From assembly GCA_026416295.1 (NCBI GenBank), contig JAOAFL010000118.1, positions 1 to 64,000 of the forward strand: DNA of 64,000 nucleotides, in the 5' to 3' direction. This document shows, in pieces, positions 1-64,000 of this stretch (within the stretch, counting starts at the first letter, position 1; each line of letters begins with the position of its first letter). The notes under the pieces are model-generated. The model was not told the DNA's origin. It saw nothing but the letters and a program-made list of their open reading frames with translations, and did no database searches. The DNA comes from Burkholderiales bacterium (GTDB lineage: Bacteria > Pseudomonadota > Gammaproteobacteria > Burkholderiales > SG8-39). Position numbers and translations under genes: made by a program.

Positions 1-2286
<2,286 letters not shown>

Positions 2287-2311
2287 CGCGCGCGCGGCGG
2301 ACGCGATCCGC

Positions 2312-5300
2312 TCACGCCGCCAGCTCCTCGCGCATGCGCAGCGCCTCGGCGACGTCGACCGCGACCACGCGCGAGACGCCCGATTCCGGCATCGTCACGC
2401 CGATCAGATGACTCGCCATCTCCATCGTGATCTTGTTGTGCGTGATGAACAGGAACTGCGTCTGCGCCGACATGCGCTTGACCAGCTCGCAGAAGCGCAG
2501 CGTGTTCGCATCGTCGAGCGGCGCATCGACCTCGTCGAGCAGGCAGAAGGGTGCCGGATTGAGCTGAAACAGCGCGAACACGAGCGCGATCGCGGTGAGC
2601 GCCTTCTCGCCGCCGGACAGAAGATGAATCGTGCTGTTGCGCTTGCCCGGCGGCTGCGCGACGACCTGCACGCCGGCGTCGAGGATCTCTTCGCCGGTCA
2701 GCACGAGCCGCGCCTCGCCCCCGCCGAAGAGCTGCGGAAACAGCGTGCCGAAATGGCCGTTGACCGCGTCGAACGTCTCGCGCAGCAGCTCGCGCGTTTC
2801 GCGGTCGATGCGCCGGATCGCGTCCTCGAGCGTTTTGGCCGCTTCCTCGAGGTCTGCGCTCTGCGCGTCGAGGAATTGCTTGCGCTCGCGCGCGGCGGCG
2901 AGCTCCTCGAGCGCCGCGAGGTTGACCGCCCCGAGGTCGGCGAGCGCCTGCGCCGCGCGCGCGATCTCGGTCTGCAGGCTCGCCGGCCGCGGTGCGCCCG
3001 CTTCGGCCTGCGCAAGCTGCGCCTCGTCGGCGCCCGACTCGGCAAGCTGTGCCGCGAACTGCTCGAGCGAAAGGCGCGCGGCCTGCTCCTTCAGGCGCAA
3101 CTCTTCCAGACTTTCGCGCAGCGGGGCGCACGCGGCCTGCCGCCGCAGCCGCTCCTCGTCCAGGGCGCGCAGCGCGCTCGCGGCCGCCTCGAGCGTCGCG
3201 CGTGCCTCGGCGAGCGACTGCTCGCGCGCAAGACGCGCCTCGACCGCGGCGGCGAGCGCGTCGCGCAAGGCGGGAATCGGGTCGCGCGCGAGCTCGGCGT
3301 CGAGCCGCGCAGCCTCGCGCTCGGCGGCGTCGATCTGCGCGTCGATCAGCTTGACCGCGCCGTCCAGCTCGCCGATCTTGGCCGCCGCCTCGCGCTCGGC
3401 GAAGCGCGCCTCCTGCGCGGCGCGCTCGGCCGAGGCGGCGCGCTCGCGCTGCTCGGCGAGCGCCGCCGCGGCGGCGTCGTAGGCGGCCTGCGCCTCGGCG
3501 AGCGCGTCGCGTGCGCCCGCGATGTTCGCCGCAAGGCGCGCAAGCGCCGCGCCGGCGGCCGCGAGGCGCGCTTCGTCGGCCGCCTGCGCCTCGGCGATTT
3601 CGCCGAGCTCGCGCTGGATCTGCGCGCTGCGCTCGCGCCAGCGCTCGCGCGCCTGGCGCAGCGTGAGCGCCGCGATTTCGCTCGCGTGCCGCTCGCGCTC
3701 GTGTTCGGCGATGCGCGCGCGCGCGTGCTCGAGCGCGGCGAGCCGTTCGGCGAGCGCAGCGTCGCAGGCCGCAAGGTGTGCGCGCGCCGCCTGCGCCGCG
3801 CGCGCGAGCTCGGCGACGCGACCCTCGAGCGCGTCGATTTCGGCCTGACGCGCGAGCATGCCGGCGTCGGCCGCGTCCGGCGCATGCAGCGCGAGCGTGT
3901 GCGCGGTGTACCGATGGCCTGCCCGGTCGACGTAGAAGGCGCCGGGGGCGAGCGCCGCGAGCGCGCTCGCGTCCGGCCGGCCTTCGCAGACGATCGCCCC
4001 GGCGAGCCATTCGCCGACCGCGTGCGCGAGCGCCGCGTCGGCGCAATGCACCTTCGCCGCGAGCGACGCGGCAGGCGGCACCGGCGCAGGGAGGTCGCTA
4101 GGCGCATAGAAGCTCGCCTTGACCGGGGGCGCTTCGTCGCCGAGGGCCCGGAGCGCCGCCGCCTCGCCCGCCTCCAGCGCGTGCAACCGCTCGCGCAGCA
4201 CCGACTCGACGGCCGTCTCCCAGCCGGGCTCGATGCGGATGCGCTGCCATAGGCGCGGCAGCGCCGCAAGGCCCTTGCGCTCGAGCCATTCGGCGAGCGG
4301 CGCGTTCGCCTCCGCCTGCGCCTGGACCTGCACGAGCGTGTCGCGCTGCGCGGCGGCGGCGGCGTGCGCCCGCACCGCCTGCTCGAGCGCGCGCGCCGCC
4401 TGCGCCTTCGCCGCCTCGGCGGCGGCCGCTTCCTCGTGCGCCTGCTCGAGGGCGCGCTGCGCCTCGGCGATCGCCGCGCCGAGCGCGGCGATGCGCGCCT
4501 CGCTTTCGGCGATCGCGTCCGCGGGCGGCTCGACGAGTTCGGCGAGCTCGGCCTGCAGGCGCGCGCGCCGCGCCTCGAGCGACTCGAGCGCGCGGCGCAG
4601 GTGCACCGCCGCCTGCTCTTCGAGCTGCGCGGCGCCCTCTTCGCGCGCGAGCGCGGCGCGTGCGGCCGCGAGCTGCTCCTGCGCCGCGCGGTACGCCCGC
4701 TCGGCCTGCGGCAGGCGGGCGGTCTCGGCCGCGCTCGCCTCGGCCGTTCGCGCCGCGGCGTCGCGCCGCTCGGCGTGGCGCGCGACCCACGCGTGCAACG
4801 ACTGCGTGAGCTGCGCGCGCTGCTCGCGCGCGCTGTCGAGCTGCGCGCGTCGCTCGCGGCGTCGCGCCGCGAGGCTCTCGCGCGCGGCTTCGGCGTGGCG
4901 CAGCTCCGCCTCGTGGCGCGCGACTTCGGCGTTCGCGCCGTAGAGCGCGGCTTGCGCGGCGTTCAGGCGTTCGGCGGCCTCGTCGTGCGCGCTGCGCGCC
5001 TGCGCAAGGCGCCCCTCGAGCGCGCGCAGCTGCGCGGTCTCCGCCTCGAGCGCCGCTTCGGTGCGCGCGATCGCCTCGGCGTGGCGCGCCCGCTCGGCGG
5101 CGGCGTCGCGCCGGCGCAGGTACCAGAGCAGCTGCTGCTTGACGCGCAGTTCCTGCTGCAGTTCGCGGTAGCGCGCGGCGACCTTCGCCTGTGCCTCGAG
5201 CTTTTCGATCTGCGCCCCGAGTTCGGCGCGGATGTCGGTCACGCGCGCGAGGTTTTCGCGCGTGTCGGCGAGCCGACGCTCGGTCTCCTTGCGGCGCTCG

Positions 5301-5821
5301 CGGTAGCGCGACACGCCGGCCGCCTCCTCCAGGAACACGCGCAACTCCTCGGGGCGCGCCTCGATCACGCGCGAGATCATGCCCTGCTCGATGATCGCGT
5401 AGGCGCGCGGCCCGAGCCCGGTGCCGAGGAACATGTCGGTGATGTCGCGCCGGCGCACCGGGGTGCCGTTGATGAAGTAGGACGATTCGCCGTCGCGCTG
5501 GATCACGCGCTTGACCGAGATCTCGGCGTAGCGCGACCACGGCCCGCCGATGCGCCCGAGAGAATTGTCGAACAGCAGCTCGACGGCGGCGCGCGCGAGC
5601 GGCTGGCGGTTCGCCGCGCCGTTGAAGATCACGTCCTGCATCGAGTCGCCGCGCAGCGCGGCGGCGCGCATTTCGCCGAGCACCCAACGCACCGCGTCGA
5701 TCACGTTCGACTTGCCGCAGCCGTTGGGACCGACGACGCCGACGAGGTTGCCGGGCAGGTGGATGACGGTCGGATCGACGAACGACTTGAAGCCGGACAG
5801 CCTGATCTGGGTGAGACGCAC
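2312..5821 (-). CDS. smc: Chromosome segregation protein SMC
   Basis: [18 protein letters not shown] start, Walker [23 protein letters not shown], long coiled coils, [17 protein letters not shown] signature, [13 protein letters not shown] Walker B. Likely start is GTG 5821 (ORF extends to 5881). Confidence 0.95.
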
Positions 5822-5892
5822 GGACGGTGTCGCGTTTTCGGGGGATGATACCATCTGCGCCTTCGCACTTTCGCCGCGCACCGAGTCGCCGC

Positions 5893-6267
5893 ATGCCTTC
5901 GAAACCGAGCCGGCGCCTGCAGACGTTCGCCAATCCGGCGCCCGAGCGCGACTATCGCATCCGCATGGAGATTCCGGAGTTCACCTGCCTGTGTCCGATG
6001 ACCGGACAGCCGGATTTCGCCACGCTCGAGCTCGAGTACGTGCCCGATCGGCTGTGCGTGGAGCTGAAGTCGCTGAAGCTCTACGTCTGGTCCTGGCGCG
6101 ACACCGGCGCGTTCCACGAGGCGGTCACCAACCGCATCCTCGACGATCTGGTGGCGGCGACGCGGCCGCGCTACATGCGTCTGGCGGCGCGTTTCAACGT
6201 GCGCGGCGGTATCGCGACCTCGGTGATCGCCGAATACCGCAAACGCGGATGGAAGCCGGCAGCGTGA
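5893..6267 (+). CDS. queF: NADPH-dependent 7-cyano-7-deazaguanine reductase
   Basis: [23 protein letters not shown] and [31 protein letters not shown] are QueF motifs. Confidence 0.93.
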
Positions 6268-6286
6268 GCCGAACGCGGCCGCCAAG

Positions 6287-7480
6287 ATGAACCCGCTGCT
6301 CGCACGGCTGCAGCCCTACCCGTTCGACCGCCTGCGCGCGCTCGTCGCCGGCGTCGCGCCGAACGCGGCGCTCGCGCGCCTCGACCTCTCGATCGGCGAG
6401 CCGCAGCATCCGACACCGGCGCTCGTCAAGACCGCGCTCGCCGACGCGCTCGACGGTCTGGCGACGTACCCGCGTACCGCGGGCACGCGCGAGCTGCGCG
6501 AGGCGATCGCCGCCTGGATCGCGCGCCGCTACGCGCCGGCGACCGTGGATCCGGAGACCGAGGTGCTGCCGGCGAACGGCTCGCGCGAGGCGCTGTTCGC
6601 GTTCGCGCAGGCGGTGGTCGATCCCGACGGCGGCCGCGCCCGCGTCGCCTGCCCGAACCCCTTCTACCAGATCTACGAGGGCGCGGCGCTGCTCGCCGGC
6701 GCGCAGCCGGTGTTCCTGAACACCGTCGCAGCGAACGGGTTCCGCATGGATCTTTCGGCGCTCGATGCGCACACCTGGCGCGCGGTGAAGCTGATGTACG
6801 TCTGTTCCCCGGCCAATCCGAGCGGCACGGTGCTCGATCTGGACGACTGGCGGCAGATCTTCGAGATGTCGGACCGCTACGGCTTCGTCGTCGCCGCCGA
6901 CGAGTGCTATTCGGAGATCTATCCGGACGAAGGGCGGCCGCCGCTCGGGGCGCTCGCGGCGGCCGCGCAGCTCGGTCGACGCGGGTATCCGCGCCTTGCG
7001 GTGTTCTCGAGCCTGTCGAAGCGGTCGAACGCGCCCGGCCTGCGCTCGGGGTTCGTCGCCGGCGACGCGCGGCTGCTCGCGGCCTTTCTGCGTTACCGGA
7101 CGTATCACGGCTCGGCGATGAGCCTCGCGGTGCAGCGCGCCTCGATCGCCGCGTGGGGCGACGAAGCGCATGTGCGCGAGAACCGGCGACTGTACGCGCA
7201 GAAGTTCGACGCGGCGTTCGCGACGCTCAGGCCGCCGCTCGCGGCGCACCGCCCCGCGGGCGCGTTCTACCTGTGGCTGCGCGTGCCGGGCGACGACGCC
7301 GAGTTCGCGCGCGAGCTGTACCGTCACTATAATGTGCTCGTGCTGCCGGGAAGCTTCCTTGCGCGGGAGGCGCACGGCGAGAACCCCGGTCGCGGCCATG
7401 TCCGCGCGGCGCTGGTCGCGCCGCTCGCCGACTGCGTCGAAGCGCTCGCCCGCATGAACGAGTTCGCCGCCCGACTCTGA
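6287..7480 (+). CDS. dapC: N-succinyldiaminopimelate aminotransferase
   Basis: Class I/II aminotransferase; [56 protein letters not shown]; adjacent to dapD. Confidence 0.9.
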
Positions 7481-8307
7481 TGTCGTTCGCCGCCGCCCGG
7501 ACCGTGATCGACGAGGCCTGGGAAAGGCGCGCCGAGCTTTCGCCCGCCGGCGCGCCCGCCGAGCTGCGCGACGCGGTCGAGACCGTGATCGCCGCGCTCG
7601 ACGCCGGGCGGCTGCGCGTCGCGGAAAAAACGGCCGAAGGCTGGATCACGCACCAGTGGCTGAAGAAGGCGGTGCTGCTGTCGTTTCGCCTGCACGACAA
7701 CCGGCTCGTACCGGGAGGGTGGACGAACTATTACGACAAGGTCGCGGCGAAGTTCGCCGATTACGACGGGGCGCGCTTCGCCGCCGCCGGCGTGCGCGTC
7801 GTGCCGCCCGCGGTGGTGCGCCGCGGCGCGTACGTGGCGAAAAACGCGGTACTGATGCCCTGCTACGTCAACATCGGCGCCTACGTCGACGAAGGCACGA
7901 TGGTGGACACCTGGGCGACCGTCGGTTCGTGCGCGCAGATCGGCAGGAACGTGCACCTGTCGGGCGGCGTCGGCATCGGCGGGGTGCTCGAGCCGCTGCA
8001 GGCGAATCCGGTGATCGTCGAGGACAACTGCTTCATCGGCGCGCGCTCCGAGATCGTCGAAGGCGTGATCGTCGAGGAAAACAGCGTGATCTCGATGGGC
8101 GTGTACCTCGGCGCGAGCACGCGCATCTACGACCGCGAGACGGGGACGGTGCTCTACGGCCGCGTGCCGGCCGGCTCGGTGGTGGTGCCCGGCACGCTGC
8201 CCGCGCCCGACGGACGCTACGCGCTCTACTGCGCGGTGATCGTGAAGAGGGTGGACGCGAAGACCCGGGCGAAGACCAGCCTGAACGAGCTGCTGCGCGG
8301 CGACTAG
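7480..8307 (+). CDS. dapD: 2,3,4,5-tetrahydropyridine-2,6-dicarboxylate N-succinyltransferase
   Basis: Left-handed beta-helix hexapeptide repeats; [51 protein letters not shown]. Confidence 0.97.
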
Positions 8308-8335
8308 CGCGGCGCGCGCGAGGCGGAGGACGGCA

Positions 8336-9520
8336 ATGTCAGCGATGAAGCGGCTGTTCCATCTCATGGCCGAAAAGAAGGCCTCGGACATCTTTCTCTC
8401 GGTGGGCTCGCCGATCCACATCAAGATCAACGGCGTCGCGATGCCGGTCAACCAGACGGTGCTGAACGCCGACGCGGTGCGCCAGCTCCTCTACGAAGTG
8501 CTCACCGAGCGCCAGATCCGCGAGTACGAGGAGGAGCTGGAGCTGAACACCGCCTACGCGCTCGAGGGCGTCGGCTCGTTCCGCATCAGCGCGTTCCGCC
8601 AGAAGGGAACGCCCGCGGTGGCGGTGCGCTACATCCCCGCCGAGATCCCGCCGCTCGACTCGCTCGGGCTGCCCGAGGTGCTGAAGGAAATCATCATGCA
8701 GAAGCGCGGGCTGATCCTGATGGTCGGCGCGACCGGTTCGGGCAAGTCCACGTCGCTTGCGGCGATGCTCGACTACCGCAACGAGCGAAGATCGGGACAC
8801 ATCCTGACGCTCGAGGACCCGATCGAATTCGTCTTCAAGAACAAGAAGTCGATCGTCAACCAGCGCGAGGTCGGCACCGATACCAAGGCGTTCGAAATCG
8901 CGCTGAAGAACGCGCTGCGCCAGGCGCCCGACTGCATCCTGATCGGCGAGATCCGCGACCGGGCGACGATGACGATGGCGCTGCAGTACGCGCAGTCGGG
9001 GCATCTGACGCTCGCCACCCTGCACGCGAACAACAGCTATCACGCGATGAACCGGATCATCTCGTTTTATCCGCTGGAGAACCGCCCGACGCTGCTCCTC
9101 GACCTGTCGGCGTCGCTGCAGGCGATCGTGTCGCAGCGCCTGGTGCGCACCAAGACCGGCACCCGCAAGGCGGCGGTCGAGGTATTGCTCAACACCCGGC
9201 ATGTGGCCGAGCTGATCGAAAAGGGCGAGATCAACGAGATCAAGGAAGCGATGGAAAAAAGCATGGCGCCGGGCTCCCAGACCTTCGAGCAGGCGCTGTT
9301 CAAGCTGTTCATGGACGGCCACATCTCGCAGGAGGAGGCGCTCGCGAACGCCGACTCGGCGACCAACATGCTGTGGCTGATCAACCAGGCGACCGCCGGC
9401 CAGATCTCCGGACAGACGCCGCCGCCTGCAGCCGCGTCGCGCGAGGAAAAGAAGGAAGGGTTGCTCGGCGGCGCGGGCGGCGCCTCCTTCAGCGACATCA
9501 AGATCGACGTCAGCGCCTAG
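8336..9520 (+). CDS. pilU: PilT/PilU-type twitching motility ATPase, probably PilU
   Basis: Walker A VGATGSGKSTSLAAMLDYRN, LTLEDPIEFVF, QAPDCILIGEIRDRATM, AQSGHLTLATLHANN. Confidence 0.88.
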   Translation: MSAMKRLFHLMAEKKASDIFLSVGSPIHIKINGVAMPVNQTVLNADAVRQLLYEVLTERQIREYEEELELNTAYALEGVGSFRISAFRQKGTPAVAVRYIPAEIPPLDSLGLPEVLKEIIMQKRGLILMVGATGSGKSTSLAAMLDYRNERRSGHILTLEDPIEFVFKNKKSIVNQREVGTDTKAFEIALKNALRQAPDCILIGEIRDRATMTMALQYAQSGHLTLATLHANNSYHAMNRIISFYPLENRPTLLLDLSASLQAIVSQRLVRTKTGTRKAAVEVLLNTRHVAELIEKGEINEIKEAMEKSMAPGSQTFEQALFKLFMDGHISQEEALANADSATNMLWLINQATAGQISGQTPPPAAASREEKKEGLLGGAGGASFSDIKIDVSA

Positions 9521-9538
9521 CGCGCCGCGGTTCGCCCC

Positions 9539-10666
9539 CTGGACAGCCCGCTCGAGCTCGCGAAGGCGCTGATCGCGCGCCCGTCGGTGACGCCGCAGGA
9601 CGCCGGCTGTCAGGCGCTCCTCGCCGAGCGGCTCGCGCGCGCCGGTTTCCGCGCCGAGCCGATGCCCTGCGGGGCGGTCGCGAACCTCTGGCTGCGCCGC
9701 GGCGAGGCGGCGCCGGTGTTCTGCTTCGCCGGCCACACCGACGTCGTGCCGCCGGGCCCGATCGACCGATGGACGAGCGACCCGTTCGTCCCCACCGTGC
9801 GGGACGGGCGCCTCTACGGGCGGGGCGCCGCGGACATGAAGTCCTCGATCGCGGCGTTCGTCGTCGCCGCCGAGGCGTTCGTGCGCGAACATCCGCGCCA
9901 CCGGGGCTCGATCGCGCTGCTGCTCACTTCCGACGAGGAGGGCCCTGCGGTCGACGGGACGGTGCGCGTCGTCGAGCGGCTCAAGGCGCGCGGCGAACGG
10001 CTCGACTGGTGCATCGTCGGCGAACCGTCCTCGGCGCGCGTACTCGGCGACACCGTACGCATCGGACGGCGCGGCTCGCTCTCGGTGCGGCTGACGGTTC
10101 ACGGCGTGCAGGGCCACGTCGCCTACCCCGAGCAGGTGCGCAATCCGATCCACCTGCTCGCCCCGGCGCTCGCCGAGATCGTCGCGACGCGCTGGGACGA
10201 GGGCAACGACGCATTCCCGCCGACCAGTTTCCAGGTCTCGAACCTCGCCGCCGGCACCGGCGCGGAGAACGTCGTACCGGGCAGCGCGACGCTGCTCGCC
10301 AATTTCCGGTTCTCGACCGCGAGCACCGAAGCGTCGCTGCGCGAGCGCTTCGAGGCGATCCTGCGCCGACACGGCCTCGAGTACGCGATCGACTGGACGC
10401 TCGGCGGCCGGCCGTTTCTGTCGGCGCGCGGCGAGCTGTTCGAGGCGGTGCGCCGCGCGGTGGCGGCGCACGCCGGGGTCGAACCGCAGGCGTCGACCGG
10501 CGGCGGCACGTCCGACGGTCGGTTCATCGTGGACATCTGCCCGCAGGTCGTCGAGCTCGGACCGGTCAACGCGAGCATCCACAAGCTCGACGAGCACGTC
10601 GAGCTGCGGGCGCTCGAGCAGCTCGCGCGCATCTACTGCGACGTGCTGCGCGCGCTGCTCGCGTGA
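9539..10666 (+). CDS. dapE: Succinyl-diaminopimelate desuccinylase
   Basis: [75 protein letters not shown]. Start placed at a CTG because the family N-terminus begins there. Confidence 0.93.
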
Positions 10667-11517
10667 CCGCGGGCGACATGGTCGCGGCGCTCGCGCGGCG
10701 TTTCCGCGCCGCGCGGCTGCATTTCGGCCACGGCACCGCGTGCGCGCGCGACGAGGCGGCGTGGCTGGTCGCGCACGCGACCGGCGCGCCCCCGGCGTCG
10801 CTCGATCCGCGCGCGCGCATCGGCGCCGAGCAGGCGCGCAGGATCCGGGCGCTCGCCGCGCGCCGTATCCGCGAGCGCATCCCGCTCGCCTACCTCCTCG
10901 GCGAGGCATGGCTCGCGGGGCGGCGCTTCTACGTCGATCGCCGCGTGATCATCCCCCGCTCCTTCATTTCGGAGCTGCTCGCCGGAGATCTGCGCCACTG
11001 GCTTCAGCGGCCGGTCGGCCGCGTCCTCGACCTCGGCACCGGCTCGGGCTGTCTTGCCGTGCTCGCGGCGCTCGCGTTCCCGAAGGCGCGCGTGGACGCG
11101 ACCGACGTCTCGGCCGACGCGCTCGAGGTCGCGCGGCGCAACGTGCGCCGCCATCGCCTGACGCGTCGTGTGCGCCTGATCCGTTCGGATCTGTTCGGCG
11201 CGCTCGGGCGGCGGCGCTACGATCTCATCCTCGCCAACCCGCCCTACGTGCCGGCGCGCACGATGCGACGGCTGCCGCCGGAGTACGACTACGAGCCGCG
11301 TCTTGCGCTCGACGGGGGGCGCGACGGGCTGGCGTACGTACGCCGCATCCTCGCGGGGGCGCGCGCGCACCTTTCGCCGCGCGGGCTGCTCGTGTGCGAA
11401 GCGGGCGACGCCCGGCGCGCGCTCGAGCGCGCCTATCCGCGCACGCCGTTCGCGTGGCCGGAGGTGTCGGAGCCCGGCACCGTGTTCGTGCTGGTGCGCG
11501 AGGCGATCCCCGCGTAG
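10663..11517 (+). CDS. prmB: 50S ribosomal protein L3 N5-glutamine methyltransferase
   Basis: SAM motif [21 protein letters not shown] motif [14 protein letters not shown]; 4-bp GTGA overlap with dapE. Confidence 0.9.
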
Positions 11518-11533
11518 CGCCACCGGAAAAAGA

Positions 11534-11609
11534 TGGGGTGGCCGATGGGACTCGAACCCACAACAACCGGAATCACAATCCGGGACTCTACCGTTGAGCT
11601 ACGGCCACC
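11534..11609 (-). tRNA. tRNA-His(GTG)
   Basis: Cloverleaf read by eye on minus strand; G-1 and C73, anticodon loop ATTGTGA, T arm GGGTTCGAGTCCC, encoded CCA. Confidence 0.95.
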
Positions 11610-11646
11610 GTCGGTCGCGCACCCGCCCGCGGTTCCGCCGGGCGAC

Positions 11647-11723
11647 TGGCCTGCCCGGCGGGGATCGAACCCACAACCCCCAGCTTAGAAGGCTGGTGCT
11701 CTATCCGGTTGAGCTACGGGCAG
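11647..11723 (-). tRNA. tRNA-Arg(TCT)
   Basis: Anticodon stem-loop CCAGC-CTTCTAA-GCTGG, T arm GGGTTCGATCCCC, encoded CCA. Confidence 0.95.
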
Positions 11724-11743
11724 CTCGCGCTCGCCGTCGGGCG

Positions 11744-11820
11744 TGGTCGGGGTGGGGAGATTCGAACTCCCGACATCCTGCTCCCAAAGCAGGCGCGCTG
11801 CCAGGCTGCGCCACACCCCG
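11744..11820 (-). tRNA. tRNA-Pro(TGG)
   Basis: Anticodon stem-loop CCTGC-TTTGGGA-GCAGG, T arm GAGTTCGAATCTC, encoded CCA. Confidence 0.95.
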
Positions 11821-11852
11821 CGAAGCGGGCGCCAATGATACCCTCTTTCGGC

Positions 11853-11881
11853 TTGCTCCGGGGGGGCTTTTCTGCTACAAA
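11853..11881 (+). promoter_or_regulatory. Candidate sigma70-type promoter of dksA
   Basis: TTGCTC-N17-TACAAA about 30 bp upstream of the dksA ATG. Confidence 0.5.
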
Positions 11882-11912
11882 GCCTGCTTCTTTTTTCGGC
11901 CCGAGAGCCTCG

Positions 11913-12338
11913 ATGGCGCTGGATGTGACGCGAAAGAACTTCACGCCCTACGTACCGAAGAAGGGCGAGGAGTACATGAACGCCCGGCAGCGGGCGCACT
12001 TCCGCAAGATCCTCGAGAATCTGCGCGCCGAGTTGTCGGCGGAGATCGACCGCACCGTGCACGCGATGCAGGAGGAAGCGACGGTATTCGCCGATCCGAA
12101 CGACCGCGCGAGCCAGGAATCGGACATGGCGCTCGAGCTGCGCAACCGTGACCGCGAGCGCAAGCTGATCAAAAAGATCGACGAAACCATCGCGCGTATC
12201 GACGCGAACGAATACGGCTACTGCGAAAGCTGCGGCGTCGAGATCGGCCTGAAACGCCTGGAAGCGCGCCCGACGGCCACGCTCTGCATCGACTGCAAGA
12301 CGCTCGACGAGCTGCGCGAGCGCCAGATCGCGAAGTAG
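11913..12338 (+). CDS. dksA: RNA polymerase-binding transcription factor DksA
   Basis: DPNDRASQESDMALELRNRDRERKLIKKIDE and zinc finger GYCESCGVEIGLKRLEARPTATLCIDCKTL. Confidence 0.97.
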   Translation: MALDVTRKNFTPYVPKKGEEYMNARQRAHFRKILENLRAELSAEIDRTVHAMQEEATVFADPNDRASQESDMALELRNRDRERKLIKKIDETIARIDANEYGYCESCGVEIGLKRLEARPTATLCIDCKTLDELRERQIAK

Positions 12339-12390
12339 CCGCCGGCGCGCGGCCGCCGCGCCGCCGGCGCGGCCGCGAGGCCACGTCCTC

Positions 12391-14499
12391 TCAGCCCTGT
12401 TTGGCGGTCGTCGGCTGCTCGTTCACCGCCTTCATCGAGAGGCGCACGCGGCCCTTGTCGTCGGCCTCGAGCACCTTCACGCGCACGATCTGACCTTCCT
12501 TGAGGTAGTCGGACACCGAGTTCACGCGCTCGTTGCTGATCTGCGAGATGTGCAGCAGGCCGTCGCGGCCCGGCATCAGCTGCACGATCGCACCGAAGTC
12601 GAGCAGACGCAGCACCGGTCCTTCGTAGATCTTGCCCACCTCGACGTCGGCGGTGAGTTCCTGGATCCGGCGGCGCGCCGCCTCCCCGCCTTCGGCCGAG
12701 ACGCAGGCGATCGAGATCGTGCCGTCGTCCTCGACCTCGATCGTGGTGCCGGTCTCCTCCTGGATGCCGCGGATCACCACGCCGCCCTTGCCGATCACGT
12801 CGCGGATCTTGTCCGGGTTGATCTTCATCTTGATGATGCGCGGCGCGTAGGTGGACAGTTCGCTGCGCGAGCCCTCGATCGCCTGGCGCATCAGCCCGAG
12901 GATGTGCAGCCGCGCCTCGCGCGCCTGCGCGAGCGCCACCCGCATGATCTCCTTGCTGATCGACTCGATCTTGAGGTCCATCTGCAGGGCGGTGATGCCT
13001 TTTTCGGTGCCGGCGACCTTGAAGTCCATGTCGCCGAGATGGTCCTCGTCGCCGAGGATGTCGGTGAGTACCGCGAAGCGGTTGCCTTCCTTGATGAGCC
13101 CCATCGCGACGCCGGCGACGTGCGCCTTGATCGGCACGCCCGCGTCCATCAGGGCGAGGCTGCCGCCGCAGACCGAGGCCATCGAGGACGAACCGTTCGA
13201 TTCGGTGATTTCCGACACCACGCGCAGCGAATAGCCGAACTCCTCGGGCGAGGGCAGCAGCGCCTCGAGCGCGCGCTTCGCGAGGCGCCCGTGGCCGATC
13301 TCGCGCCGCTTGGATGGCCCGAGTCGGCCGGTCTCGCCGGTCGCGTACGGCGGCATGTTGTAGTGGAGCATGAAGCGCTCGCGGTACTCGCCGGTGAGCG
13401 CGTCGATGATCTGCTCGTCGCGCCCGGTGCCGAGCGTGACGGTCACGAGCGCCTGCGTCTCGCCGCGGGTGAAGAGCGCCGAGCCGTGCGTGCGCGGCAG
13501 CACTCCGACGCGGATATGGATCGGCCGCACCGTGCGCGTGTCGCGGCCGTCGATGCGCGGCTCGCCCGCGAGGATCTGGCTGCGCACGATCCTCGCCTCG
13601 AGCGCCGAGATCATGTCGCGCACAACGTTCGCCGCCGGGCCGCCTTCGGTGCCCGCGCCGGTCGCCTCGAGCACCCGGCGGCGGATCGCCTCGAGCGCTT
13701 CGTTACGCGCCTGCTTCTGCCGCAGCGTGAACGCCTGGCGCAGGTCGGCTTCGGCCAGCTCGGCGATGCGTCGCTCGAGCGCCTCGTCGCGCGCCGGCGG
13801 CTGCCAGTCCCAGGCCGGCTTGCCGGCGATCTCCGCGAGCTCGTCGATCGCGCGGATCACCGCCTGCATCTGCTCGTGGCCGAAGACGATGCCGCCGAGC
13901 ATCCCCTCCTCGGAGAGTTCGCGCGCGTCCGATTCCACCATCAGCACGCCTTGATCGGTACCGGCGACGACCAGGTTCATCTGCGACTGCTTCAGCTGGC
14001 TCATGGTCGGATTGAGCACGTACTGGCCGTCGATGTAGCCGACGCGGCAGGCGCCGATCGGACCGTTGAACGGAATGCCCGAGAGCGTGAGCGCGGCGGA
14101 GGCGGCGATCATCGCCGGGATGTCCGAGTCCACCTCCGGGTTGAGCGACACCACGGTCGCCACCACCTGCACCTCGTTGTAGAAGCCGTCGGGGAAGAGC
14201 GGTCGGATCGGCCGGTCGATCAGCCGGCTGGTGAGGATTTCCTTTTCCGAGGGCCGTCCCTCGCGCTTGAAAAACCCGCCGGGGATCTTGCCGGCGGCGT
14301 AGGTCTTTTCGACGTAATCGACGGTGAGCGGGAAGAAGTCCTGGCCCGGGCGCGGCTGCTTGGCCGCGACCACCGTGGCGAGGACGACCGTGTCGTCGAT
14401 GGTGCACAGCACCGCACCGTGCGCCTGGCGCGCGATCTCGCCGGTTTCCAGCGTGACCTGGTGCTGGCCGTAGGTGAACGTCTTCTTGATCGGTGTCAA
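12391..14499 (-). CDS. pnp: Polyribonucleotide nucleotidyltransferase
   Basis: RNase PH domains, KH and S1 domains ([46 protein letters not shown]). TTG 14499 start preceded by AGAGGAAA. Confidence 0.97.
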
Positions 14500-14580
14500 G
14501 GGGTTTCCTCTGTGTGCGTGCGAGCGCCTGCGGTGCGCTCCGTCGGGCGGGCGCACCGGCGGCGCATGCGGAGACGGGCG

Positions 14581-14850
14581 TTACTTGCGCAGACCAAGCC
14601 GGTCGATCACCGAGCGGTACTTTTCCGCGTCCTTCCGCTTCAGGTAATCGAGCAGCTTGCGCCGCTGGCTCACCAGCTTGAGCAGGCCGCGGCGCGAGTG
14701 CAGGTCCTTCGCGTGCGTCTTGAAATGCTCGCCGAGGCTGTTGATGCGCTCGGTGAGAAGCGCGATCTGCACTTCCGGCGACCCGGTGTCGTTCGCCGAA
14801 CGCTGAAACTGCTTCACGATGCGCTGTTTCTGCGCAACCTGTAAAGCCAT
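14581..14850 (-). CDS. rpsO: 30S ribosomal protein S15
   Basis: 89-aa S15: [52 protein letters not shown]. Confidence 0.98.
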
Positions 14851-14932
14851 GGATTCTCTCTCGTGGCTGTATTCCGCGGAACGCGGAATTTTAACCGGGA
14901 ACCGTGCGTTTTCACAAGTTTTGCCCGCTGCA

Positions 14933-15838
14933 TCAGCCGGTTGCGATCGCGCTCGCGGGGTTCGCGACGAGGCGCTCCGGCCGTAGCAGGCCGTCGGCGC
15001 CGACGGTGCCGACGCCGAGCAGCGCGCCGTCGTGCGCAAGGACGCAGCAATCGCCGCGCGCCGCCCGCGCGGCGGGCACGGGCTGGCCGTGGCAGAAGCG
15101 CCGCGCGCGCTCGCCGTCGAGGCGGATCGCCGGCAACCCGTCGAGCAGGCGCGCAGGCGGAATCAGCCGCGCGCGGCGCGCGTGCACCGGCAGCGCCCGG
15201 AGCGCCTCCAGCCCGATCGCGTCCTCCACGCGGAAGCGGCCCGCCGCGAGGCGGCGCAGCGCGGCGAGGTGCGCGCCGCAGCCGAGCGCCTCGCCGAGGT
15301 CGGCGGCGAGCTGGCGCACGTAGGTGCCCTTGCTGCAGCGGATGCGCAGCTGAAGCAGGTCCCCTTCGTGGGAAAGGAGCGTCAGCTCGCTCACGCGCAC
15401 GCGGCGCGGCGCCCGCTCGACGTGTTCGCCGGCGCGCGCGAGCGCGTAGAGCGGTCGTCCGTCGCGCTTGAGCGCCGAATAGATCGGCGGCACCTGCGCG
15501 ATGTCGCCGCGAAACCGCTCGAGGGCCGCCTCGACGGCGGCGCGGTCGGCGTGCACCGTCCGGCGCGCGATCACCTCGCCTTCGGCGTCGCCGGTCGCGG
15601 TCGCGACGCCGAGACGGACTGCCGCGAGATAAGTCTTGTCCGCCTCGAGCGCAAAGCGCGCGAACTTGGTCGCTTCGCCGAACAGGATGACGAGCAGCCC
15701 CGAGGCGAGCGGATCGAGCGTTCCGCCGTGTCCGGCGCGGCTTGCCGCGAGCAGCCGTTTCGCCTGCTGCAGCGCCGCGTTCGAGGTGATGCCGACCGGC
15801 TTGTCGAGCAGCAGCACCCCGTCGGGGCCGCGGCTCAT
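14933..15838 (-). CDS. truB: tRNA pseudouridine(55) synthase
   Basis: [48 protein letters not shown]. Confidence 0.95.
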
Positions 15839-16188
15839 GTGTCGCGCGGGCGCACGCTCTCGATCAGCCGCGCGAGCCGGTCGCCGCGTTCGATGGATTC
15901 GTCGTAGACGAAGCGAAGCTGCGGCGTCTCTCGCAGCCGCATGCGGCGCGCAAGCTGCGAGCGCAGAAAGCCCGCGGCGCGCTCGAGCGCCGCTTTCGCC
16001 TCGGGCGCGCGCGCGGCGTCGAGGCAGGTGAAATACACCGTCGCGTACGCGCAGTCGGGCGACATGTCCACCGCGGTGAGCGTGACCAAGCCGACGCCCG
16101 GGTCGCGCAGCTCGCGCTGCAGGACGTCGGACAGCTCGCGCTGGATCTGGTCGCCGACCTTCTGCGCCCTGCCCGCGCGCCGTCCCAT
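15835..16188 (-). CDS. rbfA: 30S ribosome-binding factor A
   Basis: QIQRELSDVLQRELRDPGVGLVTLTAVDMSPDCAYATVYFT; position between infB and truB. Confidence 0.94.
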   Translation of the reverse strand: MGRRAGRAQKVGDQIQRELSDVLQRELRDPGVGLVTLTAVDMSPDCAYATVYFTCLDAARAPEAKAALERAAGFLRSQLARRMRLRETPQLRFVYDESIERGDRLARLIESVRPRDT

Positions 16189-16197
16189 GGACCGCTC

Positions 16198-18729
16198 CTA
16201 GAGGGTGCGCGCGACTTCGAGCACCTCGAAGACCTCGAGCTGGTCGCCCTCCTTCACGTCCTGGAAGCCTTTCAGCGACAGCCCGCACTCGAAGCCGGCT
16301 TTCACCTCGCGCACGTCTTCCTTGAAGCGCTTGAGGGTCTCCACTTCGCCGGTGTGGATGACGACGTTGTCGCGCAGCACGCGCACGAGCGCGCCGCGTC
16401 GCACCACGCCCTCCTGCACGTAGCAGCCGGCCACCGTGCCGACCTTGGAGATGCGGAACACCTTGCGCACCTCGACCAGACCGATGACGTTTTCCTTCTT
16501 CTCCGGCGCGAGCATGCCGGCGAGCGCCGCCTTCACGTCCTCGACCGCGTCGTAGATCACGTTGTAGTAGCGCACCTGTACGCCGCTCGTCTCGATCAGC
16601 TTGCGCGCCGCCGCGTCGGCGCGCGTATTGAAGCCGACGATGATCGCGCGCGAGGCGAGCGCGAGATTGACGTCGGACTCGGTGATGCCGCCGACGCCCG
16701 CGTGCACCACGTTCACGCGCACCTCGTCGGTCGAGAGCTTCGCGAGCGCGTGCACGAGCGCCTCCTGCGAACCCTGCACGTCGGCCTTGAGCACGATGGC
16801 GAGCGTCTTTTTCTCGCCCTCGCCCATCTGTTCGAGCACGTTCTCCAGCTTCGCCGCCTGCTGGCGGGCGAGCTTGACGTCGCGGAACTTGCCTTGGCGG
16901 AACAGCGCGACCTCGCGCGCCTTGCGCTCGTCGCCGATCACGATCATGTCGTCGCCGGCGCGCGGCACGTCCGACAGTCCGAGCACCTCGACCGGGATGG
17001 AGGGGCCCGCCGAGGCCACGGGGCGGCCGTTTTCGTCGAACATCGCCCGCACGCGCCCGAACGCCGCGCCCGCGAGCACGACGTCGCCGCGCTTGAGCGT
17101 GCCCGACTGCACGAGCAGCGTCGCGACCGGGCCCCGCCCCTTGTCCAGGCGCGCTTCGATCACCACACCCTTCGCCGGCGCGGCGACCGGCGCGCGCAGC
17201 TCGCGGATCTCGGCCTGCAGCAGCACCTGCTCGAGCAGCGCGTCGATGCCCATGCCGGTCTTCGCCGACACCGGCACGAACGGCGCCTCTCCGCCGAGCT
17301 CCTCCGGCACGACGCCGTGGGCGAGCAGTTCGCGCTTGACCTTTTCCGGGTTCGCGTCCGGCTTGTCCATCTTGTTGATCGCGACGACGATCGGCACGCC
17401 GGCGGCGCGCGCATGGTTGATCGCCTCCACGGTCTGCGGCATGACGCCGTCGTCGGCGGCGACCACGAGGACGACGATGTCGGTCACTTTCGCGCCGCGC
17501 GCCCGCATCGCGGTGAACGCCTCGTGGCCCGGGGTGTCGAGGAACGTGATCACGCCGCGCGGCGTCTGAACGTGGTAGGCGCCGATGTGCTGCGTGATGC
17601 CGCCCGCCTCGCCCGCCGCCACCTTCGTGCGCCGGATCGTGTCGAGGAGCGAGGTCTTGCCGTGATCCACGTGGCCCATCACGGTGACCACCGGCGGCCG
17701 AGGCAGCAGTTCCGCCTCGCCCGCCTGCGCGAGCGTTTCGGTGAGGTACGCCTCGGGATCGTCGAGTTTCGCGGCTTTCGCCTTGTGACCCATTTCCTCG
17801 ACGACGATCATCGCCGTCTCCTGGTCGAGCGACTGGTTGATCGTCGCCATGATGCCGAGCTTCATGAGCACCTTGATCACCTCGACGGCCTTCACCGCCA
17901 TGCGGTGCGCAAGCTCGCCCACCGTGATCGTTTCCGGCACCGCGATTTCGCGCACCACCGGTTCGGCCGGCGGCGTGAAGCCGGTCTCGGCGCCCGCCTG
18001 CGCGCGGCGCGCGCCGGCCGCTTTCGGCCCGTGCCAGCCGGCGACCCCGCCGCCCGCGTCGCCGCGCGTCTTGATCGCGCGCCGGCGCACGCTGTCGTCG
18101 GCGAGCACCGTGGTCTTGATCTTCTTCGCCTTCTTGTCGGCCTTCGCCTCTACCGTTTTCGGGGCGTGCAGCGTGCCCTCGCGCGCCGGCGCGGGCGCGG
18201 GCGGCGCCGGCTCCGCGGGCGCCGCCGCCTGCTGCTCGCGCTGCTCCGCCTCGCGGCGCTCGCGCTCCTGCTTGTCGCGCAGCTCCGCCGCCTGCAGGTC
18301 GGCGAGCTGCTGCTGGCGCCGTTGCTCTTCCTCGCGCAGCTCGCGTTCGCGTTCGTCGAGCGGCAGCGCCGAGGCGGGCGCGCCCGACGCCGCCGTCTCG
18401 GCCGCCGCCGCAGCGGTGCCGAGTTCGCCCGGATCGCGCTTGACGAACACCCGCTTTTTGCGCACTTCGACCTGGATCGTGCGCGACTTGCCGCTCGCGT
18501 CCGCCTTGCGAATCTCGCTCGTCTGCCGGCGCGTGAGCGTGATCCGGTTCTTCGGCTCAGCCGAGCCGTGCGCGCGCCGCAGGTAGTCGAGCAGGCGCGA
18601 TTTGTCCTGTTCGGTGAGCGGGTCTTCGGGAACGCGCTTGTCGACGCCCGCCGCGCGCAGCTGCTCGAGCAGCACCGACGGCGGAACCTTCAGTTCGCTC
18701 GCGAACTGCGCGACGCTCGTCTGCGCCAT
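16198..18729 (-). CDS. infB: Translation initiation factor IF-2
   Basis: IF2_N-like domain, charged linker, GTPase [51 protein letters not shown]. Confidence 0.97.
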
Positions 18730-18730
18730 C

Positions 18731-20230
18731 CTAGGCCGCCTCCTCGCTCTGGGCTTCGGCGGCGAACCAGTGCGCGCGCGCCGCCATGATGAGCCTCTTT
18801 GCGCGCTCCTCGTCGACGCCGGCGGCTTCGGCCAGTTCGTCCACCGCCAGATCGGCCAGTTCGTCGCGGGTACGGATGCCCCGACGCGCGAGCGTCGCCG
18901 CGAGCTGATTGTCCATGCCCTCCAGGCGCAGCAGCGCCGGATCGACGCCCTCCAGGCTTTCCTCGCTCGCGATCGCCTCGACCAGCAGCGCGTTGCGCGC
19001 GCGGCTGCGCAGTTCGTTCACGGTTTCCTCGTCGAGCGCCTCGATCTCCAGCATCTCCTGGATCGGGACATAGGCCACTTCTTCCAGCGAGGAAAAACCC
19101 TCCTGCACGAGGATGTCGGCGACCTCCTCGTCGACGTCGAGCTTTTCCATGAACAGCCGCCGGGCGCGCTCGCTTTCCTCCTGCTGCTTCTTCCTCGATT
19201 CCTCCTCGGTCATCAGGTTGATCGTCCAGCCGGTGAGCTCCGAGGCGAGGCGTACGTTCTGACCGCTGCGGCCGATCGCAATCGCGAGGTTCTGCTCGTC
19301 CACCACCACGTCCATCGCGTGCTTTTCCTCGTCCACCACGATCGAGGTGACCTCGGCGGGCGCGAGCGCCCCGATCACGAACTGCGCCGGGTCCGGCGAC
19401 CACAGGACGATGTCCACGCGCTCGCCCGCGAGTTCCTGCGTCACCGCCTGCACGCGCGAGCCGCGCATGCCGACGCAGGTGCCGATCGGGTCGATGCGCT
19501 TGTCGAGCGCGTGCACCGCGATCTTCGCGCGGATCCCCGGGTCGCGCGCCGCCGACTTGATCTCGAGCAGCCCCTCCTCGATCTCCGGCACTTCCAGCTC
19601 GAACAGCTTGATGATGAACTGCGGCGCGGTGCGCGACAGGATCAGCTGCGGGCCGCGCGCCGCGCGGTCCACCTTCATCACCCAGGCGCGCACGCGGTCG
19701 CCGACGCGCAGGTTCTCCTTCGGGATCATCTGATCGCGCGGCAGCAGCGCCTCCAGGCGGCCGGACTCGACGATCGCGTTGCCGCGCTCCATGCGCCGGA
19801 TCGTGCCGGTGACCAGTTCGTCGCCGCGCGCGAGGAAGTCGTTGAGAATCTGTTCGCGCTCGGCCTCTCGGATGCGCTGCAGGATGACCTGCTTCGCGGT
19901 CTGCGCGCCGATGCGGCCGAACGGTATGTTTTCGAGCGGCTCCTCGACGACGTCGCCGAGCTTGAGTGCGGGATCGCGCGCCTGCGCCTGCGAGAGCGCG
20001 ATCTGCTGCGCGGGGTTTTCCAGCGCCTCGTCGGGCACGACCTTCCAGCGCCGGAAGGACGCGTACTGGCCGGTCGCGCGGTCCACCGCCACGCGCACGT
20101 CCACGTCCTCGCTGAAACGCTTCTTGGTGGCCGAGGCGAGCGCGAGCTCCAGCGCGCCGAACACCACGTCGCGCGCGACGTTTTTTTCGCGCGCGAGCGC
20201 ATCCACCAGCATCAGTATTTCCCGGCTCAT
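18731..20230 (-). CDS. nusA: Transcription termination/antitermination factor NusA
   Basis: [29 protein letters not shown]1/KH domains ([33 protein letters not shown]), C-terminal acidic repeats. Confidence 0.97.
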
Positions 20231-20258
20231 CCCGCTCCTCGTCCTGCCTCGTGCGTCT

Positions 20259-20711
20259 TCAAACCTGCGGCACCAGCCGCGCCCGGTCGATCGCGTCCAG
20301 CCGCACCGCAACCTCCTCTCCGTTCACCTCGAGCGTCGCCACCCCCTCGTGCGCGCCGCGCAGCAGGCCGGTGTAGCGCCGACGCCCGGCGGCATCGGGC
20401 GAACGCAGGCGCACGCTCACCTGCCGCCCGGCAAAGCGGGCGAAATCGCGCTCGCCGCTGAGCGGACGGTCGAGGCCGGGCGAGGACACTTCCAGCCGCT
20501 CGTACGCCACGCCTTCGACCGCGAAGAGATGGGTGAGATGCCGGCTCACCGTGGCGCAGTCCTCGACCGTCACGCCGGTTCCGGCCGCGCGGTCGATGAA
20601 CACGCGCAGCAACCCGCCACGACCTGCGAGCTGCAGGTCGACCAGCTCGAACCCCATCCCGGTCAAGGTGGGCTCGACGATCGTCCTCACGCGTTCTACG
20701 GCTCCTTTCAT
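20259..20711 (-). CDS. rimP: Ribosome maturation factor RimP
   Basis: [63 protein letters not shown]; upstream of nusA. Confidence 0.94.
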
Positions 20712-20736
20712 CGAGCGTTCTCGGCGCGCGCCGCTC

Positions 20737-20762
20737 AAACAAAAAATGGGCCGAAGCCCATT
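20737..20762 (-). terminator. Rho-independent terminator downstream of rluB
   Basis: On minus strand AATGGGC-TTCG-GCCCATT followed by TTTTTGTTT. Confidence 0.85.
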
Positions 20763-20811
20763 CCCCATTAGCGACGAAAGTATACCGAGTTTCGACCTGC
20801 GGAACAACGGC

Positions 20812-21633
20812 TCAGGGCGTCGCGCGCAACGCCTGCAAGGCGCGTCGCACCTGCGCCGGATCGGCTTCACACCAGCGGCCCGGGGCGAGGCCCTCGGGCA
20901 GCGCGAACGGCCCGAAGCGCACGCGAACGAGCCGGCTCACCTGCCGGCCGAGGGCCTCGAACAGGCGGCGGACCTCGCGCTTTCGCCCTTCGGCGAGTAC
21001 CACGCGGTACCAACGGTTCGCCGAGGTCGGGGAGCCGGCGGCAAGCGGCTCGATGTGGCGCACCCGCGCGATGCCGTCCTCGAGCGCGACGCCGGCGCGC
21101 AGCCGCCGCAGCTCCGCGTCCTCGAGCGGCCCGAGCACGCGCACCCGGTACTCGCGCTCCACGCCGTAGCGCGGGTGCATCAAGCGCGCGGCGACCTCGC
21201 CCGCGTTCGTGAAAAGGAGCAGCCCGGCGCTGTTCATGTCGAGCCGGCCGACCGCGATCCAGCGCCCGCGCGCCAGCGCCGGCATACGGTCGAAAACCGT
21301 CGGACGCCCCGCCGGATCGCGCCGCGTCACCAGCTCGCCGACCGGCTTGTGGTAAAGCAGGACGCGGGGCATGACCGCCGGGCGCAGCGCGACCGGCTTG
21401 CCGTCGACCGCGATGCGGTCGGATGCCGTCGCGCGCTCGCCGAGCCGAGCGATGCGGCCGTTCACGGTGACCCGACCGGCGCGGATCCACTCCTCGATTT
21501 CGCGCCGCGAGCCGAGACCCGCGTGCGCGATGAGCTTTTGCAGCCGCGCGCCGCGCGCGCTACTCGGCGCCGACGGGGCGGGCGTCGGCCGGCGCTTCGG
21601 CGGCAGGCTGCGTCGCGGCGGCTTCGAGTTCAA
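20812..21633 (-). CDS. rluB: 23S rRNA pseudouridine(2605) synthase RluB family
   Basis: S4-like N-terminus [70 protein letters not shown]. Start uncertain (overlaps scpB). Confidence 0.88.
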
Positions 21634-22162
21634 GGGTTCTCGCCACCTCCTCGAGCGGCGGCAGCTCTTCCAGCGAGCGCAGGCCCAGATCGTCGAGGAA
21701 GCGGGTCGTGGTGCCGTAGAGCGCCGGGCGCCCCGGCGTTTCGCGATGGCCGACGACGTCGATCCAGCCTCGCGCTTCGAGGGTCTGAAGGATCTGCGCC
21801 GAGACAGACACGCCGCGGATCTCCTCGATGTCGCCGCGGGTCACCGGCTGGCGGTAGGCGATGATCGCGAGCGTCTCCAGCACGGCGCGGGAGTACCGCG
21901 GCGGCTTTTCCGGGTGCAGGCGCGCGAGGAACGGCAGGAATTCCCTGCGCGTCTGAAAGCGCCAGCCGCCGGCGAGCTGCACGAGTTCGACCGCGCGCTC
22001 GGCCCATTCCGCGCGCAGCTCCTCGAGCAGCCGGCGGATCGTGTCGGCGCCGATCTGGCCGTCGAACAGCCGCCGCAGATCGGCGAGCGGCACCGGCTCG
22101 GGCGACGCGAGCAGCGCCGCCTCGAGGATGCGCTTCGCCTCAGTGGGACCGAGCATCGGCAA
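21560..22162 (-). CDS. scpB: Segregation and condensation protein B
   Basis: [58 protein letters not shown]. Confidence 0.95.
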
Positions 22163-22931
22163 GGCGCACGTAGATCGGTGCGAACGCGCCCGACTGCGTG
22201 ATCTCGACGAGCGCTTCGCGCGCGAGCTCGAGCAGCGCGAGGAACGTGACGACGAGCACCGCGATGCCGCGCGCCGGGTCGAAGAGCTCCGCGAATTCGA
22301 GCACCCGGTGCACGCGCAGGCTGCGCAGGATCCGGCTCATGTACTCGCGCACCGAGAGCGCCTCGCGCGTCACCGTGTGATGCGCGCGCAGCCGCGCGCG
22401 CGCGAGCAGCGCGCGCCAGGCCTCCGCGAGGTCGCGCGCGTGCACCTGCGGCAGCCGCACGACGGCCTCGCGCTCGACGGCGACCGCGACCGCGAACAGG
22501 TCGCGCCCGAGCTGCGGCAATTCGTCGAGCTTGCGCGCCGCGAGCTTCATCTTCTCGTACTCGAGCAGCCGGCGCACGAGTTCGGCGCGCGGGTCCGCCG
22601 TCTCCTCCGCCTCGGTCGCCGGCGGCCGCGGCAGCAGCATGCGCGACTTGATCTCCATCAGGATCGCCGCCATGACGAGGTATTCGGCGGCGAGTTCCAG
22701 ATTGCGCCGGCGCATCAGCTCGACGTAGTCGAGGTACTGGCGCGTGAGCGGCGCCATCGGGATGTCGAGGATGTTCATGTTCTGGCGCCGGATGAGATAG
22801 AGCAGCAGATCGAGCGGCCCCTGGAACGCCTCGAGCATCACTTCGAGCGCGTCCGGCGGAATGTAGAGGTCGGGCGGCAGGGTCTCGATCGGCGCGCCGT
22901 AGAGCCGCGCGACCGGCGCCGCGCTAGTCAT
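22140..22931 (-). CDS. scpA: Segregation and condensation protein A
   Basis: [58 protein letters not shown]. Confidence 0.95.
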
Positions 22932-24126
22932 AGCCGAGTCCCATCGCCTCGCGCACGTCGCGCATCGTCTCGGCGGCCAGTTCGCGCGCGCGCTCGCAGC
23001 CGTCGGCGAGGACGTTTCGCACGAGCGTCGGGTCGTCGAGATAGGCCTGCGCGCGCTCGCGGATCGGCGCAAGCTCCGCGAGCACCGCCTCGACCAGCGG
23101 CTGCTTGCACTCGAGGCAGCCGATGCCGGCGCTCGTACAGCCTTCGCGCACCCAGGCGCGGCGCGCCTCGTCGGAATACACCTTGTGCAGCTCCCACACC
23201 GGGCAGCGCTCCGGGTTCCCCGGATCGTTGCGCTTGACGCGCGCCGGGTCGGTCGGCATGGTGCGGATCTTCTTCGCGACCGAGTCCGCCGGCTCGCGCA
23301 GCTCGATCGCGTTGCCGTAGCTCTTCGACATCTTCTGGCCGTCGAGTCCGGGCAGCCGCGCCGCCTCGGTGAGCAGCGCTTCCGGTTCGACGAGGATGCG
23401 CCGGCCGCCCCCCTCCAGCCAGCCGTAGAGCCGCTCGCGGTCGCCGCGCGACAGGTTCTGCTGCTCGGCAAGAAGCGCGTGTGCGCGCGCGCGCGCCTCG
23501 GCGTCGCCCGCCTCGAGGAACTTGCGGCGCAGCTCGTTGAACAGGCGCGCCTTCTTCGAGCCCATGCGCTTGACCGCGGCTTTCGCCTTTTCCTCGAAGC
23601 CCGGCTCGCGCCCGTACAGATGATTGAAGCGGCGCGCGATCTCGCGCGTGAACTCGATGTGCGGCACCTGGTCCTCGCCGACCGGCACGTAGCGCGCGCG
23701 GTAGATGAGGATGTCGGCCGCCTGAAGCAGCGGATAGCCGAGAAAGCCGTAGGTCGAAAGGTCGCGGTCGGCGAGCTTTTCCTGCTGATCCTTCCACGTC
23801 GGCACGCGCTCGAGCCACCCGAGCGGCGCGATCATCGAGAGCAACAGATGCAGCTCCGCGTGCTCCGGCACCTGCGACTGCACGAAGAGCGTCGCCTGGT
23901 TCGGGTCGACGCCGGCGGCAAGCCAGTCCACCACCATCTCGCGCGCGTTCTTCGGCACGTCGCCCGGCCGCTCGTAGTCGGTCGTGAGCGCGTGCCAGTC
24001 GGCGACGAAGAACAGGCACGGATACTCGGCCTGGAGCCGCACCCAGTTCTTGAGCACGCCGTGGTAGTGGCCGAGATGCAGCGCCCCGGTGGGGCGCATG
24101 CCCGAGAGGACACGCGTTTCGTACAT
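22924..24126 (-). CDS. trpS: Tryptophanyl-tRNA synthetase
   Basis: RVLSGMRPTGALHLGHYHGVLKNWV, PLLQAADILIYRA, KMSKSYGNAI. Confidence 0.97.
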   Translation of the reverse strand: MYETRVLSGMRPTGALHLGHYHGVLKNWVRLQAEYPCLFFVADWHALTTDYERPGDVPKNAREMVVDWLAAGVDPNQATLFVQSQVPEHAELHLLLSMIAPLGWLERVPTWKDQQEKLADRDLSTYGFLGYPLLQAADILIYRARYVPVGEDQVPHIEFTREIARRFNHLYGREPGFEEKAKAAVKRMGSKKARLFNELRRKFLEAGDAEARARAHALLAEQQNLSRGDRERLYGWLEGGGRRILVEPEALLTEAARLPGLDGQKMSKSYGNAIELREPADSVAKKIRTMPTDPARVKRNDPGNPERCPVWELHKVYSDEARRAWVREGCTSAGIGCLECKQPLVEAVLAELAPIRERAQAYLDDPTLVRNVLADGCERARELAAETMRDVREAMGLGYD

Positions 24127-24791
24127 CAGATCTGGAACACCGTGCCGATCAGCCGGTAGGAAAGCGCGACCAGCGGCGCGAGGATCACGCCGAGCGCGCT
24201 CGTGAACAGCAGCACGAGCAGGATCGGAAAGCCCCACGGCTCGAGCTTCGCGTAGCGCCAGGCGAGCCGCGCCGGCAGCAGGCTCGCGACGATGCGCCCG
24301 CCGTCGAGCGGCAGGATCGGCAGCAGGTTGAGCAGCATCAGCACGACGTTCACTTCGATGCCCGCCTGGCCCATGCGCAGCGCCGGCTCGGTGAAATAGT
24401 TCGCCGGCAGCGCGTCGGCGAGCTTGAAGATCGCCGCCCAGCCGAGCGCCATCGCGAAGTTCGCGCCCGGACCGGCGGCCGCGACCCAGAGCATGTGCTG
24501 GCGCGGCCGGCGCAGCGCGGAATAGTTCACCGGGACCGGTTTCGCCCAGCCGAAGAGCATCCCGGGGCCGCCGAGCAGCTTGCTCGTGGCGAGGATCAGC
24601 ACCGGCACGAGGACCGTGCCGACCGGATCGATGTGACGCAGCGGGTTCAGGCTGACGCGCCCCTGCGCGTAGGCGGTCATGTCGCCGAAGTGGCGCGCTA
24701 CGAATCCGTGCGCCGCCTCGTGCAGCGTGATCGCGAACAGGACGGGGAGCGCATAGATGGCGACATTCTGAACGAGCGCGTTGACGTCCAT
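24126..24791 (-). CDS. Site-2 protease (M50) family membrane metalloprotease
   Basis: ITLHEAAHGFVARHFGD (HExxH), multiple TM segments, LLNLLPILPLDGGRIV. Confidence 0.92.
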   Translation of the reverse strand: MDVNALVQNVAIYALPVLFAITLHEAAHGFVARHFGDMTAYAQGRVSLNPLRHIDPVGTVLVPVLILATSKLLGGPGMLFGWAKPVPVNYSALRRPRQHMLWVAAAGPGANFAMALGWAAIFKLADALPANYFTEPALRMGQAGIEVNVVLMLLNLLPILPLDGGRIVASLLPARLAWRYAKLEPWGFPILLVLLFTSALGVILAPLVALSYRLIGTVFQI

Positions 24792-25418
24792 CTATGCGGC
24801 GAATTTTAACAGACGCTCCGCGCCCTTCCCGCGGCGCACGACGACCGGCTCGGCGCCCGAAAGGTCGACAACCGTCGTCGGCTCGACGCCGCAGGGCCCG
24901 CTGTCGACGACGAGGTCGAGCGCGTGCTCGAGCCGCGCGCGGATCTCGGCCGGATCGTCGAGCGGCTGAGGCTCGCCCGGCAGCACGAGCGTCGCCGACA
25001 GCAGCGGCTCGCCGAGCGCGGCAAGCAGCGCCTGCGCGACCGCATGATCGGGCACGCGTACGCCGATCGTACGGCGCCGCGCATGCAGACGGCGCGGCAC
25101 TTCGCGCGTCGCGCGCAGCACAAAGGTGAAGCTGCCGGGCGTGAGCGCGCGCAGCAGCCGGTACTGGATGTTGTCCACGATCGCGTACGTCGCGATTTCG
25201 GCGAGGTCGCGGCACACGAGCGTGAAGAGGTGCCTGTCGTCCAGGCTGCGCAGCGCGCGCAGGCGCGCGAGCGCGCGCGCATCGCCGATCCGGCAACCGA
25301 GCGCGTAGCACGAGTCGGTCGGATACGCGAGGAGTCCGCCGGAACGCACGATCGCCGCCGCCTGCCGGACCAGCCGCGGTTGCGGGTGCGTCGGATGGAT
25401 GCGGAAGTACTGCGCCAC
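24792..25418 (-). CDS. Sua5/YciO/YrdC family L-threonylcarbamoyladenylate synthase-like protein
   Basis: GGLLAYPTDSCYALGCRIGDARAL, PGSFTFVLRATREVPRR, IGVRVPDH, VDSGPCGVEPTTVVDLSG; GTG start. Confidence 0.9.
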   Translation of the reverse strand: MAQYFRIHPTHPQPRLVRQAAAIVRSGGLLAYPTDSCYALGCRIGDARALARLRALRSLDDRHLFTLVCRDLAEIATYAIVDNIQYRLLRALTPGSFTFVLRATREVPRRLHARRRTIGVRVPDHAVAQALLAALGEPLLSATLVLPGEPQPLDDPAEIRARLEHALDLVVDSGPCGVEPTTVVDLSGAEPVVVRRGKGAERLLKFAA

Positions 25419-26287
25419 TACGCGCCGAGGAAGTCCTCGATCAGGCGCGCAAGGCGCGCCGGCTGGTCGTGGTGCAGCATGTGGCCGGCGTCCGCGATCG
25501 TCTCGAAGCGCAGGCGCCGGAACGCCGCGCGCCGCTCGGCGAGCGCTTCGGGTGCGAGCTTCATGCGCTGCGCGCTGTCGCTGTCGCGCGCCTCGACCCA
25601 GAGCACCGGTGCGGCGACCTCGCGCCAGAGCGCGCGCGCCTCCTCGTAGCGGTAGAGCACCGGATTGACGACCTTGTGCGCCGGATCTGCGCGCAACGTC
25701 ACCGTGCCGTCCGGCTCGACGCGGCCCCAGTGGCGCGCGAGAAACTCGGCGCGCTCGCGCGCAAGGCGCGGGTTGTTCGCCTGCAGCCGGTCGGCGAGCG
25801 CCGCGAAGCTCGGATAGGCGCGCAGCCGCGGCGGCGCGCGCAGCTCCTGGAGCCAGCGCCGCAGCCGGGCCGGCGCCTGTTCCGGCCGCGTCGGCGCAAG
25901 GCCGAAGCCCTCGAGATTGACGAGCGTCGCGACGCGCTCGGGTCGCACGCCGGCATAGAGCGCGGCGACGTTGCCGCCCAGGCTGTGGCCGACGAGATGC
26001 ACCGGGGCCTGCGGGCTCAGGCGCTCGAGCAGCGCGTCGAGGTCGGCGAGATAGTCCGGAAACCAGTAGCTGTCGGCACCGCTCCATTGCGTCAGACCGT
26101 AGCCCCGCCAGTCGGGCGCATACACGTCCCAGTGCGGCGCGAGCGCATCGACGAGAAACTGGAACGACGCCGAGACGTCCATCCAGCCGTGCAGCAGCAC
26201 GAGCGGCGGCGTGCGGTCGCCCGGCCAGCGGCGCACGTGGTAGCGCAGGCCCCGGATCTCGAAGAACAGCGATTCGCTCGCGCGCAT
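25418..26287 (-). CDS. Alpha/beta hydrolase
   Basis: LVLLHGWMDVSASFQFLVDAL, HLVGHSLGGNVAALYAG (GxSxG), terminal GHMLHHDQPARLA. Confidence 0.9.
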   Translation of the reverse strand: MRASESLFFEIRGLRYHVRRWPGDRTPPLVLLHGWMDVSASFQFLVDALAPHWDVYAPDWRGYGLTQWSGADSYWFPDYLADLDALLERLSPQAPVHLVGHSLGGNVAALYAGVRPERVATLVNLEGFGLAPTRPEQAPARLRRWLQELRAPPRLRAYPSFAALADRLQANNPRLARERAEFLARHWGRVEPDGTVTLRADPAHKVVNPVLYRYEEARALWREVAAPVLWVEARDSDSAQRMKLAPEALAERRAAFRRLRFETIADAGHMLHHDQPARLARLIEDFLGA

Positions 26288-26292
26288 GCCGC

Positions 26293-26307
26293 CCGCTATC
26301 ATAGCGG
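26293..26307. promoter_or_regulatory. Palindrome holding two overlapping divergent -10 elements
   Basis: CCGCTAT-C-ATAGCGG; TATCAT on plus (9 bp before ATG 26312) and TATGAT on minus (10 bp before ATG 26287). Confidence 0.5.
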
Positions 26308-26311
26308 CCCG

Positions 26312-26857
26312 ATGCCTGTGTTCCGCGTGGGCGACCGCCGCGTCGAATTCCGCGGCGCGCGCCACTTCGTCGCCTGGAACGCGACCCTCGCCGGCGCGAT
26401 CGTGCTGGAGGAGGACGCGAGCGTGTGGTTCGGCGCAGTGCTGCGCGCCGACAACGAGCGCATTCACGTCGGTCCGCGCTCGAACATTCAGGACGGCGCG
26501 GTGCTGCACGTCGACCCGGGTTTTCCGCTCGCTCTCGGGGCCGGCGTGTCGGTCGGACACAAGGCGATGCTGCACGGCTGCACGGTCGGCGACGGTGCGC
26601 TGGTCGGCATCAACGCGGTGGTGCTGAACGGCGCGCGCATCGGCGCCGGCGCGCTCATCGGCGCGAACGCGCTGGTGCCCGAGGGCCGCGAAATCCCGCC
26701 GGGCGTGCTCGCGGTCGGCTCGCCCGCGCGCGTGGTGCGCGAGCTGCGCCCGGAGGAGCGCCTGCGGCTTGCGCAGGTGGCCGAGAGCTACGTCGAGCGT
26801 GCGGCGTTCTATCGCGCCCGGCTGAGCGAGGAGCCGCTGCCGCCGTCTGCGCGCTGA
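26312..26857 (+). CDS. Gamma-class carbonic anhydrase family (hexapeptide-repeat) protein
   Basis: NATLAGAIVLEEDASVWFGAVLRADNERIHVGPRSNIQDGAVLHVDPGFPLALGAGVSVGHKAMLHGC. Confidence 0.92.
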   Translation: MPVFRVGDRRVEFRGARHFVAWNATLAGAIVLEEDASVWFGAVLRADNERIHVGPRSNIQDGAVLHVDPGFPLALGAGVSVGHKAMLHGCTVGDGALVGINAVVLNGARIGAGALIGANALVPEGREIPPGVLAVGSPARVVRELRPEERLRLAQVAESYVERAAFYRARLSEEPLPPSAR

Positions 26858-26930
26858 GCGCGCCGCCTGCCCTCTCCCGGGTCGCTCCGGCGCTCGCTGA
26901 TCGAGCGGGATCGCCTCGCCGTGCGGCCCG

Positions 26931-26980
26931 CTATCGAGGCGCCATGCGGATCGCACCGTCCAGCCGGATCGTCTCGCCGT
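26931..26980 (-). pseudogene. Detached copy of the 3' end of the adjacent SDR gene
   Basis: 49/50 identical to 27072-27121; minus strand still encodes [15 protein letters not shown]-stop, the one difference being synonymous (CCT/CCG). Confidence 0.85.
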
Positions 26981-27071
26981 GCGGCGCGTTCTGGTGTCGG
27001 CCGCGGCCGGCGGCCGCTTGACGTTGGTTGCGCAAACGTCAGCCTCCCCCGAACGCGCCGCGAACGGCGCT

Positions 27072-27833
27072 CTATCGCGGCGCCATGCGGATCGCACCGT
27101 CCAGCCGGATCGTCTCGCCGTTCAGCATCTCGTTCTCGACGATGTGGAGCGCGAGCTGGGCGTACTCGGACGGTCGGCCGAGGCGCGACGGAAACGGCAC
27201 CTGCTTCGCGAGCGATTCCTGCACCTCCTTCGGCATGCCGAGGAGCATCGGCGTCTCGAAGATGCCGGGTGCGATGGTGCAGACGCGGATCCCGTTGCGC
27301 GCGAGGTCGCGCGCGACCGGCAGCGTCATGCCGACCACGCCGCCCTTCGACGCCGAGTAGGCCGCCTGGCCGATCTGTCCGTCGAATGCGGCGACCGAGG
27401 CGGTGTTGACGATCACGCCGCGCTCGCCCGCGGCGTTCGGTGCGCCCTTCGCCATCGCGAACGCCGCGAGCCGGATCATGTTGAACGTGCCGATCAGGTT
27501 GACGGTCACCACGCGCACGAAATGCGCGAGGTCGTGCGGCCGGTCCTTGCCGATGGTGCGCTCCGCGGTGCCGATGCCGGCACAGTTGACGAGCACGTGC
27601 AGGCCGCCGAATTCGCGCAACGCCGCCTCCACCGCCGCCTGGCCGTCGGCTTCCGACGTGACGTCGCAGCGCACGAAGCGGCCGCCGAGCTCGCGCGCGA
27701 GCTTTTCGCCCGCGTCGCTCTGCAGATCGGCGATGACGACTTTCGCGCCGCCTTCGGCCGCCAAGCGCGCGGTCGCCGCGCCGAGCCCCGACGCGCCTCC
27801 GGTGACGAGAAACACGCTGTTCTTCACCTGCAT
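27072..27833 (-). CDS. SDR-family 3-hydroxyacyl-CoA dehydrogenase-like protein
   Basis: [70 protein letters not shown]. Confidence 0.93.
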
Positions 27834-27881
27834 ACGCCCTCCGTGTCGAGGGCGCGATGCTAGCACGGCGCGCCGCGCCCG

Positions 27882-27906
27882 TATAATCGTTTGATGCCCA
27901 AACGAT
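27882..27906 (+). promoter_or_regulatory. TATAAT -10 overlapped by a perfect palindrome ATCGTTTG-N5-CAAACGAT
   Basis: TATAAT 27882-27887; arms 27886-27893 and 27899-27906; just upstream of the flavoprotein gene. Confidence 0.65.
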
Positions 27907-27922
27907 CGCTGTCGCTGCGCGC

Positions 27923-30900
27923 GTGATCGCCGCCGGCTCGCCGCCCGCGCCGCAGGACCTCTACAGCCGCGAAGGGCTCGCGCGCATCGACGCGCGCTTC
28001 CTCGCGTTCCTCGCCGACGCTGCGCCGGCGCTCGCCGAGCGCCTCGCCGCCGCGCGCACGGCGCCGCAGGCGCTCGCGCCGAAGGAGGAATCGGCGCTGC
28101 TTCTCGCGCTCGCGCCGCACCTGGAGGATTTCCTCGCGCGCCTTTTCGGCATCGTCGCCGAGGCGCAGGCGCTCGCGGCACGGCACCGCGCGCTTCGGCC
28201 GCTGTGGTCGGTGAAGCGCAATTTCGTCCAGCGGCGCGCGCTGCACAAGGTAAGACCCGAGGAGGCGTCGCCAGAGCCGCTCGAGCGCCTGCTGCCGTGG
28301 CCGTTCACCGAGCTCGAGTTCGCGCAGCAGGTGAGCCGCTGGCTCGCCGACGAGGTCGCGAACGCCGAGGCGCTCGAGGCGGCCGCGCGCTACGCCTGCT
28401 GGGCGGTGACGACCGACGCGGGGCGCGCGCGCCACGGTGCAGGCGTGCTCTTCAAGGCGCCGCACAAGCTCGACCCGATGCGCCTCGTGCCGGTCGAGAC
28501 CGATACCGTGCAGGGCTACGCGCGCCACCGCCTTTCGCACCTGCGCCGGCGCGAGGGCTTCGCCCTCACCGATCCGGGGACCGACCTCGCCGGCGCGCTC
28601 GATCAGGCGAACTACTGCATCTGGTGTCACGAGCAGGGCAAGGACTCGTGCTCGAAAGGGTTGCGCGAAAAGCCCCCGGCCGAGGGCTTTCGCCGCACGG
28701 TGTTCGGCGTGCCGCTCGCCGGCTGCCCGCTCGAAGAGCGGATCTCCGAATTCCACACGCTGAAGGCGCAGGGGCTCGCGCTCGCCGCGCTCGCGATGAT
28801 CTGCGTCGACAATCCGATGGTGGCGGCGACCGGCCATCGCATCTGCAACGACTGCATGAAAGCGTGCATCTACCAGAAGCAGACGCCGGTCGACATCCCG
28901 CAGGCCGAGACGCGGACGCTCAAGGACGTGCTCGAGCTGCCGTGGGGCTTCGAAATCTACTCGCTGCTCACGCGCTGGAATCCCCTCGACCTGCGCCGCC
29001 CGCTGCCGCTGCCCGAGACGGGAAAAAAGGTGCTCGTCGTCGGCCTGGGACCCGCCGGCTTTACGCTCGCGCACCATCTGATGAACGACGGCCACACCGT
29101 GGTCGCGATCGACGGCCTGAAGATCGAGCCCCTCGCCCCGGACCTGAGCGGTGTGGACGCCGCCGGGCGCCGCGTGCCGTTCCGCCTGATCCGCGACGTA
29201 CGCGAACTGAACGAACCGCTCGAGTCGCGCGTGATGGCCGGCTTCGGCGGCGTGGCCGAGTACGGCATCACCGTACGCTGGGACAAGAACTTCCTGAAGA
29301 TCGTGCGCCTGCTGCTCGAGCGGCGCGCGCAGTTCGCGATGTTCGGCGGCGTGCGTTTCGGCGGCACGTTGACGCTCGAGGACGCCTGGCGCCTCGGCTT
29401 CGACCACGTCGCGCTGTGCGTCGGCGCCGGCCGGCCGACGGTGCTCGACATCCCGAACGGCCTTGCGCGCGGGGTGCGCGCCGCTTCCGACTTCCTGATG
29501 GCGCTGCAACTCACCGGCGCGGCGAAGGCCGACTCGATCGCCAACATGCAGCTGCGGCTTCCGGTGGTCGTGGTGGGCGGCGGGCTCACCGCGATCGACA
29601 CCGCGACCGAATCGCTCGCCTACTACGTCGTGCAGGTCGAGAAGTTCCTCGCGCGCTACGAGGCGCTCGCCGCCGAGCGCGGCGAGGAAGCGGTGCGCGA
29701 AGGCTGGGACGACGAGGAGCGCGAGACTGCGGAAGAATTCCTCGCCCACGCGCGCGCGATCCGCGCCGAGCGCGCGCAGGCGGCGCGCGAAGGCCGCGCC
29801 CCGCGCATCGTCGAGCTGCTGCAGCACTGGGGCGGCGTCACCATCGCCTACCGGCGCCGGCTCGTCGACAGCCCCGCCTACACGCTCAACCACGAGGAGG
29901 TGCAAAAAGCGCTCGAGGAAGGCGTCTGGTTCGCCGAGCAGCTCGCGCCGGTGGCGATCGAGGTCGATCACTACGGCGCCGCGCGCGCGATCGTCATGCG
30001 CCATCAGCCGAGCGGCCGCGAACAGCGCCTGCCCGCGCGCACCGTGTTCGTCGCCGCCGGCACGCAGCCGAACACCGTGCTCGCGCGCGAGCATGGCGCG
30101 CCGTTCTGCCTGGACGGCAAGTATTTCGCGGCGTGCGACGAGGAGGGGCGCCCGGTGCGCCCGGAGCCGGCGAGCGCGAAGCCGCGCGCGGCGCAGGTGC
30201 TCCTTGCGCGCGAGCCCGACGGCCGGTTCGTCAGCTTCTTCGGCGACGTGCACCCCTCCTACTTCGGCAACGTGGTCAAGGCGATGGCCTCGGCCAAGCA
30301 GGGCTATCCGCAGGTCACGCGCGTGCTCGCAAGGCGCGCGGCCGCGAGCCCGATGCCGCGCGAGGCGTTTTTCGCGCGCCTCGCGGCCGCGCTGCTCGCC
30401 ACTGTCGAGCGCGTCGAGCGCCTGACGCCGACGATCGTCGAAGTGCAGGTGCGCGCGCCCCTTGCCGCGCGCAACTTCCGGCCCGGCCAGTTCTTTCGCC
30501 TGCAGAACTTCGAGACGCTCGCCCCGCTCGTGTGCGGTACCCGCATGCAGATGGAGGGGCTCGCGATGACGGGCGCCTGGGTCGATCCGGACCGAGGGCT
30601 GGTGTCGGTGATCGCACTGGAGATGGGCGGCTCGAGCAACCTGTGCGCGATGCTGCAGCCCGGCGAGCCGGTCGTCCTGATGGGACCGACGGGGTCGCCG
30701 ACCCGTATCGCCGGCGGCGAAACCGTGGTGCTCTGCGGCGGCGGGCTCGGCAACGCGGTGCTCTTTTCGATCGGTGCGGCGCTGCGCGCGGCCGGCTCGC
30801 GCGTGCTCTACTTTGCCGGCTACAAGCGGCTCGCCGATCGCTACAAGGTCGCCGAGATCGAGCAGGCGGCCGACGTCGTCGTCTGGTGCTGCGACGAGGC

Positions 30901-31372
30901 GCCGGGGTTCGCGCCGGGCCGGCCGCAGGACCGGGCGTTCGTCGGAAACCTCGTTCAGGCGATGGACGCCTACGCCGAAGGCCGGCTCGGCACACCACCG
31001 ATCCGGCTGGAGGAGGCCGACCGCATCATCGCGATCGGCTCGGACCGCATGATGGCGGCGGTCGCGCGCGCGCGCCACGAGGTGCTGCGCGCGCACCTGA
31101 GACCGCGGCATGTCGCGATCGGCTCGATCAACTCGCCGATGCAGTGCATGATGAAGGAGATCTGCGCGCAGTGCCTGCAGCCGCACCGCGATCCCGCAAC
31201 CGGCGAGACGCGCGTCGTCTTCTCCTGCTTCGACCAGGACCAGGACCTCGACCGGGTGGACTTCAGATCGCTCAACGACCGCCTGCGCCAGAACTCGCTC
31301 GCGGAGAAGCTCACCGCACGCTGGCTCGCGCACTGCCGGCCCGAGCTGGCGCGCGCGCGTCGGCTCGTCTGA
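27923..31372 (+). CDS. 1149-aa fused Fe-S/FAD/NAD(P) oxidoreductase: N-terminal extension, GltD/NfnB-like module, then PyrK/NfnA-like module
   Basis: Cys motifs [57 protein letters not shown] and [17 protein letters not shown] dinucleotide sites; [14 protein letters not shown] and [20 protein letters not shown] reductase motifs; C-terminal [11 protein letters not shown]...FSCFD. Confidence 0.88.
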
Positions 31373-31385
31373 GTCCGGGGCGCGC

Positions 31386-32498
31386 TCAGTCGCCGAAGCA
31401 GATGCCGAGCCCGCGCGCGGTGCGCACCGTGTCGGAGTTAGGCGGCACGCGACGGATGCGCCGCGCGACGCGCGAAAGCGGCACGTAGCGAACGCTCGGC
31501 GGATCGAGCGCGACCATGACGCCGCGCCGCCCTTCGGCGAGCGCGCGCACCGCCGCCGCCCCGAAGCGCAGCGAAATCAGCCGGTCGAACGTGGTCGGCG
31601 AGCCGCCGCGCAGAAGGTGTCCGAGCACGACGTGGCGCGTCTCCTTGCCGGTGCGCGGCGCGAGCGCCTTCGCCACGCGCTCGCCGATACCGCCGAGACG
31701 CTCGCCGCCGCCCAGCCGCTGCTCGACGATCGCGCGCGCGCCCCCCTTCGGCCGCGCGCCTTCGGCGACGACGACGATCGAGTAGTTCTGCCCGGCTGCT
31801 TCGCGCGCGCGAAGCGCAGCCGCGACCTTGTCGATGTCGAACGGTATTTCGGGGATGAGGATCGCGTGCGCGTCGGCCGCGACCCCGGCGTTCAGCGCGA
31901 TCCAGCCGGCATAGCGCCCCATCACCTCGACCACGATCACGCGCCGGTGCGAGGCGGCGGTGCTGTGCAGCCGCTCGATGCATTCGGTGGCGAACGAGAC
32001 CGCGGTGTCGAAGCCGAAGGTGATGACGGTGTGCGCGAGATCGTTGTCGATCGTCTTCGGCACGCCGACGACCCACAGGCCCTTTTTCGCGAGCCCGTGC
32101 GCGATCGACAGCGACCCGTCGCCGCCGATCGCGACCAGCGCGTCGATGCCCTCGCGCTGGAAGGCGCGCATCAGCTCGTCGGAGCGATCGCGCAGCACGA
32201 CCTTGCCGTCGGCGCGGCGCACGGGGTAGCGGAACGGATCGCCGGCGTTGGTGGTGCCGAGGATCGTGCCCCCGAGCCAGGTGATGCCTTCCACCCGTTC
32301 GGGCGTCAGCGGCACCAAGCCGCCGCCGCGCATCGGCGCGAGCAGGCCGTCGTAGCTGTCGCGGATGCCGACGCACTCCCAGCCGTAACGCCGCGCGGTG
32401 AGCACGGCGCCGCGGATCACCGCGTTCAGGCCCGGCGCGTCGCCGCCGCCGGTATTGATCGCGATGCGGCGGATCGGCCGCGCGTTCGCCTTCGCCAT
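31386..32498 (-). CDS. 6-phosphofructokinase (phosphoryl donor ambiguous)
   Basis: NTGGGDAPGLNAVIRG, ALVAIGGDGSLSIAHGL, VVGVPKTIDNDLAHT, VVEVMGRYAGWIAL, LGHLLRGGSPTTFDR. Confidence 0.93.
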   Translation of the reverse strand: MAKANARPIRRIAINTGGGDAPGLNAVIRGAVLTARRYGWECVGIRDSYDGLLAPMRGGGLVPLTPERVEGITWLGGTILGTTNAGDPFRYPVRRADGKVVLRDRSDELMRAFQREGIDALVAIGGDGSLSIAHGLAKKGLWVVGVPKTIDNDLAHTVITFGFDTAVSFATECIERLHSTAASHRRVIVVEVMGRYAGWIALNAGVAADAHAILIPEIPFDIDKVAAALRAREAAGQNYSIVVVAEGARPKGGARAIVEQRLGGGERLGGIGERVAKALAPRTGKETRHVVLGHLLRGGSPTTFDRLISLRFGAAAVRALAEGRRGVMVALDPPSVRYVPLSRVARRIRRVPPNSDTVRTARGLGICFGD

Positions 32499-32725
32499 GC
32501 GCTGCCCTCGTTTGCGTGCCGACGTCCGGGCGAATCTTACCCTGCGCCCATCGCCTGGCGGCGCCGCACGCTCGCGAGTCGGATCCGCCGCCGCCGTCGC
32601 CGTGCGCGGCAGAAAAGCCGGAGCGGACCGCAGGTCAGCGGACTCGCGCGCTCGGCGATCGAGGCCGGGGCCGGTCCGATCGGCGCTCGCCCGCGACGGC
32701 GCACGGGCGGGCGCCGCGAGGCCGC

Positions 32726-34138
32726 TCAGACGCCTGGCGGTCGGCGTCGGTGCCAGTCGGTTTCGCGTTGGTAGGCGTGACCCAGGCGCAGTAGCAGCGC
32801 CTCGGCGAAGGGACGGCCGATCAGCTGGAACGCGCACGGCAGCCCGTTCGGCTGAAAGCCGCAGGGGACGGCGAGCGCGGGAACGCCGAGGAAGTTCGCA
32901 GGCCGTACGAGCCGCGTGACGCTCGCGAGCACCTCGGTCATGCGCGCGCCGCCCCGCACGTCGGTTTCGGCGATCGTCGGCGTCGCGAACGAGACGACCG
33001 GCGCATGCAGCGCGTCCACTTTAGACATCACGTGCGCGAGCCACTGCTTGAGCGCCCGGTCGCGCAGCCGAAGCGCATTGATGTACTGCACGGCGCCGAT
33101 GCAGGCACCGAGCTCCAGCCGCGCACGCAGCTGCTCGGAATAGTCCTGCGGCCGCTCGCGCAGCCAGCGCGCGTGCAGCGCCGCCGCCTCGGCAGCGATG
33201 ATCGCGGTGCCCGCGTGGTTCCAAGGCTCGAGGTCCGGCAAGTCCACTTCGACGATGCGGCAGCCGAGCGCGGCGAACACGTCGAGGCTCTCGCGCACCG
33301 GGCGCTCGATCGCGGGATCCACCCCGTCGTAAAAGTAGCGCCGAGGAACCCCGATGCGAAGGCCTTCGACGGGGCGCTCGAGGTCCGCGACGTAATCGGG
33401 CACCGGAAGCGGGCTGCTCGTCGCATCGAGCGGGTCGTTGCCCGCGATCGCCTGCAGAAGAAGGGCGCAGTCCTCGACCGTGCGCGCAAGCGGCCCGACC
33501 GTGTCCATCGAGTACGCGAGCGGCATCGCGCCGGCGCGCGAGACGCGGCCCCAGGTGGGTTTCAGTCCCGTCACGCCGCAGAAATGCGCTGGAAGCCGGA
33601 TCGAGCCGCCGGTGTCTGAGCCGAGCGCGGCGAAGTTCGCGCGCGCGGCGACCGAGGCGCCCGAGCCGCTGGACGAGCCGCCGGTGATGTACGACGGGTT
33701 CCAGGCGTTGCGGCAGTGGCCGAGGTGATAGTTGTGCCCGGTGGGCCCGTAGGCGAACTCGGTCATGTGAAGCACGCCGAACTGGATCGCGCCGGCGGCA
33801 TCGAGCCGCTTGAGCACCGTCGCGGTGGCCGGGGCCGGGCGCGCGGGACCGATCCTCGAGCCGAGGCTCGAGGCGACGCCTTCGCGATAGAACATGTCCT
33901 TGTGCGCCATCGGCACGCCGTGGAGCGGGCCGGCCACCGCGCCGCGCGCAAGGCTTCGGTCGGCGGCCTCCGCCGCAGCGAGCGCCTCTTCTGCGTCGAT
34001 GCGCACGAAACAGTTGAGCCGTGCGTGCGCTCGCTCGGCCGCCGCGAGCGTCGCCTGCATCACTTCGCGGGCGCTCGCCTTTTTCGCGCGCAGCAGCCGG
34101 GCGAGTTCTGCCGCGCCCGCGTGCAAAAGCTCGCTCAC
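32726..34138 (-). CDS. Amidase-signature hydrolase (AtzE/GatA-like)
   Basis: GPLHGVPMAHKDMFYREG, YITGGSSSGSGASVAARANFAALGSDTGGSIRLPAHFCGVTGLKPTWGRVS; GTG start overlapping the AtzG-like stop. Confidence 0.92.
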   Translation of the reverse strand: MSELLHAGAAELARLLRAKKASAREVMQATLAAAERAHARLNCFVRIDAEEALAAAEAADRSLARGAVAGPLHGVPMAHKDMFYREGVASSLGSRIGPARPAPATATVLKRLDAAGAIQFGVLHMTEFAYGPTGHNYHLGHCRNAWNPSYITGGSSSGSGASVAARANFAALGSDTGGSIRLPAHFCGVTGLKPTWGRVSRAGAMPLAYSMDTVGPLARTVEDCALLLQAIAGNDPLDATSSPLPVPDYVADLERPVEGLRIGVPRRYFYDGVDPAIERPVRESLDVFAALGCRIVEVDLPDLEPWNHAGTAIIAAEAAALHARWLRERPQDYSEQLRARLELGACIGAVQYINALRLRDRALKQWLAHVMSKVDALHAPVVSFATPTIAETDVRGGARMTEVLASVTRLVRPANFLGVPALAVPCGFQPNGLPCAFQLIGRPFAEALLLRLGHAYQRETDWHRRRPPGV

Positions 34139-34332
34139 GACGCGCCTCGCGCGAGCGTCGCGACGAAGGAGGACGGTTCGACCTCGAATTCGAGCGTACC
34201 GGTCGCCGCGCGCTCGGCCGCGAGCTGCCGCGCGAGCGTTTCGGCGATCGCGCCGATTCGCGCCTGTGGGATCGCGACGCCCGCGAGCGCGGCGTACGTG
34301 CGCAACGCTTCCGTCTTCTCGTCCATGCTCAT
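34135..34332 (-). CDS. AtzG-like (DUF4089/GatC-type) small amidase partner
   Basis: 65 aa, LAGVAIPQARIGAIAETLARQLAAERAATGTLEFEVEPSSFVATL; overlaps the amidase start by 4 bp. Confidence 0.7.
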   Translation of the reverse strand: MSMDEKTEALRTYAALAGVAIPQARIGAIAETLARQLAAERAATGTLEFEVEPSSFVATLARGAS

Positions 34333-35480
34333 GCCTGCGGAACGAGGGCCTGCGCGAGCGCGGGCTGCCGCTCGAGCGCGACCTCGAGGTAGTCGCAGCG
34401 CGAGGGCACGTCGGGCGCGACGTGCATCGCGCCGCGCGCAAGCTCCATCACGACCGAGGCGACCGACTCGATCCGCAGATACCAGGGCGCCTGCGGGTCG
34501 GGCCGCCGGCAGACGGACGACAGCCCGTCGCTTTCGTCGCGCAGCAGTGCCTGCAGGTCCTGCGGACCGAGCCTCGCCCGCGAGGCGACGAACGCGCGCG
34601 CGCGCTCAAGGCGCGGCCGCGACGACAGGCTCTCGGCAGGCGCCGCCTCGCCTGCCGCGAGCGCCGGATCGAGAAAGTGATTGGTATGACAGAGCACGCC
34701 GCCTTCGGCGCGCACGACGCCCGCGCCGGCGGGCGACAGCTCGAAGCTCGCGATGCTGCCCGCGGCATCCGCGCAAAGGATGTTCGACGAGGCCGCGTAG
34801 CGCAGGCGCCCGACGAGCGCCTCGGCCTCGCCGACGCGCTCGCACGCGAGGAGCCTGCGAAGCAGTACGTGCACCGGAACGCCGGGCCGCAACCCGTCGT
34901 CCCGCGAGCGCAGGATGTTCAGGCAGACGCCGAGCCCGCGCTCGTTCAGGCCGATCTTCGCGAGCATACCCGCCTCCGTGAGCGTGAGGTAGGCCGTGGA
35001 GCCCGTCTGCGCACGAATGAGGACCAGCGCCTGCCGTTGAGTCCCCAGCCAATCCCAGTTCTGTGCGAGCAGCGCGCCGCCCGTCGCGCTCCGACCCGGC
35101 CCGACCGCGATCGCCGTGCATTCGCCGAGGTCCGCCGCGCGCCGGGCCGCCGCAAGCCACGTCTCGTGCGCCGGCTCCGGAAAACTCGGCGGCAGGAGTT
35201 CGGTGCGGCAGTTGAGCGCGAGGATATCGGCCACGCCGTAGCCGCTTCCCGCGGCGATGCCTTCGATCTCATCGAAGAGCGCGGCATCCAGCTCGCGGAT
35301 CGGGCCCGCGTAGCGGCCGGCGAGCGCCTGCACTTCGCTCCAGTCGAGGCCGCAGCGTGCAAAAAGCGCCCGGTAACTCGCGATCGAGACGCCGATTCGC
35401 TCGCGCGCTGCCCTTCCGTAGGCCGCGCCGCGCTCGAACGGGCTGCCGGAAAGCTCGATCAAGGGAAACATGCCCGCCAT
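34329..35480 (-). CDS. C45-family autoproteolytic acyltransferase/hydrolase (isopenicillin-N acyltransferase-like)
   Basis: GSPFERGAAYGRAARERI, GECTAIAVGPGRSATGGALLAQNWDW (candidate nucleophile Cys), GVLCHTNHFLDP. Confidence 0.85.
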   Translation of the reverse strand: MAGMFPLIELSGSPFERGAAYGRAARERIGVSIASYRALFARCGLDWSEVQALAGRYAGPIRELDAALFDEIEGIAAGSGYGVADILALNCRTELLPPSFPEPAHETWLAAARRAADLGECTAIAVGPGRSATGGALLAQNWDWLGTQRQALVLIRAQTGSTAYLTLTEAGMLAKIGLNERGLGVCLNILRSRDDGLRPGVPVHVLLRRLLACERVGEAEALVGRLRYAASSNILCADAAGSIASFELSPAGAGVVRAEGGVLCHTNHFLDPALAAGEAAPAESLSSRPRLERARAFVASRARLGPQDLQALLRDESDGLSSVCRRPDPQAPWYLRIESVASVVMELARGAMHVAPDVPSRCDYLEVALERQPALAQALVPQA

Positions 35481-35481
35481 C

Positions 35482-35898
35482 CTACCCTGCGCCGCCGAAG
35501 GCGGCGGGCGCGGTTTCGCTGCGCAGCGTCGCCACCGTCGCCCCGAGCACCGCGAGCACCGGAACGACGAAAAGCGCAAGGCTCAACGCGAGGCCGGCGC
35601 GCGGCGGGCGCGCCGCGCGCCAGCGCGTCCAGGCGGTGAGCAGCACGAGCGCTCCCATCGCCCAGCAGAAGAGTTCGAGGAGCGGCCCGCTCCAGCGCCA
35701 GCCGACGAGCAGGCCGACCCCGCCCGCGAACCCCATCAGCCACAGGCCGAAGAGGATCGAATCGTCCACCACGCGCGCCGCGAGCTGCGCGCGGTCGCCG
35801 CGCAGATGCACCGCGATCACGATCCAGGCGCCGGCGAGCAGCGCCGCACCGCAGACGAGCGCGTAGAGCCAGCCGATCAACTCGACGGAAAGCAGCAT
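35482..35898 (-). CDS. Small integral membrane protein of unknown function
   Basis: 138 aa with about four hydrophobic segments; 1-bp gap to the C45 gene. Confidence 0.65.
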   Translation of the reverse strand: MLLSVELIGWLYALVCGAALLAGAWIVIAVHLRGDRAQLAARVVDDSILFGLWLMGFAGGVGLLVGWRWSGPLLELFCWAMGALVLLTAWTRWRAARPPRAGLALSLALFVVPVLAVLGATVATLRSETAPAAFGGAG

Positions 35899-36507
35899 TG
35901 CCCGGCTACTCTACGCACATTTGCGCTCGCGCGCACGACCGGCGGCTCGGGAGCCCGGGATCGGTCGTCCTCAGGAAGGCCGGAACGGCCGGTACCCCGG
36001 ACCGCGCGAGCGAACGGAGGCCACAGTCGATGCGCTCGCGCGGGGTCGCCATCGCGCAAGGTCTGCGGTGCGCGGCCGCGCGCGACCTCTCGACCTTCGC
36101 CGACGAGGCGTTCTCGCCGCCCGGCAGGATGAAGTCCTTCGTTCGGTCGATGCAATCGTGCGGATGCCGCGCCGGGAATACGCCTGAGCGCATCCCACGA
36201 TAGACGAACGCCTCTGGGCCCACTCTCGGGTTTTCGAGCGGCCGAGCACGCCGGTGTTATCGCGATCGGTCATGTCGCGCATCGCCGGCCTTGCGCTTCT
36301 CGCGAGCGTGAAAGTGGACGAAAAAAATCGGATCACCCTGCTGTGCCGGCTCGGTCAACCGCGATGGAAACGACGCGGTGCCGATCGGCGCTGCGTTCGC
36401 GCGCCGGGGATGGTTTTTTCGCGGCGCAGCATTCCGCGTTCTACGCCTGGCCATCGCTCGCTTCTGCGTTTACACTGTGCGGCGATCTAATCCATGGAGG
36501 AGGCCCG

Positions 36508-37686
36508 GTGAAGAAACTCGCTTTGGCAGTCGCGCTCGCGTTGGCCGCCGGCGGCACGCTCGCGCAGGAGAAGACGGTGCGCATTTCCGGCTTCGGCGCG
36601 AAGACCGGCCCGGTGCGCTCGTTCGGCATCAACAGCGAAGCGGCGATGCTCGCGGCCGCCGACCTCATCAACAAAGGGGGCGGTGTGCGGCTCGCCGACG
36701 GTTCGAAGGCGCGAATCGTCGTGGACTTCTACGACGACGCCTGCAACGCCGAGCAAGGCATTTCGGTCATCCGCCGCATCGCCGGCACCGACGCGCTGGT
36801 CGCGATCGGTCCGACCTGCTCGAACGTCGCCGAGCCGCTCTTCGGCATCCTCCAGAAGAAGGTCGACGACCCGGGCGACACCGGGCTGCAGTTTCCGGTG
36901 TTCACCGACGTCGCGATCAAGATCGGGCTGGCGCGGATCTCCGAGTGGGCGTTCCGCAACGTGCCGAACGAGATGACGATGTACTCGTCGCTGTTTTACT
37001 GGCTGCGCCAGAAATACCCGGACCTGAAGACGGTCTGGGGCGGCGTCGAGGAGGATTTTGCGCACTCGCGCACGACCTGGCACGTGGTGATGAAAGATCG
37101 CGCAACGGCGAACAACTTCCAGGTGCTCGGCGAATCGAAATGGCTGCTCGCCGACACCAACTTCGCCACCCAGGTGCGCGAGATGAAGAAGGCGAACGCC
37201 GACATCATCGCGATCTCCGCGCATCCGTTCAGCATGTGCGGCGCGCTGAAGGAGATGCAGCGCCAGGGGGTGAAGCCGAAGGTGCTGGTCGGCCTGACCA
37301 GTTCCTCGTCGCTCGAAACGCTGCAGGGTTGCGCCAAGCAGGCGCAGGGCATGATCATCCCGACCTCGTTCGCGCCGGTGAACAAGGAGGCCAAGTTCGC
37401 CGCCGAGCAGACCGCGAAGTTCAAGGGCACCGCCGACCTGCACTCGATGGCCGCCTGGGAGAACATGTTCATCCTCAAGCAGGTGATGGAGTCGGAGAGA
37501 ATCTCCGGCGACAAGAGCCAGATCCAGGCCGACCGGCGCAAGATCCGCGACGGGCTGGCGAAGCTGAAGGTGACCAAGGGGCTGCTCGGCGACACCAAGC
37601 GCACCGACGACCGCGAGGCGGACAAGCCCTACCTGTTCGTTCAGGCGAGGGGCAACGAATGGGTCGTGCTGCACAATCCGCTGTAG
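36508..37686 (+). CDS. Branched-chain-amino-acid-type ABC transporter substrate-binding protein
   Basis: Signal peptide MKKLALAVALALAAGGTLAQ, type I periplasmic-binding fold (AADLINKGGGVRLADGSKARIVVDFYDDACNAEQGISVIRRI); GTG start with GGAGGAGG. Confidence 0.92.
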   Translation: MKKLALAVALALAAGGTLAQEKTVRISGFGAKTGPVRSFGINSEAAMLAAADLINKGGGVRLADGSKARIVVDFYDDACNAEQGISVIRRIAGTDALVAIGPTCSNVAEPLFGILQKKVDDPGDTGLQFPVFTDVAIKIGLARISEWAFRNVPNEMTMYSSLFYWLRQKYPDLKTVWGGVEEDFAHSRTTWHVVMKDRATANNFQVLGESKWLLADTNFATQVREMKKANADIIAISAHPFSMCGALKEMQRQGVKPKVLVGLTSSSSLETLQGCAKQAQGMIIPTSFAPVNKEAKFAAEQTAKFKGTADLHSMAAWENMFILKQVMESERISGDKSQIQADRRKIRDGLAKLKVTKGLLGDTKRTDDREADKPYLFVQARGNEWVVLHNPL

Positions 37687-37702
37687 CGTGAGGGACTGAC
37701 CG

Positions 37703-37733
37703 GAGCGCGGCCGCCGGGCCGCGCTCTTTTTTT
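37703..37733 (+). terminator. Intrinsic terminator between the SBP gene and livH
   Basis: GAGCGCGGCC-GCCG-GGCCGCGCTC-TTTTTTT, perfect 10-bp stem; livH ATG is the next base. Confidence 0.93.
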
Positions 37734-38612
37734 ATGCTCGACTTCCTGCAGGCGGTCTCCGACGGGGTGCTGTTCGGCGCGACGTACGCGCTGATCGGCA
37801 TCGGCTTCACGCTCGTCTTCGGCGTGATGCACAAGATCAACATGGCCTACGCGGCGGCGTCGATCGGCGCCGCCTACAGCGGCCTGCTGCTTCTCGAGGT
37901 GATGGCGGGCGCGCCGCCCGCGGCGGTGTTCGCCTGCGCGTTCCTCGCCGGCGGGCTCCTCGGCTGGGTGGTCTATCTCGCCTGCTTTCACTTCATCCCG
38001 CTTTCGCACCCGCTCGCGACGCTGATGTCCACCGTCGGCATGCTGTTGCTCATCGACGAGGTAGTGGTGCACGCGACCGACGGCATGCCGCAGAACTACC
38101 CGGCGATGTTCGACGACGTGATGCTGCACGCGGGCGAATTCACGCTGCGCGGCGACCTGTTGCTCGTCTTCGGCGTGTGCGTCGCGGCGATGGCCTGTCT
38201 GCTCGCGCTCCTCTACCGCACGCGGCTCGGGCTCGCGACGCGCGCGGTATCGCAGCAGCCGATCGCGGCGCAGCTCTGCGGCATCCAGGTCGCGCAGGTG
38301 AACGCGATCACGTTCGTGATCACCGGGCTGCTCGGCGGCCTCGCCGGCGCGATGATCGGGGCGTCGGTGGGTACCCTTTCGCCGTTGCTCTCCGGGCCGC
38401 TCACGGTGAAGGGCCTCGTCGTCACCGTGATCGGCGGGCTCGGGAGCATCCCGGGCGCGATCGTCGCGGGGCTGCTCGTCGGCGGCTTCGAAAACGTGTT
38501 CCAGCTCTACCGCGGCGTCACCGAACGCGACCTCTACGTCATGCTGCTGCTTTTCGCCTTCCTCGTCTTTCGCCCGGGCGGAATCTTCGCGCCGCGCGGC
38601 GGGCGCGACTGA
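37734..38612 (+). CDS. livH: Branched-chain-type ABC permease (LivH)
   Basis: Multi-TM; YALIGIGFTLVFGVMHKINMAYAA, VVTVIGGLGSIPGAIVAGLLVGGFEN. Confidence 0.92.
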   Translation: MLDFLQAVSDGVLFGATYALIGIGFTLVFGVMHKINMAYAAASIGAAYSGLLLLEVMAGAPPAAVFACAFLAGGLLGWVVYLACFHFIPLSHPLATLMSTVGMLLLIDEVVVHATDGMPQNYPAMFDDVMLHAGEFTLRGDLLLVFGVCVAAMACLLALLYRTRLGLATRAVSQQPIAAQLCGIQVAQVNAITFVITGLLGGLAGAMIGASVGTLSPLLSGPLTVKGLVVTVIGGLGSIPGAIVAGLLVGGFENVFQLYRGVTERDLYVMLLLFAFLVFRPGGIFAPRGGRD

Positions 38613-38615
38613 GCC

Positions 38616-39479
38616 ATGGATTTCTACTTCGGACTGATCCAGCTGATCGGCGTGCATACGCTGCTCGGGCTCTCGGCCTACATCGTGCTCCTCACCGGCC
38701 AGGTGTCGCTCGCGCAGGCGGCCTTCTACGCGATCGGCGCCTACGTGTCGGGCATGCTCACGGTGCTCGCCGAATGGCACATCGTGCCCGCGCTCGCCGT
38801 CGGGGGGCTCGCCGGTGCCGCGGCCGCGTGCGCGGTCGGCTTCCCGGCGCTGCGGGTGAAGGGGCTGATGCTCGTGATCGCCACCCTCGCCTTCGGCGAG
38901 GGCGTGCGCATCTTCTTCTTCAACTTCGACTACCAGATCGCGAAAGGCGACATCAAGGTCGGGCCGCTCGGCGGCGAGGGGTTCCGGCAGATCCGCTTTT
39001 TTCCGGAAAACGGCTGGACCACGTTCGACGTGATGCTCTTCATCTGGCTGTTCGTCGTCCTCGTCATGGCGCTGCTCTGGTGGTTCGACCGCTCGCGCTA
39101 CGGCGCGGTGCTGCGCGCAGTGGGCGAGGACGAGGTCGCGGCGCAGTCGGTGGGCGTCAACCTGACGGCGGTCAAGGTGAGCGCGATGACCGTCGGCGGC
39201 GCGATCGCCGGCATCGCCGGCTGCCTCTACGCCCACTACACGACGCACATCGAGCACGCGAGCTTCAACGTGCTCGTGGCGACCTTCGCGATCGCCTATC
39301 CGATCGTCGGCGGCCTGCAGAGCGTATTCGGCACGCTCGCCGCGGTGGTGTTCGTGCAGGGGTTTCTGGTCGAAGGACTGCGCGAGCTGGGCGACTGGCG
39401 AAATCTCCTGTTTGGCGCGCTCATCGTGCTCGCGATGAACCTGCGGCCGCAGGGCCTGTTCTGGAGGCGCGGTGCTTGA
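38616..39479 (+). CDS. livM: Branched-chain-type ABC permease (LivM)
   Basis: YIVLLTGQVSLAQAAFYAIGAYVSGML, RAVGEDEVAAQSVGVNLTAVKVSAMTVGGAIAGIAGCLYAH. Confidence 0.92.
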   Translation: MDFYFGLIQLIGVHTLLGLSAYIVLLTGQVSLAQAAFYAIGAYVSGMLTVLAEWHIVPALAVGGLAGAAAACAVGFPALRVKGLMLVIATLAFGEGVRIFFFNFDYQIAKGDIKVGPLGGEGFRQIRFFPENGWTTFDVMLFIWLFVVLVMALLWWFDRSRYGAVLRAVGEDEVAAQSVGVNLTAVKVSAMTVGGAIAGIAGCLYAHYTTHIEHASFNVLVATFAIAYPIVGGLQSVFGTLAAVVFVQGFLVEGLRELGDWRNLLFGALIVLAMNLRPQGLFWRRGA

Positions 39480-40221
39480 GCTGAAGGGCGTGACGCGCCA
39501 CTTCGGCGGGGTGCGCGCGGTCGACGGCCTCGATCTCCTGGTCCCCGAAGGATGCATCTTCGGGCTGATCGGCCCGAACGGCTCGGGGAAAAGCACCACG
39601 GTGAACCTCATCACCGGTCTTTTCCCGCTCACCGCAGGCACGATCTTGTTTCGCGGCGAGCGGCTGGACGACCTGCCGACGCACCGCCGTCTGCAGAAGG
39701 GCATCGCGCGCACCTTCCAGAACATCCGACTCTTCGGCCGACTCACCGTCTGGCAGAACCTGTGGGTCGCGCAGAACTCGCCCGAAGACCGGGCGCGGCG
39801 GAGCTTTTTCGCGCGCTGGCTGGGCGGCCGGCGTCGCGCGCGCGACGAGATCGCGCATCTGCTCGAATTCTCCGGCCTTGCGCACAAGGCGGACGAATTC
39901 GCCGCGAACCTCTCGTTCGGCGAACAGCGGCGGCTGGAACTTGCGCGCGCGCTCGCCGCGCGGCCGAGGCTGCTGCTGCTCGACGAGCCGGCGGCCGGGA
40001 TGAACTCCGAAGAGATCGGTCAGCTGCGCGAGCGCATCCTCGCGCTGCGCGCGCGCGGCATCACCATTCTCCTGATCGAACACGTGATGGAGCTGGTGAT
40101 GGGCGTGACCGACCGCATCGCGGTGCTCAACTTCGGGCAGAAGATCGCCGAGGGCTCGCCGGCCGAGATCCAGGCCGATCCGGTGGTGCGCAAAGCCTAT
40201 CTCGGGGGCGGGGCGACATGA
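39472..40221 (+). CDS. livG: ABC transporter ATPase (LivG)
   Basis: Walker A GLIGPNGSGKSTTVNLITG, ARTFQNIRLFG, LSFGEQRRLELARAL, LLLLDEPAAGM. Confidence 0.95.
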   Translation: MLELKGVTRHFGGVRAVDGLDLLVPEGCIFGLIGPNGSGKSTTVNLITGLFPLTAGTILFRGERLDDLPTHRRLQKGIARTFQNIRLFGRLTVWQNLWVAQNSPEDRARRSFFARWLGGRRRARDEIAHLLEFSGLAHKADEFAANLSFGEQRRLELARALAARPRLLLLDEPAAGMNSEEIGQLRERILALRARGITILLIEHVMELVMGVTDRIAVLNFGQKIAEGSPAEIQADPVVRKAYLGGGAT

Positions 40222-40937
40222 GCGCGATGCTCGAGGTGCGGGACCTCGTCACCGCCTACGGCAAGATCGAGGCGCTGCGAGGCGTCTCGCTCGAGGTGCA
40301 AGCGGGCTCGATCACCTGTCTGCTCGGGCCGAACGGCGCGGGCAAGACCACGCTGATGATGACGATCGCGGGAATCCTCAGGCCGCGCGCCGGATCGGTG
40401 CGGTTCGCCGGCCGCGAGATCGCCCGCCGGCCGCCGCACGAAATCGTCGGCGCGGGCGTCGCGCTCGTACCGGAGAACCGGCTGGTCTTTCCCGGCATGA
40501 GCGTGCGCGAGAACCTGTACGCGGGCGCGTACCTGCGCCGCGACGGCGAGATCGAGGCCGACCTCGAGCGGCTCTTCGAGCGCTTTCCGCGGCTGCGCGA
40601 GCGCGCCGGGCAGGACGCCGGCACGCTCTCCGGGGGCGAGCAGCAGATGCTCGCGGTGGCGCGCTCGCTGATGAGCCGGCCGAAGCTGCTCCTGATGGAC
40701 GAGCCGTCGCTCGGCCTGGCGCCGCTCGTGGTCGAGGAAATCTTCCGCATCGTCGCCGACCTGCACCGCGACGGCACGACGATCTTCCTCGTCGAGCAGA
40801 ATGCGCACATGGCGCTGCGGGTTGCCCACCACTTCTACCTCATCGAACAGGGGCGGATCACGTTTTCGGGCGACCCCGGCTCGCTCGCCGAGGACGAAGT
40901 GATCCGTCGCGCTTACCTCGGATCGGCGCGCCGATAG
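40218..40937 (+). CDS. livF: ABC transporter ATPase (LivF)
   Basis: CLLGPNGAGKTTLMMTIAG, ENRLVFPGMSVRENL, LSGGEQQMLAVARSL, LLMDEPSLGLAP. Confidence 0.95.
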   Translation: MSAMLEVRDLVTAYGKIEALRGVSLEVQAGSITCLLGPNGAGKTTLMMTIAGILRPRAGSVRFAGREIARRPPHEIVGAGVALVPENRLVFPGMSVRENLYAGAYLRRDGEIEADLERLFERFPRLRERAGQDAGTLSGGEQQMLAVARSLMSRPKLLLMDEPSLGLAPLVVEEIFRIVADLHRDGTTIFLVEQNAHMALRVAHHFYLIEQGRITFSGDPGSLAEDEVIRRAYLGSARR

Positions 40938-40942
40938 GCCGG

Positions 40943-41818
40943 GTGCTCGCCGATCTGCTGCAGAACACCCTCGACGGTCTGGCCGCCGGCGCCTCGTACG
41001 CGCCCGTCGCGCTCGGCTTCGCGTTGATCTTCGGCGTGCTGCGGCGCGCCAATCTCTCCTACGGTCCGGCGATCATGCTCGGCTGCTATGCGGCCGCGCT
41101 CGCGCACGGGCGCTTTCCCGGCCTTGGTCTCGGGGCGCTCGCCGCGATCGCGTTGCTCGCCGCGGTGCTCGCCGGGGCCTACGTCGAGCGGCTGTGTTTC
41201 GCGCCGCACCGGCGCGGTTCGGCCGTCGCGGCGATGGTGGCCAGTTTCGCGCTCTGGATGCAGCTCGAGGAGATCGCGACGCTGATGCTGCCGCGCCATG
41301 TGGTCGCGTTTCCGGCGCTCTACGAAGGCGAGCCGCTCGCGATCGCCGGCCTCGTACTGCGGGTCGAGGCACTCGCCGCGATCGCCACCGCCGCTGCGGT
41401 CTGCGCGCTGCTCGCCGCGATCCTCTACCGCAGCCGCTTCGGACTCGCGGTGCGCGCGCTGGTCGCCGCGCCGCTCGCCGCCGAGCTTTCCGGCATCCGC
41501 CCGGCGCGCGTGTTCTTTCTGGTCTTCGCCCTCGCCTCGGCGATCGGAGGCACGGCCGGATTCCTCGTCGCCGCGACCGACGCGCAGATCACGCCGATGA
41601 TGGGTCTGTGGCTGACGTTCAAGGGACTGCTCGCGACGATGCTCGGCGGGCTCGGATCCCTGCCCGGCGCGGTCGCCGGCGCGCTCGTTCTCGGCCTGGT
41701 CGAAGCGCACGCGCAATGGTTCCTCGGCCCGCAGCTGCGCGATTTCGTCGTGTACCTGCTGCTCTTTTCGCTGCTCGCCGCCGCGCCGCGATGGATGCGT
41801 ACGCCGTCTCCGTCCTGA
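40943..41818 (+). CDS. Second LivH-like permease
   Basis: SYAPVALGFALIFGVLRRANLSYGPAIMLG, LLATMLGGLGSLPGAVAGALVLGLVEA. Confidence 0.9.
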   Translation: MLADLLQNTLDGLAAGASYAPVALGFALIFGVLRRANLSYGPAIMLGCYAAALAHGRFPGLGLGALAAIALLAAVLAGAYVERLCFAPHRRGSAVAAMVASFALWMQLEEIATLMLPRHVVAFPALYEGEPLAIAGLVLRVEALAAIATAAAVCALLAAILYRSRFGLAVRALVAAPLAAELSGIRPARVFFLVFALASAIGGTAGFLVAATDAQITPMMGLWLTFKGLLATMLGGLGSLPGAVAGALVLGLVEAHAQWFLGPQLRDFVVYLLLFSLLAAAPRWMRTPSPS

Positions 41819-42678
41819 CCAACATCGGCCTGCTCGGCTTCCTCGCGCTCTCGGCCTATCTCGTGCTTCTCGCCGGCGAGATGTCGTTCGGCCAGCAGGC
41901 CTTCTTCGGCATCGGCGCCTACTGCGGCGGTATGCTTACGGCGATGGCCGGATGGCCGCTACCGCTCGCGGCGCTCGCGGCGATGGCCGCGGGGGCAGCG
42001 GCGGCAGTCGCGGTCGCGCTTCCGACGCTGCGCCTTCGGGGCCTTTACTTCGCGATGGCGACGCTCGCTGCGGCCGAGATGGCGCGGATCGGCTTCGAGC
42101 TGCTGCACTGGCAGGTAGAGGTCGCCGGCGAGCCGGTCGGCCCCGACGGCACGCAAGGGTTTCGCGGCATCCGCTGGGTGTTCGAGGCGGGGCTTGCGCC
42201 CGAAGGCTACGCCGTGCTCGTATGGACGGCGCTCGCGGCGGTGACGGCGCTTCTTGCGGTCGCCGAGCGCGCGCGGCTCGGCGCGACGCTGCGCGCTGTG
42301 GGCGAGGATCCGGCGCTCGCCGCCGCGCTCGGGCTCGACGTCCACCGGTTCAAACTGGGCGTGATCGCCGCCTCGGGCGGGCTCGCGGCGCTCGGCGGCG
42401 TGCTTTTTGCGCACCACAACACCTACATCGAACCGCGCAATTTCGACGTGATGCTCGGCGTACACGGCCTCGCGTACGCGCTGATCGGCGGGCTCGGCAC
42501 CGTGTTCGGCGCGCTCGTGGGGGTCGCGCTCGACGTCGGGCTGCTCGAGGGGGTGCGCGTGTTCCAGGGGTATCGCATGATCGTGTTCGGCGGCCTGGTC
42601 GCGCTGCTGCTCGTGCTGCGGCCGCGAGGATTGCTCGACGAGGAGACCGTGCGATGGATCGGAAGGCGTTTTTCCTGA
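41791..42678 (+). CDS. Second LivM-like permease
   Basis: YLVLLAGEMSFGQQAFFGIGAYCGGML, RAVGEDPALAAALGLDVHRFKLGVIAASGGLAALGGVLFAH. Confidence 0.9.
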   Translation: MDAYAVSVLTNIGLLGFLALSAYLVLLAGEMSFGQQAFFGIGAYCGGMLTAMAGWPLPLAALAAMAAGAAAAVAVALPTLRLRGLYFAMATLAAAEMARIGFELLHWQVEVAGEPVGPDGTQGFRGIRWVFEAGLAPEGYAVLVWTALAAVTALLAVAERARLGATLRAVGEDPALAAALGLDVHRFKLGVIAASGGLAALGGVLFAHHNTYIEPRNFDVMLGVHGLAYALIGGLGTVFGALVGVALDVGLLEGVRVFQGYRMIVFGGLVALLLVLRPRGLLDEETVRWIGRRFS

Positions 42679-43046
42679 TCGCGGCGCTCGCTGCCGCGCC
42701 GGCGGCGGCGCAGCGGACCGAGGCGCAGCTCGAATGCCGCTTCACCGGTACCGATTTCGTCTACGACTGCGCGCTGCGCCTAGAGCGCGGCGCGACGCCG
42801 ATCGAGGGCGCGCGCGTGACCGTCGGCGCCGACATGCCTTCGATGCCGATGGCGCACCACGTCAGGCCGGTCGAGGCGAAGCCGGGCGCCGCGCCGGGCG
42901 AGTATCGATTTCGTCTCGCCCTCGAGATGCCGGGCGAATGGGCGGTGAAGCTGCGCCTGGACGGCCCGGTGCGCGAGCAGCTCGTGCTTCGCTACGAGTT
43001 CGACGACAAGGGGGCGCGGCCTGCGGTTCGCCGCGCGCGCAAGTAG
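42654..43046 (+). CDS. Secreted YtkA/FixH-like domain protein
   Basis: Signal peptide AFFLIAALAAAPAAAQ; GADMPSMPMAHHVRPVEAKPGAAPGEYRFRLALEMPGEWAVKLRLDG. Confidence 0.7.
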   Translation: MDRKAFFLIAALAAAPAAAQRTEAQLECRFTGTDFVYDCALRLERGATPIEGARVTVGADMPSMPMAHHVRPVEAKPGAAPGEYRFRLALEMPGEWAVKLRLDGPVREQLVLRYEFDDKGARPAVRRARK

Positions 43047-43061
43047 GCGAGGCGGCCCGCG

Positions 43062-43646
43062 TCAGACGACGCGGCACGCTTCGTCGAACGAAAGCCGCGG
43101 ATTGCGCGGGAAGACCTTCGCCGGATCGCCGCGGCCGAGATTGCACAGGAAGTTCGACTTCCAGCGGCCGTCGGGGAAAAAGGCCGCGTCGACCGCCGCG
43201 TTGTCGAAGCCGGACATCGGCCCGCAGTCGAGCCCGAGCGCCCGCGCCGCGAGGATCAGGTAGGCGCCCTGCAACGAGCCGTTCCTGAGCGCCGTGGTCG
43301 CGATGTGCGCCTCCTTGCCCTCGAACGCCGCGCGCGCGTTCGGGTTGTTCGGGAACGTGCGCGGCAGGTTCTCGTAGAAGCGCAGGTCGTAGGCGACGAT
43401 CACGGTGACCGGCGCCGCCATCGTCTTTTCGACGTTGCCGGGGCTGAGCGCCGGCCGCAGCTTCTCCTTCGCCTCGCGCGAGCGCACGAACACGAAGCGC
43501 GCCGGCTGCGAATTCATCGTCGTCGGACCCCACTTGAGCAGGTCGTAGAGCGCGCGCAGGTCGTCGTCGGTGACCGGATGGTCGAGAAAGCCGTTGTGCG
43601 TGCGCGCGGCGCGGAACAGAACGTCGAGCGAGCGGTCGTCGAGCAT
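43062..43646 (-). CDS. Nitroreductase-family protein, malonic semialdehyde reductase (RutE)-like
   Basis: [68 protein letters not shown]. Confidence 0.88.
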
Positions 43647-43669
43647 CTCGTCAGTCTCCCTTCGCAAAG

Positions 43670-43691
43670 CGGCCGATGGTAGCATCGGCCG
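43670..43691. promoter_or_regulatory. Perfect 9-bp-arm palindrome between divergent genes
   Basis: CGGCCGATG-GTAG-CATCGGCCG; overlaps the candidate -10 TAGCAT (43680-43685) upstream of ATG 43695. Confidence 0.6.
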
Positions 43692-43694
43692 CCG

Positions 43695-44873
43695 ATGATC
43701 CGGCTGGCGGAAGTGATCCGGGCCGCCGACGGGGTGCTGATCGGCCAGGCGTCGGCCGAGCCGCAGACGCTCACCGAGGCGCTGGTGGCCGGCCGCGCGG
43801 CGTATCCCGGCGCGCGGCTCTTCCTCGGCGTCAATTACGCGGGCATCGTGCGGCCGGAACACGCCGACCATCTGCGGCTTTCGGCCTACTGCGGCGCCGG
43901 CGCGAATCGGGCGCTGGCGGACGCCGGCGTACTCGACATCCATCCGCATCCCTACTCGCGTTTTGCGGCGCTCATTCGCGAGAAGAAAATCCCCTCCGAT
44001 GTCGTCCTCGTGCAGGTGAGCCCGCCGAACGAGGCGGGCGCGCACAGCCTCGGCATCGCGGCGGAGTATCTGGTGCCGGCGCTTGCCGCCTGCCGTGCGA
44101 TCGTCGCCGAGATCAACGACCGGGTGCCCTGGACGCACAGCGAGCGGCTTCTCCGCAAGGGCGACTTCGCGCTTTCGGTGTCCACCTCGCGCCCGCCGGC
44201 GCTGCCGCGCTCGAGGTCGCCCTCGGAGGCCGAGCGCACGATCGCGCGGCACGCGGCGCGCTTTATCGGCGACGGGGCGACGCTCGAATTCGGGCTGGGC
44301 GCGCTCCCCGACGCGGTGTGCGCGGAACTCGGCGGCCGGCGGCGGCTTCGCGTGCACAGCGGCGCCCTCGGCGACGGGGTCGTCGATCTGATGCGCGACG
44401 GGATCGTGGAGGAAGCCGATTGCGGGCTGCTCCTCGGCAGCGAAAAGCTCTTCGCGTTCGCGCACCGCAACCCCGCGATCCGCCTGCGCTCGAGCGAATA
44501 CACCCACGACCCGCGCGTGCTCGGGGCGATCGAGCGCTTCGTCGCGATCAACGCCGCGGTCGAAGTCGATCTCACCGGCCAGGTGAACGCGGAGGTCGCC
44601 GCTGGCCGATACGTCGGCGCGGTGGGCGGCGCGCTCGATTTCGTGCGCGCCGCGAACCACTCCCCGGGCGGCGTGTCGCTGCTGCTCGTGCGCGCCGACC
44701 GAATCGTCGCCGAGCTTTCCGGGCCGGTCGCCACACCCCGCAGCGAAGCGGGCGTCGTCGTCACCGAATACGGCGCCGCCGACCTGCGCGGGCTGACGCT
44801 CGCGGAGCGCCGCGCGGCCTTGCTCGCCGTCGCGGCGCCCGAAAACCGCGCGCGCCTTGCGCGCGCGACCTGA
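43695..44873 (+). CDS. Acetyl-CoA hydrolase/4-hydroxybutyrate CoA-transferase family protein
   Basis: [64 protein letters not shown]. Confidence 0.88.
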
Positions 44874-44897
44874 GCGCAGGCAAAGCGCCCCTGTTTC

Positions 44898-46115
44898 TCA
44901 GCGAAACTCGCGCAACCCGGGCACCGCGAGGAACGGCACCGCCGCGAGCGCAAGGCAGCCGAGCGCGAACGCGCAGCCGGCGACGTAGCCGCCGGTCGCG
45001 TCGTGCAGCAGCCCGCCGGCGAGCGAACCGAGCGCCGCGCCGAGCGCGTTGGTCGCGTAGATCGTGCCGTAGATGGTCGCAACGCGCGGGCCGGCGAAGT
45101 GGCGCGTGCAGACCGACGAGATGATCGGGCCGCGCACCCCCATGCAGAGGCCGAACACCGGCACGAACAGCGCAACGAGCACCCACGACGGCTTCCAGAG
45201 CACGGCGAGCAGGAGAAGCACCCCGGTCATCGAGCCGGCGAAACTCGCGGTCACCGTGCGCGCGTAGCCGAAGCGCTCGGCGACGAAGCCGCTCGACATC
45301 ACGCTCACCGACGACAGCATCCCGGTCAGGCCGTAGACCGTCGCCGCCGCGAGGGGGGAGAAACCTGCGTCGATCAGGAACGCGACCAGCTGCACGACCA
45401 CCGCGAACATGCCGGTCGCGGTGCAGAAAAACACCTGCGCGAGCCCCCAGTAGACGGGCGAACCCAACGCCCGCGCAAGCGTCCAGCCGCCGGCCGCCTC
45501 GCCCGCGCGACGCGGCGCCGGTCCGAGCGACGGATCGCCGGCGGCGAAGCGCCGCCAGGGAAGCGCGGCGCCGGTCAGCGCCGCCGCGCCGAGCAGCAAT
45601 GCACCGAGCGTGTGGTATGCCGTGCGCCAGGACCAGCCGCTCACCAGATACTGCGCGAACGGCACCAGCACGACGGTGCCGACGCCGATCCCGGAGAACG
45701 CGATGCCGATCGCGATCGAGAGCTTCGCGCGGTACCAGCGCGCGAGCAAGGCGGACGCCGGCACCATGCCGGTGCAGCTGACGCCCACGCCGACCATCGC
45801 GCCGACGAGGAGGTAGAAATGCCAGAGGTTCTGAAGCGACCCGGCGAGCACGAACGCGGTGCCGAGGATCGCGAGTCCCGCGGTGTAGACGAGGCGCGGC
45901 CCGGCGCGATCGAACGCGAGCCCGACGAGCGGCGCGAGCAGGCCGTTCACCAGCAGATACACCGAGTACACGCTCGTCAGCTGCGAACGGTTCCAGCCGA
46001 ACTCGCCTTCGATCGGCTTGAGGAACACGGTGTAGGTGTCGCCCATGCCGCGGCCGAGCAGGTTGAGCGCGAAGCAGGTCGCGAGCACCGCGGTGGCCGC
46101 GGACCGCAGGCGCAC
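44898..46115 (-). CDS. MFS transporter
   Basis: 12-TM pattern; LNLLGRGMGDTYTVFLKPIEGEFGWNRSQLTSVYSVYLLVNGLLAPLVGLAFDRAGPR. Confidence 0.9.
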   Translation of the reverse strand: MRLRSAATAVLATCFALNLLGRGMGDTYTVFLKPIEGEFGWNRSQLTSVYSVYLLVNGLLAPLVGLAFDRAGPRLVYTAGLAILGTAFVLAGSLQNLWHFYLLVGAMVGVGVSCTGMVPASALLARWYRAKLSIAIGIAFSGIGVGTVVLVPFAQYLVSGWSWRTAYHTLGALLLGAAALTGAALPWRRFAAGDPSLGPAPRRAGEAAGGWTLARALGSPVYWGLAQVFFCTATGMFAVVVQLVAFLIDAGFSPLAAATVYGLTGMLSSVSVMSSGFVAERFGYARTVTASFAGSMTGVLLLLAVLWKPSWVLVALFVPVFGLCMGVRGPIISSVCTRHFAGPRVATIYGTIYATNALGAALGSLAGGLLHDATGGYVAGCAFALGCLALAAVPFLAVPGLREFR

Positions 46116-46116
46116 G

Positions 46117-47301
46117 CTAGTCGGTCTTGGCCGGTTCCAGGCCGAACACTTGGCGCAGGTACGCGAGGTAGCCCGGGTCCTTGCTCACCGTCTTGCCGGG
46201 GGCGTCGGACACCTTCGCGACCGGCTGGCCGTTGCACTCGGTCATCTTGATCACGATGTTGAGCGGCTCATAGCCGAGGTCGTTGGTGAGGTTGGTGCCG
46301 ATGCCGAAGGCGGTGATCGCGCGGCCGCGAAAGCGGCGCGCGATCTCGATCGCGAGCGGAATCGAGAGCTGGTCGGAGAACACGAGCGTCTTCGTGCGCG
46401 GGTCGACGCGATTCTTGCGGTAGTGCGCGATCAGCCGCTCGCCCCACTCGAACGGGTCGCCCGAGTCGTGGCGCGCGCCGTCGAAAAGCTTGCAGAAATA
46501 CATGTCGAAGTCGCGCAGGAACGCGTCCAGCCCGTAGGTATCGGAGAGCGCGATGCCGAGGTCGCCGCGGTACTCCTTTGCCCAGGTATCGAAAGCGAAA
46601 ACCTGAGAATCGCGCAGCCGCGGCCCGAGCGCCTGGCACGCCTGCATGTACTCGTGCGCCATCGTGCCGAGCGGCGTCACGCCGTGTTTCATCGCCAGCC
46701 AGACGTTGGAGGTGCCGGCGAAGCGCTCCGGGATTTCGCGCCTGAGGGTCGCGACCACCTCGTCGTGCCAGGCGCGCGAGAAGCGTCGCCGCGTGCCGAA
46801 GTCCGAGATGCGGAAGTCGAGGTCCGGTTCGAGGCCGCGCACGATCGCGATCTTGGCCGCCAGGCGCCGGCGCCCTTCCTCGAAATCCGGCTGCGGCTGC
46901 GTGCGCCGGAAGTAGATTTCGGACACCATCGCGAGCACCGGAATCTCGAAGAGGATCGTGTGCAGCCACGGGCCGCGGATCGCGATCGCCAGTCCCGGAG
47001 GTTCGGGCGTACGCTCGACGCGGATGTACTTCGGGTTGAACTGGAAAAGCCCGAGAAAATCGACGAAATCGGACTTCATGAAGCGCAGGCCGCGCAGGTA
47101 CGCGAGCTCCTCCTCGCGAAAGCGCAACCGGCACAGGTCCTCGACGCCTGAGCGGATCGCGTCGACGTCGGGCGAAAGGTCCGCCCCCGGGGTGCGGCAG
47201 CGGAATTCGTATTCGACCTGCGCGCCCGGAAAGTGATGCAGCACGACCTGCATCATCGTGAACTTGTAGAGGTCGGTGTCGAGCAGCGACTCGACGATCA
47301 T
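46117..47301 (-). CDS. pncB: Nicotinate phosphoribosyltransferase
   Basis: [90 protein letters not shown]. Confidence 0.96.
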
Positions 47302-47333
47302 GCGCCGATTCTAACCCGCGCTAATATCGTGCC

Positions 47334-48002
47334 GTGTGCGGCCGTTTCGCCCTGCACGCGAGCCCGGAGGTGATCGCGCTCGAGTTCGCCCTGGCGGCGG
47401 TGCCGGCGTTCGCGCCGCGCTACAACATCGCGCCCGGCAGCGACATCCTCGCGGTGCGCGCGCGCGACGGTGCGCGCGAGGCGGTGCTCGTGCGCTGGGG
47501 ACTGGTGCCCGCGTGGGCGAAGGACGCGCGGGTCGGCGGCGCGCGCATGATCAACGCGCGCGCCGAGACGGTGGCCGAAAAGCCCGCGTTTCGCGCCGCG
47601 TACCGGCGCCGGCGCTGTCTCGTTCCGGCGAGCGGCTTCTTCGAGTGGCAGGCGCGCCCGGGGGGCAAGCAGCCGTGGTACATCCGGCCGCGGACGGGCG
47701 AGCTGTTCGCTTTCGCCGGGCTCTGGGAACGCTGGTCGGGCCCGGAGGGGCCGCTCGAGACCTGCGCCATCGTGGTGACGCAGGCGAACGAGGCGCTCGC
47801 GCCGGTACACGACCGCATGCCGGTCATCGTCGCGCCGGAGCACTGGCAGCGCTGGCTCGACTGCAGCGCGCCCGCAGGCGTCGACGATCTGCTTCGCCCC
47901 TGCGATCCGGCGCTGCTCGTCCTGTACCCGGTCGGCCGCGCGGTGAACGACGCCCGCCGCGACGAGCCCTCGCTCGTTCGCCCGCTCGCTGCGCCGGCGT
48001 GA
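47334..48002 (+). CDS. SOS response-associated peptidase (SRAP/YedK-like)
   Basis: N-terminal Cys [66 protein letters not shown]. Confidence 0.95.
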
Positions 48003-48032
48003 GGGGCGCGTCGGCGGTTGCGGGGCGCTCGA

Positions 48033-48052
48033 TACTGGATATAATTCCATCG
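48033..48052 (+). promoter_or_regulatory. Possible degenerate LexA site overlapping the lexA -10
   Basis: TACTGGATATAATTCCATCG: intact left half TACTG, imperfect right half; TATAAT 48040-48045. Confidence 0.4.
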
Positions 48053-48067
48053 ACTGGACGCATCGCC

Positions 48068-48691
48068 ATGGGCGCGCCGCTCACCGAACGTCAGGCCGAG
48101 ATTCTGCGGCTCATTCGCGAGCTGACCGAGGTGTCCGGCTTTCCGCCGACGCGCGCCGAAATCGCCGAACGCATGGGGTTTCGCTCGGTGAACGCCGCCG
48201 AGCAGCACCTGCGGGCGCTCGAGCGCAAGGGCGCGATCGAGATCTCCTCAGGCGCCTCGCGCGGCATCCGCGTGCGCGCAGGCGGCGCGCGCCTCGGGCG
48301 GCTGCTCGAGCTGCCTGTGATCGGCCGCGTCGCCGCCGGTCAGCCGGTACTCGCCGAGGCTCACGTGCAGGGGCGGTACGCGCTCGATCCGAACCTGTTC
48401 ACGCCGCGCGCCGACTACCTGCTGCGCGTGCGCGGCATGTCGATGCGCGATGCCGGCATCCTCGAAGGCGATCTGCTCGCGGTGCACCGCACTGCGGAAG
48501 CCGCGAGCGGCCAGATCGTCGTCGCGCGCGTCGGCGGCGAGGTGACCGTGAAGCGCCTGCGCAGGCGCGGCTACAGCGTGCAGCTGCTCCCCGAGAACCC
48601 GGACTTCGCCCCGATCGAGGTCGACGCGCGCGACGAGACGTTCGCGATCGAAGGGATCGCGGTCGGGGTGATCCGCAACGGCAGGATGTAG
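48068..48691 (+). CDS. lexA: LexA repressor
   Basis: [61 protein letters not shown] cleavage region; [21 protein letters not shown]. Confidence 0.97.
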
Positions 48692-48739
48692 CCGTCTCGC
48701 GGCCCGCGCGCGCGCTTGCCCCTATAATCGAAGCGCGCG

Positions 48740-50554
48740 ATGACCGATTCCGCCGCATCCGTCGCCGCCGTCCCGAAGTCGCGCTCCGCGCCGGTGCCAT
48801 TGCAGGGCGTCGATGCGCGCAGCCTCCTCGCCGACCGGGTCGAACAGCTCTACTGGCAGCTGCCGCTCGGGGTGGTCGCGACGGTGGTGGTCAGCTTCAT
48901 CGCCGCTTTCGAGTTGCGCGCCGGCCGTTATGCCGAGATCGTCGCCGGCTGGGGGGCGTTGGTGCTCATCATCTCGGCCGCACGCATGGGGCTTTACCTC
49001 TACTGGGTCCACTACGCCGGCCGCGGCGTGGTGGCGCCGGAACAGTGGCTGCGCTGGCTGGGAATCGCCGCCCTCGCAAGCGGCGCCACCTGGGGCATCG
49101 CGGCCTCGGTTTTCTTTCCGTCGCACGCCGACGAGCAGCAGGTGTTTCTCGCACTCCTGCTCACCGGGGCGATGGCGGGCGGCATCTCGATGTACGCGGC
49201 GTCCTGGCCGATGTACGCCGTCTACGGCGCCGGCATCGCGCTGCCGTTCACCTACGTGCTCGCGACGTTCGGCAACCGGCTGTTTACCGAGGTCGCGGTG
49301 CTCGTGCCGGCGTTCTACGCGGTCTGTGTCGCGATCGCCTGGCGGCTGAACGAGGTGTTCGACTCCGGCTACCGACTGCGGCACGCCTATCGGCGTCTGA
49401 CCGACGCCAACGCCGAGCTGAATCAGCGGCTGCAGCAACAGCTCGCCGAGCTGACAGAAGCGCGCCGCCAGGTGGAAGCATCCGGGCGCAAGCTCGCGCT
49501 CTTTGTCGAGCGCTCGCCGATCGCGGTCCTCGAACTCGATCCCGACGGGCGAATCCGCGAGATCAACCGCGCCGCGGAACTGATCTTCAGCTACGCACCG
49601 GACGAGATCGTCGGCGAATCGGCGCGGCGCCTCGTCCTTCCCGAGCATCACGCCGAGTTCGACGCCCAATGGCGGCACCTGATCGAGACGCGCGAGCCCC
49701 TCGCGCGCCTTCGACTGCGCAACGTGCGCCGCGACGGTATCCCGATCGTCTGCGAGTGGACCGTGACTCCGCTCGTCAACCCGGGCGGCGAGGTCGTCTC
49801 GGTCATCGCGCAAGGCCGCGACATCACGCAGGAGCTGGAGGCCGAGCGCGTGAAGAAGGAATTCACCTCGACGCTGTCGCACGAGCTGCGCACCCCGCTC
49901 ACCTCGATCATCGGCTCGCTGCAACTCGTCAATTCGGGAGTGATGGGCGAGCCGGACAAGGAGGTCCTCGAACTCACCGTCGTCGCCGAGCGCAACGCCC
50001 AGCGCCTGCTCGACCTGATCAACGACATCCTCGACATCGAGAAGATCGAGTCGGGCAAGCTCACGCTCGCGCCCGAGCCGCTCGCGCTGGAGGACGTGCT
50101 GCGCGAGGCGCTGGTGCTCAATCGGGCGTTCGGCGAGCGCTTCCGCGTGCGCTTCGAGCTGCGCGCCGAGCCGCCCTCGGTCCGGGTGCACGCCGACCGC
50201 AAGCGCCTGCTGCAGGTGCTCACCAACCTGCTGTCGAACGCTGCCAAGTTCTCGCCCGAGGGCGGCACCGTCGAGGTGAGCCTGGAACAGCGCGGGGCGC
50301 GAGTGCGGGTCGGCGTGCACGACCGCGGCCCGGGGATTCCGGAGAATTTCCGCGCGCGGATCTTCAGCCGCTTCGCGCAGGCGGAGTCGGCGGCGACGCG
50401 CCAGAAGGGCGGCACAGGCCTGGGACTCGCGATCTGCAAGCGGCTGGTCGAGATGATGCAAGGCACGATCGGTTTCGCAGACCGCGAAGGCGGCGGCACG
50501 ACGTTCTTTTTCGAACTTCCGGTGCTCGACGCCCCCGCCGCGCGCGCTGCCTGA
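48740..50554 (+). CDS. Membrane-bound PAS-sensor histidine kinase
   Basis: Multi-TM N-terminus, PAS domain, H-box FTSTLSHELRTPLTSIIGSLQ, N/G boxes LLSNAAKFSP, DRGPGIPENF, GGTGLGLAICKRLVE. Confidence 0.94.
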   Translation: MTDSAASVAAVPKSRSAPVPLQGVDARSLLADRVEQLYWQLPLGVVATVVVSFIAAFELRAGRYAEIVAGWGALVLIISAARMGLYLYWVHYAGRGVVAPEQWLRWLGIAALASGATWGIAASVFFPSHADEQQVFLALLLTGAMAGGISMYAASWPMYAVYGAGIALPFTYVLATFGNRLFTEVAVLVPAFYAVCVAIAWRLNEVFDSGYRLRHAYRRLTDANAELNQRLQQQLAELTEARRQVEASGRKLALFVERSPIAVLELDPDGRIREINRAAELIFSYAPDEIVGESARRLVLPEHHAEFDAQWRHLIETREPLARLRLRNVRRDGIPIVCEWTVTPLVNPGGEVVSVIAQGRDITQELEAERVKKEFTSTLSHELRTPLTSIIGSLQLVNSGVMGEPDKEVLELTVVAERNAQRLLDLINDILDIEKIESGKLTLAPEPLALEDVLREALVLNRAFGERFRVRFELRAEPPSVRVHADRKRLLQVLTNLLSNAAKFSPEGGTVEVSLEQRGARVRVGVHDRGPGIPENFRARIFSRFAQAESAATRQKGGTGLGLAICKRLVEMMQGTIGFADREGGGTTFFFELPVLDAPAARAA

Positions 50555-50562
50555 GGAATCCC

Positions 50563-50955
50563 ATGCCCCAGCGACCGCTCAATCGCATTCTTTACATCGA
50601 AGACGAGGAAGATATCCAGCGTATCGCAAGGCTCGCCCTGGAGCGGATCGGCAAGTTCACCGTCGAGGTGGTCGGCGATCCGCTCAAGGCGATGGAGGCG
50701 ATCGCGGCGTTCGGTCCGGACCTGGTGCTGCTCGACTGGATGATGCCCGGCATGGACGGCCCGACCCTCTTTCGCCGCCTGCGCGAGGACGAGCGAACGA
50801 AGCACCTGCCGGTGGTGTTCATGACCGCGAAGGCCTCCGCTGCCGAGCTCGCGGAGCTGCAGCAGCTCGGTGCGGCCGGAACAATCTCCAAGCCGTTCGC
50901 GCCGAAGGAGCTTCCGGACCAGCTGCGCGCGATCTGGAACGCGCTGCCCGACTAG
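50563..50955 (+). CDS. Single-domain response regulator
   Basis: ILYIEDEEDIQRIA, LVLLDWMMPGMDG, VVFMTAKAS, GTISKPFAPKEL. Confidence 0.93.
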   Translation: MPQRPLNRILYIEDEEDIQRIARLALERIGKFTVEVVGDPLKAMEAIAAFGPDLVLLDWMMPGMDGPTLFRRLREDERTKHLPVVFMTAKASAAELAELQQLGAAGTISKPFAPKELPDQLRAIWNALPD

Positions 50956-52224
50956 TCAGGCGAGCTTCTGAGTCGATTCGGCGCCCGCGGCGCCGAGGCC
51001 CTGATCATACTTGCGCGACAGAAAACCGATCACCTCGTCGGCGTTGCGAAAGCGCGCGTCGCGGTCTTTTTCGAGCAGCTTGTCGAGCAGCGGCTGGTAG
51101 CGTGCGAGCGCCTGCGGCAGCGGCGGCGGCGGCGTGTTCAGATGATGCAGCGCCACCTCGACCGCGGTTTCGCCGTCGAAGAGGTGTCGGCCGACCAGCA
51201 TCTGGTAGAGCAGCACGCCGGCGCTGTAGATGTCGGTGCGCGTGTCGAGCGCGACGCCGCGCACCTGCTCCGGGCTCATGTAGCGCGGCGTGCCGAGGAT
51301 CTCGCCCGCCGCAGTGCGGTCCACCGCGTCGACGTGCTTGGCGATGCCGAAGTCGACGATTGCCAGGCTGCCGTCGGCGCGGAACATCAGGTTCTGGGGC
51401 TTGAGATCGCGGTGCAGGATCCCCTGTTCGTGGATGTCGCCGAGCGCGTACATCAGCTCGCGAAAGATGCGCAGCGCCTCCGCCGGCGGGAGCGCCCTGC
51501 CCCCGAGCCGCTGACCGAGGTCGCCGCCTTCGAAGAACTCCATCACGAGGTACGCGTGCTCCTCGGCCACGCCGTGGCCGTAGATGCGCGCGACATGCGG
51601 GCTGCGGATGCGGGCGATCAGGTTGTACTCTTCGAGGAACCGCTCGAGCGCCCTGCGGCTCGCCATGATCTCGCGGCGCAGGATCTTGACCACCAACGGC
51701 TCGTCGTCGCCCTCGCGCGAGGCGAGATAGACGCGCGAGGTGCCGCCTTCGCCGATCAGCCGCAGCACGCGCACGCCGGGAATGCGAATGCGCGCCCCGA
51801 GGAGGTGCCCCTCCATGCGCGCCGCGACCTCGGGCGGGACGGTCTTCTCTTCGCGGCTGCGGGTGAGTTCGCGCACCGCCATGACGAGGCGCTCGCGCGT
51901 CAACTCCTGCTTGCGTTGATAGTCGTCGGCGCCCGCCTTCATCGCGCGCACCGCCACGCTCTCGTTGCCGGCGCCGGTCAGGAAGAGCACCGGCGGGCAG
52001 TCCGGGCGGCGCTTGAAGGCGGCGAGCCACTCGAGGCCGTCGCCGCGGCCGAGCATGTAGTCGAGGATGACGAGCGCGTAGTCGCCGAGCGGGAAGCGCT
52101 CGTCGGGCATGTCGTGCACCAGCGGATCGAGCTCTCCGATCTCGACGCCCGGCCATTCCTGCTTCAGGTAATGCGCGAGCAGCCCCCGCAGGTCCTCGTC
52201 GTCGTCGATGATCAAGATGCGCAC
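50956..52224 (-). CDS. Receiver domain fused to Hanks-type Ser/Thr protein kinase
   Basis: REC: ILIIDDDEDLRGLL, LVILDYMLGRGDG; kinase: LIGEGGTSRVYLA, VVKILRRE, HRDLKPQNLMF, VDFGIAK, GTPRYMSPEQ. Confidence 0.94.
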   Translation of the reverse strand: MRILIIDDDEDLRGLLAHYLKQEWPGVEIGELDPLVHDMPDERFPLGDYALVILDYMLGRGDGLEWLAAFKRRPDCPPVLFLTGAGNESVAVRAMKAGADDYQRKQELTRERLVMAVRELTRSREEKTVPPEVAARMEGHLLGARIRIPGVRVLRLIGEGGTSRVYLASREGDDEPLVVKILRREIMASRRALERFLEEYNLIARIRSPHVARIYGHGVAEEHAYLVMEFFEGGDLGQRLGGRALPPAEALRIFRELMYALGDIHEQGILHRDLKPQNLMFRADGSLAIVDFGIAKHVDAVDRTAAGEILGTPRYMSPEQVRGVALDTRTDIYSAGVLLYQMLVGRHLFDGETAVEVALHHLNTPPPPLPQALARYQPLLDKLLEKDRDARFRNADEVIGFLSRKYDQGLGAAGAESTQKLA

Positions 52225-52230
52225 GGGGCC

Positions 52231-53343
52231 TCAGGCCGCCACCCGCAGCGCGACGACGTCCACCGGACCGGCTTTGCCCTTCAGCGCGAGCCGGCGCCGA
52301 TCGAGCACGGTCGCGCGTCCGAGCACCTCGGCGAGCGACAGCATCGCGCGCGGACCGATCAGGATCTCGTTCGGCTGCGCGTTCTGCATCAGGCGCGCGG
52401 CGACGTTCACCGCGTCGCCGATGATGGTGTAGGTGACGAAGTTCGGCGCGCCGACGTTTCCCGCCACCACCTCGCCCGCCTCGATGCCGACGCCGATACC
52501 CGTGGCAAGCCCGTAGCGCACGCGCCAGCGCTCGCCGAGCGGCGCAAAGCGCCGGATCATGTCTTCGGCGCACGTGAGCGCCCGTACGGCGGCGTCGGGC
52601 TGCTGCACTGGGATGTTGAACCCGACGAGCAGGCTGTCGCCCGCCATGCTGAACACCGTGCCCTCGTGATCGTGCGCCGCCGCGGTGAGGATCGTGAAGA
52701 ACTCGTTCAGCATGGGCACCACCTCGGCCACCGGCACGACTTCCGACAAGTGCGTAAAGCCGCGCAGGTCCGCGAACAGGGCGACCACCGCGCGCCGTTC
52801 GCTCAGATCGCGGAAAACGTCGCGCCCGGCCGACGCTTCCGCGAGCACGCGCTCGACGAGCCGCGGCGACAGGTAGCGCGCGAACGTCCGGCGGATCGCC
52901 TCCTTCTGCGCGATCTCGGCGGCGAGACGCCGCGCCTCCAGCTCCTTGCGCGTCTCGTGCAGGCGCCGCAGCGTCTTCACGCGCGCGATCAGCTCTTCGC
53001 GATGGATCGGTTTGGACAGGAAGTCGTCCGCCCCCGCTTCGATCCCGCGCACCCGGCTCTGGGCATCGTCGAGCGCGGTGACGAGCACCACCGGAATGAG
53101 CGCCGTCGCCTCGTTCGTCTTGAGGCGCCGGCACACCTCGAAGCCGTCCGGGCCGGGCATCAGGACATCGCAAATGACGAGATCCGGTGGGGCGGCCTGC
53201 ACTGTCGCGAGCGCCGCGTTACCGTCGTGCGCGACGACCGTGTGCATGCCTTCGCGCTTCAGCCACATCTCCAGGAACGCGGCCATGTCCGGGTCGTCGT
53301 CCACCACGAGCACCCGGAACGGGGCCGCCGTCTGCTCAGGCAT
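52231..53343 (-). CDS. Receiver domain fused to class III nucleotide cyclase
   Basis: REC: VLVVDDDPDMAAFL, LVICDVLMPGPDG, DDFLSKPIHREEL; cyclase: LFADLRGFTHLSE, GTVFSMAGDSLLVGF, YTIIGDAVNVAARLM. Confidence 0.92.
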   Translation of the reverse strand: MPEQTAAPFRVLVVDDDPDMAAFLEMWLKREGMHTVVAHDGNAALATVQAAPPDLVICDVLMPGPDGFEVCRRLKTNEATALIPVVLVTALDDAQSRVRGIEAGADDFLSKPIHREELIARVKTLRRLHETRKELEARRLAAEIAQKEAIRRTFARYLSPRLVERVLAEASAGRDVFRDLSERRAVVALFADLRGFTHLSEVVPVAEVVPMLNEFFTILTAAAHDHEGTVFSMAGDSLLVGFNIPVQQPDAAVRALTCAEDMIRRFAPLGERWRVRYGLATGIGVGIEAGEVVAGNVGAPNFVTYTIIGDAVNVAARLMQNAQPNEILIGPRAMLSLAEVLGRATVLDRRRLALKGKAGPVDVVALRVAA

Positions 53344-53641
53344 AGACGACCCGGACCCGGGCGAGGTAATCCGCGTACGCGGCGATGCAAGTTTCGAGCG
53401 CGGCGCGGTCGCCAGAGGTCGCGCCCTCCTCGATCTGGCGACCGATCTCGGACACGCGGGCGAAACCGTAGGAGTTCCCGACACCCTTCATGCGGTGTCC
53501 GAGATGGCGCAGCTGCGCCATGTCGCCCCCCGCGAGCGCCGCGCGCAGCGCTTGCAGCTCTTTTGCGCGGTTCGCGAGGAAGGTCGGAATCAGATCCTCG
53601 AGGTCTTTTGCGACCGTGACGGTGTAGGCGTCTTCGTTCAT
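53336..53641 (-). CDS. HPt (histidine phosphotransfer) domain protein
   Basis: LRHLGHRMKGVGNSYGFARVSEIGRQIEEGA, HPt-type active helix. Confidence 0.88.
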   Translation of the reverse strand: MNEDAYTVTVAKDLEDLIPTFLANRAKELQALRAALAGGDMAQLRHLGHRMKGVGNSYGFARVSEIGRQIEEGATSGDRAALETCIAAYADYLARVRVVYA

Positions 53642-53700
53642 CGGCGCATTATAGGGAAGCGGCTGCACTCCCGGGGGGACAAGCGCAGCGATGAGGCGAT

Positions 53701-56700
53701 TCAGTGGAAGTCGCGCGAACGCGCCGCGAGCGGGCCGAACGTCCGCGCGAGCAACGGATCGTGATTTTCCAGCCGCCGCGCGACCAGGTGCACCGTTTCG
53801 CCCTGGCGTTCGATCACCCCGGCGGCGCCGAGCAGCCGCGCCCCGAGCAGCGCCCGCCGTTCGCGCTCAACGACATCTCGCCCGACGATCACGTTGGCGC
53901 AGCCGGTTTCGTCCTCCAGCGTCACGAACACGACGCCGCTTGCGGTGTCGGGCCGCTGCCGGCAAGTGACGAGGCCCGCGGTGCGCATCCGCGCACCGTG
54001 CCGGGCGGCCGAGAGCGCCGCCGTACTCGCAAAACCGAGCGTCGCAAGCTGCGGCCGCAGGAGTGCGAGCGGATGGCGCCCGAGGGTGAGGCCGAGGCTT
54101 GCGTAGTCGGCAGCGATCTCGGCCGCCTCGGTCGGCGGCGAAAGCGCGGCTGCGCTGTCTTCGCGCGGCGCGGCCATCGGCGGCCGAGGCTCGATCCCGG
54201 AAGCCTGCCAGCGGGCGGCTCGCCGATGCCCCGCGAGCGAGGCGAGCGCGCCGGCTGAGGCAAGACAGCCGAGGTCCTTGCGATCCAATCCCGCCCGCAG
54301 CGCCAGCTCGGCGACCGAGCCGAGCGGCCGCGCCGCGACGATGCGCCGCGCGGCCGCCTCCGACAACCCTTTCACCATGCGCAAGCCCAGACGCACCGCC
54401 TTGCCGCGCTCGCCCTCTTCGAGCGTACAGTCCCAGTCGCTTGCGCAGACATCCGGCGGGCGCACCTCCACCCCGTGGCGGCGCGCATCTTGCACGAGTT
54501 GCGCCGGCGCATAGAAGCCCATCGGCTGGCTGTTCAGCAACGCGGCGAGGAACGCCGCCGGATGATGGCGTTTGAGCCAGGCCGAGACGTATACGAGCAG
54601 CGCGAAACTCGCCGCGTGCGATTCCGGAAATCCGTAGTCGCCGAAGCCGAGGATCTGGCGGTAGATCGCATCGGCGAATTCGGGCGCGTAGCCGTTTCGC
54701 GCCATGCCTTCCTTCAGCCGCGTCTCGAAATGCTCGAGCCCCCCCTTTTTTCTCCACGCCGCCATTGCGCGGCGAAGCTGATCGGCCTCGCCCGGCGTGA
54801 AGCCGGCGGCGACCATCGCGAGCTGCATCACCTGCTCCTGGAAGATCGGCACGCCGAGCGTGCGCGCGAGCACTTTTTCGACCGCGGCACTCGGATAGGT
54901 CACCGGTTCCAGTCCCTGGCGGCGCCTGAGGTACGGATGCACCATGCCGCCCTGAATCGGACCCGGGCGCACGATCGCCACCTGGATCACCAGGTCGTAG
55001 AAGTTTTCCGGCCTCAGGCGCGGCAGCATGCTCATCTGCGCGCGCGACTCGATCTGAAAGACGCCCACGGTGTCGGCGCGCCGGATCATGGCGTAGGTTT
55101 CCGGGTCTTCCGGCGGCACCTCGTCCATGCGCAGGCCGACGAAAGCGAGCGCCTTGCGGATCGCGCTGAGCATGCCGAGGCCCAGCACGTCCACCTTGAG
55201 GAGCCCCAGCGCCTCCAGATCGTCTTTGTCCCACTGGATCACGGTACGCTCCGCCATCGCCGCGTTCTCGACCGGCACCAGCGCCGAGAGCGGCCCCCGC
55301 GAGATCACGAAGCCGCCCACATGCTGCGAAAGATGCCGCGGAAAGCCGACGAGTTCGGTCGCGAGCGCGGCAAGCTGCTGCGTGCGCCGATCGGCCGGAT
55401 CGAGCCCGGCTTCGGCAAGGCGCGCAGGCAGCACCGCACGTCCGTCCCACCACGAGACGGTCTTCGCGATCCGATCCACCTGCGCGGGCGGGAAACCGAG
55501 CGCCTTGCCGATGTCGCGCAGCGCGCTCCGCGGCCGGTAGCAGATGACGGTCGCGGCGAGCGCCGCCCGCTCGCGGCCGTATTTCTCGTACACGTACTGG
55601 ATCACCTCTTCGCGCCGCTCGTGCTCGAAATCGACGTCGATGTCGGGCGGCTCGTTCCGCTCGCGCGAGACGAACCGCTCGAAGAGCAGGCTCATGCGCG
55701 CCGGGTCCACTTCGGTGATGCCGAGGCAGTAGCAGACGGCGGAATTGGCGGCCGAACCGCGCCCCTGGCAGAGGATGCCGCGCGAGCGCGCAAAGCGCAC
55801 GATGTCGTGCACGGTGAGAAAGAACGCCTCGTAGCCGAGCTCGGCGATGAGCGCGAGTTCGTGTTCGACCAGCGCGCGTACGCGCGCCGGCGCGCCCTCC
55901 GGGAAACGCCACGCGAGACCCTCCATCGTCAGCCGGCGCAGCCAGCTCGCCGGCGTCTCGCCGGCGGGGACCAGCTCTTCGGGGTATTCGTAGCGCAGCT
56001 CCTCGAGCGAAAACGCGCAACGCTCGGCGATCGCGAGCGTTTCGGAAAGAAGCGCCGGCGGATAGAGACGCGCAAGCCGGAGCCGCGAGCGAAGGTGCCG
56101 TTCGCCGTTCGGAAAAAGCGCCCGACCGCATTCGGCGACGGGCCTGCCCAGCCGCACCGCGGTGAGCGCGTCCTGCAGACGCCGGCGCGAGCGCACGTGC
56201 ATGTGCACATCGCCTGCGGCCACAAGCGGCAGGCCGCTTGCGCGCGAAAGCTCGCCGAGCCGCGCAAGCTCTGCGCGGTCGTCGGGCCCGCAGTGAAGTT
56301 CCGCCGCGATCCAGGCGCGGCCCGCGAAGCGCTCGGCAAGCCATGCCGCCCAGTGCTCTCCCCCTTCGTGCGGAACGAGCAGGGCGAGCAGGCCGTCGCC
56401 GCTTGCGCGCTCGAAGTCCTCGGGCGCGACCGCATAGGTGCCCTTGGGAGCGCGCCGGCGGGCGGCGGTGACAAGCGTACAAAGCGCACCGTAGGCGCGC
56501 CGGTCGGGCGCGAGAAGGACGAGCTTTGCGCCTTCCGGCAGGCGGAACTCCGCGCCGACGAGAAGCTTCAGGCTCGCCTCTCTCGCCGCCAGGTGCGCCC
56601 GTACGATCCCGGCGAGCGAACACTCGTCGGTGAGCGCGAGCGCCGCGTAGCCGAGCGTGGCGGCCCGCGCGACGAGTTCTTCCGGGTGCGAGGCGCCGCG

Positions 56701-56769
56701 CAGAAAAGTGAAGTTCGAAAGGCAGTGCAGCTCGGCGTAGCCGGGCAGCGTTTCACGCAAAGAGGCCAT
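53701..56769 (-). CDS. dnaE2: Error-prone DNA polymerase DnaE2/ImuC
   Basis: PHP domain [23 protein letters not shown]; polymerase [46 protein letters not shown]; follows imuA-imuB. Confidence 0.96.
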
Positions 56770-57976
56770 GCAGCCGCCAGCCCTGCGCATCGCGGTAGAT
56801 CCAGAGGAGCGAATCCCGGGCACGCGCGACGAAGTAGTCGCGCCGGATTTCGGCGCCGTCCCACCAGCCGCTCTCGATCCGCTCGGGGCCGGCGAGCAGT
56901 TCGAACTCGCCTTCGGCGAGCGGTCGCGGCGGATCGAGCAGCCACAGCGGCCGCGCTCCGTAGGCGGGCAAGACGATGCCTGCCGCCCCCTCGGGCGCAA
57001 GGCGCAGCCAAGCGCGCTCGGGCCGGTGCTCGGAACGAAGCCCGAGACCGTGCACCGCGTCGGTTCCCAAACGCGCCTGCAACCGATCGAGGAGCCGCCG
57101 CCAGTCCTCGCTCGCCTCTTCCGGTCCGGGGAAAAGCGCGCCAGTGCGGCCGGGAAGCGGCTCGATCTCCACCGCCGCGAGGCGCACCGCCTCGGCCGGT
57201 GCCGGAAGCGAGAGCCGCTCGAGCCGCTCGCGAAGCAGCCGCGCGAAGTGCTCCGCATCGCGCGCCGGCGCGGCAAGGCCTACTTCTACCGTCGTCGCTG
57301 CACGCTTCGGGTGCAGGAGTTCGAGCACGAAGCGGCGCACGCCGCTACAGCGCGCGACGAGAAAGCCCTCCAGTTGCGCGAGCAACCGGCGCGCGGCGAA
57401 AAGCGTCGCCTGCGCTTCGGCGACCGGCGCCGGCAATTCCAGCCTCGCCGCAAAGCGCGCCGGCGGCACATAGAGCGTCCTCGCCTCGGGTAGCCGCCCG
57501 AGCGCGCGATCCAGTTCATCCACCAGCGTCTGCCCGAAGCGTCTTGCCACGCCTTCGCGCGGCAGGCGCATCAGCGCACCGAGCGTGTGCACACCCAGGG
57601 CGTCGAGCAGTTCCTCGCGGTCCGGATCGAGCCCGAGCACGGCGACCGGCAGCGCCTCGAGCGGCAGTCCGCCGCCGGCCGCGCGCCAGAGCGCCGCGCG
57701 TGCGGTCGGCGCGAACGCGATCCGTGCGTCGAAGCCGAGCTGCGCGAGCCCGGCGCGGATTTCGCGCGCGAGCCTTCCCGCGCCGCCGTAGCGCTTCAGG
57801 CTCGCGCCGAGTTCTGCGGCTAGACCCTCGGGTGGCTCGAGCGACACCTTCGGCGTATAGCGCTCCATCCAGAGCGCCACCGCCTCCAGCGCCGCGCGCG
57901 CCGCTTCAGGCGACGCATGCCCGCGCGCGCGCGCCTGCGATTCGAGCTGCGGCAGGTGCAGCGCCACCCACAGCAT
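56753..57976 (-). CDS. imuB: Y-family DNA polymerase-like protein ImuB
   Basis: [54 protein letters not shown]; overlaps dnaE2 and imuA. Confidence 0.92.
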
Positions 57977-58601
57977 GAAACGGCTTCTTCAGAGCGAGGA
58001 CGATCGGCGCGCGCGCCGGTGCGCCGCGGCGCTTGAGCAGGCGCACCGCAAGCGGCCCGCCGGCGGGCTCGAGCAGCAAGCGCAGCGGCGCGGGCGAGAG
58101 CTCCCGCGCCGCCTGCGGCGCGCGAAAGAGCAGCGCGAACGCCGGCCCGCCCTCGGCCGCCACCGCGAGCTGGCGCAGTTCCGCGTAGTCTGCACGCCGC
58201 AGCCAGAGGAGAATCGCCTCGCAGACCCGAGAGCGCAGCACCTGTTCCGCCGCCCAGAGCGCATCGCGCCGCGAAGGCGCTCCCACCACGGTGAAGCGCT
58301 CGAGCGCGACGCCTGCGGCGGCAAGGGCGGGCGCATAAGGCAGGTGCGGCGGCGAAATCCAGGCGATGCGGCCGCCTGATGCACTCGCCCGCGCGAGCGC
58401 CGGCAATACGAGCTGGAGCTCGCCGATCCCTTCGCAGGGCGCGAGGATTTCGACGAGCGCTCCCCGGGGCCAACCGCCGCCGGGAAGTTCCCGGTCGAGC
58501 GCCGCATAGCCGGTGGGCAGCGCAGGGTGTGTGACCTCGCCGACGGGGGCCGTGCCGCGCCAGAGGTCTCCGCGCCGGAGCAGGGCTTCGAGCGAACGCA
58601 T
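57906..58601 (-). CDS. imuA: RecA-like SOS mutagenesis protein ImuA
   Basis: LPTGYAALDRELPGGGWPRGALVEILAPCEGIGELQLVLPALARA; first gene of the imuA-imuB-dnaE2 cassette. Confidence 0.9.
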   Translation of the reverse strand: MRSLEALLRRGDLWRGTAPVGEVTHPALPTGYAALDRELPGGGWPRGALVEILAPCEGIGELQLVLPALARASASGGRIAWISPPHLPYAPALAAAGVALERFTVVGAPSRRDALWAAEQVLRSRVCEAILLWLRRADYAELRQLAVAAEGGPAFALLFRAPQAARELSPAPLRLLLEPAGGPLAVRLLKRRGAPARAPIVLALKKPFHAVGGAAPAAARIAGARARACVA

Positions 58602-58604
58602 GGA

Positions 58605-58624
58605 TACTGTATTTATATACAGTA
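58605..58624. promoter_or_regulatory. LexA (SOS) box
   Basis: TACTGTATTTATATACAGTA, CTGT-N8-ACAG with fully symmetric TACTGTAT/ATACAGTA ends; 3 bp from the imuA ATG. Confidence 0.95.
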
Positions 58625-58700
58625 TTCTTCGGTTCCGCAAGCTCCGGGTTGAGGGGCCGGACCCGGCGCGGCCCGCGCCGCCTTCGACTACAATCGCGCC

Positions 58701-58925
58701 ATGACCGAGGGCACGGAAAACCTGATCCTCGAGCACCTGCGCGCCATCCGCGCGAAGCTCGATCAGCACAGCGAGGAGTTCCGAGCGATCAAGCTGCGGC
58801 TCTCGTCGCTGGAGACGCAGATGGCGAACGTGCACTCCGATCTGGCGATCCTGCACGGCCGCATCGACGCGGTCGAGGAGCGGCTCGACCGGATCGAAAA
58901 GCGCCTCGACCTCGCCAGCGCTTAG
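58701..58925 (+). CDS. Small coiled-coil protein of unknown function
   Basis: 74 aa with heptad pattern (HSEEFRAIKLRLSSLETQMANVHSDLAILHGRIDAVEERLDRIEKRLDLA). Confidence 0.7.
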   Translation: MTEGTENLILEHLRAIRAKLDQHSEEFRAIKLRLSSLETQMANVHSDLAILHGRIDAVEERLDRIEKRLDLASA

Positions 58926-58976
58926 CGCGGCCTGCGCCGGCGGGTGTTCTGGAGCCGGAACCGGGCCGGCGCCCGC

Positions 58977-60509
58977 CTACTTTCTGCGCAGTTGCTTCGT
59001 CTGCGCCATGTAGGCGGCGATGAAGTCGCGGCCGAACGCCTTGTTGAAATCGTCCTCGGCCTCGCGCGCGAGCTTCTGCTGATACGCGGAGAAAAGGTCC
59101 CACAGCCGCGCCTTGCGGTTCAGACCGAGTCCGCCGGAAGCCTTGGCGAGCTCCTCCTCCAGCCTCTTCGGATCGAAACGCCGCAGCGCACCGAGCACCG
59201 CGGCACGCATGCCGGCGACGAGCGCCGCCTCGTGCGCGCGCACGTCGTCGAAGGCGTCGGTGACCGCCTGCACCGGCGGCAGAAACCCGCTGGTGCCCTC
59301 CTGGGTATCGAGGAGAAAATCGATCGCCTCCCGCGGGTCGCTCATCAGCTTCAGCGGATTGTTGTCGCGCGAAGCGACCATGGTGCGGTCTTCCGCCCTG
59401 AACTCCTTCTTCGCCTCGGCACGCGCCGCAAGGAGCGCCATCACGCCTTCGACCGCCGCGCGTACGATGGCGCCGCTCTGCCGCAGGAACATTTCGATTT
59501 CCCGCTCGTCGCCGAACGACCGCTCGGGCAGCCCCGCGCCTTCGAGAAACGCCCTCGCTGCGCGCTGCAGACCGTCGAGCGCGCTCGCCGGCGACGAAAT
59601 GCCGATCAGCGTCGGTTCGGCGAACCGAGGTCCCTCGGCCGCCAGCTCGCTCTGCTCGGTCCCTGGCTCGACGAACGCTGCCCTTTCGGATGCCGCCTCC
59701 AGAGCGGCGGCCTCGCCCTCGTCCGTTGCGAGCGGCCCGGCTGAAGTTCCGTCCGCCGGCGCCTCATCGAAGATTCCGCGCTCCGGCAGCGGCAGCTGAC
59801 CTCGAAGCTGCGTCACCTCCAGAAGCACGCTGTCTTCGACCGAGATCACCGCCTGCGCCGCAAGCGTCCCTTTTCCGACGAAGGTCGGCTCGTCGAAGAT
59901 CTCGCCCGGCATCGCCACGCCGACGCCGGTCGCCTCGGCGAAAATCCTTTCTTCGGAAGTCACCGGGGGAACGTCGGGCGTTGCGGCCGACCCGGTCGCA
60001 TCGACACGTTCGACGAGGGGCGACCGCCGCTCCGAAATCTCCGCAGGCGGCACGGCTTCCTCGGTGCCCGGCGCGGTGATTTCTGCCTGCGATGAGCCGA
60101 TATCGGCTTCGGCGACGAAGCTTTCGTCCTGTGGTCCGCAAGACGCGTCGTCTGCGTCTGCGGGCAGCGGCGCGGCCGTCTCCGCGGGAATCGGAAACGC
60201 CAGCAGCTCGAGTTCGTACTCGCCGATCTCCAGCCGGTCGCCGGCCTGCACTTGCAGACGGCTGCCCGACCCGTGGCGATGCCCGTTCACGAACACAGGG
60301 TTGACCTTCGACAAGACCGTGAGCCACAGCGCATCGCCCTCGAAGGCGAGTTCGGCGTGCGTTCGCGATACCCACTTCTTGGGATCGTCCAGCGCGAGGG
60401 TGCATTCCGCGCCGCGCCCGATCGTGAGGCGCAGCGCCTCGAACGTGCGCTCGCCGAGAAACAGCACGTTCTCCGGGCCTTTGCGGTAGAGCCGCAGCGC
60501 GATCGTCAT
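58977..60509 (-). CDS. tagH: Type VI secretion FHA-domain protein (TagH-like)
   Basis: N-terminal FHA LTIGRGAECTLALDDPKKWVSRTHAEL; acidic linker; C-terminal region resembling T6SS FHA proteins. Confidence 0.87.
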   Translation of the reverse strand: MTIALRLYRKGPENVLFLGERTFEALRLTIGRGAECTLALDDPKKWVSRTHAELAFEGDALWLTVLSKVNPVFVNGHRHGSGSRLQVQAGDRLEIGEYELELLAFPIPAETAAPLPADADDASCGPQDESFVAEADIGSSQAEITAPGTEEAVPPAEISERRSPLVERVDATGSAATPDVPPVTSEERIFAEATGVGVAMPGEIFDEPTFVGKGTLAAQAVISVEDSVLLEVTQLRGQLPLPERGIFDEAPADGTSAGPLATDEGEAAALEAASERAAFVEPGTEQSELAAEGPRFAEPTLIGISSPASALDGLQRAARAFLEGAGLPERSFGDEREIEMFLRQSGAIVRAAVEGVMALLAARAEAKKEFRAEDRTMVASRDNNPLKLMSDPREAIDFLLDTQEGTSGFLPPVQAVTDAFDDVRAHEAALVAGMRAAVLGALRRFDPKRLEEELAKASGGLGLNRKARLWDLFSAYQQKLAREAEDDFNKAFGRDFIAAYMAQTKQLRRK

Positions 60510-61096
60510 GTCAGTGCCGCCGGTCTGCCCGCGAGCATCTCGCAATAGCGCTCGGGGCCCGGCATGCCTTCGATCGAGAACTGCCATCCCGGCGCGAGTT
60601 CCGAATCGCGCGTCTGCCAGGCGCTGCGCGGGGCGCCGCGGTCCGCTGTCCCCGAAGGCGACGGCGGAGGCGCAAGCGCGCCGACCGCCGCGTCGAAGTC
60701 CTCCGGACCGATCGCCGGCGAGAGCGCCGCGGTCGCGACCCGCTCGGCCGCGTCCAGCCAGCCGCTCAACGTCGTCAGCGCCGCATCGACCGCAAGCGGC
60801 CTCGCGCCGAGCGCATACACGAGGGTCAGCGGGTAATAGCGACCGACGCAGTCCACGCTGGGCGCCATCACGCCCGTCCAGCCGGAAGGCGTCAGAACCC
60901 CGGGCGCGAGCACGAAGCGCCACACCGGCGCCGTGAGAAACCGCTCGCGCCAGGCCGCACCGAGCGCCTCGCGGCTTGCGTCGATCAGCCCGTCGAGCCA
61001 ACGCTCCCACGGCGCGCGGAACTCGGCGGGAACCCTGCGAACGAGGAAATCGCCGCTCGAGGGCAGCTTGCCGATCCAGCCGCAGGCGCCGTTCAC
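60506..61096 (-). CDS. tagF: Type VI secretion-associated protein TagF
   Basis: GWIGKLPSSGDFLVRRVPAEFRAPWERWLDG, GRYYPLTLVYALG. Confidence 0.9.
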   Translation of the reverse strand: MNGACGWIGKLPSSGDFLVRRVPAEFRAPWERWLDGLIDASREALGAAWRERFLTAPVWRFVLAPGVLTPSGWTGVMAPSVDCVGRYYPLTLVYALGARPLAVDAALTTLSGWLDAAERVATAALSPAIGPEDFDAAVGALAPPPSPSGTADRGAPRSAWQTRDSELAPGWQFSIEGMPGPERYCEMLAGRPAALT

Positions 61097-63006
61097 GAGC
61101 GTGCTCCCTGCGCGAGCCGTTCGCGCGCCTGCCGCACGAGCGCCTCGTCGGCACGCTGCGGCGGCCCCTCGGCAAGACCTGCGCGCACGTGGCGCGCAAG
61201 GCTCGCCGCGACGTCGCCGCCCCAGTACGTCGCGAGCACCGAGGCGATTTGCGCGGCCTCTCCCGCCCTCGCTTCGCAGAGCGCGAGGTAGGCCGCAAGC
61301 GACGCCTCGAGCGTCGCGCTGCCGGGCGCTTCGCGCACCGATTTCTCGAGTGCGGCCGCCGCGAGCGGGGTCAGTGCGTCGCGCAGCGCCGCACGATAGG
61401 CGCGGCGCGCCTGCGCGATCACTTTCTCGTGCTGCGAGAGCCCGACGCGCTGCACGAGCGGGACCGGCGTCGTGGCAAGCCGCTCGAGCGTGTCGAGTGC
61501 CCGGAGCAGCGGCGGTGCAGGCGCTACGGCGCGCGCGGCTGCGGCGAGCTGCACGCGCGCCTCGCGTACGGCGGCGCCTGCGTCGCCGATCCACCCGCGG
61601 TTGCCGAAGTAACTCGCTGTCCATGCCGCGGCGAGCGCGACGCTTGCCGCCGCGATCGCGGCGTACGCGAGCGGCCGCCAGGCGCGCCGGCGCTTGTCAG
61701 GACGGGCGAGTCCCTGCTCCGGAAAGATGACTTCCTGCAGCAGCCGGCGGATGAAGAACGCCTTGCCGCTCGGGCTCGCCGCGTGCGCCGGCGCCCGCTC
61801 CAGGTCGAAAGTGCGCGCGATCGCGCCGAGCACCCGATCGATCGGATTGCCTTCCTGCGTGCCGCTGGTGAAATAAACCCCGCGCAGCATCGGCGGCTCG
61901 TGGTTCTGCTGCTGCGCGAACGCGAGCACGAGAAACTCGCTCAGGAGCGGTCCGAGCGCATGAAACTGCTGCGGAAAGCGGTAGATCGCGGCGCGCCGCT
62001 GCAGGTCGGGCTCCCGATGCAACCGCTCGATCAGAAGCGCGTGCAGGCGCTCTTCGAGCGCCGCGAACTCGGCCTCGAACCTTCCCGCGGCGCCTGTCTG
62101 CCCCGACACCGTCTCCGGGTCGAACGTCACGCCCCAGACGCGCGCACGCGCCTCGGCGTCCAGCTCGCCGAAGAATTCCATGAAGCCGGCGAGCAGGTCG
62201 GCCTTGGTCACCATCACGTACACCGGAAACCGCAGGCCGAGTCGCGCGTAGAGTTCCGCAAGCCGCATACGCACGTGGCCCGCATAGCGCAGCCGCTCTT
62301 CGCGCGTCCATAGCAGCAGATCGGATACGCTGACGGTCACGATCGCCCCGTTGAGCGGCAGCCGCGGGCGGAACTGCTTCAGCAGGTCGAGGAAGCCGTA
62401 CCACGCCGCGGCGTCGGCCTTGCGGTCGCTCTCCTGCGTCGTATAGCGGCCGGCGGTGTCGAGCAGCACCGCCTCGTCGGTGAACCACCAGTCGCAGTTT
62501 CGCGTTCCGCCGACGCCCTGAACCGCCGGCGCGCCGCTCGCCCCGCCGAGGATGAAGCGCAGGCCGGAGTGCACGAGAGCCGTGGTCTTGCCGGATCCCG
62601 GCGCGCCGATGAACACGTACCAGGGCAGCTCGTGGAGTCGCTGCGTCTCGCCGCCCGGTCCCGTGAAGCGGGCCTGTTTGAGCACCGCAGCCGCGGCGAC
62701 GAAGCGCGCGCGAAGGATCTCGATTTCCTCCGCGGCGCGCGCTGCCGAGTCGCCTTCGGCGCCCGCCTGCGCGATCGCATCGAGCATGCGCCCGGCCGCC
62801 TCGCGGGCGCGCCGCGTACGAAACCATTCCCAGCAAAGCCACGCGGCGCCGGCGAGCGCGATGCACACGATCCGCTGCCAAGGCGCATCGAGCGGTCGCA
62901 GATCGCCCACGCCGACCGCGTCGCCCGCGAACCAGACGACCAGAGCGAAAGCGAGCCAGGCGGCGGCGCCGATCGTCCAGCGGTTTGCGGCGTTGCGCCA
63001 GTTCAC
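61093..63006 (-). CDS. tssM: Type VI secretion protein TssM (IcmF), unusually short (637 aa)
   Basis: LPWYVFIGAPGSGKTTALVHSGLRF, NCDWWFTDEAVLLDTAGRYTTQES, PVYVMVTKADLLAGFMEFF, third TM then about 180 aa before the stop. Confidence 0.92.
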   Translation of the reverse strand: MNWRNAANRWTIGAAAWLAFALVVWFAGDAVGVGDLRPLDAPWQRIVCIALAGAAWLCWEWFRTRRAREAAGRMLDAIAQAGAEGDSAARAAEEIEILRARFVAAAAVLKQARFTGPGGETQRLHELPWYVFIGAPGSGKTTALVHSGLRFILGGASGAPAVQGVGGTRNCDWWFTDEAVLLDTAGRYTTQESDRKADAAAWYGFLDLLKQFRPRLPLNGAIVTVSVSDLLLWTREERLRYAGHVRMRLAELYARLGLRFPVYVMVTKADLLAGFMEFFGELDAEARARVWGVTFDPETVSGQTGAAGRFEAEFAALEERLHALLIERLHREPDLQRRAAIYRFPQQFHALGPLLSEFLVLAFAQQQNHEPPMLRGVYFTSGTQEGNPIDRVLGAIARTFDLERAPAHAASPSGKAFFIRRLLQEVIFPEQGLARPDKRRRAWRPLAYAAIAAASVALAAAWTASYFGNRGWIGDAGAAVREARVQLAAAARAVAPAPPLLRALDTLERLATTPVPLVQRVGLSQHEKVIAQARRAYRAALRDALTPLAAAALEKSVREAPGSATLEASLAAYLALCEARAGEAAQIASVLATYWGGDVAASLARHVRAGLAEGPPQRADEALVRQARERLAQGARS

Positions 63007-63016
63007 GCGTTGCCCC

Positions 63017-64000
63017 TCACGACGCCTCCAGCACGATCACCACGCGCCGGTTGCGCGCGCGGTTCACCTCGCTGTCGTTCGGCGCGACCGGCTCGGAGTC
63101 CGCGACGCCTTGGGCCTTCAACCGCTTCGGGTCGGAAAGGCGGCGCGACATCAGCTTCACGACCGTCTCGGCTCGCGCTGCCGACAGTTCCCAGTTCGAG
63201 TGAAAGCGCGCAGTCCGGATCGGCACATTGTCCGTGTGCCCGGTGACGACGATCGTTCCGGGGACGCGCTCGAGCGCGTCGGCGATGCGCAGCACGATCG
63301 GCTCGACGTCCGGTGCGAGCCGCGCGCTGCCCGAGGCGAAAAGCCGGTCGCTGCGAACGACGATCGTGCTGCGTTGCGCGTCCTCGGTCACCGCGACTTG
63401 CCCGGCGCGGATCGCCTCGGCGAGCTGCGGCGCGACGCGCTCGACCGGCCCGGCGACGGATGCCGGTGTCGGCGGGGCGAGCGGCCTCGGCACCGCGTTC
63501 GCAAGCTGCGCGAGGTCGCGCGCGACCGGGTCGGACCTTTCCCCGAGCGAAAAGGCGAACGCGAGGTAGAGGGTAACGAGCGCCACCGCCGCACCGGAGA
63601 GCGCCGCCCAGAGCGCGAGCGCACCCGGGATCTCTCGCCGCCGCGTCTCCACCCCGCGCCAGCGCACCGACAGCTCGCCGTCTTCGTGCAGGGGCCGGCG
63701 CATGCGCACCTGCGCATAGACGCGCCCGGCGATCGCCTGCAGCGCGTCTCGGCCACCCTCGACGTCGCGGTATCTGCCTTCGTAGCCGAGCGCGAGGCAG
63801 GCATAGAAGAATTCGAGCAGATCGGCGTTCGCGACCGGATCTCCCAGCGCGCGCTCGAGGTCGTCGAAGAATTTTTGCCCGGCGGTGTCTTCGCCGAGGA
63901 GCATCCGAACCAACCCGTTTTCCCGCCAGCTCGCGCCCCACGGCGTGCGCGAGGCCGACTCGTCGAGCAGGGCGCAAAGCGCGTAGCGAGCGACCGCGAT
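63017..64000 (-). CDS. tssL: Type VI secretion protein TssL with C-terminal OmpA domain, partial (5' end off window)
   Basis: DotU region (LLEFFYACLALGYEGRYRDVEGG), one TM, OmpA-like VTGHTDNVPIRTARFHSNWELSAARAETVVKLM...NRARNRRVVIVLEAS; frame open to the window end. Confidence 0.92.
   Translation of the reverse strand: MAVARYALCALLDESASRTPWGASWRENGLVRMLLGEDTAGQKFFDDLERALGDPVANADLLEFFYACLALGYEGRYRDVEGGRDALQAIAGRVYAQVRMRRPLHEDGELSVRWRGVETRRREIPGALALWAALSGAAVALVTLYLAFAFSLGERSDPVARDLAQLANAVPRPLAPPTPASVAGPVERVAPQLAEAIRAGQVAVTEDAQRSTIVVRSDRLFASGSARLAPDVEPIVLRIADALERVPGTIVVTGHTDNVPIRTARFHSNWELSAARAETVVKLMSRRLSDPKRLKAQGVADSEPVAPNDSEVNRARNRRVVIVLEAS

Follow-up and report, generated by a model that had tools for sequence, protein, structure and literature searches.

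A candidate branched phosphorelay with Ser/Thr kinase and cyclase outputs in a conserved five-gene betaproteobacterial locus

Five neighboring signaling genes at positions 48740-53641 of a 64,000-nucleotide stretch of a betaproteobacterial metagenome-assembled genome (the whole stretch is called the window here) probably encode a branched phosphorelay of the Spo0 type, in which a histidine kinase (HK), a lone receiver (REC) and an HPt protein feed two enzymatic outputs, a receiver-bearing Ser/Thr kinase (REC-STK) and a receiver-bearing cyclase (REC-CYC). All the parts of such a relay are present: an HK, a REC without output, the HPt His and terminal RECs on output domains. The membrane HK would sense a cue through its six-helix/PAS input and autophosphorylate on H381, HKs of this family being phosphorylated on the phospho-His; the phosphoryl group would then pass to D58 of the lone REC, from there to H49 of the HPt, and from the HPt to the receivers of REC-STK (D55) and REC-CYC, whose phosphorylation would switch the Hanks Ser/Thr kinase and the class III cyclase. 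Three parts of this scheme are inferred: which way phosphate is transferred, that the outputs are activated and not inhibited, and what the cyclase makes. If the scheme is correct, one HPt fans out to two different enzyme outputs, and a single heritable cassette unites the three main signaling currencies of bacteria: phosphate on His and Asp, phosphate on Ser and Thr, and probably a cyclic nucleotide.

Table 1. The five-gene locus and flanking features, with positions in the window.
Feature	Position	Strand	Details
HK	48740..50554	+	PAS_4, HisKA, HATPase_c (Pfam); 604 aa
Lone REC	50563..50955	+	Receiver domain (Pfam); 130 aa; D58, T88, K110
REC-STK	50956..52224	-	REC-Pkinase (Pfam); 422 aa; REC D55/T83/K105; kinase K180, HRD D273, DFG D291
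REC-CYC	52231..53343	-	REC-coiled coil-class III cyclase (Guanylate_cyc, Pfam); 370 aa
HPt	53336..53641	-	PF01627 (Pfam); 101 aa; phospho-His H49
TATAAT box before HK (between lexA and HK)	48723..48728	+	8 exact and 7 one-mismatch of 20 loci
TATAAT box before HPt (between dnaE2 and HPt)	53648..53653	-	Exact in 19/22 loci
lexA	48068..48691	+	Pfam; upstream of HK, 48 bp away
dnaE2, imuB, imuA (SOS mutasome)	53701..58601	-	NCBIfam; upstream of HPt, same strand
SOS (LexA) box CTGTATTTATATACAG	58607..58622	-	Upstream of imuA

The five genes named in a first-pass annotation of this DNA were all recovered as open reading frames at the positions in Table 1, with the domains it had assigned recognized by Pfam, and its description of a convergence without a gap proved exact: the stops of the facing lone REC (50955) and REC-STK (50956) genes touch. 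The locus is made up of two transcription-unit-like blocks, HK-REC and HPt-CYC-STK, the latter a tight operon with an overlap of 8 bp between HPt and REC-CYC and a spacing of 6 bp between REC-CYC and REC-STK. For HPt the ATG at 53641 was preferred because an earlier GTG would read through a conserved TATAAT; the translation start of HK may lie further downstream, as conservation begins only at residue ~22-25. Pfam and an AlphaFold model give the HK six predicted membrane helices (residues 26 to about 200), a long signaling helix, a PAS domain (257-365) and a HisKA domain with the phospho-His H381. No sensor family for this protein emerged from Pfam or from searching PDB folds with the AlphaFold model, the only matches being to the kinase core and PAS. 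Among solved kinases, the nearest to REC-STK is StkP.

The residues on which such a relay would depend are kept in the aligned loci. H381 and the SxxSHELRTPL motif of the HK are invariant in 17 loci, D58/T88/K110 of the lone REC (which has no output domain) and the phospho-His of the HPt in 25 loci each, and the receiver Asp/Thr/Lys of REC-STK, together with the Lys, HRD, DFG and APE of its kinase domain, in 24; in the receiver of REC-CYC, the acidic pair, Asp and Lys are retained by nearly every member. Each of the five genes has a dN/dS of about 0.2-0.3 when the window is compared with its nearest relative (L035). In a REC tree built on few columns, the lone RECs form a clade of their own outside the main hybrid-HK receiver clade; within the limits of those few columns, the tree lends no support to a split hybrid kinase of which the lone REC would be the detached receiver, and a shuttle role for the lone REC is unaffected. 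A lone REC can indeed serve as a relay intermediate, as MrrA does (PMC5964349; PMC9981736).

The gene-neighborhood survey that had been suggested as a check on the set found it in other genomes: HK, REC, STK, CYC and HPt occur in the same converging order in 18 loci besides the window (L018, L035-L038, L040-L042, L044, L045, L048, L049, L051-L054, L056 and L057). Orthologues of REC-STK with 72-81% identity were present in 13/61 genomes of the first search and, in the genome collection, on about 25 contigs, each from a betaproteobacterial metagenome-assembled genome. When 37 genomes of the family were compared, the 15 with an HK orthologue were the same 15 that have an HPt orthologue; STK is found in 13 of these 15 and CYC in 12, neither of them elsewhere, so that 11 genomes have both outputs, 2 only STK, 1 only CYC and 1 neither. 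Co-presence of HK and STK gives a Fisher p of 3e-8 (p and counts uncorrected for phylogeny). With the same order in 18 other loci and a nested pattern of presence and absence over 37 genomes, the five-gene set is not due to chance.

The wider region is syntenic too (NAMPT, MFS, SRAP), and because gene order is conserved beyond the module (NAMPT, MFS), background synteny accounts for part of the linkage. That background synteny is the whole explanation, the five being unrelated signaling genes and chance neighbors in a generally conserved region of one bacterial family, is highly improbable, since the block is also lost as a unit: G001 has lexA and lacks the module, and in G011 a remnant of the HK N-terminus directly follows lexA. 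Where genes have been inserted at module loci they lie between the convergent operons or outside them and never within either one; in L041, L042, L056 and L057 they are always between the two, and comprise DUF3391-HD-GYP (twice), cytochrome b561, and a hybrid CHASE2-HK-REC-HPt with its neighbors (L042/L122). In L060 the internal gene order has changed and the set is still together. Two further finds have already largely refuted this explanation. One is a single 930-aa open reading frame in a genome of the same genus (G006), which joins HPt, REC-cyclase and REC-kinase, is 43-48% identical to the window proteins and is adjoined by two hybrid HKs; this fusion was seen once, in a genome that is 64% complete. 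The other comes from a different family of the same order (G051; L106/L058), where a CHASE2-hybrid HK, HPt, REC-CYC and REC-STK lie on one strand without lexA, the parts thus being held together at about 45% identity.

Natural losses show how the module comes apart. STK occurs without CYC in three loci (G016/L046, G027/L039 and L047) and CYC without STK in one (G012/L103), and in G013/L104 HK, REC and HPt persist without either output, HPt directly abutting REC. HPt is present in every locus with STK or CYC whose upstream contig is intact, with 0 exceptions. Given this co-inheritance and the separate losses of the outputs, HK-REC-HPt looks like a core with two separable outputs; G013 keeps the relay with neither STK nor CYC, so some other target for it must exist, or must once have existed, in that genome. 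The same pattern bears on an alternative wiring, in which the HK phosphorylates the output RECs directly and the lone REC and HPt either drain off phosphate as a sink or form a branch of their own (cf. LovK/LovR in Caulobacter). The non-hybrid HK and the position of the lone REC outside the hybrid-HK receiver cluster would suit such direct branching, and phosphate-sink arrangements do exist (PMC5964349), but direct transfer needs no HPt, whereas HPt accompanies the outputs wherever the upstream contig is intact, outlasts the loss of both and is fused to both in G006; we therefore consider direct branching unlikely. The conserved set, the constancy of HPt with the outputs, the loci with a single output or none and the HPt-CYC-STK fusion all support one relay with two outputs, and to this extent the relay proposed in the first-pass annotation holds up; its further suggestion that one output makes cyclic nucleotides is now uncertain, owing to a replaced Lys in the cyclase. 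Since either output has been lost naturally in some loci, the wiring can be tested by comparing them, and the fused single chain is a ready object for biochemistry.

The cyclase domain was followed in alignments and as an AlphaFold model. Judged as a class IIIb adenylate cyclase, it has its metal-binding Asps D192 and D236, Thr306 and the transition-state residues Asn313 and Arg317 invariant, with PDB alignments placing Thr306 as the partner of the adenine-recognizing Lys; that Lys, however, is replaced by Ser, Asn or Gly in 26/26 members (Ser in the window). Catalysis by REC-CYC is plausible from these residues and its substrate is not assignable from them; because the adenine-reading Lys is replaced in every member, cAMP as the product is unproven. 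It is possible, if not our favored view, that this arm is no cAMP synthase at all but a pseudo-cyclase or an enzyme for a non-standard nucleotide. The substitutions at the Lys position, the dispensability of the arm (lost in L039, L046 and L047) and a match of REC-CYC to the PADLOC Pycsar-cyclase profile (1.4e-19, in part general class III similarity) are in keeping with that possibility, while the invariant metal Asps, Thr306, Asn313 and Arg317 are as in an active enzyme. A role in anti-phage defense was considered and set aside, the PADLOC matches reflecting generic kinase and cyclase similarity only.

The two halves of the module probably have a promoter each, because a TATAAT (-10) box is conserved before both HK and HPt (Table 1), against a background expectation of 0.004 per 65 nt; no such box was found upstream of STK or CYC in any locus, and upstream of REC there was one near match. 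A promoter scan requiring a -35 plus a -10 element found nothing.

The first-pass annotation made no mention of the SOS genes (lexA and imuA-imuB-dnaE2) that flank the module. lexA adjoins HK in about 20 loci, including three in which dnaE2 or SRAP is gone (L051-L053), in the window dnaE2 is upstream of HPt at a distance of about 60 bp, and a strong SOS box near imuA occurs in the window and in L036, L037, L039-L041, L044, L046, L047, L049 and L057. In L050/L054 the order is lexA-imuA-imuB followed by HK-REC, with imuA-imuB alone separating lexA from HK, and a plain lexA-imuA-imuB-dnaE2 order is seen in family genomes that lack the module. These arrangements could mean that lexA and HK-REC are expressed together, and likewise imuA-imuB-dnaE2 and HPt-CYC-STK, which would place the relay in a DNA-damage or mutagenesis response. 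We regard such an SOS-linked module as doubtful: the SOS boxes detected precede imuA and, in weaker form, lexA, with no match at the HK or HPt operon promoter; dnaE2 is absent or reversed beside HPt in L045 and L051-L054; and distant module members (L105, L106, L123 and L153) are nowhere near lexA or dnaE2. Read-through from the imuA and lexA promoters may occur; as the main control, it is likewise made less likely by the TATAAT boxes of HK and HPt and by the loci in which dnaE2 is missing or reversed (L045 and L051-L054). With these boxes, and with distant members outside the SOS setting, SOS control is unproven, and as members from outside the family lie away from SOS genes, the SOS link appears to be a lineage-specific neighborhood. 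The stronger version, a dedicated SOS/mutasome arm in which HK-REC shares some of its expression with lexA, and the kinase and cyclase fed by HPt share theirs with imuA-imuB-dnaE2, is quite improbable. Were it true, Ser/Thr phosphorylation and a nucleotide messenger, which might be a non-standard one, could let an envelope or cytoplasmic signal adjust damage-induced mutagenesis. If the link to these SOS genes (lexA and dnaE2) is functional, mutagenesis control would be tied to a sensor kinase.

Returning to the branched phosphorelay, its parts and logic are known from other systems, and its two-enzyme output set is undescribed in the open literature that was searched. The topology is that of Spo0 in Bacillus (KinA-Spo0F-Spo0B-Spo0A), with a non-hybrid HK, a lone REC shuttle, a phosphotransferase and a terminal REC; Spo0, however, has one DNA-binding output, and Spo0B is no monomeric HPt-domain protein, whereas the module has a canonical HPt and two enzymatic outputs. 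In Caulobacter (CckA-ChpT-CtrA/CpdR), one phosphotransferase likewise serves two terminal receivers, but CckA is a hybrid HK, ChpT is DHp-like, and the outputs are DNA binding and proteolysis rather than a kinase and a cyclase. Transfer from an HPt to a REC controls the level of a cyclic nucleotide in Dictyostelium (RdeA-RegA) and a Ser/Thr kinase cascade in yeast (Sln1-Ypd1-Ssk1); both systems are eukaryotic, RegA being a phosphodiesterase and Ssk1 only binding its kinase, and to our knowledge neither has the two kinds of output together in a single relay with REC-fused enzymes. Of the bacterial parallels that have been tested, the nearest is HptB-HsbR of Pseudomonas aeruginosa: a stand-alone HPt is the donor for a REC protein there, and the enzymatic outputs of that protein act on Ser phosphorylation (PMC6482189). 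HsbR, though, is a REC-PP2C-GHKL kinase/anti-sigma factor acting on HsbA, while the module has a Hanks kinase and a second REC protein bearing a cyclase; the window locus has no PP2C or STAS partner, its outputs are Pkinase and Guanylate_cyc by Pfam, and its HK is non-hybrid. The earlier statement that no characterized system has this five-part set agrees with our search of the open-licence literature, which returned no description of an HK-REC-HPt relay with kinase and cyclase outputs, although such a search does not prove absence.

Relatives of single components occur in other contexts. HPt adjoins REC-STK without a cyclase in G164 (L123, by a Pil-Chp-like chemosensory cluster) and in G712 (L153). 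Elsewhere in the family, close relatives of the HPt have a hybrid HK on one side and an ordinary response regulator on the other (L114, L116, L118 and L120). L113 has HPt and a response regulator next to a non-hybrid CHASE3/PAS HK, which is accompanied by a lone REC of its own. Relays of this logic are thus also found with transcriptional outputs, where the module has two enzymes. Among REC-STKs of 40% identity in the class, most have no HPt or HK neighbors and several are next to thyA; these orphans by thyA (L108-L112, L125 and L127; about 40% identical) share the REC-Hanks kinase architecture and, unlike the window module, have no HPt, HK or cyclase adjacent to them.

The relay is flanked by lexA (window 48068-48691) and by the SOS-boxed imuA-imuB-dnaE2 mutasome (window 53701-58622). 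Some relatives (loci L036, L037, L044, L046-L049 and L056) carry a small gene between dnaE2 and the HPt gene, which was TPR-like in both examples examined (L036 and L046). Type VI secretion genes (an FHA protein and TagF) directly follow imuA at window 58977-61624, and a further Ser/Thr kinase lies just beyond the window end (G000:C137:66650-67465); cross-talk between this second kinase and the REC-kinase of the module is possible.

In genome G003, an insertion lies exactly between the two module halves (L122:7251-12928, equivalent to L042:7430-13107); it carries a CHASE2 hybrid histidine kinase with its own HPt at the C-terminal end, together with a lone REC and a protein containing a FecR domain. 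A DUF3391-HD-GYP gene is inserted beside the module in three genomes; its product is a predicted c-di-GMP phosphodiesterase, possibly adding a third messenger arm.

DUF3391-HD-GYP genes beside the module, by locus
Locus	Position
L041	11283-12482
L057	8559-9764
L060	1836-3071

L055 and L060 are contigs from one MAG that have sequence in common at the Ser/Thr kinase gene; if joined, they would read REC-CheB, REC-HD-GYP, Ser/Thr kinase, HPt, cyclase and HD-GYP, then REC and HK on the opposite strand, which would be a rearranged module retaining all five parts.

In genome G164 (L123:8773-19001), REC-Ser/Thr kinase and HPt genes occur just upstream of a Pil-Chp-like cluster that comprises receivers, an MCP and a multi-HPt CheA of 1518 aa; the opposite strand carries a REC-DNA-binding regulator. 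Orphan REC-Ser/Thr kinases, about 40% identical to that of the module, directly adjoin thyA (thymidylate synthase) in several Burkholderiales genomes (L108, L110, L111), a layout also seen in L109, L125 and L127.
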